Positions 1 through 45,881 of a DNA stretch of 45,881 nucleotides are shown piece after piece. The notes beneath the pieces were generated by a model. The model was given only the letters and a program-made list of their open reading frames with translations. It ran no database searches and was not told the origin of the DNA. The position numbers were made by a program, and so were the translations under genes. The DNA comes from Minisyncoccota bacterium. GTDB lineage: Bacteria > Patescibacteriota > Minisyncoccia > Phycocordibacterales > UBA9973. Every line of letters starts with the position of its first letter. Positions within the stretch are counted from its first letter, which is position 1. The stretch covers positions 1-45,881 of the forward strand of contig JAGOPQ010000004.1 of the NCBI GenBank assembly GCA_017991915.1, read 5' to 3'.

Positions 1-1879
1 CCATGCCGTAGATGATACCGAAGTTGATCACTTTGGCCTGTCGACGCATTTCACTGTCTACTTTTTCAAGTGGCACCCCAAAAACAAAAGACGCCACTCC
101 AGTGTGAATGTCTTCTTGGTTGTGAAAAATTTGCGTCATCCTTTTATCCCCTGAGAGCATGGCCGCCACTCTTAACTCAATCTGACTATAATCAAAAGCC
201 ACGAGCTTGGAACCTTTTTTAGCAACAAAGGCACTGCGAATTCGTCGCCCCAACTCTGTCTTTATAGGTAAATTTTGCAAATTCGGATCCGTAGAGGAAA
301 ACCTACCGGTAGTAGAGCCGTTCTGAGTAAACTTGGCATGAAGCCTGTTGTCTGCCGTGGCCATTTGCGGAATAACATCAATATATGTAGATAGTAGCTT
401 CTGCAATTCTCGATAAGCCATAATCTCCTTGATAATAGGGTTTCCCTCTTCTAGCTCTTCAAGCACCGAAACCTTGGTGGAAAAAGATCCGCTCTCTTTT
501 CTTTTGGATTTGGTTTTCATTCCCAGCTTTTCAAAAAGCACCTCTCCTAATTGTTTAGGTGAATTGATATTAAATTCCATCCCCGCCATTTTGTATATTT
601 TGCTTATCAGTTTATCTAGCTCTTCGTGGTATTCATGGGAAAGTTCTTGAAAATATTTTTTATCTATCATGATGCCGTGCTCAGACATGGCTCTCACTAC
701 TGGTATAATTGGTTTCTCAATTTCTTCGTACACCAATTCGAGTTTTTTTTCTTTTAATTTTTCAAAAATAGATTTATAAGCTTCATCAAACTTTTCGCTT
801 TTACCAAAAAGCAAAACGTCATCTAGGGTTGGATTGGCTATGTCGGAATTTATCAGCCACAGGGCAATGCTGGCTTCTTGTAATTTATTTTCATCTACTG
901 CTTCGGCTTTTACTTTGGGCAAAGGCAGGGTGTCCATCTGACTCTCGCCACCACTCTTACTAAAGAATGTTTTTAATCTGGCAAATAAACTGCGGAATTC
1001 AAATTCCGTGAATATTTTTTCTATCTTCTTTAGATCTGCCTCTTCCCAGAATGTTTTTTCTGGAATAGCGAAATCGATTGGGGCATCTCTCCTTATTTTG
1101 GCTAGGGTTTTGGAAAATAGAGCCTCTTCTTCGTTGCTTTTCAATAACTCAATCATCCGCTCCTTTACTCCCGCTTTTATGAGCGCATCTTCGTCTTTTT
1201 TTATTTTTTTGTAAATTTCTTCTACGGTGCCAAAATTCTTTATTAAATCCGTGGCGGTTTTTTCACCAATACCCTTAATGCCGATGATATTGTCAGATGG
1301 ATCCCCTCTCAGACCTTTGTAGTCTGGTAAAAGTTTGGGCGGAAAACCAAATCGAGACAACACCGCATCTTCATCGTACAAAATAGTATCGTTGATTCCT
1401 TTTTTGAGAGTATAGACTTGAACTTTCTTGTCATCTATTAATTGCATTGTATCCATGTCGCCCGAAGCGATGATGACTTTGATGTTTTTATTTTTATCTA
1501 ATTTTTCTACAATTGTGCCAATAACGTCGTCAGCCTCAAAACCAGGTGCGTCGTACATAGGCACACCAAAAGCTTCAAATATTTTTCGAGAACTCTTGAG
1601 TTGAGAAATGAGTGCATCGTCAGTCTTGGCCCGACCAGCTTTGTATTCATCATAAGCTTCGTGTCGGAAGGTTTTACCCGGCAAGTCATAACAAGCCACT
1701 ATATAGTCTGGCTTTAAGTCAGTTATTATCTTCATCAGCATGGTTGAGAGGCCATACAGAGCTCCGGTCGGCTCGCCACCTGAAGACAAAAACTCTGGCA
1801 AGGCATGGTAAGCGCGGTGGATTATGGCATGTGAATCCAAGAGGACAATGGTTTTGGTAGTTTTAGCTTTTTCCGGCAT
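1..1879 (-). CDS. polA: DNA polymerase I, 5' part (cut by window edge)
   Basis: Repair and lagging-strand polymerase with an N-terminal 5'-3' flap nuclease. The ATG is at 1879 and the frame stays open to base 1. About 626 residues are present and the rest of the palm is outside the window. The N-terminus (VLLDSHAIIHRAYHAL, then YDLPGKTFRHEAYDEYKAGR) is a FEN-type nuclease. The polymerase part shows FDYSQIELR (motif A) and RRQAKVINFGIIYGM (motif B, O-helix) right at the edge. Only about 85 residues separate the end of the nuclease domain (about residue 293) from the polymerase thumb (LVYEEIEKPI, about 378), and no DxE proofreading motif is seen. The 3'-5' exonuclease domain is therefore largely missing. 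The gene is divergent from the pilus-type ATPase gene. Confidence 0.95.
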   Translation of the reverse strand, partial: MPEKAKTTKTIVLLDSHAIIHRAYHALPEFLSSGGEPTGALYGLSTMLMKIITDLKPDYIVACYDLPGKTFRHEAYDEYKAGRAKTDDALISQLKSSRKIFEAFGVPMYDAPGFEADDVIGTIVEKLDKNKNIKVIIASGDMDTMQLIDDKKVQVYTLKKGINDTILYDEDAVLSRFGFPPKLLPDYKGLRGDPSDNIIGIKGIGEKTATDLIKNFGTVEEIYKKIKKDEDALIKAGVKERMIELLKSNEEEALFSKTLAKIRRDAPIDFAIPEKTFWEEADLKKIEKIFTEFEFRSLFARLKTFFSKSGGESQMDTLPLPKVKAEAVDENKLQEASIALWLINSDIANPTLDDVLLFGKSEKFDEAYKSIFEKLKEKKLELVYEEIEKPIIPVVRAMSEHGIMIDKKYFQELSHEYHEELDKLISKIYKMAGMEFNINSPKQLGEVLFEKLGMKTKSKRKESGSFSTKVSVLEELEEGNPIIKEIMAYRELQKLLSTYIDVIPQMATADNRLHAKFTQNGSTTGRFSSTDPNLQNLPIKTELGRRIRSAFVAKKGSKLVAFDYSQIELRVAAMLSGDKRMTQIFHNQEDIHTGVASFVFGVPLEKVDSEMRRQAKVINFGIIYGM

Positions 1880-1916
1880 TAAACGAATTATATCATTTAA
1901 AATATATAAAGTGCCG

Positions 1917-1925
1917 TGGTATACT
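1917..1925 (+). promoter_or_regulatory. extended -10 promoter for the 1936 gene
   Basis: TGG followed by TATACT (-10 at 1920-1925) lies 10 bases before the ATG at 1936. No convincing -35 is seen, as expected for an extended -10. The transcript would have a leader of only a few bases. Confidence 0.6.
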
Positions 1926-1935
1926 TCTTTATTAT

Positions 1936-3636
1936 ATGGCTACATTTGACGAGGAAAAACAAAACAAACAACTAGAAGATTTGCGCAAATTGGAAGAAGA
2001 GCAACTAGTTGCTGTCTTGGCTGAATCAAAATACGGACTTCCTTATATTGATTTGTATCGTTTCCCTATTGATAACGAAGCGCTAAGATTGATGACTGAA
2101 GCTGAAGCCAAGGAAATGAATGTGGCGCCTTTTAAACTAAATGGAAAAAATATTTTGATCGCCGTTCGAACTCCTGCTCCACAAATTTTAAGCAAGTTGA
2201 CCGAAATGGCGGAAAGAAAAAGTTTGAGTCCAGTTTTTTATATGGCCTCTACTGCAAGTTTGCATAAAGTTTGGGATAGATATCAAGAATTATCTATGGC
2301 CGAAAGCTCCCAAGTGGGTGGTTTGGATATTTCTTTGGATGTTTTGAGAGAAACTGCGAAAAACATCCACAAAATGCAGGACATCAATAAAATAATCACT
2401 GAAACTTTGGCCGGAAATCAAATTCATAGAATTTCTCGCCTTCTGGAAATCATTCTAGCTGGAGCTATCGCCATCAAGGCTTCCGACATACACATCGAGC
2501 CAGAAAAAGACCGTGGTAGATTACGCCTGCGCCTAGATGGTATCTTGCAAGATGTTAGTTTTTTTGGTTCTGATATTTACAGACTTCTAAACTCTCGCAT
2601 CAAGCTTCTCTCTGGCATGAAGCTAACCTCTAGCATCACCCAAGATGGGCGCTTCAATATCACTGAAGGCGACGAAGAGATAAGTATTCGTACCTCGCTG
2701 ATTCCTGGATCATATGGTGAGTCTATTGTTATGAGAATCTTGGATCCAAAATCTCTCCAAGTAAACTTTGAGGAATTGGGCATTGAACCACACTTACTAG
2801 CGGTGGTGGAAGAAGAAATCAAAAAACCAAATGGACTGATTTTGGTTACTGGACCGACTGGTTCTGGAAAAACCACGACCCTGTATGCATTTTTGAGAAA
2901 AATTTATTCTACTGAGATAAACATGATTACTATCGAAGACCCAGTAGAATACCACCTAAAAGGCATCACTCAAACCCAAGTAAGTACCAAGGAGGGTGGC
3001 TATGATTTCCCGGGCGGACTGCGATCAGCACTACGCCAAGATCCAGATGTGATCATGGTGGGAGAAATTCGTGACAGTGAGACTGCCCAAACAGCAGTCC
3101 AGTCTGCGCTCACTGGACACATGGTGTTCTCAACCCTCCACACCAACAACGCCGCAGGAGTCATCCCCCGCTTGATTGACCTGGGAGTAAATCCAAAAAT
3201 TATGGTCTCAGCTCTTTCTTTATCTATGGCCCAGAGATTGGTTCGAAAGCTTTGTAAAGAATGCAAGCGCGCAGTGCCTCCAACTGAAGCGGAAACCAAA
3301 ATGATAGATAGTATCTTGAATGGAATGAAAGAAGAAGGCAAAGATCTGTCATTGCACCAAATAAAAGAAGGCGCATCATTTAATCTTTTTTTGCCGGTTG
3401 GTTGCGATTTGTGCAATAATACCGGCTATAGTGGTAGAATAGGTATCTTCGAAGCCATCAAAACTGATGAGTCGATAGAAAAAATTATTCCGGACAATCC
3501 AAGTGAGCGTGAAATCAAAAGAGTGGCCAAAGGACAGGGGCTACTCTCCATGCGACAGGATGGTATTATAAAAATAATTAGCGGAGTTACTTCACTGGAA
3601 GAGGTGGCAAGCGTAGTAGACTTAAACGAAGAATAG
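1936..3636 (+). CDS. Type II/IV secretion (GspE/PilB/PulE) ATPase
   Basis: Hexameric cytoplasmic ATPase that powers assembly of type IV pili or type II secretion pseudopili. At 566 residues it is the usual length. The N-terminal region of about 140 residues is MshEN-like. It is followed by the N2 domain (ASDIHIEPEK), Walker A GPTGSGKTTT at about 306, and the Walker B/Asp-box region MVGEIRDSETAQTA at about 372. A His-box follows (STLHTNNAAG). Four cysteines, CKEC at about 440 and CDLC at about 491, form the zinc site typical of PilB/GspE. The LOG-family gene starts 1 base after its stop, so the two are probably cotranscribed. No other pilus-assembly genes (pilC, pilin, pilD) are in the window, so the partner system lies elsewhere. 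Confidence 0.93.
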   Translation: MATFDEEKQNKQLEDLRKLEEEQLVAVLAESKYGLPYIDLYRFPIDNEALRLMTEAEAKEMNVAPFKLNGKNILIAVRTPAPQILSKLTEMAERKSLSPVFYMASTASLHKVWDRYQELSMAESSQVGGLDISLDVLRETAKNIHKMQDINKIITETLAGNQIHRISRLLEIILAGAIAIKASDIHIEPEKDRGRLRLRLDGILQDVSFFGSDIYRLLNSRIKLLSGMKLTSSITQDGRFNITEGDEEISIRTSLIPGSYGESIVMRILDPKSLQVNFEELGIEPHLLAVVEEEIKKPNGLILVTGPTGSGKTTTLYAFLRKIYSTEINMITIEDPVEYHLKGITQTQVSTKEGGYDFPGGLRSALRQDPDVIMVGEIRDSETAQTAVQSALTGHMVFSTLHTNNAAGVIPRLIDLGVNPKIMVSALSLSMAQRLVRKLCKECKRAVPPTEAETKMIDSILNGMKEEGKDLSLHQIKEGASFNLFLPVGCDLCNNTGYSGRIGIFEAIKTDESIEKIIPDNPSEREIKRVAKGQGLLSMRQDGIIKIISGVTSLEEVASVVDLNEE

Positions 3637-3637
3637 A

Positions 3638-4306
3638 ATGACAAAACAAACCGACAAACAATTTGATAATTTTCAAAAGAAAGACCAGAATCACTTTAAA
3701 GTAGTTATTTTCGGAAGCTCTAGAATAAAAAAGAACGATTCAGTGTACAAAAAAGTTGAGCACTTGGCTATGATGTTGGGTGAAGCTGGTATAGATGTAG
3801 TCACTGGTGGTGGCCCGGGTCTGATGGAAGCCGCGAACGCTGGACATGAGCGAGGTGCAAAAAACACCAAAGTTAGATCACACTCCATAGGTATAGGAGT
3901 AAAGCTACTCTGGAGACAGAGGTTTAACAATGCTGTAGAATACAAAAAGGAATTCAATAACTTTTCTCAAAGACTAGATGAATTCATGTTGCTCTCTGAT
4001 GCTATAGTGGTGGCTCCAGGAGGACTAGGAACCATGTTGGAATTGTTTTACGCTTGGCAACTGGTACAAGTACACCATATTTGTGACGTGCCAATCATAT
4101 TACTTGGAGACAAGTGGGATGGACTACTAAACTGGATAAAACAAAATCCATTGCATAAAAAATATTTAGATGAAACTGACTACGAGATTGTTTACCACGT
4201 TCAAACTGCGAAACAAGCCGCAAAAATCATTGAAGAAAGATACAATCATGTAAAAGCAGGGGGTAAAAATTTCTGTTTAAACTACAAAAAATATAAAATC
4301 AAATAG
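3638..4306 (+). CDS. LOG-family (TIGR00730-like) putative nucleotide phosphoribohydrolase
   Basis: A 222-residue Rossmann-fold protein of the LOG family. Members hydrolyse the N-glycosidic bond of nucleoside 5'-monophosphates, and plant and actinobacterial relatives release cytokinins. The signature GGGPGLMEAA is at about 57 and PGGLGTMLE at about 127, the usual catalytic/phosphate site. The start follows the stop of the ATPase gene by 1 base, suggesting translational coupling. The Lys-rich C-terminal tail is atypical. The substrate is not determinable from sequence. Confidence 0.85.
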   Translation: MTKQTDKQFDNFQKKDQNHFKVVIFGSSRIKKNDSVYKKVEHLAMMLGEAGIDVVTGGGPGLMEAANAGHERGAKNTKVRSHSIGIGVKLLWRQRFNNAVEYKKEFNNFSQRLDEFMLLSDAIVVAPGGLGTMLELFYAWQLVQVHHICDVPIILLGDKWDGLLNWIKQNPLHKKYLDETDYEIVYHVQTAKQAAKIIEERYNHVKAGGKNFCLNYKKYKIK

Positions 4307-4320
4307 ATAAAAGAAGAAAC

Positions 4321-4471
4321 AAAAAAAACACTAATCTCTAAACAATCCTTTTAAAGATAAACCTTAAAAGTAACAAATTCTTGAAGGATAGCCCCAGTGA
4401 ATTAATAAAAATTACCAGAACGTCCTACGCAAACTTGTATAACCGATGGCTGATTGATTAGAGATTAGTGT
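4321..4471 (-). ncRNA. ssrS: 6S RNA-like structured RNA
   Basis: In the otherwise empty 4307-4622 gap the minus strand can fold into one long rod. A 20-bp closing stem with one T-T mismatch pairs 4471-4452 with 4347-4328. A large bubble follows, whose 3' side holds a small 7-bp hairpin (4370-4364 with 4354-4348). A distal helix pairs 4437-4423 with 4388-4374 and carries small internal loops. A run of eight T follows the closing stem (4328-4321), as in an intrinsic terminator. A TATTAA -10-like box at 4482-4477 would place the start at about 4470. A closing stem, a central bubble with a 3' hairpin and a terminal stem is the architecture of 6S RNA, which sequesters RNA polymerase. The identity is inferred from structure only. 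Confidence 0.6.
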
Positions 4472-4545
4472 CTTCTTTAATAATCTCGCTCCCCTACTTC
4501 AAATAACTTACTTTTGAATTATACTATTATCTCAAGCTCACTCAG

Positions 4546-4554
4546 TGCTATAAT
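4546..4554 (+). promoter_or_regulatory. extended -10 promoter upstream of ruvB
   Basis: TGC followed by TATAAT (-10 at 4549-4554). Transcription would start near 4561 and give a leader of about 60 bases before ruvB. The leader contains a repeated GTTGATA and no Shine-Dalgarno motif. A weaker TATAGC at about 4601 could give a shorter leader. Confidence 0.5.
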
Positions 4555-4622
4555 GTGTATAGCTATGTTGATACTGTGTTGATAAAAGTATTACTCTACT
4601 AGTATAGCATATAGTCAAATCA

Positions 4623-5678
4623 ATGTCAAGCAAAATACCAAACGAAATAGATACCGCAAGGGTCCCTGGGGATGAGGATTCCAAAGAAGAAATTAAAGAT
4701 TCTTCCTTAGATCAGGCCCTGCGCCCAAGAGCTTGGGAGGACTATATCGGCCAAAAACATATAAAAGACAACCTAAAAATCCTTTTGGGGGCGGCCGAAG
4801 AGCGTGGGCACATCCCCGAACACATCCTATTTTATGGCCCCCCAGGACTGGGCAAAACCACCCTAGCCCACCTCATAGCCAAAGAAACTGGCCGGCAAAT
4901 GAAGGTTACTTCTGGTCCAGCCATAGAGAAAGTTGGTGACTTGGCCTCTATTTTGACCAACATGGCCCCGGGAGACATTCTTTTTATAGATGAAATCCAC
5001 AGACTTAATAAAATGGTGGAAGAAATACTCTACCCAGCCATGGAATCTGGAGTTTTGGATATTATTATCGGCAAGGGCCCGGGAGCGAGAACCATTCAGC
5101 TCGATCTCCCCTCTTTCACCTTGATTGCCGCGACTACTCGTGTGGCACTTGTATCTTCTCCTCTACGCTCACGTTTCTCTGGTGGAGTTTTTCGTTTGGA
5201 ATTTTATTCCAACAAAGAAATTGAAGAAATTGTCAGACGCTCAAGTAAATTATTAAAAACCGAATTGGATTCTGGGGCATTAGAAGAAATTGCTCAGCGT
5301 AGTAGATTCACTCCTAGAACCGCCAACTACTTTTTGAAACGTTGCCGAGATTTTGCTCAAGTAACTAAAAGAATCTTGAATAAAGAAACAGTTAAGGACG
5401 CTTTAGAGATGCTTTCGGTGGATGAAGTAGGTCTGAATATTTCCGACAGAAGATTCCTAGAAACATTGATGACTAAATTTAACGGCGGACCAGTGGGTTT
5501 GAAAACTATTTCTGCTGCTCTCTCAGAAGAAGAAGCTACCCTAGAAGAAGTGATAGAGCCATACTTGATCCAGCTTGGTTTCTTGGAACGCACTGCTCGA
5601 GGACGAGTAGCTACAGAAAAAGCTTATGCGCACATGGGTGTACCTGTGCCGGCCAATATACAAAGTAAACTACTATGA
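4623..5678 (+). CDS. ruvB: Holliday junction branch migration helicase RuvB
   Basis: AAA+ motor that drives branch migration of Holliday junctions with RuvA. At 351 residues it has an extra hydrophilic N-terminus of about 25 residues before the family core (LRPRAWEDYIGQ). Walker A GPPGLGKTT is at about 72, Walker B ILFIDEIHR at about 120, and the sensor 1/arginine-finger segment AATTR...SPLRSRF follows. The C-terminal winged helix contains GLKTISAALSEE and a conserved ARGRVAT. The TGA stop overlaps the ruvC ATG (ATGA), so the two genes are translationally coupled. ruvA is not in the window. Confidence 0.97.
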   Translation: MSSKIPNEIDTARVPGDEDSKEEIKDSSLDQALRPRAWEDYIGQKHIKDNLKILLGAAEERGHIPEHILFYGPPGLGKTTLAHLIAKETGRQMKVTSGPAIEKVGDLASILTNMAPGDILFIDEIHRLNKMVEEILYPAMESGVLDIIIGKGPGARTIQLDLPSFTLIAATTRVALVSSPLRSRFSGGVFRLEFYSNKEIEEIVRRSSKLLKTELDSGALEEIAQRSRFTPRTANYFLKRCRDFAQVTKRILNKETVKDALEMLSVDEVGLNISDRRFLETLMTKFNGGPVGLKTISAALSEEEATLEEVIEPYLIQLGFLERTARGRVATEKAYAHMGVPVPANIQSKLL

Positions 5679-6151
5679 TAATCCTAGGAATAGATCCGGG
5701 TTTTGAAAGACTGGGAATTGCGGTAATAGAAAAAGACAAAACCAAAAGAAAAGAGGTAGTGTTATTTTCGGAATGTTTTAAAACTTCTAGTAGGTTAGAA
5801 TTTCCTGATCGTTTAGTTTTGATTGGCGAGGAAGTTCAAAAAATAATAAAAAAATTTAAACCGCACGTGCTAGCCATAGAAACTTTATTCCTAACCAACA
5901 ACCAAAAAACAGTGATGCATGTAGCTGAAGCACGCGGTGTGGTAATTTATGAAGCAAAAAATGCGGGTTTAGAAATATTTGAAACTTCTCCTCCACAAAT
6001 CAAAATGTCTATCGCTGGGCACGGAAAGGCCGACAAAAAACAAATAATGAAGATGGTGAGGTTGTTGGTAGATATAGATTCTTCAGTAAAGTCCGACGAT
6101 GAGCTCGATGCCATAGCTATTGCTCTGACTTGTTCGGCTTATAAAAGATAA
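5675..6151 (+). CDS. ruvC: Crossover junction endodeoxyribonuclease RuvC
   Basis: Resolves Holliday junctions by paired incision. At 158 residues it is a normal length. The catalytic acidic residues are visible: D7 in LGIDPGFERLG, E69 in LAIETLF, and D142 with D145 in the C-terminal DELDAIAIA. The conserved helix NNQKTVMHVAEARGV and the DNA-contact loop AGHGKADKKQI are present. The start overlaps the ruvB stop by 4 bases. A 175-base AT-rich gap follows with one perfect DnaA box (6195-6203) and weak hairpins. Confidence 0.96.
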   Translation: MIILGIDPGFERLGIAVIEKDKTKRKEVVLFSECFKTSSRLEFPDRLVLIGEEVQKIIKKFKPHVLAIETLFLTNNQKTVMHVAEARGVVIYEAKNAGLEIFETSPPQIKMSIAGHGKADKKQIMKMVRLLVDIDSSVKSDDELDAIAIALTCSAYKR

Positions 6152-6326
6152 GTAAAATTTACTTTTCTGCTCATATTTTGTAAGGATTTTTCAGTTATCC
6201 ACATATTCGAGTTTGTGGTATTGCTAAACAATGTGGTTTTTGATAAAAATAGTTAAATTAAAAATAATTTTATTTATAAGTTGTTAAAATTTAATAAGGT
6301 CGTTTAAAAAAATTAAAATAAAAAAT

Positions 6327-6485
6327 ATGAGTTATGATGAAAGTGAGGTTGTGGGTGCTTTAGGCTTCAGAATTGATGATGGTAGTGATGAAGATGAGCC
6401 GATGGAACCCCTTGAAGGAGGAGATGACTTCGGTAAGTTCGAAGAAGATCCAGAGCTAGATGATCCAGAAAATAGTTTCCACTAG
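6327..6485 (+). CDS. Small acidic protein, 52 residues, function unknown
   Basis: The ATG at 6327 is followed by 52 codons and TAG. About 40% of residues are Asp or Glu, with almost no Lys or Arg, no hydrophobic segment and no Cys. A TAAAAT -10-like box (6314-6319) sits 7 bases before the ATG, matching the leaderless pattern of neighbouring genes. A strong terminator begins 7 bases after the stop. Independent promoter, ORF and terminator argue that it is a real transcription unit. I do not recognise the family. The acidity could suit a nucleic-acid mimic or a partner of basic proteins, but that is a guess. Confidence 0.55.
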   Translation: MSYDESEVVGALGFRIDDGSDEDEPMEPLEGGDDFGKFEEDPELDDPENSFH

Positions 6486-6492
6486 TAGTAAA

Positions 6493-6521
6493 CTAAAACA
6501 CCCCAACTTGGGGTGTTTTAG
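6493..6521. terminator. bidirectional intrinsic terminator
   Basis: A perfect 12-bp stem, CTAAAACACCCC with GGGGTGTTTTAG, and a 5-base loop. A/T runs on both sides make it usable from both strands. It lies between the acidic ORF (+) and convergent tyrS (-). Confidence 0.9.
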
Positions 6522-6528
6522 TTTTATG

Positions 6529-7722
6529 TTATTTAATTTTTAGAAATTTATGTTTACCTATTTTGTAAACGTGTCCTTTTTCAAATTTATCATCTTGAGT
6601 TAGTTTTTGACTTGTGTTCATGTCACTGACTGCCCCTGCATCAAAGAGCCTGCGAGCTGCTGAGATTGATTCAGCTACTCCACTTGCTACCAAAACATCC
6701 AGTGACCTGCCCTCTCCAGAAACTTCTTGTATGTCTTCAGGAATTTCTTTCTTTTGAAAAGTATTTATAAAATTATCCTCAGCTTTTTTTGATTCTTTTT
6801 CTCCGTGGTACATTCTTACAATTTCGCGAGCCAGCTTTATCTTTAGATCTCTTGGGTTTTGACCAGAACTCAAACTATTTTTCATAGTTTCAATTTCAGC
6901 AAGGGGTACTTCACTGATAATCTCAAAGCCAGGAATTATCAGGCTGTCAGTCCAACTCATAACCTTGCCAAACATTTCAGAAGCACTTTGATCCAAAGAA
7001 ATCATATTGTTTTCGGTTTTACCCATCTTGGCTCCTGTAGAATCCACCAACAACTTGGTGGCTAAAACAAACTTCTCTTTATTTTTTAGAGATTTCATCA
7101 AGTCACGTCCAGCCAACATGTTGAAGGTTTGATCATTGCCCCCTATTTCCCCATCTACATCCATGGCCACAGAATCATATCCCTGCATCAGTGGGTACAA
7201 AAATTCATGTATATATATCGGCTTACCTTCTTGGGTTCTGCGGTAAAACATATCGCGCTTCAACATCTGCTCCACGGTCATCTCTGATGCTAGATCTAGC
7301 ACATCACTGAATTTCATTTTTGCCAACCACTTAGAGTTGAATTTAAATTGAGCTTTGTTGGAACCTGAAAAGGAAATAAACCTGGAAGCTTGTTTTTTGT
7401 ACTCCTTTAAGTTTTTCATAACCTCTTTATGGGTTAATTTTTTACGAGTCGCGGTTTTATCTGTTGGATCACCTATCATGGCTGTAAAATCACCCATTAA
7501 TAGAATTATCTGATGTCCAAGCTTTTGAAATTTGGCTAGTTTGAGTATTGGGATCACATGCCCCATGTGTAGAGTGGGGCCGGTGGGGTCAATTCCTAGG
7601 TAGAAAGTGAGTTTCTCACCTTTCATCATTTTAGATTTTAAAAATTCACGATTGGGAAAAATATTTTCAATACCGCGGTTCAATAATTCATCAATCTGTT
7701 GTTCATCTATTATCACTTTCAT
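6529..7722 (-). CDS. tyrS: Tyrosyl-tRNA synthetase
   Basis: Class I aminoacyl-tRNA synthetase charging tRNA-Tyr, about 397 residues. The HIGH motif appears as HMGH within GIDPTGPTLHMGH, and KMSKS appears as KMGKT. The tyrosine-pocket region (HEFLYPLMQGYDSVAMDVDGEIGG) is normal, and an S4 RNA-binding domain closes the protein (LDVLVASGVAESISAARRLF). The ATG at 7722 was chosen over an upstream in-frame ATG at 7761 because a TATAAT -10 box (7735-7730) lies inside that longer reading and the family begins near residue 1 of the shorter form. The gene is divergent from the PBP gene. Confidence 0.96.
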   Translation of the reverse strand: MKVIIDEQQIDELLNRGIENIFPNREFLKSKMMKGEKLTFYLGIDPTGPTLHMGHVIPILKLAKFQKLGHQIILLMGDFTAMIGDPTDKTATRKKLTHKEVMKNLKEYKKQASRFISFSGSNKAQFKFNSKWLAKMKFSDVLDLASEMTVEQMLKRDMFYRRTQEGKPIYIHEFLYPLMQGYDSVAMDVDGEIGGNDQTFNMLAGRDLMKSLKNKEKFVLATKLLVDSTGAKMGKTENNMISLDQSASEMFGKVMSWTDSLIIPGFEIISEVPLAEIETMKNSLSSGQNPRDLKIKLAREIVRMYHGEKESKKAEDNFINTFQKKEIPEDIQEVSGEGRSLDVLVASGVAESISAARRLFDAGAVSDMNTSQKLTQDDKFEKGHVYKIGKHKFLKIK

Positions 7723-7729
7723 AAGTGAA

Positions 7730-7738
7730 ATTATAACA
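7730..7738 (-). promoter_or_regulatory. extended -10 promoter of tyrS
   Basis: On the minus strand TGT precedes TATAAT (7735-7730), and 7 bases follow before the ATG at 7722. This implies a leaderless mRNA. Confidence 0.7.
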
Positions 7739-7745
7739 CATTTTC

Positions 7746-7754
7746 TGCTATACT
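7746..7754 (+). promoter_or_regulatory. extended -10 promoter of the class A PBP gene
   Basis: TGC precedes TATACT (7749-7754), with exactly 6 bases before the ATG at 7761. The first transcribed base would be at or next to the start codon. Confidence 0.7.
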
Positions 7755-7760
7755 TAAGCA

Positions 7761-10334
7761 ATGAAAGAAAAATTGAAAATGTGGTACAAAAAGATGATTT
7801 TGCTGGATAATATGGTAATTGCCAAAATAAAAATGACCTATAAAAACAAACACGTACTTAAAAATTTTATTATGTTTGGAGCTGGTTTTGGTGTGCTGGT
7901 TGTAGGTATTTTATTCATCTGGATTTCTTCTTTCCAAATTCCGGACTTCAACTCTTTCGCTGATAGAAAAATAACAAACTCTACTAAAATATACGATCGT
8001 ACGGGCGAAGTTTTGCTGTACGACATACATCGTGATGAAAAAAGGACAAGTATTTCTTTTGACAACATGGGAGTGAATATAAAGAATGCTACTGTGGCTG
8101 TGGAAGATTCGGATTTTTACAGTCATGGAGGTATAAAAATAACTTCTATAATACGCGCAGGGTTGGCGGATGTTTTTCACATTGGCAGAACCCAAGGAGG
8201 CTCCACAATCACCCAACAGTTAATAAAAAATACGTTACTAAATTCCAATAAATCAATCGTAAGAAAAATAAAAGAATGGGTTCTGGCCATTAAAGTAGAG
8301 AATGCGTTACCGAAAGAAAAAATTCTTGAATTATATTTAAATGAGGTTCCTTATGGGGGTACGGTTTATGGTATTCAAGAAGCATCAAAAACATATTTTG
8401 GTAAAAACGCAGCAGACCTAACCATAGCTGAGGCTGCGTACTTAGCTGCCATACCCCAGTCGCCGACAACACTTTCTCCTTATGGGAAAAACAGAGCAAA
8501 ACTAGAAGCAAGAAAAGATTTTGTTCTGTCTCGCATGCGTGATGTAAAATTTATCACCGACGATGAATTTAATGCTGCAAAAAATGAATTGGTAAACTTT
8601 GTACCGCAGGCAGTAGGTGGAATAAAGGCACCCCACTTTGTATTTTTTATAAAGGATTACTTGGAACAAAAGTACGGCCTAGACGCTTTGACCCAAGGGG
8701 GTTTGAAGGTTACAACCACTCTCAATTATGAATTACAAGAAAAGGGAGAACAAATATTAAAAGATGGGGCGTTGGCTAATGAGAAAAATTGGAATGCAGA
8801 AAATGCTAGCTTGGTGTCCATAGATCCAAAAACCGGACAAATAATAACCATGATAGGTTCACGAGATTACTTCGATAAAGAAATTGATGGTAATTTCAAT
8901 GTTGCCACAGCAAACCGACAACCAGGCTCTTCTTTTAAGCCATTTATCTACGCCACAGCGTTCAACAAGGGGTTTACACCTGACACAGTACTCTTTGACC
9001 TGCCTACGGAATTTCAAACCACCTGTGACGCTTATGGAAAGGCCTTACCGGGTCGCAGTCAGAAGGATTGTTACATGCCACAAAACTATGACGGAAAAAA
9101 TCGTGGCCCATTAACTTTACGAAGTGCCCTAGGACAATCCATAAACATTCCCGCCGTAAAACTCTTTTATTTAGTTGGAACACGAGACGCCATAAAAGTA
9201 GCTGAAGATATGGGAATCAGTAGTCTTGAAGATCCCAGTAGATATGGTTTAACTCTGGTTATCGGAGGTGGTGAGGTTTCCCTACTAGATATGACTTCAG
9301 CGTATGGAGTTTTTGCTAATGATGGGAAGCGAGATGCGTATACAGGAATATTAAAAGTTGAAGACATGGATGGAAATGTTTTGGAGGAATATATACAAAA
9401 TGAACAAGAAGTTTTGCCAAAGAATACAGCTCTAACTATTTCGGATATTCTGTCAGATAACGTGGCTCGAACTCCTACCTTTGGAGCAAACTCTGTCTTA
9501 AACATAAAAGGTACGGCAGTAAAAACTGGAACCACGAACAACAACAAGGATGCTTGGACTGTTGGCTATACACCTTCAATAGTCACTGGTGTCTGGGTTG
9601 GAAACAACGACAATACTCCTATGAAAAACGGAGGTGCCGCCCTAGCAGGTCCCATTTGGAATAAATTTATGAATGAGGCATTAAAAATCATGCCCAATCA
9701 GGGTTTTGAAAAACCAAACCTAGACGTTGACCCTCAAACAGTCAAACCAATCTTGCGTGGTTCTTGGCAAGGCAATGAAAGTTTCTTCATAGATAAAGTA
9801 TCGGGAAAACTAGCCACAGAATTCACGCCAAAGGAAACACTGCAAGAAAAAATTATTACTAATGTGCATTCAATTTTATATTGGGTAAATCGAAACGACA
9901 TAACTGGACCCGCACCTGCAAACCCTGAATCTGATTCACAATTTAGTCATTGGGAGATTCCAGTACAGAATTGGTGGGCACAAAACAAATCAAAATACAC
10001 CACAACCACCAGCGCTGAAAAGCCGTCATTGGTGGATGATGTGCACACGAGCACATCCTCTCCAAACGTTTCCATTCTGGAGCCAAACAGCTCAGCCACT
10101 TATTCACCAAAACAAAGAATAAACTTGAAGATTTCTAATTTTAGTAAATTTCCAATTCAGAAAATGGAAATATTTATTAATGACACCTATCTAGGAAGTA
10201 CAGATAAGTCCTTGAGTTTTTCTTTTGTTCCCGAAGAGTTAGATAGTTTAAAAGAAAGCAATGAAATTAGAGTAATAGTTTATGATACGGTTTTCAACCA
10301 CGCGGAAGTAATTTCAAATTTTAAAGTTAAGTAG
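7761..10334 (+). CDS. Class A penicillin-binding protein (bifunctional glycosyltransferase/transpeptidase)
   Basis: Peptidoglycan polymerase anchored in the membrane, 857 residues. A cytoplasmic N-terminus rich in Lys leads to one transmembrane segment (about residues 37-55). The GT51 transglycosylase has the catalytic EDSDFYSHGG at about 114 and QGGSTITQQL. The transpeptidase has SxxK (S390-S-F-K393), SxN (S460-I-N) and KTG (K588). The C-terminal region of about 140 residues is a Ser/Thr-rich linker plus an Ig-like beta domain (NVSILEPNSSATYSPKQR) that may bind wall polymers. The gene has its own promoter and is convergent with dnaN, 7 bases apart. Confidence 0.95.
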   Translation: MKEKLKMWYKKMILLDNMVIAKIKMTYKNKHVLKNFIMFGAGFGVLVVGILFIWISSFQIPDFNSFADRKITNSTKIYDRTGEVLLYDIHRDEKRTSISFDNMGVNIKNATVAVEDSDFYSHGGIKITSIIRAGLADVFHIGRTQGGSTITQQLIKNTLLNSNKSIVRKIKEWVLAIKVENALPKEKILELYLNEVPYGGTVYGIQEASKTYFGKNAADLTIAEAAYLAAIPQSPTTLSPYGKNRAKLEARKDFVLSRMRDVKFITDDEFNAAKNELVNFVPQAVGGIKAPHFVFFIKDYLEQKYGLDALTQGGLKVTTTLNYELQEKGEQILKDGALANEKNWNAENASLVSIDPKTGQIITMIGSRDYFDKEIDGNFNVATANRQPGSSFKPFIYATAFNKGFTPDTVLFDLPTEFQTTCDAYGKALPGRSQKDCYMPQNYDGKNRGPLTLRSALGQSINIPAVKLFYLVGTRDAIKVAEDMGISSLEDPSRYGLTLVIGGGEVSLLDMTSAYGVFANDGKRDAYTGILKVEDMDGNVLEEYIQNEQEVLPKNTALTISDILSDNVARTPTFGANSVLNIKGTAVKTGTTNNNKDAWTVGYTPSIVTGVWVGNNDNTPMKNGGAALAGPIWNKFMNEALKIMPNQGFEKPNLDVDPQTVKPILRGSWQGNESFFIDKVSGKLATEFTPKETLQEKIITNVHSILYWVNRNDITGPAPANPESDSQFSHWEIPVQNWWAQNKSKYTTTTSAEKPSLVDDVHTSTSSPNVSILEPNSSATYSPKQRINLKISNFSKFPIQKMEIFINDTYLGSTDKSLSFSFVPEELDSLKESNEIRVIVYDTVFNHAEVISNFKVK

Positions 10335-10341
10335 CTTAGAT

Positions 10342-11439
10342 TTATCTATTCATTGGCATTATTAAGTATGTGAAGGATGGATCAGAGGCTGGAGATATGA
10401 CTATTGGTCTTGAGGCTCCACCTAGTTTTATAGATACACTGTCAGTAGATATTGATTGAAAACAATCTAGAAAATATTTGTAGTTAAAACCAAGCTCCAC
10501 CTCCTCCCCTGTTAATGCAGCGTCTAGGTAAGTTTTATTCTCTCCAACCTCATTATTAGCAGAAGAAAGTTCGAAAACTTTTTCTTTTGGTTTGACGGCT
10601 AAATTAACCTGACTAAATTTATCTGAGAAAATATTTGATAGTTTGAGTGCGTTTAACAACTCTTGTTTTAACACAATGGCTTCGGTTTTTGATTCTTTTG
10701 GTAAAATCTGTCGGTAGTCTGGAAAAACTCCATCAATAACCCGAGAAGTTAAATATGTGTTTTCGGATGAGAAAGAAATTTGGTTTTTGTTAAAACAAAC
10801 CTTAACATCTCCTTTTATTTCTCCAAAAATTCTAAGTATTTCCGCTATGTTTTTAAATGGTATGAGTATGCCTTCTATTTCTTCCAATCCTTTAACCTTA
10901 ATCTTCTTCTCTGCTAAACGAAAAGAATCTGTGGACACAAAGACTAGTTTATCTTCATTGGAATAGATATAAACGCTTGAAATCTCTGGTTTTATATCTG
11001 ATGGTGATGAGCTGTAATATACTGATTTTATGCCTTCTACGAGCTTCCCTGCCTCTATATTAAAGGTAGTTCCATCAACTAGGGGTATGGTTGGAAAATC
11101 ATCACTTGGTTGGCTTTTAAGTTTAATTTGGTTCTTCTTGGTTTTTATAAGCAAGTTTCCACCAGAGTCTTCTAGGAGAATGTTTTCATTTTGAAAAACA
11201 TTAGAGAATATATTAGATAGAGTTGATCCAGATATAGCTACTACCCCCTCTTTCTCAACCTTAGCTGGAATTTCAATCTCAACTCCAAGACTCAAGTTTG
11301 TAGCACGAAGTTTTAGAGACTTACCAGAAGCAATTAGAAGAATTGAATTTAAAATGGGAAGTGTTAGATTCTTGCCTGTAATTTTCTCTGCTTGTAAAAT
11401 TCCTGTCTTTAGTTTTTCTATTCCACATTCTATTTTCAT
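10342..11439 (-). CDS. dnaN: DNA polymerase III sliding clamp, beta subunit
   Basis: Ring-shaped processivity clamp, 365 residues, with three repeats of the clamp fold. It starts MKIECGIEKLKTGILQAEKI and ends with the typical YLIMPMNR. It lies downstream of dnaA on the same strand, the usual order, but is separated by a 229-base AT-rich gap rather than tightly linked. AT-rich -10-like sequence (TATATATAAA, TATAAA) lies within 30 bases of the ATG, so it may have its own promoter. Confidence 0.96.
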   Translation of the reverse strand: MKIECGIEKLKTGILQAEKITGKNLTLPILNSILLIASGKSLKLRATNLSLGVEIEIPAKVEKEGVVAISGSTLSNIFSNVFQNENILLEDSGGNLLIKTKKNQIKLKSQPSDDFPTIPLVDGTTFNIEAGKLVEGIKSVYYSSSPSDIKPEISSVYIYSNEDKLVFVSTDSFRLAEKKIKVKGLEEIEGILIPFKNIAEILRIFGEIKGDVKVCFNKNQISFSSENTYLTSRVIDGVFPDYRQILPKESKTEAIVLKQELLNALKLSNIFSDKFSQVNLAVKPKEKVFELSSANNEVGENKTYLDAALTGEEVELGFNYKYFLDCFQSISTDSVSIKLGGASRPIVISPASDPSFTYLIMPMNR

Positions 11440-11479
11440 AGTTGTTTATATCTTTATATATATAATCTATTAATACTAT

Positions 11480-11668
11480 TAGTCCTGTGTATAAGTGGAT
11501 AAGTTGTTTTTATGTTTATAGTTAAGGATTAAATTAATAATTTTTGTTTGATAAATATCGGTTTTATTTTTAATAAAAAACGTAACTATTTTGTTTTTGT
11601 TTTTAGATGATTTTTTATTCACACCACCATCCACACTCTCCACATATTTTCCAACTCGTTATACACAA
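11480..11668. other. probable chromosomal origin region (oriC) with DnaA boxes
   Basis: An AT-rich gap between dnaA and dnaN. Perfect TTATNCACA boxes are at 11486-11494 (reverse orientation), 11615-11623 and 11659-11667, with near matches at 11494-11502 and 11627-11635. The stretch 11515-11611 is almost pure A/T and could be the unwinding element. Placement next to dnaA in a rpmH-dnaA-dnaN context is the classic origin context. Confidence 0.6.
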
Positions 11669-13012
11669 CTATTTAAACATAACTCGTATCTGTTCTATCT
11701 CTTGTAATAACTGCGGATCATCTTTTATATCACCTTTAATTTTTAAATAAGAGTGAATAACAGTGGTGTGATCTTTTCCGCCAAGTTTTTGTCCGATTAG
11801 TGGGTATGAAACACTAAAGTCTTCTCGGAGTAAGTACATAACCACTTGCCTAGCTTTCACAATTTCTTTTCGGCGAGTTTTTTCGTAAATAGATGTTTCT
11901 TCTAGGTTGTAATAATCACTTACCGTCTTTACTACATCTTTTATAGCTACATTCTTTTTTGGTTTAATGCTGTTTTTGAGCGCATTCTTTACCTCTAAGA
12001 GTGTTAAAGGCCTATTTTTAAGGCGATATTGGCAAACTATAGTGTTTAGGCTTCCCTCTAATTCTCGAACATTGCCCTGAATAACTCCAGCTACGTAGTC
12101 CATTATTTCTGGATCTAGCTCAATGTTTAGTTCTTGAAGTTTAACCTTTAAAATAGCTATACGAGATTCATACTCAGGTTCAGTGATGTCTACTATCATT
12201 CCCGCAGCAAAACGTGACTTCAGGCGGTCAGCGAGCTCTGGGATGTGGTTTGGATGTTTGTCTGAAGAAAAAATAATTTGTTTATTGTTCTCATGGAAAG
12301 TATTGAATGTGTGAAAGAGTTCTTCTTGAATTTTTTCCATCTTTCCAATGAACTGAATATCATCAATGATTAATAAATCATACTTACGATACTTTTCTTT
12401 GAAAGAATTTGCTTTGTTTGATTGTAGAGAGTTTATAAAATCAGTAGCAAACTTTTCTAAAGTCATATAGTGAACCTTTTTGTTTGGGTATTTTTCCTTT
12501 ATAGAGTTTCCAACCGCTTGGATCAAGTGGGTCTTCCCTAGTCCAGTAGGTCCATAGATGAAAAACGGGTTGTATTTAGTTCCAGGAGAATCAATTATAG
12601 CTTGTGAAGCTGCATAAGCTAGTTCATTGAAGCCTCCAACAATAAAAGAATCAAAGCGATAGCGTGAATTCAGGTTGTCCTCTGGATTTATGTATAAATC
12701 TTTCAAAGGAAGCTCTTTGTTCATAAAACTTACTGCCTCCCGAGCTATTTCCTGCTTACCCGGCTCTATTTTAGTGATGGTGTATTCAACTGCGCGCATG
12801 TTTTCATATACATCAGCTATGGTTTTGGTGATAAGCTTATGGTATTTGTTCTTTAACCAGTCCCTCACAAACTCATTTGGCACCCCCACATATATAACCC
12901 CCATATCCTCTTTTAAAATAGAGGTATTTTTAAACCAAGTACTAAAATTAGCCTTAGACACATCTCCCTCTATTTCAGCCAAGCAGCTTTCCCAAAGTTG
13001 TTTTGTATCCAT
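11669..13012 (-). CDS. dnaA: Chromosomal replication initiator DnaA
   Basis: AAA+ initiator that binds DnaA boxes and unwinds the origin, about 447 residues. Domain I (LWESCLAEIEGDVSKANFSTWF) is followed by a short linker. The AAA+ core starts at NSRYRFDSFIVG, with Walker A GPTGLGKTHL, Walker B LLIIDDIQF, and sensor/arginine residues in ADRLKSRFAAG. The C-terminal helix-turn-helix carries the box-binding signature GGKDHTTVIHSYLKI. The ATG at 13012 was chosen over upstream in-frame ATGs because a TATAAT box (13025-13020) ends 7 bases before it and the Met-Asp-Thr start suits the family. It is divergent from rpmH. Confidence 0.97.
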   Translation of the reverse strand: MDTKQLWESCLAEIEGDVSKANFSTWFKNTSILKEDMGVIYVGVPNEFVRDWLKNKYHKLITKTIADVYENMRAVEYTITKIEPGKQEIAREAVSFMNKELPLKDLYINPEDNLNSRYRFDSFIVGGFNELAYAASQAIIDSPGTKYNPFFIYGPTGLGKTHLIQAVGNSIKEKYPNKKVHYMTLEKFATDFINSLQSNKANSFKEKYRKYDLLIIDDIQFIGKMEKIQEELFHTFNTFHENNKQIIFSSDKHPNHIPELADRLKSRFAAGMIVDITEPEYESRIAILKVKLQELNIELDPEIMDYVAGVIQGNVRELEGSLNTIVCQYRLKNRPLTLLEVKNALKNSIKPKKNVAIKDVVKTVSDYYNLEETSIYEKTRRKEIVKARQVVMYLLREDFSVSYPLIGQKLGGKDHTTVIHSYLKIKGDIKDDPQLLQEIEQIRVMFK

Positions 13013-13019
13013 TTGTTGC

Positions 13020-13025
13020 ATTATA
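13020..13025 (-). promoter_or_regulatory. -10 box of dnaA
   Basis: TATAAT on the minus strand, 7 bases before the ATG at 13012. A second TATACT at 13037-13032 lies just upstream. The upstream in-frame ATG overlaps the -10 box, so translation from it is unlikely. Confidence 0.6.
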
Positions 13026-13125
13026 CTACCTAGTATAGCTATTAAGAAAATATAAAAACTTATTAACTCTGTTAACAAACTGTTGATAAGTCTACATCAT
13101 AGCATTTATGTAACCAATATCGTCT

Positions 13126-13154
13126 TTGACTTAAGTCAGTTTTTCAGCTATACT
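13126..13154 (+). promoter_or_regulatory. consensus promoter of the rpmH operon
   Basis: -35 TTGACT (13126-13131), a 17-base spacer and -10 TATACT (13149-13154), then 6 bases to the rpmH ATG at 13161. This is one of the best promoters in the window and implies a leaderless rpmH transcript. Confidence 0.85.
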
Positions 13155-13160
13155 CTATTT

Positions 13161-13295
13161 ATGTCAGTTACATATCAACCTAAAAAGCGAAAACGAGCTA
13201 AAAGTCATGGATTTTTGGTGCGTTCTCGAACCAAAACCGGACAAAAGGTACTTTTGCGCCGAAGACGAAAGCAACGAGCTAAACTTACTGTATAG
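13161..13295 (+). CDS. rpmH: 50S ribosomal protein L34
   Basis: Very basic 44-residue protein with the L34 pattern ([14 protein letters not shown], then [12 protein letters not shown]). The start at 13161 is set by the promoter and the family length; an upstream in-frame ATG at 13083 would run through the -35/-10 elements. Position next to dnaA and rnpA is conserved across bacteria. Confidence 0.96.
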
Positions 13296-13307
13296 CTTTT
13301 AAAGTTA

Positions 13308-13634
13308 ATGCTTCTAAAAAGAAATAGAGTAGACACAAAAGGGGTGGAAAACATATTTAAAAATGGGGTTTTTTATAATTCCCCTAATTTAACCTTTAAA
13401 TTCATAAAAACCAAGGATTCTACAGAAAAACCAAGAATTTCCTTCATTGCACCCAAAAGTGTTGCTAAAAATGCCATAAAAAGGAATCTTTTACGCCGAC
13501 GTGGGTATTCCGCCCTTAAAAATAAGATCAACCTATTCCCTGTTGGGATTATGGGTGTCTTTATATTTCGTAATAATACAGCAACAAAGGAGCTTCTAGA
13601 TCAAGAAATTCAATTAATTCTAAGTAAAATATGA
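13308..13634 (+). CDS. rnpA: Ribonuclease P protein component
   Basis: Protein subunit of RNase P, which trims tRNA 5' leaders; 108 residues. The conserved basic helix is present (KSVAKNAIKRNLLRRRGY), with RISFIAPK before it. The identity is supported by its place between rpmH and yidD. The TGA stop overlaps the yidD ATG (ATGA). Sequence divergence is high outside the RNR-like helix, as usual for this family. Confidence 0.88.
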   Translation: MLLKRNRVDTKGVENIFKNGVFYNSPNLTFKFIKTKDSTEKPRISFIAPKSVAKNAIKRNLLRRRGYSALKNKINLFPVGIMGVFIFRNNTATKELLDQEIQLILSKI

Positions 13635-13840
13635 AAACATTCTTTTTGTGGCTAATTTCCTTCTATCAAAGAAGAATTAGTGTTTTTATGAAACCAAGAT
13701 GTGTTTTTTATCCATCTTGTTCTGAATACACCAAACAGGCCATTGAAAAATATGGTGTTTTAAGGGGTATTTATTTAGGTTTGGGGCGGATTTTGCGTTG
13801 TCATCCTTGGCAAAAAAACCACATAGACCCACTAAAATAA
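13631..13840 (+). CDS. yidD: Membrane protein insertion efficiency factor YidD
   Basis: 69-residue protein of the YidD family, associated with the inner face of the membrane and linked to YidC-dependent insertion. The signature cysteine motif is intact (CVFYPSCSEYTKQAIEKYG, later RCHPW). It overlaps the rnpA stop by 4 bases. A 57-base gap with a TATAGA box 8 bases before the next ATG separates it from yidC. Confidence 0.95.
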   Translation: MKTFFLWLISFYQRRISVFMKPRCVFYPSCSEYTKQAIEKYGVLRGIYLGLGRILRCHPWQKNHIDPLK

Positions 13841-13897
13841 AAGCCAGTTATATTGAAATTTCTAGCATTTTCTTGGTTTTTCGTATAGAATGAGAAA

Positions 13898-14629
13898 ATG
13901 ATACATAACATTTGGAACATTGTTTTATATAAGCCATTTGTGAACACTTTGGCTTTTTTGATCTCTGTTATTCCAGGCGGTGATGTGGGAATTGCTATTA
14001 TAATCCTTACTCTATTGGTAAAGGTGGTATTGTATCCCCTATCTCAGCGCTCCATTGAAAGCCAAGCTAAGATGAATGCGCTGACTCCCCACCTACAGAA
14101 AATAAAAGCCAGTGGAGATAGTAAAGAAGAGCAAGCCAGAAAAACTTTTGAATTATATAAGGAGCATAAAACCAATCCATTTTCTGGTTGTCTTTTGGTT
14201 TTGATTCAAATTCCAATTATCTTTGCTCTGTATTATGTTTTTTATAAAGGTATAAACTTTGATAGTGGAATTCTATATGCTTTTGTGCCACGGCCTGAGC
14301 ATATGAATATGGAGTTTTTGGGACTTATAAACATAAGTGGCAAAAGTTTGATACTTGCAATTCTGGCTGGTGTTTCTCAATATTTCCAAGCTCACTATAT
14401 GCCACATCCACCAGAAGGTTCCGGGCAAGATCCAAATTCTTTCCAAGACAGTTTTGCTAAAAGTATGAGAATTCAAATGAAGTACGTTTTTCCCCTAGTT
14501 GTGGTATTTATCGCCTATAGTATTTCCGGAGCTATAGCTCTTTACTGGATTACCAGTAACTCATTTGCGGTAGGACAACAAATTTATGCCAACAAGAAAA
14601 AACATTTAAGTGAAATTGTGGTAAGTTAA
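13898..14629 (+). CDS. yidC: Membrane protein insertase YidC/Oxa1 family
   Basis: Inserts membrane proteins with or without SecYEG. At 243 residues it is a short Gram-positive-like form without the large periplasmic P1 domain. A first transmembrane segment is followed by the family core (IIILTLLVKVVLYPLSQRS) and a charged coiled hairpin (KMNALTPHLQKIKAS). The later membrane segments include CLLVLIQIPIIFALYYV, ILAILAGVSQYFQ and the terminal IALYWITSNSFAVGQQ. No lipobox cysteine is seen at the N-terminus. jag follows 9 bases later. Confidence 0.95.
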   Translation: MIHNIWNIVLYKPFVNTLAFLISVIPGGDVGIAIIILTLLVKVVLYPLSQRSIESQAKMNALTPHLQKIKASGDSKEEQARKTFELYKEHKTNPFSGCLLVLIQIPIIFALYYVFYKGINFDSGILYAFVPRPEHMNMEFLGLINISGKSLILAILAGVSQYFQAHYMPHPPEGSGQDPNSFQDSFAKSMRIQMKYVFPLVVVFIAYSISGAIALYWITSNSFAVGQQIYANKKKHLSEIVVS

Positions 14630-14638
14630 TAAAACAAT

Positions 14639-15121
14639 ATGAATAAAGTAGAAATTCAAAATTTAATAAAAGATCTGATTGAAAAAACCATGGTGGGTGT
14701 TAAGGATATTTCTATTTTAGAAGATAGCCCAAAGAGTACTTGGTTTGCTGTTGAAGTAAACGAGCCACATTTCTTTATTGGTAGAGATGGTGAAGCCTTA
14801 CTTGCCCTAAATCACCTTGTACGCCGCATAGTTGAATCTAAATTACCTCCTAGTGTAGATGGTCAGCATATTGAAGGACTAGATTTCCTAATTGATATAA
14901 ATGGTTTCCAAAAGAAAAGAGTAGATAGTGTTAGAGCCGTGGCTCACATGATGGCTGAACGAGCGAGGTATTTTAAATCCAATATTGAAGTAGACCCAAT
15001 GTCAGCCTTTGAAAGAAAAATCGTGCATGAGTTTTTAGCTGATGCTAGCGATCTTAAAACTGAATCCCTTGGAATGGGTCCATCACGTCGAGTGGTTATC
15101 AAGTATACCGGCTCTCTTTAA
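14639..15121 (+). CDS. jag: Jag/KhpB RNA-binding protein (KH and R3H domains)
   Basis: 160-residue cytoplasmic RNA-binding protein. It has a KH-like domain with an IGRDGEALLALNHLV loop and a C-terminal R3H domain (MSAFERKIVHEFLADASDLKT...GPSRRVVI). The N-terminal Jag-N domain of some relatives is absent. Genomic position after yidC is typical. In Gram-positive bacteria KhpB works with KhpA in envelope and division control. The stop lies 1 base from the convergent stop of the gene at 15123, so neither gene has an obvious private terminator. Confidence 0.93.
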   Translation: MNKVEIQNLIKDLIEKTMVGVKDISILEDSPKSTWFAVEVNEPHFFIGRDGEALLALNHLVRRIVESKLPPSVDGQHIEGLDFLIDINGFQKKRVDSVRAVAHMMAERARYFKSNIEVDPMSAFERKIVHEFLADASDLKTESLGMGPSRRVVIKYTGSL

Positions 15122-15122
15122 G

Positions 15123-16466
15123 TTACTTTAGTTTAAGCTCCCAGAGATGGGAGTCTTTTTTGTTTACAAAGACTAGATAATTTTCACCAGAATCTAATGT
15201 AAGCTTGGTTCCATCTATGTTCTCCCCTCCCACTACTTCAGTTGGATCTACTAGTAGGGTTCCACTGCCTGTAGCTACATCAAGTTTCCAAATGTCATCT
15301 GAAAAAGATATCTCACCTTGATACCAAGCATCTGGGTAAGCTGCTCCAGTTATAAATTTGGGCACTGAACAAAAAACAGAAGTATTGGTAGAATTCCAAA
15401 CACATTTCTCTGGTAATGTTCTTGTGGGCAGAGTTAACGTTTCCCCACTTTCCGTGTTGTATATATTTAAAGATAAATTGCTGTCACTGTATAACACTTT
15501 TTTACCATCTGGGCTGGTGAGCGTGGTGAGTCCATTTATATTGCCTATGATTTTAATAAAATCTTTCTTGTCTGGATTTACCGCATACATATATCCTGGA
15601 ACTGCATAGGAAGGTTTGGTGGTTAGGGTTATTAGTTTAGCGTTTGGCCATTGAGACAGCCATTCTGTGTATTTAGAATCAAATATTTGTATTTTAGTGG
15701 TACCCAAAGTTCCAGCAGTTACTCCCACCACCCCATCCCCTACACCCAAGAGATAAAAAATCTTGGACCCATCTGGAGAAATACTCATATCTGTAATATT
15801 TTCTGGCAAGAAAGACCCCTTAACTTCATTGTTGTTTGTTGTGTCGCCACCTAAAACTTCTTTTGGAAGTGTTCCAGTGAATGTGTTTATAGTGACTTCA
15901 TCTGCTTTTAAGTAACGCATAATTACAGATTCAGCCTTACTACCAAAGAAGGCTTCGTAGATCCTTGGGATTATGGTTGTAGAAAATTGACGTTCCTCTA
16001 CCTTATCTGCGAAGGTTTCAAAGATATTGCCATTGGATCGGGACACATATCTAAGTGCGGGAACTATTTCTGTGGGTGGTGGTGTGGGCTTGGTTGTTGG
16101 TTTTACTTCAGGTTGTGCTGGGACGCCTTCGGTTTGTTGGGGAATAATAACTGGAACTTCTTTAAATCTTTCTTTTTGATAAACTGCGAAACCAGCTACA
16201 GGCATTGATGATACCTTGGTTAGATTTTGTAGCTCTGCACCTGTGTCAGGTGTGTTTGTATCTCCGGGATTATTTTCCCCATTACTTGTGTCCCCTCCTG
16301 GAGTTGTTGGGCTGGTTTTGGCAAACGGATTAAACTCCGATATGAAGTTTATACCACCACCATCTGGTGTTGGTACATTGTTTCTGGTTAGATAGAAATA
16401 ACCCAGTAATCCCATCAAGATTACCACTAGAACTATTATTAAAAGTATAAAATTTCTTTTTGTCAT
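15123..16466 (-). CDS. Membrane-anchored protein with Pro/Thr-rich stalk, secretion-locus gene of unknown function
   Basis: 447 residues. One N-terminal transmembrane helix (about 5-26) is followed by an extracytoplasmic region. The first 100 residues are Gly/Thr/Pro/Asn-rich with a poly-proline segment (TKPTPPPTEIVP), like a wall-spanning stalk. The rest contains repeated beta-type segments with SPDGSKIFYLL and SPDGKKVLYSDS, the kind of repeat seen in WD40/TolB-like propellers. It is the last gene of the minus-strand run and starts about 10 bases after the transglycosylase fusion gene. The family is not recognised; a role as a surface module of the secretion/pilus system is inferred from context. 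Confidence 0.75.
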   Translation of the reverse strand: MTKRNFILLIIVLVVILMGLLGYFYLTRNNVPTPDGGGINFISEFNPFAKTSPTTPGGDTSNGENNPGDTNTPDTGAELQNLTKVSSMPVAGFAVYQKERFKEVPVIIPQQTEGVPAQPEVKPTTKPTPPPTEIVPALRYVSRSNGNIFETFADKVEERQFSTTIIPRIYEAFFGSKAESVIMRYLKADEVTINTFTGTLPKEVLGGDTTNNNEVKGSFLPENITDMSISPDGSKIFYLLGVGDGVVGVTAGTLGTTKIQIFDSKYTEWLSQWPNAKLITLTTKPSYAVPGYMYAVNPDKKDFIKIIGNINGLTTLTSPDGKKVLYSDSNLSLNIYNTESGETLTLPTRTLPEKCVWNSTNTSVFCSVPKFITGAAYPDAWYQGEISFSDDIWKLDVATGSGTLLVDPTEVVGGENIDGTKLTLDSGENYLVFVNKKDSHLWELKLK

Positions 16467-16475
16467 AAATTTTTA

Positions 16476-17576
16476 TTAAAAACTTTTACCTCCTCCAGCT
16501 CCTTTAAAACCTGACCCCTCGGCAATTTGTTGTTTTATTTTATCCATCTTACTTACAACCTGAGCTGCGTAGTCAATGCCACCAGAGCTACACTTACCAA
16601 AGTATCCACAGGCAGCATTATAAGGACTGTCTACACCTCCCAGGACCTTTAAATATATAGCTGTAACCATTAATGCGTCGTTCACATTCCATGGGTCGGG
16701 TTGGTGGCCCAAATACCCCGCCGCGGTGTCTTTAAACCTTAGCCATGTTGTTGGAAGAAATTGAGTAAGTCCTATTGCTCCTCCATAACCAACTGAAGCA
16801 GCACACGATACATTTATATTATCAATACTTCCACCTACAATTTTTTGTAAAGCCACTTTGTCCTCGTCTTTCATTTTTGCCCTAGGATCATTCGCAAGAC
16901 ATCCTCCAGTATTGCGCCCCCCTCCAGACTCTTGAGAGAATATAGCTAAAATTAACGCAGCGTCCACTCCGGTTTTTGCTGCTGCAGCTTGGGCTGCTGG
17001 TAATGCTTGAGAATTAAAGTTAATTTTTGATGGAGCTCCTCCAGTGGAACGACTTTGTGCCCCAGAAATTTCAAAATTTACTATATATTCTATGGTTGTA
17101 GATGGAATACCTACGTTAGTATTTAGTAAATCTGGATTTATTGTGTATAGAATCAACCAAGCTCCAAGCGCAATCAATAGCCCCAATATCGCATTATTTA
17201 TTCTCTGCTTCCCTGCTTCTTTGCTGGATATGAGTTCACTGGTCATGTATTCAATTCCACCCATGACTATCATCACCATAGCCAACACCGCAGCAATACC
17301 TATAACTAATGTAATTATTGTGTTTATATAACCACCAAGGGCGTTAGTTTCTCCAACGGGTACAGTTTTTGTTTCTCCAAGTGGGGCGAGTAATTTATAT
17401 GGTTGGGTGCAGGGTTTGTTACTAGCCGTGTTGGGGTCGTCTGGATTGGCCCCACTTCCATAAACACAAGTTTCACTTGTGTTTGTTGGAGATGCTAATA
17501 CATTAGATGCACCATATGAACCTATGGCAACTAAAACTATTATTAAGTATGGTGCTAATTTTTTAAGTAAAGACAT
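16476..17576 (-). CDS. VirB2-like two-helix membrane protein fused to a lytic transglycosylase (SLT) domain
   Basis: 366 residues. A signal peptide (about 1-28) is followed by two hydrophobic helices (about 83-150; TLVIGIAAVLAMVMIVMGG and NAILGLLIALGAWLILY), the arrangement of VirB2/TrbC pilins and of PilS-type pilins in Gram-positive T4SS. The C-terminal half is an SLT lysozyme-like domain: catalytic Glu in FSQESGGG, then GAIGLTQFLPTTW and late Cys residues. VirB2 (pilin) and VirB1 (peptidoglycan hydrolase) are normally separate proteins, so this looks like a fusion. It follows the Ig-like protein gene by 8 bases in an operon. Confidence 0.85.
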   Translation of the reverse strand: MSLLKKLAPYLIIVLVAIGSYGASNVLASPTNTSETCVYGSGANPDDPNTASNKPCTQPYKLLAPLGETKTVPVGETNALGGYINTIITLVIGIAAVLAMVMIVMGGIEYMTSELISSKEAGKQRINNAILGLLIALGAWLILYTINPDLLNTNVGIPSTTIEYIVNFEISGAQSRSTGGAPSKINFNSQALPAAQAAAAKTGVDAALILAIFSQESGGGRNTGGCLANDPRAKMKDEDKVALQKIVGGSIDNINVSCAASVGYGGAIGLTQFLPTTWLRFKDTAAGYLGHQPDPWNVNDALMVTAIYLKVLGGVDSPYNAACGYFGKCSSGGIDYAAQVVSKMDKIKQQIAEGSGFKGAGGGKSF

Positions 17577-17584
17577 AAATAATA

Positions 17585-18565
17585 CTAAAATTGTACACGT
17601 ATTTCTCGACTAACTGATTGTAAAAGTTTGTCTGTGTTTTCTACTTGAATTTTAAGCTTGGATGTTCCAGAACTACCTTCGGGCACTTTTATCGGCAGTA
17701 TGTTTTTTTGGAATCCACTGCTGATGCTGACAGCGAGGTCATTTATAAACCAACTAAAAGTAAGATCTGGCCGGCGTATTTCTTTTGGAGACATAAAGTA
17801 TGGTGCCGCGAGAAGTGTTTCACTACCTGTGATTATATATGGATCTGTTAAAGCATTTTCCCAGATTGTGCCAAGGTTTTGGTCTTTTTTATAAATTGAT
17901 ATTCTCGGTGTGATTGAAGTAACATTTATATTTGCCTCTGTAGAGTATTTTTGATCAACAGTTGAAGCTACAACACTTACATTATTGGTGTCATCTAGGT
18001 AGTCAGTGCCAAATGTGTATGAATTTTTAGCATAACCACCAGCATCAGCCACATTTGTATAATCTTTCTTCCATGCGTAGGTCATGTTCTTTGAATTTAC
18101 CAAGCCACCAGAAGTTTTTATTTCAGGTAAGGCGACAATTTTAACCTCACTTTCACTTGGTAGTAAGGCCTTCCCTCTATAGAATGGGGGTACATATGAG
18201 TCAGTAGCTTCCCACAATAAAACCATTACGGATGGGGCTATTACTACAGTCTTATCAATTTCTCCGTCCGGCAGGGCTATTTTGGCCACTACAGTGGTGC
18301 GAGAGCCAGAAGCTCCAGCAGTAACTGAAAATGTTTTTTTACCTATTCCTGTTAATTCACTTTTGCCATTTACAAACCAAGATATAGACACACTGTCCAA
18401 ATTTGCTGCATAACTGCTTAGGGTTAGAGTTACGTTTTGATTAGGAGTAGGGTTTGAAGGGGCGACGTCCATGTTTATGCTAGATGGACTTACCGCCAAG
18501 ACTGAAAATGCTCCAAGAGGTAGTAAGGCTATCAGGCATAACAGAAATAAGTATTTTAAACGCAT
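17585..18565 (-). CDS. Secreted Ig-like repeat protein, secretion-locus gene
   Basis: 326 residues. A classic signal peptide (MRLKYLFLLCLIALLPLGAF) precedes several beta-rich segments of about 90 residues (SINMDVAPSNPTPNQNVTLT, later ITPRISIYKKDQ) that read as Ig/PKD-like domains. The ATG at 18565 was chosen because TATAAT ends 6 bases before it and because it begins exactly at the basic n-region; an upstream ATG at 18598 would put the -10 box inside the gene. No catalytic motif is seen. It starts a three-gene run with the VirB2-SLT fusion and the 15123 gene. Confidence 0.78.
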   Translation of the reverse strand: MRLKYLFLLCLIALLPLGAFSVLAVSPSSINMDVAPSNPTPNQNVTLTLSSYAANLDSVSISWFVNGKSELTGIGKKTFSVTAGASGSRTTVVAKIALPDGEIDKTVVIAPSVMVLLWEATDSYVPPFYRGKALLPSESEVKIVALPEIKTSGGLVNSKNMTYAWKKDYTNVADAGGYAKNSYTFGTDYLDDTNNVSVVASTVDQKYSTEANINVTSITPRISIYKKDQNLGTIWENALTDPYIITGSETLLAAPYFMSPKEIRRPDLTFSWFINDLAVSISSGFQKNILPIKVPEGSSGTSKLKIQVENTDKLLQSVSREIRVQF

Positions 18566-18571
18566 GATGTA

Positions 18572-18577
18572 ATTATA
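18572..18577 (-). promoter_or_regulatory. -10 box of the 18565-15123 operon
   Basis: TATAAT on the minus strand, followed by TACATC and then ATG (6 bases). The predicted mRNA is leaderless. Confidence 0.7.
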
Positions 18578-18612
18578 AAGCAAAACACCAATAAACAAAA
18601 CCTTTTTAAGCC

Positions 18613-20457
18613 CTATTTTCCTGAAATTTCAGCTGCCTCCAAATCCATCTTGGCCTTCTTGATTGAAAGTATTTGGGATGGATCGGAAGTTATGATTTGA
18701 TCTTCTGTATATGAAGCAATTATTTTTATAGCTACGTGCTTAAGTCCCGCGAAAAATATACCCTCCCCCACCTCTGACTCCAGAAGGAGATATTTTTCTT
18801 CGTCGGTTAAGTTGAAAGTTTTTTGCAAGATATCTATTGTTGTTGGTGATTGCTTTAAGAGTAATTGAATAGATGAGTTGGTGATTATCGGTACTCCATA
18901 TGGAGAATTCATAAAATCAGCAGCATCTTGAGTGATTGTAGATAGACCCAAGTAGTATTTTCGGCCTCTTTTTGCCATAGAATACAAGAAAGAAGCCGTG
19001 TCTTCGGACTTCATCATCCACCACGCCTCGTCCACCACCAATAGTCGCTTCTTTAGGTTTTTCCGGATAGTGGTCCATATATAGTGCATGACTATATACA
19101 TAGCAACTGGTTTTAGCTCGTCCTCCATGTCGCGGACAGAAAAAACCACAAATCTTTTATTTATATCTACATTTGAAGGGCGGTTTAGGAATGTGGACCA
19201 AGAACCCTTGGTGTATTTGACCAATCTTTGCACTATGGAATCTGTTCCCTCCATTCCAGCCAAAACCATTTCAAAATCTGAAAGTAGTGGTGGTTCAATA
19301 TTAGAGAAATCTGATTCCGGAGTGATGTCTTTGATTGCATAAGTTTCCGAAATAGCTCTATCTACCAAAGAATCTTCTTCTGGGGTAAGTCCGCCGAGCA
19401 TTAATCGGAAAAGTCCAACCAAGTTTATAATATTTGAACGCAAAACGTCTTCAGCAGTTTCATCTTCACGTGGAAGTGGTAGATCAAAAGGGTTGATGTG
19501 GTGGTCTGATGAGAGAGAGATGTTGAAGTATCTTCCACCCACCGCTTCTGCAAGGTATTCATATTCCCTTTCAGGGTCAATAACGATAACATCTACATCA
19601 AACATTAAAGATCTTAGTATTTCCAGCTTGGTAGCGTAACTTTTTCCTGAACCCGCCTTGGCAAAAGTTACAGAGTTGTAGTTTTCCAAAGAAAATCTAT
19701 CAAATATGACCAAACTAGAGTTGTGTCTGTTTACTCCATATAGTATTCCCCTGTCTGAAGTCAGGTCAAAGGATACGAATGGGAAAATGCTCGAAAGTGG
19801 CTCTGAATTTAGTTTTTGGTGTATTTCTAATAGATCAGTGCCGACCGGGATGACACTTTTAAAAGCATCTTCTTGTTGAAAAAGAGCTGGTTTTATATAG
19901 ATTAATTTGGATTCTAGAATGGATTTGATTTCGTTTTCAACTTTAAACAATTCCAATTCATTGTCAGCGTATATTGTGATATAAATACCCACATCAAACA
20001 TTTTTTCTTGGGCTTGGATTAGGTTGTCTCTCAATCCTTCCAAATCTTGGTAAGCAGTATCTAGCATTGGGTCACGAACCATTCCTTTTGTTTCGCGGAC
20101 ATTTATCTGGCTCTGGACTTCAGCCACTTTTTTCTGGAATTGGCGCAGTATGAGTGAGGTATCTATGGGATGAATAAAAATTGAGACATCAAAAACCTTA
20201 TCTAGATTTATGATTGGTGAAAACCAATTATCAGTAAGGTATCGAGGGTAAGATATTATGAAAAAAGTACGTGCAATTTTTTCTCCCAAGTTTATTGATT
20301 TAGAATCAATCTTTAGTGCGGATGGAGCTACTATGTCTTGAAGTTCCAGGTTTGCTGATTCGTAAATTTGTTCAGGTAAAACCGCCAAGACTGAAGTATT
20401 TGGTGCTGGGCCATCACTATTTGTATTTTTTCCAAGTAATTTATCAAAAATTGACAT
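18613..20457 (-). CDS. VirB4/TraC-type conjugation ATPase, C-terminal part
   Basis: 614 residues. The energising ATPase of type IV secretion, bound to the inner face of the membrane. Walker A is in TFAKAGSGKSYATKLE (about 262). VIVIDPEREYEYL follows, and Walker B is in RLLVVDEAWWMM (about 472), then GRKYYLGLSTITQD. The N-terminal 230 residues include the VirB4 N-domain arm (YPRYLTDNWFSPIINLDKVF). The very N-terminal CagE/TraC segment of the family is instead encoded by the separate upstream gene at 20536-21174, so VirB4 is carried on two genes. A palindromic repeat lies in the gap between them. Confidence 0.92.
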   Translation of the reverse strand: MSIFDKLLGKNTNSDGPAPNTSVLAVLPEQIYESANLELQDIVAPSALKIDSKSINLGEKIARTFFIISYPRYLTDNWFSPIINLDKVFDVSIFIHPIDTSLILRQFQKKVAEVQSQINVRETKGMVRDPMLDTAYQDLEGLRDNLIQAQEKMFDVGIYITIYADNELELFKVENEIKSILESKLIYIKPALFQQEDAFKSVIPVGTDLLEIHQKLNSEPLSSIFPFVSFDLTSDRGILYGVNRHNSSLVIFDRFSLENYNSVTFAKAGSGKSYATKLEILRSLMFDVDVIVIDPEREYEYLAEAVGGRYFNISLSSDHHINPFDLPLPREDETAEDVLRSNIINLVGLFRLMLGGLTPEEDSLVDRAISETYAIKDITPESDFSNIEPPLLSDFEMVLAGMEGTDSIVQRLVKYTKGSWSTFLNRPSNVDINKRFVVFSVRDMEDELKPVAMYIVMHYIWTTIRKNLKKRLLVVDEAWWMMKSEDTASFLYSMAKRGRKYYLGLSTITQDAADFMNSPYGVPIITNSSIQLLLKQSPTTIDILQKTFNLTDEEKYLLLESEVGEGIFFAGLKHVAIKIIASYTEDQIITSDPSQILSIKKAKMDLEAAEISGK

Positions 20458-20535
20458 AATGTTTAGGCTTTAGCTTTTAGGCTCTAGGCTTTAGCTTTTA
20501 ATTTGCTAATGCCTAACGCCTAGTTGCCTAGTGCC
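20458..20535. repeat. REP-like palindromic repeat, copy A
   Basis: The gap between the two VirB4 pieces is filled by alternating GGCTTTAG/GGCTCTAG units on one arm (20464-20495) and GCTAATGCCTAACGCC plus TAGTTGCCTAGTGCC on the other (20504-20535). The arms can pair over about 20 bases around an AT-rich loop. Confidence 0.75.
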
Positions 20536-21174
20536 TTACTCTATTCTTACCTTACCTTCCAATTCTCCTGGGTTGAAAACTTTATAAAATACTTCCACTA
20601 CTTCTTCTGTGCCCAGTTGGACTGATTTTATTCCGCATCGGGCCAAACCTTGTTGAACCACACTCACCCGCTCCTCTAATTGTGAGCGCTTCTCCTCAAA
20701 GTCTAATTGCTCATCCAACTTTATTTCTTCCTTACTTCTCTTGGAAAATAATTTCTGCAAAACCCCAGAGTCTGCTTTCAGGGCGACATGAGTATAAGGT
20801 ACTACCACAAAGAAACTCTTGGTCATGATGCTCACTGTCTCTGTAAAATTCCTTATGAATTCTATATATTCTCGGGTTTGAAGCTTTAAAAGTGGCTCAT
20901 TTTGTACCTTCATTCTGTTTTCCAGTAAGACTAGGTATGGACGAATGTCCAACTTGCGTGACTGGATAGATATTTGAGTTGGAAAATCTAAAGTGTTTAA
21001 GAAATTTTGGAATTGAAGTATGGTGGCACGTTGTTCGTCGGCAGACTTTAGTGATAGGTTTGTGGAGTTTGCTAGGACTATGGCGCGGATGGATCCATCT
21101 TTCAAAATCAAAACACCATCACGGGCTTCCTTGATGGGTACGAACTCTTGAGTTGCTTTTGCATTTAGTGCCAT
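20536..21174 (-). CDS. VirB4/TraC N-terminal domain protein, encoded separately
   Basis: 212 residues. It starts with KATQEFVPIKEARDGVLILK, the usual N-terminal segment of CPR/Gram-positive VirB4-TraC proteins, and contains QRATILQFQNFLNTLDFPTQ and the hinge region SFFVVVPYTHVAL. There are no Walker motifs, so it cannot hydrolyse ATP and presumably assembles with the ATPase encoded next to it. Its C-terminus ends cleanly at TAA with no sign of a frameshift. Repeat copies A and B sit on either side. Confidence 0.8.
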   Translation of the reverse strand: MALNAKATQEFVPIKEARDGVLILKDGSIRAIVLANSTNLSLKSADEQRATILQFQNFLNTLDFPTQISIQSRKLDIRPYLVLLENRMKVQNEPLLKLQTREYIEFIRNFTETVSIMTKSFFVVVPYTHVALKADSGVLQKLFSKRSKEEIKLDEQLDFEEKRSQLEERVSVVQQGLARCGIKSVQLGTEEVVEVFYKVFNPGELEGKVRIE

Positions 21175-21260
21175 ATGTTTCTAGGGCTTTTAGGCTCTAG
21201 GCTCTAGGCATTAGCATTTTGTCATGCTAGCGCCTAAGGCCTAAGGCCTAGTGGCCTATG
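21175..21260. repeat. REP-like palindromic repeat, copy B
   Basis: Contains TTTTAGGCTCTAGGCTCTAGG on one arm and GCGCCTAAGGCCTAAGGCC on the other, around CATTTTGTCATG. It is the same unit as copies A, C and D. The TAG stop of the PrgI-like gene (21258-21256) lies inside it. Confidence 0.75.
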
Positions 21261-21678
21261 TTTCTTTTTTCAAATCTAACACATCCAAGCTCCAGGCCAA
21301 ATCTCGTAGCTTGCTTCCAGTCAATCGGGCTTCTCTGGAAACTACTTCGGTGTCAGTTTTGTTTTTCTTTTGTGCAGCTTCCTTGTCTTCAGCTGAGAAT
21401 TTTCTTCTTTGCCATATGTAGAGCTTGCTCTGTAGGCTGTAGTGAAACATTGCTTCTACCATATTTATAAACGGCTTGTTGTTTGGCCTGTAGAAAGTGA
21501 GCATTAAAGCAAAACCAGCTACCAACAATATGGGTACCGCACCCCAGTAAAGGCCGAGCAATTTATATAAGACAAAACACATACCCCCTCCCCCAGCCAA
21601 ATACGCAAACTCCTTGAAAGTAAAAGGGCCGAAAATTTTGTCTTCTATTTCTAAAAATTGTGGAACTTTAAATTGCAT
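21256..21678 (-). CDS. PrgI-family (VirB3-like) membrane protein
   Basis: 140 residues. It begins MQFKVPQFLEIEDKIFGPFT, followed by two adjacent membrane helices (about 22-65), which is the layout of PrgI/VirB3 proteins that sit with VirB4 in Gram-positive conjugation systems. The cytoplasmic tail of about 75 residues is basic. The gene lies directly upstream of the VirB4 N-part gene, as expected for VirB3-VirB4 pairs. Its stop codon is supplied by repeat copy B. Confidence 0.85.
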   Translation of the reverse strand: MQFKVPQFLEIEDKIFGPFTFKEFAYLAGGGGMCFVLYKLLGLYWGAVPILLVAGFALMLTFYRPNNKPFINMVEAMFHYSLQSKLYIWQRRKFSAEDKEAAQKKNKTDTEVVSREARLTGSKLRDLAWSLDVLDLKKET

Positions 21679-21715
21679 GGGTAGGCACTAGGCAACTAGG
21701 CTTTAGGCTCTAGTT
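21679..21715. repeat. REP-like palindromic repeat, copy C
   Basis: GTAGGCACTAGGCAACTAGG followed by CTTTAGGCTCTAG. This copy supplies the last codons (Leu-Glu-Pro-Lys-Ala) and the TAG stop of the four-helix-bundle gene. Confidence 0.7.
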
Positions 21716-22055
21716 GAGAAATTAATTTGTTCAACATTTTCATAACTTCTTCTAATAAGGAATCTACTTTATTATAGTCTAAATCTATTGTTTTCCCCAG
21801 CTTTTTTGAGATAATCAGCTGTGTTTCTAATTCAGCGCCTGAAGCAAAAGCTATAAATAAGAATCTTTTAAATTCAGCATCACTTCCTCTCATTTTTCCC
21901 TCTGCAATGTTTGAAGGGATAGAAACCGTAGCCCTTCGAATCTGTGAAGTTAATCCAAAAATTTCTTCTTGGGGGAAATGATCAGTAAGTTTGTAAGTTT
22001 CTATTACAAGTTCTATGGATTTTTGCCAAACTGTCAGATCTCTATATGTTTTCAT
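21696..22055 (-). CDS. Four-helix-bundle protein (S23/23S rRNA intervening-sequence protein-like)
   Basis: 119 residues. It has the hallmarks of the small four-helix-bundle family first found inside 23S rRNA intervening sequences and related to the Avd protein of diversity-generating retroelements: YRDLTVWQKSIELVIETYKL, then GLTSQIRRATVSIPSNIAEG and later ELETQLIISKKLG. The family forms basic pentameric barrels that bind nucleic acid. No reverse transcriptase or variable repeat is nearby. The gene is bracketed by repeat copies C and D, and its final codons are part of copy C. It interrupts an otherwise functional secretion operon, which suggests insertion as a small element. Confidence 0.9.
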   Translation of the reverse strand: MKTYRDLTVWQKSIELVIETYKLTDHFPQEEIFGLTSQIRRATVSIPSNIAEGKMRGSDAEFKRFLFIAFASGAELETQLIISKKLGKTIDLDYNKVDSLLEEVMKMLNKLISQLEPKA

Positions 22056-22101
22056 GCTTTAATTTAAGCTAATGCCTAGCGCCTAATGCCCAAAGCCTTC
22101 T
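22056..22101. repeat. REP-like palindromic repeat, copy D
   Basis: GCTTTAATTTAAGCTAATGCC followed by TAGCGCCTAATGCCCAAAGCC. It is the half-palindrome upstream of the four-helix-bundle ATG and shares GCTAATGCCTA and GCGCCTAA with copies A and B. Confidence 0.7.
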
Positions 22102-23097
22102 CTACTCCCCCGGTGCTAAACGATATGGATCCGCCTTTGGTGGATAAGTTTTTGGTGCGCTCTTGGAAATATTTTCTAGCTTGTGCTCTGTCTTTGTTGT
22201 TGGAATGTTGAATGAATTGGCTAACTTTTGAGCCAGTATTGGGGCAGATTGTGGCGTTGGGGTGACTGGCACTGGCACTGGCGTTTGCTTCGGCGCGCTT
22301 ATTTCAGGGGTTACCAGATTTGGTAGTATACTAGAGCTTGGCTGTTTATTGTCTCCAGATAGTATGGTGATACCCGCATCATCCAATACTTTGGTTTCCA
22401 TGTGGTCTATCTGTTCGTCATTGTTGTAAGTATCGGACTGCTTACTAGTTTTGCTAGCAGACATTGCTTTCATTCTTATGCTCTTTAATATTTTATTATT
22501 GATTTCATCAACCAATAGTACAACTTTTTCATTTGATAGGCCTAGATTTTGTTTTAGAGACTCTTCAAATTTTTCAGGATGAGTGACACCCAACATAATA
22601 TCAGTTGTTAGTTTTTCCAAAATTCCCATTTGTTCAACGGTGAGCTTTTCATTTTGAGCTATTTGGTATAACACTGCGTGGTAATTTGAATCAATTATGG
22701 CTTGTTGGATTTCTTGCGGTAAATTACCAAAGCGTTCATCCAACTCCTTTTCTTCTACTAATGTTTCAGCATTGGCTTGAAATACTTCCCCCAATTCTTC
22801 ACGTTGAGCATTTAGTATTGAGGTATTTATGGTCTGCACGATGTTTTCAAACATACTCGGAGACAACCCTAGTTCAGTTTTTAATATTTCCTCATATTCT
22901 TCTGGGTGAATGATGCCTAGAAGTACCAATGTGGTTTCTGTGCCAAGGGTTTCTTTTTGCTGATCAGTCAGGCCATATGTAGAGCTGACGTTTTGTATGG
23001 TTTCCAGCCATTTCATACTAGAAAAAGCTTCCTGTAACTTCGGTGGAAGTTTTGAATAATATTCAGCTATTTTTTCTTGTAATTCTTTTTGATCCAT
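22102..23097 (-). CDS. Soluble tandem-repeat protein of the secretion locus, function unknown
   Basis: 331 residues with no signal or membrane segment. The first 200 residues are two diverged copies of one helical unit of about 95 residues: YYSKLPPKLQEAF...LLGIIHPEEYEEILKTELGLS and RFGNLPQEIQQAI...MLGVTHPEKFEESLKQNLGLS. The rest is Pro/Thr/Ser-rich and disordered, ending YPPKADPYRLAPGE. It lies between the VirB6-like gene and the VirB3/VirB4-like genes and is probably a cytoplasmic part or adaptor of the machine. I do not recognise the family. Confidence 0.75.
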   Translation of the reverse strand: MDQKELQEKIAEYYSKLPPKLQEAFSSMKWLETIQNVSSTYGLTDQQKETLGTETTLVLLGIIHPEEYEEILKTELGLSPSMFENIVQTINTSILNAQREELGEVFQANAETLVEEKELDERFGNLPQEIQQAIIDSNYHAVLYQIAQNEKLTVEQMGILEKLTTDIMLGVTHPEKFEESLKQNLGLSNEKVVLLVDEINNKILKSIRMKAMSASKTSKQSDTYNNDEQIDHMETKVLDDAGITILSGDNKQPSSSILPNLVTPEISAPKQTPVPVPVTPTPQSAPILAQKLANSFNIPTTKTEHKLENISKSAPKTYPPKADPYRLAPGE

Positions 23098-23111
23098 AAA
23101 TTTTTATTTTA

Positions 23112-25397
23112 TTAGTGATGACCTCCTTCACCTCCATGACTTCCTCCACTACTTTTTGCTCCCCCCCCATGACTTCCTCCAGTATTTACATTAATTTTTA
23201 AGTTACCTAATGCCGTGCTTATTGTACCCTTCAAGTCTTGCAAAAAATCCTTTTGTCCCTTCCCTGGGTCAACCCCAGCGTTACTCTTTAATCCCATTCT
23301 TATTCCGGCTGCAGTGGCTGCGAGAATACCAACAGTAAGTTTTGTGATACCCTTGGTTTTTAATGATAATTCCGGCAAGCTTCTTACATCATAACTCCCC
23401 CTTCGTGCTAGTTGAGATAATTCTCCCATTAAAGGGTTGGTCTTAGTGTGCGTAGTCATGTTATCAGCATTGTCTTTCGTAATTGTAGAGGCACTTTTTA
23501 AATTAATTTTTGCGGCACTTTCTGAAATTCCAGCCAGTAAATCTCTTGCGTAAGCCGCGTATGCATTGTCAATTATAGTAATAATGTTCTTTCTGTCTGT
23601 GTCATCCTTTACATCATTTAAGGAAACGCCATAACTTTCTTTTGCTAGAACGTTTTTATCAATTTCTTTTCGTACTTCTAATTGTTGAGGTTCAGTTAAG
23701 TCTCCATATTTAACCTCCTTGGCGTCCGCCATTCCATTCTTTTCAGCATATTTAGACGCCTCAGCATCCAGAGTGTGTTCGGAGTGTTTTTTCTTACCAA
23801 GAGATTTTTCCTGTTCTTGTAGGTGTGTTCCCAAAGTTTTTCCTCCTGTTCCAGGAATAGCGTGTATTGTTGCAGCTGCAGCTGCACTTGTTGCTTTTCC
23901 AACACCACCTATCGCTGTCCCAGCTAATCCTAAGTAAGCAAAAGGATTGGCCTTGTTCATGGTACTCCACTTTTGTCGCGTGTCTTTAAATGACATAGCA
24001 TTCCATCTTGTGGCGTCGCTACTCTGTACAGATTTTGCAACCGATCCAACAGTTTTTCTTCCAACCACAGCTGTTCCCAATGCTGCCCCACCAAGAGCAA
24101 GTACCCCAAGAGCTTTTGCCCCACCAATCGCCGCACCAGTAAATTCTCCAGAAGCTTTTTTGGCATAAGCCGCACCTTTTAATAATAATATTACTATCAA
24201 TATTGCTGGCATAAAGATCATTATCAATATTGAGACAAAGCTTTGGTTGGTTGCGGCAGCATCCGCAGCGCTCTTGAATATGTCTGCTCGTAGAACTTCT
24301 GAGGCAATATAAATTATGAACATGAATATCGCCGCTACAAAGGAAGATTCAAGTAATTTCTTCATCCAACTACCAAATCCAATAGTATTTATGTGGGATA
24401 GTGATGGAACGGAGTAAGTCACAAAAGCTAGTGGAGATATGATCAACAGCATCATCAAATTCATCATTCTGCCCAAGAAGCTCATGCCGGCAACAAAGAA
24501 TGCATATATCAGGGCAAATATAATAATTCCATACAATATCATCGTGGAAGTTAAAAGAAATGCGTTTACGCCCCAATTCCCTACATCCACCTGCTTTCCT
24601 TCTATGTTTACCTTACCAAGAGCAGCAAAAGTCGTTTCATTGAAAAATTGATTTACATTAAATCTCGATACTAATGCACCCGCCATGTCCTTCTCAGCCA
24701 CCCCTGTTTTGGCTTCATCACTTATCTTGTCATAAGAGAGAACGTTCGAGGTGTCTATTCTGTTGTAGAAAATCAAAGCTACAACATTGGAAGAATCGAT
24801 AATTATTTTTGTAAAAAATAGACTAAAGTTTACAACCAAAGCTATGAGTATGACAGTAGCCACGATTTTTTTACCGCCACCATGACCCATACCTAAAATA
24901 ATTTCAAAAGCTGCATATAGCAATATGAGAATAAAGAAAATGTTTGCGAAGTCTCGGACGATAGTCCAGATTGTTTGGATGAAGGGCAACTCATACATTC
25001 TTGAACTTACACTGAGTGCAGTGGAGAAATTAAACACATTGGCCGCAATAACCAATAGATACGACGGCACAGCAACAAACATAAAATATGTGACAACCTC
25101 TACACATCCAACAATGGTTCCACCAATACCAGCAAATCCGCATTCATCCAATTTGCCATATAGATTATTGTCTGTTTTTGGTGGAGGTGTAAGTGCTGGG
25201 TTGCTTGCATCATAAGCCATCCAGTTTTGAGTATACCCCCCACTATTTACTGTGGGACAATCAATTTGTGCTACATCCTCCACTCTCCCTGTGCTTCTAA
25301 TGCAAGCACCTTTTTCTTGCGCATCCGCACTTAAGAATGGGACAAATATTCCCAACACAATACTCAATATTAATATATATGGAATTATTCTTTTCAT
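23112..25397 (-). CDS. VirB6/TrbL-like polytopic membrane protein with Gly/His-rich tail
   Basis: 761 residues. A signal-like N-terminus (MKRIIPYILILSIVLGIFVP) is followed by an extracytoplasmic loop and about seven to eight membrane helices up to about residue 440, for example FFILILLYAAFEIILGMGHG and VATVILIALVVNFSLFFTKI. This resembles the VirB6/TrbL channel component of type IV secretion. A long Ala/Gly-rich amphipathic cytoplasmic tail ends in a cluster of Gly, Ser and His (GGSHGG repeated, then GEGGHH), which could bind metal. It starts 35 bases after the stop of the 854-residue secreted protein gene and is followed by the 331-residue gene. Confidence 0.8.
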   Translation of the reverse strand: MKRIIPYILILSIVLGIFVPFLSADAQEKGACIRSTGRVEDVAQIDCPTVNSGGYTQNWMAYDASNPALTPPPKTDNNLYGKLDECGFAGIGGTIVGCVEVVTYFMFVAVPSYLLVIAANVFNFSTALSVSSRMYELPFIQTIWTIVRDFANIFFILILLYAAFEIILGMGHGGGKKIVATVILIALVVNFSLFFTKIIIDSSNVVALIFYNRIDTSNVLSYDKISDEAKTGVAEKDMAGALVSRFNVNQFFNETTFAALGKVNIEGKQVDVGNWGVNAFLLTSTMILYGIIIFALIYAFFVAGMSFLGRMMNLMMLLIISPLAFVTYSVPSLSHINTIGFGSWMKKLLESSFVAAIFMFIIYIASEVLRADIFKSAADAAATNQSFVSILIMIFMPAILIVILLLKGAAYAKKASGEFTGAAIGGAKALGVLALGGAALGTAVVGRKTVGSVAKSVQSSDATRWNAMSFKDTRQKWSTMNKANPFAYLGLAGTAIGGVGKATSAAAAATIHAIPGTGGKTLGTHLQEQEKSLGKKKHSEHTLDAEASKYAEKNGMADAKEVKYGDLTEPQQLEVRKEIDKNVLAKESYGVSLNDVKDDTDRKNIITIIDNAYAAYARDLLAGISESAAKINLKSASTITKDNADNMTTHTKTNPLMGELSQLARRGSYDVRSLPELSLKTKGITKLTVGILAATAAGIRMGLKSNAGVDPGKGQKDFLQDLKGTISTALGNLKINVNTGGSHGGGAKSSGGSHGGEGGHH

Positions 25398-25432
25398 TTT
25401 GTAACTTCAAAAACAATTTCCTTAAACTTTTT

Positions 25433-27997
25433 TTATCCGCACGCAATATCTGTACCACAATCTGTTGGTGGCGGTGTTGTCGTTCCTCCGTTGTTTCCTG
25501 TGTTGGTGGTGTCTGTTGTGCCGGTGTTATTTATTGGTAAATTTGGGTCAACATCTGGGAGGCGTGGTGGTTCAATCGTTTTTGTTGTACCTGGCGCATC
25601 ACCCTTGTAGTCTAGAATATTGGATTGATAGATAATGTTACAACTCAAATTCATATTTACATTTTGTAGAGGACCATAGGCTCCGAAAAATGGAGATGCT
25701 GCTGATGGCTTTCCTTGGGTGTCTGAGGAAGCTAGGCCAGAAAGTGCCCCAGCGTTCACAAGTGGTATCGCGGGATATGCCACATTTCTTCCATCCTGGC
25801 TGGTGTCTTGAGGATTAATAAAAGTTTCATGAGTGTATCCACCAACAATTGGTAGATCACAGAACTGCTCCTTCTCATTTCCTGTCGTTGTAATAACTTT
25901 AATTTTTCTAGTTAAAGGATTCCAGCCACTTAGGTTTCTTCCAAAGAAAGAATCAAATCTAAAGGTTTTGCCTTGCGCACTAAACAAGTTGCTGTTTTCT
26001 CCTCCTGCCTTTACCCAACCTTCAGCTGGAATAGACCAACCAATACCTGGGGCTGATCTTTCTTGGGTGCATTGGCCAAGAAGTTTGCTTATATTTTTGT
26101 ATCTATCGATTGCTGTTTCGAGCTCAGCCTTAGTGTCCTCAATTGTAAATGTGTTAGATATTGAGAATGAGATAGCGTCGTATTGTTTTTTGAAAGATAT
26201 AAGGTCCTTTTCCCCTTGTGAGCCAGCTATAGGATCAGTTGTGAATGAATTTATACTGTTTTGTATTGAAAGAAGTCGAGTTAATGCTTGTTGTTTGGCC
26301 CTCCTGTTGTTTGTTAATTGTGCTGATTCTTCACTTATGTTGGTTATTTCTTTTACAGCATCTATGAACATAGAAGAATTTGGCAAACCCAAACCACCCT
26401 GGGTAACTGGTATGGTCATTTGGTCTCTAATCCAATCTCTGAAGAAATTAACAGCATATTGTAAATTTTTTGCTGCCAAATTTATTTTATAAGTGTTTTC
26501 TGAGTTGCTATCCTGGGCAAGAGCTGCCTGAATCATTGTCATATTTCTTTCTTGCTCCTCATTTAGGCGGGCTTCCCATCCAAGGTTTGGACCTGGGGTA
26601 CAAATATCAAGCTCTCTGGTTTTTGGCCAAATCAGTGACAGCATCTGAGCGATGCCATAGTTACTTGGGTCTGAGTTGTCCATTAATTTCAACTCAATGT
26701 TTGTGTTTTTTATTCCTTCGTCAATTTTTTCTTTGAAATCACTTAATACAACAACTTGATCTGGCCCATTGAACACATCACCATTGTTTCCATTTATATC
26801 ACCAGACGAGCTACCCAAGGTATTTCCAAAGTAATCCCAATTGTCCGTGTTTTGTGCTGGAGTATTTGTTTTAGTTGCTAGCGAACTCAAACCTGAACCC
26901 AAAAACTTATTTAACACAGCATCAAATACCGCTGAGAGACTTCCACCCAAGGCCGCCTGTAATTCTGTAAGCTTTTGTCCGCCCGCAAGTGAAGTCATGA
27001 TAGAGTTTCCTACCACAGCACCTGGGGTTGTGGTTACTAATCCACCTGGGCAGTCATTTGTAAGTTTCCATTGATCTTCTTGGGATGCTTTGTCGGCTCG
27101 CACCATTGATTCGTAAAAGTCTAGAGATTTTTGGTAGTCAGAGCCTGGGCCAATTACTTGCCCCAATTGATACTCTGGTGGTTTTTCTAGGCCCGCAGAT
27201 GGCTTGTATGTAAAGGTTGGTTTTTGAAATGGGTTGGTTAAGTTATTGTAGTTTGGATTTGATGGGCAAACTTGTGGAGACAAAAATCCCATTCCTTGTT
27301 GTAGTGTGGTGTTTATTTTTTGTGCAGCATTTTGTTGGGTTCCTTGTAGATTTATTGCTAGCTCTTTTGTGGTAACAATTTGAAATCCAAAAGGATTATT
27401 TTGTGGGTATTGGGTGTTTAAAAGAAATCCGTTCCATCCCCCCGTACCAAAATTAACCCTGTAATTATAATTTAAAAGAGGGTCATTGGTTACCTCACTC
27501 AAACTGTATGCAGCATTGGTTTCTAGCTGGCTCTTGTAGGTGTTAATGATGCTTAAAGATTGTTGTTTTCCAAATGGGAATCTGATTGGGTCATAACCAA
27601 TAACGCTTATCAAATTTTTAATTTCAGATTTGGCAATGTCTTTAAAAAATGAATCAGGATTTTCTACGAAAAGTGGTGCACCATGAAACCCAGAGTTTAT
27701 CCAATTCACAGTACTCTTGGTTATATTAGCTAGGGCTCTTTTTGCCACAACTTTCAAAAGTTCGTTGGCGATGTCTTGCAGCACCTTTTTTACATTTATT
27801 GCTGCTGTTGTTGTAGTTCCAGCAGCTGTCGTGCCAGCAAATAAATTACCAATATGTGAAAGTACATTTCCCACCGCATCCACAACTGGGAATCCAGAAG
27901 CTTCAACTTTTTTAGGAGTAGAAAACATTAAAAATGAAGGAGCAAGAATTGCTATTATTAGTAAGCCAGATATTGTGTTTTTAACTTTAAATTTCAT
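25433..27997 (-). CDS. Large secreted protein of the secretion locus, function unknown
   Basis: 854 residues. A clear signal peptide (about 1-33, GLLIIAILAPSFLMFSTP then VEASG) is followed by a long extracytoplasmic chain with a helical region at about 475-630 (NEEQERNMTMIQAALAQDSN), scattered Cys residues, and a Thr/Asn/Gly-rich low-complexity tail with a final CGTDIACG. It is the conserved kind of large secreted gene beside the VirB6-like gene in CPR secretion loci, but no family motif is recognised. The tail may cross the wall or S-layer. It is probably cotranscribed with its neighbours. Confidence 0.75.
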   Translation of the reverse strand: MKFKVKNTISGLLIIAILAPSFLMFSTPKKVEASGFPVVDAVGNVLSHIGNLFAGTTAAGTTTTAAINVKKVLQDIANELLKVVAKRALANITKSTVNWINSGFHGAPLFVENPDSFFKDIAKSEIKNLISVIGYDPIRFPFGKQQSLSIINTYKSQLETNAAYSLSEVTNDPLLNYNYRVNFGTGGWNGFLLNTQYPQNNPFGFQIVTTKELAINLQGTQQNAAQKINTTLQQGMGFLSPQVCPSNPNYNNLTNPFQKPTFTYKPSAGLEKPPEYQLGQVIGPGSDYQKSLDFYESMVRADKASQEDQWKLTNDCPGGLVTTTPGAVVGNSIMTSLAGGQKLTELQAALGGSLSAVFDAVLNKFLGSGLSSLATKTNTPAQNTDNWDYFGNTLGSSSGDINGNNGDVFNGPDQVVVLSDFKEKIDEGIKNTNIELKLMDNSDPSNYGIAQMLSLIWPKTRELDICTPGPNLGWEARLNEEQERNMTMIQAALAQDSNSENTYKINLAAKNLQYAVNFFRDWIRDQMTIPVTQGGLGLPNSSMFIDAVKEITNISEESAQLTNNRRAKQQALTRLLSIQNSINSFTTDPIAGSQGEKDLISFKKQYDAISFSISNTFTIEDTKAELETAIDRYKNISKLLGQCTQERSAPGIGWSIPAEGWVKAGGENSNLFSAQGKTFRFDSFFGRNLSGWNPLTRKIKVITTTGNEKEQFCDLPIVGGYTHETFINPQDTSQDGRNVAYPAIPLVNAGALSGLASSDTQGKPSAASPFFGAYGPLQNVNMNLSCNIIYQSNILDYKGDAPGTTKTIEPPRLPDVDPNLPINNTGTTDTTNTGNNGGTTTPPPTDCGTDIACG

Positions 27998-27999
27998 AA

Positions 28000-28911
28000 T
28001 TAATTAGTTAATTTCTTTGTCATTGCGTTTAAAAGTTTGTCAATACTTGCTTGATATAAATTATTATTTTCTTCAAATTTTGATACGCCACCCATGGCTA
28101 CGATTACATCATTTTCATATTTTTGAATGTTGGACAAAGTTTCATTCAATCTCTCTAAAGAATTTACTACATCTAGGTGTTCTTGAGATATTGCAGATGG
28201 CACTTTTATCAAAACCATTCCATTCATGAATTTTGATGTTTGATCTATGATTGGGTCGAGCTTCATCAAGGCTTCAGTATTTACATTGTCTCCATCGCCT
28301 ATGAATTCTTTTAGAATATCCAATACATTTTCTGTTTTTTGGGTGTAGGTTTTCTTAAATAGAGCATCCAATGATGAACTATAAGCTTGATAAGCTTGGG
28401 GGTTGTTGTCGGTTGAAATTTCAATTTCAGAAATCAAGTATATTTTTTTAGGAGTTACGTTTTTTATCTGATCATTCAAAGAGGTACTTAGTTTTTCTAT
28501 GGTATTGTCATCAATTTCCCCTGCTTGATTAAGCGCAGCCACGGTAGAAAATAACTCTCTCGAAAACTTATCTGTTTGAGTTAGGTTCGCATCATCAGGA
28601 ACATTAGCTTCGTCTCCAGTTGCTAGTTCTCGTTCCGTCTTCATTTTAGCTATCTCAGTACTATCAGGAGTACCATCATCATTTGTGTCTTTCTTAGTTG
28701 GGTCAGTTCCCCACAGACTCTCCTCCCAATCTTGAATTCCATCCAAGTCAGTATCCTTGCTCAACAAGTCTTGGACCGCTATGTTTCCATAGGTTAAACC
28801 AGCTTCTTGAGAAGCTTTATTTTTGTAGATAGATTCGTTCTTTAGAAAAAAAATGACAGCAAGAAAAAGTATCGCTCCTACGATTAAAGTAGCCTTTTTG
28901 TTTTGTAACAA
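28000..28911 (-). CDS. Membrane-anchored protein with calcium-binding thrombospondin type 3-like repeats
   Basis: 303 residues from a TTG start at 28911. A basic N-terminus (QNKKATLIV) leads into one membrane helix (about 9-25). Residues about 52-85 carry DTDLDGIQDWEESLWGTDP and DTNDDGTPDSTEI, aspartate-rich loops like thrombospondin type 3/dockerin calcium sites. The rest is helical. No ATG or GTG exists in frame between the TTG and the preceding stop; the alternatives are ATT or ATA at 28923/28926. An extended -10 (TGG TATAAT) is at 28941-28933. It lies at the head of the gene run 28911-20536 or shares a transcript with rsmA upstream. Confidence 0.78.
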   Translation of the reverse strand: MLQNKKATLIVGAILFLAVIFFLKNESIYKNKASQEAGLTYGNIAVQDLLSKDTDLDGIQDWEESLWGTDPTKKDTNDDGTPDSTEIAKMKTERELATGDEANVPDDANLTQTDKFSRELFSTVAALNQAGEIDDNTIEKLSTSLNDQIKNVTPKKIYLISEIEISTDNNPQAYQAYSSSLDALFKKTYTQKTENVLDILKEFIGDGDNVNTEALMKLDPIIDQTSKFMNGMVLIKVPSAISQEHLDVVNSLERLNETLSNIQKYENDVIVAMGGVSKFEENNNLYQASIDKLLNAMTKKLTN

Positions 28912-28932
28912 AAACTTTTTAATTATGGCTTA

Positions 28933-28941
28933 ATTATACCA
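28933..28941 (-). promoter_or_regulatory. extended -10 promoter upstream of the 28911 gene
   Basis: TGG precedes TATAAT on the minus strand, 21 bases before the TTG start. It lies exactly 6 bases before an in-frame ATA, which fits the leaderless spacing seen elsewhere. Confidence 0.6.
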
Positions 28942-28943
28942 AT

Positions 28944-28970
28944 AAAGCCTTTGTATATACAAGCTTTTTT
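28944..28970. terminator. possible terminator between rsmA and the 28911 gene
   Basis: AAAGCC-TTTGTATATACAA-GCTTT can form an imperfect hairpin. The T6 run lies on the plus-strand side, so its use as an rsmA terminator on the minus strand is uncertain. Confidence 0.35.
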
Positions 28971-28991
28971 AACCAAAAACTGTTCAAAAGA

Positions 28992-29768
28992 TTACTTGGA
29001 TTCTTGGGCTAGAAAAATCCAGTCTACGAGTTTCAAATTTTCTGCTCTTTGGTCTCCAAATTTTTCTAAAAATTCAAAATCAACCACCCCCTTCAAGTTG
29101 CCCGACAGCTTTTTACGCTTATGAGCAAAGCCTTTTTTGACAATTTCCCAAAATTTTTCTTCGTTTACTTTATTTTCTTCAAATTTTTGTCTAGAAATAT
29201 TTTTTATGGCGATTACGGCAGAATCTACTTTTGGAGCGGGAGAAAAGTATCTCGCTGGTACTTTTAGGATCATTTTTGGCTCACCGTATGCTTTGACTGA
29301 TATGGAAAGTATACTTTCTTTGCCATCAGTAGCTACAATTCTTTTAGCAACTTCGTGTTGGATCATCAATACCATTAATTTCGGCTGATTTTTTTCGGTT
29401 AAAAATTTTTTTAATATTGCACCGGTTATGTTGTATGGAATGTTGGCGATAATTTTATAAGGTTTGTTTTTCTCCACTTGGAATTCCAAAATATCTTCTC
29501 GAAGCAGAATCAGTTTCTGGTCTTGGATTTCTTTTCTAAATTTTTCTTCAAGCAAATGACACAGCTCGTAATCTTTTTCTATGGCTATGACCTTGCCTGC
29601 TTTTTCTAAAAGCTTTTCAGTTAGAGCTCCTTTGCCTGGGCCTATCTCCAGCACCACATCTTCTAGAGTTACTTCACCTGCTTCTACAATCTTGTTCAGC
29701 GCTGGAATAGACTTTAGAAAATTTTGTCCGAGTGATTTTTTTGCTTTGTGTATTTTTTCTCCTTTCAT
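28992..29768 (-). CDS. rsmA: 16S rRNA dimethyladenosine methyltransferase RsmA (KsgA)
   Basis: Dimethylates two adjacent adenosines near the 3' end of 16S rRNA during 30S maturation. About 258 residues from the ATG at 29768. The start SLGQNFLKS, the SAM motif VLEIGPGKGALTEKLL, acidic IAIEKD and the catalytic NIPYNIT are all present. An in-frame ATG 30 bases upstream lies inside pcrA; 29768 was preferred because it is 4 bases after the pcrA stop and just before the conserved HKAKKSLGQN. It is coupled to pcrA in a two-gene unit. Confidence 0.95.
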   Translation of the reverse strand: MKGEKIHKAKKSLGQNFLKSIPALNKIVEAGEVTLEDVVLEIGPGKGALTEKLLEKAGKVIAIEKDYELCHLLEEKFRKEIQDQKLILLREDILEFQVEKNKPYKIIANIPYNITGAILKKFLTEKNQPKLMVLMIQHEVAKRIVATDGKESILSISVKAYGEPKMILKVPARYFSPAPKVDSAVIAIKNISRQKFEENKVNEEKFWEIVKKGFAHKRKKLSGNLKGVVDFEFLEKFGDQRAENLKLVDWIFLAQESK

Positions 29769-29772
29769 AAAT

Positions 29773-31731
29773 TTATATGTAGATAGTTTTAATCCCACCC
29801 TTCTCCCCTTCTTTCTCTAGTAAGTCTGCTGGTAGATCTGAAATAAATTCTGATGGAGCATTTATCTGGCGTGATCCGAATATGGTGCGGAAATTTGCAA
29901 AAGATAAAAATAATTTTTCTTTAGCTCGAGTTAGCGCTACGTAAAATAGTCTGCGTTCTTCTTCGGCGTCCTCGCCAGACTTTGTATCTCCACGACGTTC
30001 GTGTGGGAATAGTCCGTCTTCAAGCCCAGTGATGAAAACATTTTTAAACTCCAATCCTTTGGATGCGTGGACTGTCATTAATTTTATCGCATCAATTTTT
30101 TCCTTCTTCTCTTCGTTCACCATTATCGAATCTTGATCTGAGGCGAGTGATGCGTCTTCCAAAAGTTTTTCGATTCCCTTGCCACCTTCGAGCGCATCAT
30201 ACTTGAGAGCCAAAGTCGCCAATTCCCTAATGTTTTCAAGCCGCTCCGTGTCTTCGTCAGTTCCCTCGCCCAGCTCACGTTCGATGCCAGTGTGCTTAAC
30301 TGCGAACTTTATCACCTCACTAGTTTTGGTAGTTTCTATTTTTTCTTTTAAGGTTGCTAGTAGTTCGTAAAAATTATTTACCTTTAGCAATACTTTTATA
30401 GGCAAACTATCTTTTTCCCCAGCAAAAATTTTGGCCAAAGTTACTTTGCCGATTCCACGCACTGGAAAGTTTATAATTCTTTTTATGTCGGAAAGATTTT
30501 CAGGATTTAGTGCGGCTCGTAGATAAGCCAATGTGTCTTTGATTTCTTTTCTTTCAAAGAATTTTACCCCGAGCACTTGATATGGCACATTGTAACGAAG
30601 CATGGCTTCTTCGAGAGCGCGGGATTGAAAGTTTGCACGGTAGAGTACTGCCACTTCACTCAAGTCTACAGATTTTCCATCCATAATTTCTAAAATTTTT
30701 GTCGCCACAAAATCCGCCTCGTCGTTTTCTTCCAAGGCTTCGTATAAACTTATCTTCTCCCCTAAGCCATTCTTGGTAAAAAGATTTTTGTCGGGTCGGT
30801 ATTTATTTTTCTTAATTATTTCATTCGCGGCTTCTAGGATATTTTGAGTGGAGCGATAATTTTGCTCCAACAAAACTATTTTTGTATCTGGGTAATCTTT
30901 TTCGAAACTTAAAATATTTTTCAGGTTTGCTCCACGCCAAGAATAAATATTTTGATCTGCATCTCCAACTACACAAATATTTTTATGCACCGCGGACAGT
31001 AGTTTGGACATCATATACTGCACTTCATTCGTATCCTGGTACTCGTCTATGTGAATATATTGCCATCTATCCTGATACATCTTGCGGATATCTTCATTGT
31101 CTTTCAACAATTTTGTAGATTTCAAAAGTAAGTCATCAAAATCCAGAGAGTTTTCTTTCATTTTTCTACTTTCGTATTTACTCCAAACTTGAGCAACTAT
31201 TTTACTCAAATAATCACTGGCCCGCGCCTCATAGTCACCAATCTGGGTGAATTTACCCTTTTCGCGGGAGATAATACCCTTTATTTTCCTAGGCTCGTAC
31301 TGTTTTGGGTCTAAACCCACCTCTTTTATTATGTCTTTGATGAAAGAAACTGAATCTCCCTCGTCTAAAATGGTAAAATACCTTGTCAAACCTAGGGTTT
31401 TTGCGTTTTCCTTGATTATATGTACCCCAAGCGAGTGAAAAGTACTTACAAACGGCACCAACCCTACAAGGTTCGACCTTGTAGAAATTGAGCGTTGCAT
31501 TTCAGTGGTTATTCGCTCTCGCATTTCTTTGGCAGCCTTGTTGGTGAAGGTCACAGCGAGTATTTTGTCTGGACTAATGCCTTCTTTGATCAAGTTTATG
31601 ATTCTATGTGTTATGGTTTTAGTTTTTCCAGCCCCCGCCCCCGCCACAATCAACAGCGGACCATTCACGTGGAGCGCCGCCTCTCTTTGTTTTTCATTTA
31701 AATTACCTAGATGTTCTTTTTGAGTATCCAC
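29773..31731 (-). CDS. pcrA: ATP-dependent 3'-5' DNA helicase, PcrA/UvrD family
   Basis: SF1A helicase for repair and replication, 652 residues. The motifs in order are: Q-motif LNEKQREAAL, Walker A GAGAGKTKTI, Ia VTFTNKAAKEM, II HIDEYQDTN, III GDADQNIYSWRGA, IV EQNYRST, V MTVHASKGLEF and VI YVALTRAKEKL. The start is a GTG at 31731, preceded at 6 bases by an extended -10 (TGG TATATT), so the transcript is probably leaderless. It lies 20 bases after the stop of the 1532-residue gene. Confidence 0.95.
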   Translation of the reverse strand: MDTQKEHLGNLNEKQREAALHVNGPLLIVAGAGAGKTKTITHRIINLIKEGISPDKILAVTFTNKAAKEMRERITTEMQRSISTRSNLVGLVPFVSTFHSLGVHIIKENAKTLGLTRYFTILDEGDSVSFIKDIIKEVGLDPKQYEPRKIKGIISREKGKFTQIGDYEARASDYLSKIVAQVWSKYESRKMKENSLDFDDLLLKSTKLLKDNEDIRKMYQDRWQYIHIDEYQDTNEVQYMMSKLLSAVHKNICVVGDADQNIYSWRGANLKNILSFEKDYPDTKIVLLEQNYRSTQNILEAANEIIKKNKYRPDKNLFTKNGLGEKISLYEALEENDEADFVATKILEIMDGKSVDLSEVAVLYRANFQSRALEEAMLRYNVPYQVLGVKFFERKEIKDTLAYLRAALNPENLSDIKRIINFPVRGIGKVTLAKIFAGEKDSLPIKVLLKVNNFYELLATLKEKIETTKTSEVIKFAVKHTGIERELGEGTDEDTERLENIRELATLALKYDALEGGKGIEKLLEDASLASDQDSIMVNEEKKEKIDAIKLMTVHASKGLEFKNVFITGLEDGLFPHERRGDTKSGEDAEEERRLFYVALTRAKEKLFLSFANFRTIFGSRQINAPSEFISDLPADLLEKEGEKGGIKTIYI

Positions 31732-31737
31732 CCGTCA

Positions 31738-31746
31738 AATATACCA
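31738..31746 (-). promoter_or_regulatory. extended -10 promoter of pcrA
   Basis: TGG followed by TATATT (31743-31738), then 6 bases and the GTG start at 31731. It would supply pcrA-rsmA independently of the giant gene upstream. Confidence 0.6.
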
Positions 31747-31751
31747 CAGAA

Positions 31752-34700
31752 TTACATCTTCACTTTATCTAGTTGACCCATTTCAGCAACTTTTTGAAGA
31801 GCACGCTTTATGAATTGCTCGTTAGTCTCGGCCACTCGGAAAGGAGTTTCGTTTCCTGGATTAAATCCAGTGATGTCGTGAAGTTTATTCAAGAATGAAA
31901 CAAAAGGAGCTAGGCCTTCTTCTAGATCTACATCTTTGGTGGCCATCATTTCCCCCGCAGATCCATTTCTGACTGCGCTCCATACGTCTTCTGTGTCTGT
32001 TGGGAAAACCTCAGAAATCTTTTGTTCATAAACATCGTTTACTTGTTTTAAAACTTCCGCTGAAAGTCCACGAGCACCACTCAAATCAACCCAAGCCTTA
32101 CCATAAGGTTCATAAGTTGCTGGATTATCCATTTTCAAAAATCCATCAGGTGCAATTCTCTGTTTTGGTGCTTCTTGAATAGTTTCTCCAGGTGCGTTTT
32201 GGATATTCTCTGCTACGTTTCCACCATTTTCTGCATTCAAAATAGATTGTTGCTGTGCTTCTAAGTGTTCTTCTGCGGATACTCCATCGTATGCATTCAT
32301 AACATTCGCATGAGCTTCGGCTACTGCTTCTACGTGAGCGCCTGGGATGTGGCTGAAGTCTTCTATATGGCTGGCTGTAGCTTCTTGGTGTCCTGATATT
32401 CCTGCTTCTGTTGCCGTAGGGTGCATGCCATCCGCACGAATCTTTTCTAACCAATTCACATGTTTGATATAACCAGTAGCACTGTCTGGATTTTTGAATA
32501 CTTCTGTAAGTTTCGCAGAGTGTGTATGCAAATCATCCAAAATGCTGTTAAATTTTACTGGGTCAGTGATGTGCAGGATTCCATTTTTAAAATTTACAGC
32601 TTCAGCAAATCTTCCAGCCCTTATGCCAGCCACATTGTGTCCCTCTGTCAGCTTTACTAAATTTGCAGCTTCGTTCAATGCTCGAGTAGCGCCCATTTGG
32701 TCAAGTGCAATGCCATCTGGTAATTTTTCTGGTAGGGTGTGATCAAGAATTAATTTTTCATAAGCATGTTCTAGCCCACCTGCTTTCGTCACATCAAAAT
32801 CTGCTGGAGTTTCTAAAGAATGGGGAATGTTTTCTAGGTTAGCTGCAGATTCATGGAGTGGTGAAGTATCTACCATGATTGTATGAGCACCCAATGGTGC
32901 TTCTGTCGGTGCGCCAAATTTTGGAACAATTTTTTCTAAATCAATTGGAGTTTTGTCTGGTGAATTTACCTGATGAATGGCTTCATTTAGTGATCCTGGT
33001 TGTATAGATTCATTCGCAGCGATGCCCGTTCCTGGAATTTTTGCATCAATGGGGTCTGTAGTGTTAACTTCTGTGGAACCATGCCACCAGCCCAAATGTT
33101 CTCCAGCATATCTAACCAAGTAACCAGCTGTTGCAAATCCAGCTCCCATTAACGCACCCCTCTTCATTTGCTTGTTAACAAACTTCTTCTGTTTCTCATT
33201 TATTTTTTCAGCTGCAAACGCAGAGAATTGTTCCAGTCTGGCTTCTAGTTCGTTGTTGGTTGCCTCGCTGGAGGATGCTCTCAATACCATGGCTTGGTTT
33301 AGAACATCCAAAAGTTTGTATTGATTTTGTAGAGAAGATTTAATTTCTCCGAAATTTACTTCACCACTCTCAATTTTTCCCAGGGTGTACTCTATTCGAG
33401 CAGATAGTGATGTTAGGGTTTTTTCACTTATTGAATCACCCGCTTCTCCAATTAATTTTTCAAGTTTTTTAGAAAGCTGATCCGCATCAAAAGTTGCATT
33501 CCTTTCTTCACTGGTGTCCTTGGCTCCATATCTGGCATTCTTTTTTCTTTCTTCTAGGGTTTGTTTTCCTCGTACTCTTCCGCGTATACCTCCAATAACA
33601 GCACCAGTAATTGGGGCAGTGATTCCAGTAGCAATTCCCATACTAGCGGTCAACATTCTAATTCCCCAACCTCCAGCAAATAAACCTTTGTTTACAAGAT
33701 TTTTACCACCAGTAATAGTTTGCAAGAAATTAAAACCAGTTTTTGCTAATTCTTTTCCTCCTGACGTTTCTGATATTCTTTGGAACTCTGCTTCAACTTG
33801 TGGGTGGGTATTTAAAAGCTGTTGCATTTTAACCGAGTTGTCCATTTGCATCATGTTGGTCATAGCTGGGCTTAAACCAATATGTGTTTGCTCAATTTCT
33901 AAAACTTTTATTTTTGCTTCATCATATGCAGTTTTTGCTTTATCGTATTGTTTTTTGTTTTTACCCTTACCTTGTCCCCACTCGTATGGTATTTGCTGAA
34001 ATTGGTTTGCCGCTGTGTTAAAGGCCCTGATAGCATTTTTGTCTGATTCTGAGTCAGAATCAAGTAATGGAATAAAAATAATCTCTGGCTGGCCTTCTCT
34101 ATTTATTGCAACACTTTTTTCGTCAGCCATTTTAACTAGTTGCGCAAAATCGGCTGCAATTAATTGCTTACCCTCTTCTGTGTCTTTTATTTTTTCAAAA
34201 GTCTTTGCTTCGATATCTTTTAAAGTTTTTTCTTTTTTAACTCCCGCCCAAATCTTACCTAGCCATTTTTTAGATTTTAAGTCTTCGGAATATTGTGTAT
34301 TTGAATCTTCCTTAACAATATCTACAATTCTATTTTGTAGGTTTCTAACCACCAAAAGTTTCTGCTCTATTGTCAGGGCATTGAATTCGGGGCTAATAAG
34401 ACTTTCTATTTTAAGATCCTCAATAAATTTACCAACCTCTAGTTCGGCTGAAGGCACCTCAGTGTTTGATTCTGTTCTTCCCTTTTCAGCAATCAAAAGC
34501 TCTATCTCTTCCAACATGTCACTAAGGTCTTTAGACTCCCGTTCATCCATTCCTGGAATAAGTTTTCCAACCACCTCAGACTGAAGTTGTTGGAGCTCAG
34601 GTGTTGTTTTATCCTCTAGGCTTAGAGACAAAAGATGTTCGGTGGATTGTGGGCTTGTGTCCTCTGCTTCCTTGCTTGCTATTAAAAGATCAATTTCTTT

Positions 34701-36350
34701 CTGCATTTCTAATAGTTGTGCATGCAGTGATGTGTTGCCTGCGTTTTGGAGTAAGTCATGAGTTACTTGTGTTCGAATATTTTCTAGTTCAGCAACAGTC
34801 TTGCTTTCCAAATCTATTTCAGGTGTTGTTGACTCTTCCACCAAGGGCTGCTCTTTTTTAGTAAATCTTTTCTCTCTCATGCGGGCCATGGCATCGTCTT
34901 CTGGACGTGCTCCTAAAATGGCCCGACGGTGAGCTTGTTCCTCGAGAGTGACAACCCTTTTTTCCTTTTTCCTGTGTTCGACTGGTGGCTGAGTAACTCC
35001 TAGTGGTGTAAAACTACCATAACTTCTGATTCCCTCTTTGCCTATCTGAGATGCTTTATTTCCAGCTTCACTGATTCCAGATCTTGCCGCAGCAATGGCT
35101 TTACGTAACGCTTTCTTTGCGCCTTCGGTTAGATTTATTTCTTCCTCGCTCGTTTCTGTTCTTGGTGCATACGGATAACCACGTTCAGGTATTTGATTTT
35201 CGGCAATCGCTCTGGCACCTCTTTTTATTGCTCGTATTCCCTTTTTACCAGCACTTGCATATGCTTCTGCGACCTCACCTGCCATATCTCTCAAGTCTTC
35301 CCCTGTTGGAGTGACCATTCTTATATCATCCGCTACGCCCCTTGCCACACCCGAAGCCCCAACTTTTATTTTTCTAGCAGTTTTTTTGGCATTCCGTTTT
35401 ATTTCCTTTGCTCTTTCTTTTACATAACCAATTTTTATTTTTCCATCCTTTACCATTTCTTCACCAACTTCTTTAAAATCTGCACCAGTTGGTACAGTTT
35501 CTTCTATTGTGTCTGAAACAAAATCCTTTGTTGCTCCGACGCCTCTTTTAATTTTTTCTCCAGCATCTTGAAGTGCAGCTGTTGCTTCTATAGCAGCTTT
35601 TTCTCTAGCTTGAGTGGCCATCATGGCAATTTTTTCTGCTCTATTTGGCCGGCGAACCCCTCTACCCTTGCCTGGTTTTAAATTTATTTCTAGTGCTTGT
35701 TTTGCTGGAGCTTCAGGAATATACGGTTGATTTCCCTCTGGATTCATGGCTCGTGCGTGTCCTTCTGCCATCATTTTTACTCCTTCTTTGACAGCTTTGC
35801 CTGCTTTTTTTATTTCTTCCGATTTTTCTTTAATCACTTCACCCGCCTTTCGTTTTGTTTCAGCCCATTCCGCTCTAGTTTCTGCATTTAACTTTGCGAT
35901 GCCTCCTTTTGCGGGTGTCCTGGGTGCCGAAACAGAACTTTGCCCTTCCGGTATGCCCATAGTGGTTTGAATTTGTTTCAATACTTCTGCGCTGGCAACT
36001 CCTCCTTTTCTTGATAATCTAAATTGTTGTCGCAATCTATCTGCAAGTCCTAAGTTTTTGGCTGGGGCTTGGGTTTCCGTATATATAGTGTGCCCAGCAT
36101 CCCTTGCTCTTGTAAGAGCATCTATCTGGGCCTTGATGGCTCGTCTTTGGAACCAGTTGGCCTGGTGGAGTTTGGATTGTAAGGCATTCAATTGCTGAGT
36201 TTGTTGGTCGTAAAGTTCATCTGGACTCAAGGCGGGCCTGGAATCTACCCCCATTATTGGAGCAGGTTTAGCCAACTTTGGAATAACTTCGTCTCTGGGC
36301 TGTCTTCGAGCCCCACCAAATCCCTCTAAAGGTAATCCTAGTCCTGTCAT
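31752..36350 (-). CDS. Giant 1532-residue protein with internal repeats and two hydrophobic segments, function unknown
   Basis: No family recognised. Residues about 1-100 are a basic linker. Residues about 140-420 are long amphipathic, Ala/Lys/Glu-rich helices with a repeated theme (ETVPTGADFKEVGEEMVKDG and MVTPTGEDLRDMAGEVAEA). Two tandem copies of a unit of about 55 residues follow at about 507-623 (KTVAELENIRTQV...EIDLLIASK and KTTPELQQLQSEV...EIELLIAEK). Hydrophobic Gly/Ala-rich segments lie at about 870-920 and about 1062-1090. The C-terminal 440 residues are acidic with many His. There is no signal peptide. It is the first gene of the 21-kb minus-strand block and may be the cytoplasmic/membrane scaffold or an exported substrate of the secretion machine. 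Confidence 0.7.
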   Translation of the reverse strand: MTGLGLPLEGFGGARRQPRDEVIPKLAKPAPIMGVDSRPALSPDELYDQQTQQLNALQSKLHQANWFQRRAIKAQIDALTRARDAGHTIYTETQAPAKNLGLADRLRQQFRLSRKGGVASAEVLKQIQTTMGIPEGQSSVSAPRTPAKGGIAKLNAETRAEWAETKRKAGEVIKEKSEEIKKAGKAVKEGVKMMAEGHARAMNPEGNQPYIPEAPAKQALEINLKPGKGRGVRRPNRAEKIAMMATQAREKAAIEATAALQDAGEKIKRGVGATKDFVSDTIEETVPTGADFKEVGEEMVKDGKIKIGYVKERAKEIKRNAKKTARKIKVGASGVARGVADDIRMVTPTGEDLRDMAGEVAEAYASAGKKGIRAIKRGARAIAENQIPERGYPYAPRTETSEEEINLTEGAKKALRKAIAAARSGISEAGNKASQIGKEGIRSYGSFTPLGVTQPPVEHRKKEKRVVTLEEQAHRRAILGARPEDDAMARMREKRFTKKEQPLVEESTTPEIDLESKTVAELENIRTQVTHDLLQNAGNTSLHAQLLEMQKEIDLLIASKEAEDTSPQSTEHLLSLSLEDKTTPELQQLQSEVVGKLIPGMDERESKDLSDMLEEIELLIAEKGRTESNTEVPSAELEVGKFIEDLKIESLISPEFNALTIEQKLLVVRNLQNRIVDIVKEDSNTQYSEDLKSKKWLGKIWAGVKKEKTLKDIEAKTFEKIKDTEEGKQLIAADFAQLVKMADEKSVAINREGQPEIIFIPLLDSDSESDKNAIRAFNTAANQFQQIPYEWGQGKGKNKKQYDKAKTAYDEAKIKVLEIEQTHIGLSPAMTNMMQMDNSVKMQQLLNTHPQVEAEFQRISETSGGKELAKTGFNFLQTITGGKNLVNKGLFAGGWGIRMLTASMGIATGITAPITGAVIGGIRGRVRGKQTLEERKKNARYGAKDTSEERNATFDADQLSKKLEKLIGEAGDSISEKTLTSLSARIEYTLGKIESGEVNFGEIKSSLQNQYKLLDVLNQAMVLRASSSEATNNELEARLEQFSAFAAEKINEKQKKFVNKQMKRGALMGAGFATAGYLVRYAGEHLGWWHGSTEVNTTDPIDAKIPGTGIAANESIQPGSLNEAIHQVNSPDKTPIDLEKIVPKFGAPTEAPLGAHTIMVDTSPLHESAANLENIPHSLETPADFDVTKAGGLEHAYEKLILDHTLPEKLPDGIALDQMGATRALNEAANLVKLTEGHNVAGIRAGRFAEAVNFKNGILHITDPVKFNSILDDLHTHSAKLTEVFKNPDSATGYIKHVNWLEKIRADGMHPTATEAGISGHQEATASHIEDFSHIPGAHVEAVAEAHANVMNAYDGVSAEEHLEAQQQSILNAENGGNVAENIQNAPGETIQEAPKQRIAPDGFLKMDNPATYEPYGKAWVDLSGARGLSAEVLKQVNDVYEQKISEVFPTDTEDVWSAVRNGSAGEMMATKDVDLEEGLAPFVSFLNKLHDITGFNPGNETPFRVAETNEQFIKRALQKVAEMGQLDKVKM

Positions 36351-36359
36351 AGTTTATTA

Positions 36360-36365
36360 ATTATA
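36360..36365 (-). promoter_or_regulatory. proximal -10 box of the 1532-residue gene
   Basis: TATAAT on the minus strand, 9 bases before the ATG at 36350. It would give a leader of 2-3 bases. Confidence 0.5.
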
Positions 36366-36410
36366 TAATTAATAGTTTTTAATAACTAATTTTTATTATA
36401 AATTCATATT

Positions 36411-36439
36411 ATTATGAAATAACTTAAAATCTTTGTCAA
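36411..36439 (-). promoter_or_regulatory. distal sigma-70-type promoter of the 1532-residue gene
   Basis: -35 TTGACA (36439-36434), a 17-base spacer and -10 CATAAT (36416-36411). The predicted leader to the ATG at 36350 is about 54 bases. Confidence 0.65.
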
Positions 36440-36461
36440 AAAATACTTATCCACAAATCGG

Positions 36462-36660
36462 TTGACATACCCCCCTCATCTGGTACCCTTATAGGTATAG
36501 TCCTGGAAAGAGGTACGAATGAGCTGGCCGAACCCCCGTATGATAGTAACCATCGCGAGAACCTTTGTTTTATAGCACAATTTAGGTCGTTCTATATTCT
36601 ATCCTTATTTTATAAGGGCAAGAAAGGAATTCTCTCGGTAAATTTGTTTGTTTTATAAAA
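36462..36660 (+). promoter_or_regulatory. promoter and long, possibly structured leader of the M23 peptidase gene
   Basis: TTGACA (36462-36467) and TGG-TACCCT (-10 at 36484-36489, spacer 16) give a likely start near 36496. The leader to the coding region is about 160-190 bases and is much richer in G+C at 36484-36560 than its surroundings. A closing helix AAAG(A)GGT with ACCTTT and an inner TACG/CGTA helix are possible, and CCTTAT/ATAAGG forms a later hairpin. An 18-codon ATG ORF lies at 36519-36575. I do not recognise a known riboswitch class. Confidence 0.4.
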
Positions 36661-36687
36661 CCTCAATTTAAAATTTTAAGCTCTATT

Positions 36688-37767
36688 TTGGCTTCAACCC
36701 TCTCTGTAGGGCTATTTTTCACACCCACCCCTGAAGCTAGGGCTGGTTTCTTGTCTGGGGTATTTAGCGATGCTTCAGCTAGTACTGCGTCTGGATCTTT
36801 GACTGGAGATGTCGGAAATTCACAAAATATGACCCTTTTGCAAGCCAACTCCTTCTCTATTCCAACCCCAGCAAGCAAAAACTCTAAAGATTCTAATGAA
36901 ATTGACGAAAGTGTGGACGTAAGCATACTTTCCAATAACGCCCTTTTACCGGCTACTGGTCCAATGGGGGTTTCAGACGGAACTGTTATTCCTGATGATT
37001 CTTTTGACCAGATCAGTGTTTACGTGGTCAGGAGTGGAGATACGGTATCCCAGGTTGCAAATATGTTCGGAGTTACCCCAGACACTATTCTTTCAGCTAA
37101 CGATATGAAAAAAGGAGACAAGCTCAAGGAAGGCGATGTGCTCCTTATATTGCCCTTCTCTGGCATAGAACACACTGTGACCAAAGGCCAAACTATCCAA
37201 GGTATCGCCAATCTTTATAAGGTTGATGTAAACGAAATTCTTCTTTCGAACGACATGGAGATAGGCACCAAGCTTTCAATTGGCGAAAAGTTAATTATTC
37301 CAGGTGGGACCTTACAAAATACAACTTCACCCGCCAAGCCTTCAGGAGCTAGCTCTGGTTTGGCTAGAAGTAATCCATCTCAAGGGTCTCTCAAAAATGC
37401 AAATGGGTACTTTATAAATCCAGTCCCTAGTGCTCGTAAGTCTCGAGGTACTACTAGTGCCCACAAGGGAGTAGATTTGGCGGCACCTATAGGTACTCCT
37501 ATTAAAGCAGCAGCAGCTGGACGAGTTTCTTTTGCCCGAACAGGGTACAACGGAGGCTTCGGCAATCTAGTTATCATCACTCACTCAAACGGTACTGAAA
37601 CTCTATATGCTCACCAAAACAGTATTGCTACCTCTGTGGGAGCGCAAGTAACTCAAGGACAAGTTATCGGCTATGTTGGTAATACTGGTAGATCTAGAGG
37701 AGCTCATCTACACTTTGAAGTTCATGGAGCCAAAAACCCAGGTAACGATTGGTCTTGGAAGTACTAA
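36688..37767 (+). CDS. LysM-containing M23-family peptidoglycan endopeptidase
   Basis: Secreted wall hydrolase, 359 residues from a TTG at 36688. Two LysM modules (YVVRSGDTVSQVANMFGV and HTVTKGQTIQGIANLYKV, about 110-205) bind peptidoglycan. The C-terminal lysostaphin/LytM-type domain has the zinc ligands HKGVDLAAP and GAHLHFEVHG. The real N-terminus is unclear: the frame is open upstream to 36616, and the residues there (IKPQFKILSS, then ILASTLSVGLFF) complete a perfect signal peptide, yet no ATG, GTG or TTG lies upstream. A non-standard ATA or ATT start (36655 or 36673) is the simplest reading. It is convergent with the ZIP gene, 4 bases apart. Confidence 0.9.
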   Translation: MASTLSVGLFFTPTPEARAGFLSGVFSDASASTASGSLTGDVGNSQNMTLLQANSFSIPTPASKNSKDSNEIDESVDVSILSNNALLPATGPMGVSDGTVIPDDSFDQISVYVVRSGDTVSQVANMFGVTPDTILSANDMKKGDKLKEGDVLLILPFSGIEHTVTKGQTIQGIANLYKVDVNEILLSNDMEIGTKLSIGEKLIIPGGTLQNTTSPAKPSGASSGLARSNPSQGSLKNANGYFINPVPSARKSRGTTSAHKGVDLAAPIGTPIKAAAAGRVSFARTGYNGGFGNLVIITHSNGTETLYAHQNSIATSVGAQVTQGQVIGYVGNTGRSRGAHLHFEVHGAKNPGNDWSWKY

Positions 37768-37771
37768 TCTA

Positions 37772-38521
37772 TTATTCTAAACAAGTTAGGGCAACCATAA
37801 ATAACACCCCAATAATTACAGCAGAAATCTGTGCTATTGAGTGCTTTGCACCATTAGTTTTATTGAGTTCAGGTATGAGGTCTGCTAGAGCAATATATAT
37901 AAATCCACCTGCGGCGACGGGAAGAAACCAATAGGATGAAATGGTAGCGATATCTCCTAGGATAAAGAATATTATTGCTCCAAAGACGGCTAGTAGGGCT
38001 GACAAAAAGTTTAACCACAATGCTCTGCTTTTGGTATAACCTGAGTGGACTAAAACAGCAAAGTCTCCAATCTCTTGAGGTATTTCGTGTAAAATAACAG
38101 CCAAGGTTGTGGCCAATCCCAATGGCACACTTACTGAAAAACTTGCCGCTATAATAATTCCATCCATAAAATTATGAAATCCATCTGAAAATAGCACCAA
38201 TTTCCCTACCGGATGAATAACTGGTTCTTCTGTATCTTCCCCGTGGTGGTGCCAATGGAAAAATTTTTCTAAAATAAAGAATAAAAGTACGCCCCCAACA
38301 ATCAAAATACTGCTCAGAGTGGTGTTTAATGAGCCCTCGAAAGCTTCGGGAATAAGGTGAATAAATGCATCTCCCAAAAGAGCTCCTACGGCGATGCTAA
38401 TAAAAACAAATGTATATTTTCGTAAAATTTCTGCTTTTAGAGAAAGAGTAAAAATTCCTATGAGTGAAATTAGACTAACTGTAATGACACTGCCAAATGT
38501 GTATAGGTATGTTGTGGTCAT
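37772..38521 (-). CDS. ZIP-family divalent metal transporter
   Basis: 249-residue membrane protein of about eight helices that moves zinc or iron into the cytoplasm. The metal-binding motifs of transmembrane helices IV and V are present as HNFMDG and HEIPQEIGDF. A His-rich cytoplasmic loop (FHWHHHGEDTEE) sits between helices III and IV as in the family. It starts 23 bases after the end of tRNA-Gly(TCC) and may be read from the same transcript. Confidence 0.92.
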   Translation of the reverse strand: MTTTYLYTFGSVITVSLISLIGIFTLSLKAEILRKYTFVFISIAVGALLGDAFIHLIPEAFEGSLNTTLSSILIVGGVLLFFILEKFFHWHHHGEDTEEPVIHPVGKLVLFSDGFHNFMDGIIIAASFSVSVPLGLATTLAVILHEIPQEIGDFAVLVHSGYTKSRALWLNFLSALLAVFGAIIFFILGDIATISSYWFLPVAAGGFIYIALADLIPELNKTNGAKHSIAQISAVIIGVLFMVALTCLE

Positions 38522-38543
38522 GTGATAATAATTTTGCCTTCTG

Positions 38544-38614
38544 TGCGGGATAAGGGAATCGAACCCTTGACATCAGTTTGGAAAACTGAAGTTATACCAT
38601 TTAACTAATCCCGC
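38544..38614 (-). tRNA. tRNA-Gly(TCC)
   Basis: 71 bases. The acceptor stem GCGGGAT/ATCCCGC, the T loop GGTTCGATTCCC and the anticodon loop TTTCCAA give anticodon TCC. The discriminator is A. No CCA is encoded. Confidence 0.95.
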
Positions 38615-38662
38615 GAAACTCGTTTAAGCCTTTTGCTATAAGCTTTTTTGGTCTTAAACTTG

Positions 38663-38733
38663 TCGGGCTGCTGGGAGTCGAACCCAGCCTAAATGCTCCC
38701 AAAGCACTTGTACAACCGATATACTACAGCCCG
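38663..38733 (-). tRNA. tRNA-Pro(TGG)
   Basis: 71 bases. The acceptor stem CGGGCTG/CAGCCCG and the anticodon loop TTTGGGA give TGG. The C1-G72 pair is typical of bacterial tRNA-Pro. The discriminator is A and CCA is not encoded. It is separated from tRNA-Gly(TCC) by 48 bases that contain a GTTTAAG/CTTAAAC inverted repeat. Confidence 0.95.
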
Positions 38734-38764
38734 AATATCTACTTTGAAACTACTGGCGAGTATA

Positions 38765-39157
38765 TCACAAAATTATATCACTGACCACTTTTACCCTTGC
38801 TTTCTTTAATTTTAAATCCAAATAGACAACCAATAGGTCCACTTGCCAAGTCTGATCATCCCCTATTTTGTTGTGCAATAAGTAGGTTTGGATTGTTCTG
38901 GCCAGACGCTGTAGCTTCCAGGGGTGCATGTTGTCTTCCGCGCGGTAGTCGTTGTCCTTTATGTTTACCCTGCTCACGCTCTTTACCTCAACAAAATGGA
39001 GTTTATCATTGGCTCCAGCAATGATATCTATCTCACCCCATTTCTTTGTATAGTTACGTTCCAAAATCTGGAAACCACGTTTCATGAGAAACCTTACAGC
39101 AATGTTCTCCCCCAACTCCCCTATTTTTTGTGTTTCTGAAGTGAATACTTTAGGCAT
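38765..39157 (-). CDS. YraN/UPF0102 family nuclease-like protein
   Basis: 130 residues with the endonuclease-like fold of UPF0102. The core motif is complete: GELGENIAVRFLMKRGFQIL, then WGEIDIIA and FVEVKSV. The family's function is not firmly known; the fold suggests a role in DNA processing. The ATG at 39157 was chosen over an upstream ATG at 39208 because a TATAAT box (39167-39162) and the tandem parS-like sites lie in between. Confidence 0.9.
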   Translation of the reverse strand: MPKVFTSETQKIGELGENIAVRFLMKRGFQILERNYTKKWGEIDIIAGANDKLHFVEVKSVSRVNIKDNDYRAEDNMHPWKLQRLARTIQTYLLHNKIGDDQTWQVDLLVVYLDLKLKKARVKVVSDIIL

Positions 39158-39161
39158 AATA

Positions 39162-39167
39162 ATTATA
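39162..39167 (-). promoter_or_regulatory. -10 box of yraN
   Basis: TATAAT on the minus strand, 4 bases before the ATG at 39157. The parS-like sites lie 8-40 bases upstream, so bound ParB could block this promoter. Confidence 0.5.
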
Positions 39168-39175
39168 TTATTACT

Positions 39176-39207
39176 AGTTTCATGTAAAACATGTGTCACG
39201 TGAAACA
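39176..39207. other. tandem parS-like ParB binding sites
   Basis: TGTGTCACGTGAAACA (39192-39207) matches the bacterial parS consensus TGTTTCACGTGAAACA at 15 of 16 positions. The directly adjacent AGTTTCATGTAAAACA (39176-39191) matches at 13 of 16. No parA or parB gene is in the window. Confidence 0.65.
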
Positions 39208-39218
39208 ATTACCTTAAT

Positions 39219-39287
39219 ATTGTGTCTTTTAACAAAATACCCTTATTTTACAACGTATTATGTATAAATAGGGTATTAAAAGACAAT
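39219..39287. repeat. 22-bp interrupted hairpin
   Basis: The arms pair as ATTG/CAAT, TCTTTTAA/TTAAAAGA, TACCC/GGGTA and TATTT/AAATA, with bulges of 2, 5 and 1 bases all on one side and a 17-base loop. It lies between the parS-like sites and two DnaA boxes, downstream of tRNA-Gly(GCC). Confidence 0.75.
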
Positions 39288-39302
39288 TTCAACTGATGTC
39301 CG

Positions 39303-39331
39303 TTATACACATACCCACACAGTTATCCACA
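39303..39331 (+). other. pair of perfect DnaA boxes
   Basis: TTATACACA at 39303-39311 and TTATCCACA at 39323-39331, both in the same orientation, 20 bases apart start to start. Confidence 0.55.
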
Positions 39332-39385
39332 GTTATCACTAAAACCCTTACAATGTAAGCTAGAAGTAAAGGACAGATAGATGTG

Positions 39386-39456
39386 TGCGGTTAGGGAGAA
39401 TCGAACTCCCGTCTCATCCTTGGCAAGGACGTGTTCTACCACTAAACCATAACCGC
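39386..39456 (-). tRNA. tRNA-Gly(GCC)
   Basis: 71 bases. The acceptor stem GCGGTTA/TAACCGC, the T loop AGTTCGATTCT and the anticodon loop TTGCCAA give GCC. The discriminator is A and CCA is not encoded. Confidence 0.95.
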
Positions 39457-39472
39457 AATTTAAAACTATTTG

Positions 39473-39501
39473 ATTATAATATTTATTAATAATATATGCA
39501 A
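39473..39501 (-). promoter_or_regulatory. promoter of tRNA-Gly(GCC)
   Basis: TTGCAT (39501-39496), a 17-base spacer and TATAAT (39478-39473). The start would be about 10 bases before the mature tRNA. Confidence 0.65.
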
Positions 39502-39541
39502 TTAATATATTCGGATGATTGATGTATTTCGAAACCAATTG

Positions 39542-39550
39542 TGATACAAT
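39542..39550 (+). promoter_or_regulatory. extended -10 promoter of the HNH gene
   Basis: TGA precedes TACAAT (39545-39550), 8 bases before the ATG at 39559. The transcript could continue into tRNA-Arg and cca. Confidence 0.5.
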
Positions 39551-39558
39551 ATAAATGC

Positions 39559-39999
39559 ATGAAAAAATGTTCAAGATGTAAAAAGGAAAAATCTCCTGAA
39601 GAATTCAACTTTAAAATCAAGAATATAGGATTAAGACAGTTGCAATGCAAAGAATGCACTCGCTTATTAATTAAAAATCATTATAATACAAATAAGCAAT
39701 ATTACTTATCAAAAGCCAGGGAACGTAATAAGATGTTGCGAGGGGGAATTAATCTCTTTCTTAGTCAGTATCTACGCAAAAATCCTTGTGTAGACTGCGG
39801 AGAATCCGATATTGCGGTCCTAGAATTTGACCACAAGGGAGAAGTACCAAAACTTAAAGCCATTTCTCACTTAGTAAGAGCTGGATCTGCTTTGAAGCAA
39901 ATTCAAGAAGAGATTGATAAGTGTGAGGTGAGGTGTGCAAATTGTCATAGACGAAAAACCGCAAAGGATTTTAATTGGTTTAAAAATATGCACTCGTAG
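39559..39999 (+). CDS. HNH-like endonuclease with zinc-binding cysteines
   Basis: 146 residues. The N-terminal zinc knuckle CSRC...CKEC (about 4-34) is of a type frequent in phage and mobile HNH proteins. The HNH core follows: CVDCG, then VLEFDHKGE and CEVRCANCHRRKTAKD, with the H, N and H metal/catalytic positions visible. The ATG at 39559 was preferred to an in-frame GTG at 39541, which overlaps the -10 box. The last codons and the TAG stop lie inside the 5' end of tRNA-Arg(TCG) (10-base overlap). Confidence 0.85.
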   Translation: MKKCSRCKKEKSPEEFNFKIKNIGLRQLQCKECTRLLIKNHYNTNKQYYLSKARERNKMLRGGINLFLSQYLRKNPCVDCGESDIAVLEFDHKGEVPKLKAISHLVRAGSALKQIQEEIDKCEVRCANCHRRKTAKDFNWFKNMHS

Positions 40000-40061
40000 T
40001 GAAATGGATATCACAACAGTCTTCGGAACTGTCATTGAAGGTTCGAATCCTTCCGAGTGCA
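39990..40061 (+). tRNA. tRNA-Arg(TCG)
   Basis: 72 bases. The acceptor stem GCACTCG/CGAGTGC, the T loop GGTTCGAATCC and the anticodon loop CTTCGGA give TCG. The discriminator is A and CCA is not encoded. The 5' end overlaps the HNH gene. Confidence 0.94.
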
Positions 40062-40074
40062 CACAAAAAGTTCA

Positions 40075-41577
40075 ATGATTAACTCAAATAACTTAATATC
40101 AAAGATACCACCAGAGGTTTCACAAGTAACAAATGCCATAGAGAAGGCAGGTTTTGAGGCGTACTTGGTGGGTGGGTGTGTAAGAGATCTTCTAATGGAC
40201 AGGGAGCCAAAGGATTGGGATGTGACTACCAACGCAGACCCCGAAACCATAATTGGTTTGTTTGAGAAGACTGTATATGAAAATAGCTTTGGAACCGTGG
40301 CTGTCATAAATGAAGATGTTAATCGTGAAACATTACGGCAGATAGAGGTTACTCCTTATAGAATTGAAGCAAAATATACTGATTTTAGGCATCCAGATGA
40401 AGTAAAATTTAGCAAGAACATAGAGGATGACCTTAAGAGACGTGACTTTACAGTCAACGCGCTTGCTTTAAATTCTAAAGGACACCTGGTTGACCTCTTT
40501 GGTGGTTTAAAGGACATTGAAAATAAGACGTTACGGACAGTAGGGGAGCCAGATGAAAGATTTGGTGAAGATGCACTCCGTATGTTGCGAGCGATTCGCT
40601 TTGCTTTACAACTAAATTTTTCTGTGGCTGAAAATTCTGTACAAAGTATTTTAAAAAATTCTGATTTAATAAAAAAAATTTCTGCAGAAAGAATTCGTGA
40701 TGAATTTGTAAAAATAATTTTGTCAGAAAATCCGGCAACTGGAATTGTGATGTTGCAAAAATTTGGATTACTAAAAAATATTATTCCTGAACTAGAAGAG
40801 GGAATAGGTTGTGAACAATTAGGTGAACATATATATGATGTTTGGGAGCATTTACTACATGCCCTACAGCATGCCGCAGACAAGAAATGGCCTTTAGAAA
40901 TAAGGCTTTCTGCGCTTTTTCACGATATTGGTAAGCCGAGAACAAGGAGGGAAGCACAGGTGCAGAAAAATTCGTCAAAAAAGAAATATACTTTCTATGG
41001 ACACGAAGTTGTCGGTGCGCGAATGACAAAAAAAATAATGGAGAGATTAAAATTTCCCAAAAAAGAAACTGAGCTTGTGGAAAAACTTGTGCGCACTCAT
41101 ATGTTTTTTTCTGACACAGAACTTATTACACTATCTGCTGTGCGTAGAATTATCACCAAAGTTGGTAAAGAAAATATTTGGTCACTGATGAATGTCCGTG
41201 AGTCGGATCGAGTGGGTATGAAAAAGAAAGAAGCACCTTACAGATTGCGTAAGTATTTTGCCATGGTGGAGGAGGCGCTAAGGGACCCCATCTCTGTCGG
41301 CCAGCTAAAAATTAATGGAGAATATATGATAAAAGAGCTTGGAATCAAACCCGGACCACGAATGGGCTATATTTTAAACGCTCTTTTGGAAGAAGTCTTG
41401 GATGATCCATCAAAGAATTCTATCGGACATCTGACAGAACTGGTGCGAGCTCTCGACAACCTACCTGACGGGGCATTGAAGGCCTTGGGGGATAGGGGAA
41501 AGGAAAAAAAGGAGGAATTGGAGGAAGAAGAAGTGGCCAAGCTTCATGAAAAACATGGGGTGAGATCTGGAAAGTAA
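40075..41577 (+). CDS. cca: CCA tRNA nucleotidyltransferase with HD domain
   Basis: Adds CCA to tRNA 3' ends; 501 residues from the ATG at 40075, 13 bases after tRNA-Arg. The catalytic head shows GGCVRDLLMDREPKDWDVTT (DxD metal site) and the neck RRDFTVNALA, EDALRMLRAIRFA. The central HD phosphohydrolase-like domain (LSALFHDIGKPRTRRE, YGHEVVGARM) is followed by an acidic, Lys-rich tail. The GTG at 40057 lies within the tRNA acceptor stem and was rejected. All four tRNAs in this window lack an encoded CCA, so the enzyme must be essential here. Confidence 0.95.
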   Translation: MINSNNLISKIPPEVSQVTNAIEKAGFEAYLVGGCVRDLLMDREPKDWDVTTNADPETIIGLFEKTVYENSFGTVAVINEDVNRETLRQIEVTPYRIEAKYTDFRHPDEVKFSKNIEDDLKRRDFTVNALALNSKGHLVDLFGGLKDIENKTLRTVGEPDERFGEDALRMLRAIRFALQLNFSVAENSVQSILKNSDLIKKISAERIRDEFVKIILSENPATGIVMLQKFGLLKNIIPELEEGIGCEQLGEHIYDVWEHLLHALQHAADKKWPLEIRLSALFHDIGKPRTRREAQVQKNSSKKKYTFYGHEVVGARMTKKIMERLKFPKKETELVEKLVRTHMFFSDTELITLSAVRRIITKVGKENIWSLMNVRESDRVGMKKKEAPYRLRKYFAMVEEALRDPISVGQLKINGEYMIKELGIKPGPRMGYILNALLEEVLDDPSKNSIGHLTELVRALDNLPDGALKALGDRGKEKKEELEEEEVAKLHEKHGVRSGK

Positions 41578-41583
41578 AAAATC

Positions 41584-43296
41584 CTAGTAAACTTCTTTTT
41601 GGTAGCAAGTTTCACAATATACTATCTCTGGTTTGTCTGGAGAGTAGCTAGTTTCAAATTCATTCTCGCATCCTTCGAGCATACATTTTCTGTGCCAGAG
41701 TTTGAGGGGGTTCTTTTGTCGAACTCTTTTATAGTGTCGGCAATTTGAACACAATCTCGGTAGGGGGATTCCGTAATTCTTATAGAAAGAAAATTCCGCG
41801 CTAGTTATTTTGAAGGCTTGGGTGCATTTGTCTGTACAATTTCCAGCGTGCTCGCAACTGATAGCTTGGCCGATGATGCTTTCGTCTGCCTCATCTATAT
41901 TATCCGGTAAGTCCTTAGATTCTATGTCTACTTTGTAATTCTTTTCGTTTTCCTCTATATAATTGAAGCCCGAATCTTCTATTTGTTGCTTGGTTAAGGA
42001 TCGTAATTCTTGAGCTACGGTTTCATTGTAAGCAAAAGGGGATAGCTCGACTGGGAAAAATTCACCATAGGTAAATACACGACCTTTTTTGTCCAAGTAG
42101 GGCGTGTTTTTCATTTGCTCAACTATTTTATTTCTCAAGACTTCAAATTCTTCTTTTGTGTATTGCCTATTAAAGATGCAGTACTTTTTATTTCTTAAAC
42201 CTACACAACCAAATAGGTAAGATGAATTGTGGCAGTTGTAGGAATATTCAACGTTGTGACAAACAAATATAAATCTTGAAAACAGAACTTGATTTCCTGG
42301 GTATACGGTTGAGGATTCATAGCACTCCATGGAATCCAAACCAGAATGATCTATATCATGACTATCTTTTACTTGAGAATAAACCAACCATAAATTTTTA
42401 CTATTTTCGGCGCCACCAAAGACCGAGAAGCAGTTTGTGCACTTCTTGGAGTTTTCAATAAAATCCCCAGAAACGTTGACAGACTTAACTATTTTGGCGA
42501 ATCGTCTAGGAAATTTTAGATTAAATGCGGTGAATTCTTGTTGGGCTTTCTCCATTTCTTGGTATGAGCCAAAGTCTATTTCCTTCATTTTTTCAGCATA
42601 TTCTTCTTTGGTGTATTGTTTGTTGAAAATACAATAGGCTTGGTTGTTTAAATTTGTGCACCCAAAGCAGTCATGACAATTTCGGCAGTTGAATAAAAAC
42701 GCACTGTCGTAGCTGGTCTCACAGTAACGGCTGTATTTAAGATTGAAACAAGATATGCAGTCTGTGGTTTCGTAATTTTTTTCACATTTTGAAATCAGGT
42801 GGCAATCTGCGCACTCTTTGCAGTTGAAAATAAAAGAAGAGTACAAGGAATCTTCGTTGTGATCAGCTCCAACAAGCAGGTAACAGTTTTTGTTGTTTTC
42901 AGTGATACTGCAGTAGTCGCTGTTTACTGGATTTATGTTGAATAGCCCAATATCTGGAACTTTTTTCCAGAGCTCGCGCATTTGTTCGAAGAAATTCTTT
43001 GAGAAATCGTAATCTACTCCATATTCTAGAGCATCCCAGCTGTCACCCCACCACGCCTTGTGGCAATAGATTGTATCAGCCTTGTCGGGGGAGAATATAG
43101 AAATCATATCTTCACCGTGACCAGGTGCCTGACACTTGCTCTTGTATAGAGTTCTTTCGTTGCGAAAAGCTTGTCGGCGAATCAGACGACAATCTGGGCA
43201 CCAAGTAGGTGGTGGGACTTTGATTCTTTCGTAGAAATTTAAGTCTTCGGTAGTTATCTCAAAATTCAGCTTGCAGTTCTGACAGACTTTTTCCAT
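41584..43296 (-). CDS. Cysteine-rich repeat protein with terminal zinc ribbons, function unknown
   Basis: 570 residues with about 36 cysteines. The N-terminal zinc ribbon is CQNC...CPDC (about 5-35) with a RRQAFRNERTLYK stretch. The C-terminal region repeats the theme (LCSNCRHYKRVRQKNPLKLW) and ends with CETC. The middle has short Cys-aromatic repeats (FIFNCKECADCHLI, FLFNCRNCHDCFGC, YLFGCVGL) that could stack as a right-handed coil. Two copies of a longer unit are clear: AYCIFNKQYTKEEYAEKM and KYCIFNRQYTKEEFEVLR. Proteins like this are common and uncharacterised in CPR genomes. The start follows the TMEM175 gene stop by 2 bases; a TATAGA box is 6 bases before the ATG. Confidence 0.8.
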   Translation of the reverse strand: MEKVCQNCKLNFEITTEDLNFYERIKVPPPTWCPDCRLIRRQAFRNERTLYKSKCQAPGHGEDMISIFSPDKADTIYCHKAWWGDSWDALEYGVDYDFSKNFFEQMRELWKKVPDIGLFNINPVNSDYCSITENNKNCYLLVGADHNEDSLYSSFIFNCKECADCHLISKCEKNYETTDCISCFNLKYSRYCETSYDSAFLFNCRNCHDCFGCTNLNNQAYCIFNKQYTKEEYAEKMKEIDFGSYQEMEKAQQEFTAFNLKFPRRFAKIVKSVNVSGDFIENSKKCTNCFSVFGGAENSKNLWLVYSQVKDSHDIDHSGLDSMECYESSTVYPGNQVLFSRFIFVCHNVEYSYNCHNSSYLFGCVGLRNKKYCIFNRQYTKEEFEVLRNKIVEQMKNTPYLDKKGRVFTYGEFFPVELSPFAYNETVAQELRSLTKQQIEDSGFNYIEENEKNYKVDIESKDLPDNIDEADESIIGQAISCEHAGNCTDKCTQAFKITSAEFSFYKNYGIPLPRLCSNCRHYKRVRQKNPLKLWHRKCMLEGCENEFETSYSPDKPEIVYCETCYQKEVY

Positions 43297-43298
43297 GT

Positions 43299-43904
43299 TT
43301 ATTCTATAAACTTACTAAACAAGCGAGTACTAGTATGAGAAAAGTTGAAGAGAATGGCGAAGGTGAGGAGAGCGAGGGCTACTTCTTTATTCCAGAAACA
43401 TAGCGGAATAGCGATAGTAGCGAATATGATTGGTACAAAAGTTCGGATGGTTCCACGCATTATCTCCGCTCGGCTGACCTCTATATTTTTAATATGCTCA
43501 GACTTAAAGACGTAATTTCGCATTAAATATAGACAGAATCCGAGAGCGATGACGTTCATGGCAAATATGATGATAGGTAGCTCTAGGTTGCTTTCTTGAC
43601 CCAATAGAGAGGTTGAAAACGGAACTAACCCCACCAGTAGGAAGAATACGGCGTTTATATTGGTTAGAGTCATGTCTATATTTTTGGCATATACAGAGAT
43701 GAAAAAGTGGTGAGCTCTCCAGTAGGTAAATAGCATAGAGAAGGCCAGGACATAGCTCAGGAAAATAGGTGCCATGTCTACGAGAGACTGCCAGAGCTCT
43801 AAGTTGGTTGTGTGGGTTAGGGGTACTCGGAGTTCAAAAACGAGGATAGTCATAACGATAGCAAAGATGCCATCTGAGAGTTGTTCTAGTCTGTTGGCTT
43901 TCAT
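43299..43904 (-). CDS. TMEM175-family (DUF1211) potassium channel-like protein
   Basis: 201-residue membrane protein with six predicted helices. Helix 1 carries the family signature as RLEQLSDGIFAIVMTILVFE (the usual FSD is LSD here). Characterised bacterial relatives are tetrameric K+ channels gated by hydrophobic residues in this helix. An extended -10 (TGG TATTAT) ends 7 bases before the ATG. It lies 19 bases after the exonuclease III stop and upstream of the Cys-rich protein gene. Confidence 0.88.
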   Translation of the reverse strand: MKANRLEQLSDGIFAIVMTILVFELRVPLTHTTNLELWQSLVDMAPIFLSYVLAFSMLFTYWRAHHFFISVYAKNIDMTLTNINAVFFLLVGLVPFSTSLLGQESNLELPIIIFAMNVIALGFCLYLMRNYVFKSEHIKNIEVSRAEIMRGTIRTFVPIIFATIAIPLCFWNKEVALALLTFAILFNFSHTSTRLFSKFIE

Positions 43905-43923
43905 ATTTAAAATAATACCACAC

Positions 43924-44727
43924 TTACATTTCTATTAAAACAGGGCAGTGGTCAGAGCCCATAACCTCGGGTAGAATTTTTGCAGACTTTATTTTTTTAA
44001 CGAGCTTGGAACTTACAAAAAAGTAATCTATTCTCCAGCCAACATTTCGAGCTCGAGAATTTGCAAAGTGACTCCACCAAGAGTAGTGGCCGTTGCCTTT
44101 AGTAAAAATTCTAAATGTATCCACGAACCCAGCATCAATCATGTTTTGAATTCCTTCGCGTTCTTCATCTGTGAATCCTTTTTTGCCTTCGTTTGGTTTT
44201 GGATTGGCTAGGTCGTCAGCTGTGTGGGCGACATTCAAGTCACCACAAAAAATCACTGGCTTCTTTTTTTCTAACTCCTTCATGTATTCCAAAAATGCTG
44301 GATCCCAATTTTTGTGTCGGAGTGGTACGCGAGAAAGATCGTCCTTAGCATTTGGAGTGTAAACCGTGACCACGTAAAAAGTTTTAAATTCTGCGCAAAC
44401 TACTCGGCCTTCGGTGTTTGGGTCACCATAACCATCATCTGTAATTTTAAATTTCTTAGCAATTTTTTCTGGTATGTCGTTTACGATGGTGATGGGTTTT
44501 TCTTTGGTGAAAATTGCAGTACCACTGTAGCCCTTTCTGGTGGCTGAGTTCCAGTACTCTGTGTAGTCTTTCAAATCTATCTCACCCCTATGGTCACTTT
44601 GTTCCTGTTGAGCTTTAGTTTCTTGGAGGCACAAAATGTCTGGCTGATACTTTTTTACAAAAGAAACAAAGAGTCCCTTTTTGTGTACGGCACGTATTCC
44701 ATTTACATTCCATGAAATAATTTTCAT
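43924..44727 (-). CDS. xth: Exodeoxyribonuclease III (AP endonuclease)
   Basis: Repairs abasic sites, 267 residues. The exonuclease/endonuclease/phosphatase motifs are intact: KIISWNVNGIRA, DILCLQETKA (metal-binding Glu), VVTVYTPNA, FCGDLNVAHT, WRIDYFFVS and the terminal GSDHCPVLIEM (catalytic Asp-His). The start ATG shares its A with the TAA stop of the methyltransferase gene (TAATG), so the two are coupled. Confidence 0.95.
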   Translation of the reverse strand: MKIISWNVNGIRAVHKKGLFVSFVKKYQPDILCLQETKAQQEQSDHRGEIDLKDYTEYWNSATRKGYSGTAIFTKEKPITIVNDIPEKIAKKFKITDDGYGDPNTEGRVVCAEFKTFYVVTVYTPNAKDDLSRVPLRHKNWDPAFLEYMKELEKKKPVIFCGDLNVAHTADDLANPKPNEGKKGFTDEEREGIQNMIDAGFVDTFRIFTKGNGHYSWWSHFANSRARNVGWRIDYFFVSSKLVKKIKSAKILPEVMGSDHCPVLIEM

Positions 44728-45377
44728 TATGATTTTTTGAGCAGAGTTTCTAGGAGAATCATTTCTCTGGGTTTTTTGATTGGAGTATTTTCCTGAGAAA
44801 CTATGTTTAGTTTTGCTGGGGTGAAAATATTTTGAATTTCCTGTGGTTCAAAAAAGTGGTAGTGAATTCCATACTTCTCTACGTCACCAGTAGGGGAGGC
44901 CTTGGGTGAAAAATCAAAAAATGTTTTAGTCTCACGAGAGATGGAAACATTTAAATAAAATCCTCCGGGTTTTAAAATTCTAGCTACTTCATTTGCGTAT
45001 TGATTCCAGTCTTCGCTGTATAAATTCTCTAATAGTCCAAAGTCACAAGCTCCATCAAAACTAGCATCAGCAAATGGTATGTCCAGGGTGTTGGCTTCCA
45101 TGAATTTTAATTTACCTTCTAGGCCCCAACTTTTTATTTCTTCGTTGGCTTTCTTTACTATGCCACCTTCAAAATCAATTCCGATAACTCGGTAGCCCAT
45201 GTCGGCCATGTGTTTCGCAAAGAATCCACGACCAGAACCGATATCTAGAATGAGCGCATCTTTTGGAAGCTGTTCCATTAGTTTTACACCTTGTATCTCT
45301 ACTGGCATCCGAGGCCAAGTATCTGAACCGGTCTTGTAGGCAGTCTCAAAATATTTTTTGTGTTCGTGGTAATCCAT
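44727..45377 (-). CDS. SAM-dependent class I methyltransferase
   Basis: 216 residues. The Rossmann methyltransferase motif I is ILDIGSGRGFFAKHMADMG, then the acidic IGIDFEGG, and motif IV FDGACDFGLLENL, followed by RILKPGGFYLNVS. It belongs to the methyltransferase 11/25 type; the substrate is unknown. A 14-base inverted-repeat arm overlaps its start codon, and a hairpin sits in its leader. It is coupled to xth. Confidence 0.88.
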   Translation of the reverse strand: MDYHEHKKYFETAYKTGSDTWPRMPVEIQGVKLMEQLPKDALILDIGSGRGFFAKHMADMGYRVIGIDFEGGIVKKANEEIKSWGLEGKLKFMEANTLDIPFADASFDGACDFGLLENLYSEDWNQYANEVARILKPGGFYLNVSISRETKTFFDFSPKASPTGDVEKYGIHYHFFEPQEIQNIFTPAKLNIVSQENTPIKKPREMILLETLLKKS

Positions 45378-45496
45378 CCCGTACGAAGTAGGAAATCTTT
45401 AGATTTCCGTAGCTACTTTATTAAAAACGACTATTATAAGTAAGTTTATTATATCACTTCTTTCTCTTAAATTAACTGAGGGACTTCGTACGGGAT
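45376..45496. repeat. 14-bp inverted repeats bracketing the methyltransferase promoter region
   Basis: ATCCCGTACGAAGT (45376-45389) and ACTTCGTACGGGAT (45483-45496) are perfect inverted copies, 93 bases apart. Inside is a second hairpin, GGAAATC-TTTA-GATTTCC (45391-45408). One arm covers the methyltransferase start codon; the other lies 6 bases past the Xer gene stop. Confidence 0.8.
45433..45438 (-). promoter_or_regulatory. -10 box upstream of the methyltransferase gene
   Basis: TATAAT on the minus strand. It would give a leader of about 50 bases that contains the 45391-45408 hairpin. Confidence 0.5.
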
Positions 45497-45502
45497 AGTC
45501 TA

Positions 45503-45881
45503 CTACCTTTTGTTATGGAACTTCTTGTGGATGTCGCGCAGATGTTTGTCAGTTACGTGTGTGTAGATTTGTGTGGTTCCGATGTTCGCATGTCCGAGAA
45601 TGGCTTGCACTGAACGCAGATCAGCCCCATTGCCGAGTAAATCTGTGGCAAACATGTGGCGCATGACGTGCGGTGTAACTTTTTTAGAAATACCAGCTTT
45701 GATGGCATGTTGTTTCACGATGCGTTCTATGGAACGCCGAGTCAGTGGACCCACATCTAGTTTCTCTTTGGCGATATTATTTTTTTTGTTTTTACTACTG
45801 CCGATTTCATTACCGACTTGGACGAAGAGAGCATCACTCATATCTTTGCGAGCATCTAAATATTTCTTTACTGCTGTCTTG
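45503..45881 (-). CDS. Tyrosine recombinase, XerC/XerD type, C-terminal part (cut by window edge)
   Basis: The frame is open to the window edge, so the start and N-terminal domain are missing; about 125 residues are visible. The C-terminal catalytic motifs are clear: HVMRHMFATDLL (HxxR box), then LGHANIGTTQIYTHV with the second His and the nucleophile Tyr. The preceding VGPLTRRSIERIVKQHA and TPHVMRH context matches XerC/XerD-type dimer-resolution recombinases. The C-terminal RDIHKKFHNKR is typical. An internal ATG at 45841 is not the start because the similarity continues upstream (YLDARKDMSDALFV). Confidence 0.9.
   Translation of the reverse strand, partial: KTAVKKYLDARKDMSDALFVQVGNEIGSSKNKKNNIAKEKLDVGPLTRRSIERIVKQHAIKAGISKKVTPHVMRHMFATDLLGNGADLRSVQAILGHANIGTTQIYTHVTDKHLRDIHKKFHNKR

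Follow-up and report, generated by a model that had tools for sequence, protein, structure and literature searches.

A structured RNA encoded between ruvB and pilB founds a new family in a Parcubacteria class and may act like 6S RNA

Introduction

Among small bacterial RNAs, 6S RNA (RF00013) binds the housekeeping RNA polymerase holoenzyme, supports pRNA synthesis and has a central bubble, largely single-stranded, that resembles an open promoter. The open bubble is its defining feature (PMC9130861, PMC4064990). A 6S-shaped RNA of about 300 nt, Ms1, has been described in Actinobacteria, a lineage without detected 6S, where it was found partly via its conserved gene neighbours and has core RNA polymerase without sigma as its partner (PMC9130861). 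For Parcubacteria, loss of the signal recognition particle (SRP) has been reported (Nelson and Stegen 2015, PMC4508563). The Patescibacteria, whose genomes are very small, make up a large and barely cultured share of bacterial diversity, and our search of openly accessible journal papers returned none that connects them with 6S RNA or with any conserved small RNA.

Here we analysed a stretch of 45,881 nucleotides from a Minisyncoccota bacterium (contig JAGOPQ010000004.1, hereafter the window), part of a 567-kb draft genome (G000), in which an earlier note had proposed a minus-strand 6S-like RNA at 4321-4471. Like 6S RNA, the RNA found there stands alone, measures about 150-200 nt, occurs lineage-wide in single copy behind a strong promoter, and combines a long closing stem with a distal arm and a small 3' hairpin. 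Unlike 6S RNA, it has a paired four-way junction where 6S has an open bubble, gives no covariance-model match, carries no UGUUCG/CGGCA-type closing-stem motif and has other gene neighbours. Ms1 provides a precedent for a 6S-shaped RNA where 6S is undetected, but no sequence relation to it was seen, and the Parcubacteria RNA is shorter. With bacterial SRP RNA (RF00169) the RNA shares ubiquity, an apparent housekeeping character and a similar size class; it differs in having no covariance match and no GNRA-capped helix 8 motif, and in belonging to an order without SRP GTPases.

Results and discussion

Fold and parts of the RNA element

Folding the minus strand of 4311-4481 gave -59.2 kcal/mol, compared with a mean of -27.7 for dinucleotide shuffles (n=200), none of which folded as well (0/200; z -8.0). 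The closing stem, distal helix, small 3' hairpin and run of eight T previously proposed for this strand are all present. Of the proposed central bubble, the 3' hairpin stands and the openness does not: a second, 5' hairpin (P2) had been overlooked, and the centre of the RNA is a four-way junction of P1-P4 with few bases left unpaired. The element comprises the following parts, with evidence given in brackets.

4320..4479, minus strand: structured core of the RNA, about 160 nt from the closing stem to the U run (fold z-score and homologues)
4452..4479, minus strand: P1 closing stem, 5' arm, containing the highly conserved AAUCUCUAAgCAAU (predicted helices; covariation)
4441..4451, minus strand: P2, small 5' hairpin AGCC-AUC-GGUU (order-wide covariation; mutual information)
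4373..4438, minus strand: P3 distal arm, with the conserved internal-loop motif GGAC..UGG / CUGG..UAUCC (covariation; mutual information)
4348..4370, minus strand: P4, 3' hairpin, stacked on P1 (covariation)
4320..4347, minus strand: P1 closing stem, 3' arm, AUUGUUUAGAGAUUAGUG plus the U run (covariation; predicted helices)
4321..4328, minus strand: U8 run, an intrinsic-terminator-like 3' end (sequence)

In the window, P1 consists of 27 pairs (4479-4452 with 4347-4320), the outermost of which draw their partners from the U run itself, and P2 of 4 pairs (4451-4448 with 4444-4441). Folded as single sequences, 129 of 148 members took this four-way shape, and some members without P2 folded into a simple two-arm shape. 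The most strongly conserved parts are the interior of the P1 duplex and the internal loop of P3, and the P4 loop is conserved as well. Near 4457 the minus strand of the window copy reads CUCUAAUCAAUC, a U replacing the G of nearly all relatives (CUCUAAGCAAUC), which makes a U-U mismatch within P1.

Compensatory changes and coding strand

In a MAFFT alignment of homologues (A5), at least one compensatory change was identified for each of 52 of the 57 pairs, and double-change cells numbered 459 against 144 in shuffles. Of the cells, 89.8% were paired, compared with 76% after shuffling and 40-51% when partners were slid by 1-3 columns. Support extended over the individual helices, with covariation in 6/6 pairs of P2 across the order and double changes in 9/9 pairs of P4 and 24/25 pairs of P1, the last of these answering positively the check on the closing stem in relatives that had been proposed with the 6S-like reading. 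From the same alignment, RNAalifold independently recovered P1 and P4 together with the inner portion of P3. When 100 sequences in an alignment fitted to the model were ranked by mutual information, the top 25 pairs lay with few exceptions in P1-P4, and no clear pseudoknot or tertiary covariation emerged beyond the helices. The inner part of P1 (CUCUAAGCAA/UUGCUUAGAG) is seemingly invariant, yet it carries compensated changes in a few lineages, as exemplified by L115 and L139, where it reads UCUAGACAA/UUGUCUAGA.

G-U cells numbered 407 against 66 A-C cells, an excess which indicates that the RNA is the minus strand; the pairing is shown to be specific to this strand. A reading without any RNA, with the region being mobile or palindromic DNA or the fold arising by chance, draws on the long inverted repeat and on the complementary strand also scoring with the model. 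It is already contradicted by the compensatory changes, the G-U excess, a promoter on one strand, and the occurrence of the element as a single copy in a single conserved place, and we give it practically no chance of being correct. The earlier claim of a minus-strand small RNA thereby receives strong support from sequence evidence, namely compensation in these pairs, a promoter of its own, and conservation, and we consider it close to certain on these comparative grounds that 4479-4320 of the minus strand constitutes an RNA gene.

Distribution across the class

BLASTn searches (E<1e-10) located the RNA in 72/79 sampled genus genomes and in much of the family. Covariance models extended this range: R1 (30 sequences) identified it in 153/197 order genomes from about 80 families, R2 (56 order members) in 89/314 class genomes, and the class-wide R3, built from a trimmed alignment, in 25/32 class genomes within a phylum sample. 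Outside the class, R3 returned four matches (E 0.05-0.07) without ruvB/pilB synteny, and the weak R1/R3 matches in other classes (L072, L073, L246-L249) were rejected as chance because this synteny was missing. When 84,980 species genomes were scanned for a pattern of the RNA motif, there were at least 80 matches, and among those listed the named ones all belonged to Parcubacteria/Patescibacteria lineages, the named records bearing the motif being Candidatus Nomurabacteria and related Parcubacteria/Paceibacterota. The lineages that carry the RNA are of Paceibacteria type (Nomura-, Taylor-, Zambryski-, Adler- and Kaiserbacteria), with essentially one copy per genome.

Rfam searches of the whole window identified four tRNAs only, and the RNA region gave no credible match even at E<=10. 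Sequence evidence establishes that the Parcubacteria class has a new family of structured RNA, with no match to an Rfam family. A near-universal RNA of the lineage has consequently been missed by Rfam-based annotation; having neither an Rfam family nor a paper that we could find, it merits an Rfam entry, and the covariance model is ready for use in annotation.

Gene neighbourhood

The position of the RNA relative to flanking genes is strongly conserved, as summarized by the following neighbours in the window.

4623..5678, plus strand: ruvB, the divergent neighbour upstream of the RNA (144/148 homologous loci)
3638..4306, plus strand: LOG-family gene between pilB and the RNA (also in two other relatives examined)
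1936..3636, plus strand: pilB-type ATPase gene, the convergent neighbour downstream of the RNA (138/148 homologous loci)

Among the R3 class-level matches, examination of the flanks placed pilB in 25/25 and ruvB in 23/25. Such a locked gene order, with ruvB divergent and pilB convergent, would be expected of an element acting in cis within the ruvB-pilB region, responsible for divergent-promoter control of ruvB or for antisense or termination control of pilB. We nevertheless regard this reading as very improbable, given that spacing between the RNA and pilB varies from overlap to more than 1 kb, LOG and other genes having been inserted there (LOG itself at three loci only), that the link to pilB is already broken at locus L112, and that the architecture is too elaborate and too conserved for a terminator alone. 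Two further observations oppose it, namely a separate promoter for the RNA and the lack of a downstream gene on the RNA strand. A riboswitch or leader was likewise rejected, as it is the 3' end of the convergent gene that sits downstream on the RNA strand.

Promoters and predicted transcript

Upstream of the RNA, three sequence features were identified in the window.

4601..4629, minus strand: strong sigma70-type promoter, TTGACA-17-TGC.TATACT (sequence; equivalents upstream of relatives)
4566..4585, minus strand: DnaA-box-like repeats TTATCAACA / TATCAACA between both promoter boxes, genus-conserved (putative function)
4518..4526, minus strand: second -10-like box TAGTATAAT near the RNA, genus-conserved (putative promoter)

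An extended -10 promoter scoring at least 11/13 was found upstream of 100% of members in the genus, 90% in the family, 73% in the order and 85% in the class; among shuffles the figure was about 1%, and among downstream regions 0-4%. A fair proportion of class members have 3-12 nt between the end of the -10 box and the stem, which would place the start of the RNA at the closing stem. The Nomurabacteria genus instead has a leader of 73-130 nt with the second conserved -10-like box and the DnaA-box-like repeats. Owing to the promoters at 4629-4601 and about 4526-4518, the transcript of the window probably extends further 5' than 4321-4471, to a length of about 190 or 275 nt. At the other end, 27/28 genus members have a U run after the 3' arm, vs 15/67 in the order. 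Transcription of the RNA is what these promoter and U-run signals would predict. The repeats between the RNA promoter boxes (TTATCAACA, TATCAACA and TATCCACATTATAGCA) recur genus-wide with about 11-nt spacing; the dnaA gene itself (window 11669-13078) lies about 7 kb from the RNA locus.

A coding role was rejected, as no reading frame is conserved and a frame entirely free of stops exists in just 23 of 148 members. Given its own promoter, a conserved fold, and no downstream gene on its strand, the natural reading is that the RNA probably acts in trans as part of a ribonucleoprotein (RNP). That fold, promoter and address have all been kept class-wide suggests that it is likely important to these cells.

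Relationship to 6S RNA

With controls positive, the Rfam 6S model (RF00013) gave no match in the window or in 20 loci of relatives, the outcome of one of the checks suggested with the original proposal. No match exceeded the cut-off in 60 order genomes, where two weak matches (E 0.46 and 0.76) were seen, and the class genomes of the phylum sample contained none at E<=0.01. Elsewhere in the phylum, RF00013 identified canonical 6S in 30/366 genomes, all in other classes and only 4 above the Rfam cut-off, and R3 did not find the class RNA in these sister-class genomes of the phylum sample. The resulting difference (0/32 in the class against 30/334 elsewhere; Fisher p = 0.09) is weak evidence of 6S absence when taken alone, because RF00013 is insensitive in this phylum.

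The canonical 6S RNAs of other Patescibacteria classes (L250-L279) measure about 150-160 nt and share a conserved CCCACCUGG..CCAGG 3' hairpin; 26 of the 30 score under the Rfam gathering threshold, so Rfam under-annotates them. They carry recognizable 6S motifs, for instance GAUGUUCG...CGGCGGCAUC in L251, which resemble those of E. coli 6S.

The class RNA could be a true but extremely diverged 6S homologue whose bubble strands gained the hairpins P2 and P4. It resembles the sister-class 6S in size (about 160-190 nt) and has an identical order of elements (closing stem, distal arm, 3' hairpin). Moreover, the bubble of the sister-class 6S holds a 3' hairpin too, members without P2 take the two-arm shape, and the two RNAs have complementary distributions. 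The 3' bubble hairpin (P4) taken by itself is compatible with 6S. We nonetheless consider such homology unlikely, given that no sequence motif, synteny or covariance model links the two, and that the four-way shape prevails among members. Neither ruvB nor pilB occurs within the 1.5 kb flanks of the 30 RF00013 loci of other classes, and with no shared neighbours, homology argued from gene order was rejected. The 6S identity put forward for this locus is therefore supported in part: the layout of stem, arm and 3' hairpin agrees, and the Rfam match, the open bubble, the motifs and the neighbours are lacking.

SRP RNA and the candidate function

In 25 relatives, no SRP RNA (RF00169) exceeded the cut-off. 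A 100%-complete relative on two contigs, scanned in full, possessed 5S, 16S and 23S rRNA, RNase P RNA, tmRNA and two riboswitches, with neither 6S nor SRP RNA detected by Rfam. SRP GTPases (PF00448) were missing from the order in 31 genomes, with 14/14 controls positive; the single strong match among the 31 came from G014, for which 5% contamination is listed. Since these GTPases are missing and SRP loss is described for Parcubacteria (PMC4508563), the RNA is not SRP RNA, an identity that was also rejected for want of an RF00169 match and, in a pattern search, of a GNRA-capped helix 8 / Ffh motif. RNase P RNA and tmRNA were rejected as identities, both being present elsewhere in the genomes of relatives. 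No RNase P RNA turned up in G000, the draft genome that contains the window, although its congeners have it; an assembly gap is the probable reason.

As no 6S or SRP RNA was detected in the lineage and sister classes have 6S, a 6S-like function is our best guess, and the most economical one because 6S is the ubiquitous RNA slot undetected in the class. We therefore tentatively favour, though short of calling it probable, a trans-acting RNA that founds the new Parcubacteria-class family, is expressed, forms a compact RNP, and exerts 6S-like control of RNA polymerase as a substitute for 6S. Once expressed, the RNA would fold into a compact ribonucleoprotein whose long P1 duplex and junction would bind RNA polymerase; as growth slows, it would sequester RNA polymerase or the housekeeping holoenzyme, and in this way would stand in for canonical 6S RNA in the class. 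This function may apply with a confidence well under that in the RNA gene, another housekeeping role being nearly as likely. The proposal offers a concrete test of transcription control in cells without detectable 6S RNA.

The other role in question, a distinctly possible one, is that of a lineage-specific housekeeping RNP RNA with a task outside RNA-polymerase control (ribosome-, membrane- or RNase-associated, for example), with the P1 duplex, the internal loop of P3 and the loop of P4, all of them conserved, as putative protein-binding sites. The near-universality of the RNA in the class, the four-way junction, the lack of an Rfam match, and the concentration of conserved sequence at those three sites and not in a bubble all point this way. 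Such an RNP would, however, be one without a known partner protein or target, in genomes where the known ubiquitous RNA slots besides 6S and SRP are already filled. A bolder proposal, which we rate as improbable, is that a new universal RNP RNA of the Parcubacteria class appeared, or became widespread, as SRP and 6S were lost, and now performs a core cellular task (co-translational targeting or control of the ribosome or polymerase, for example) through its four-way junction and a protein partner not known outside these bacteria.

Variants among class members

Two variants add to this picture of the family. In L133, one of the few multi-copy cases, two tandem copies (1512-1694 and 1712-1894) have almost identical central domains and differing closing stems, the pair being a recent duplication. 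In many deep-branching class members (L198, L204, L208, L212, L214), the apical loop of P4 is UACCCAU or near to it, and this loop likely makes a protein or RNA contact.
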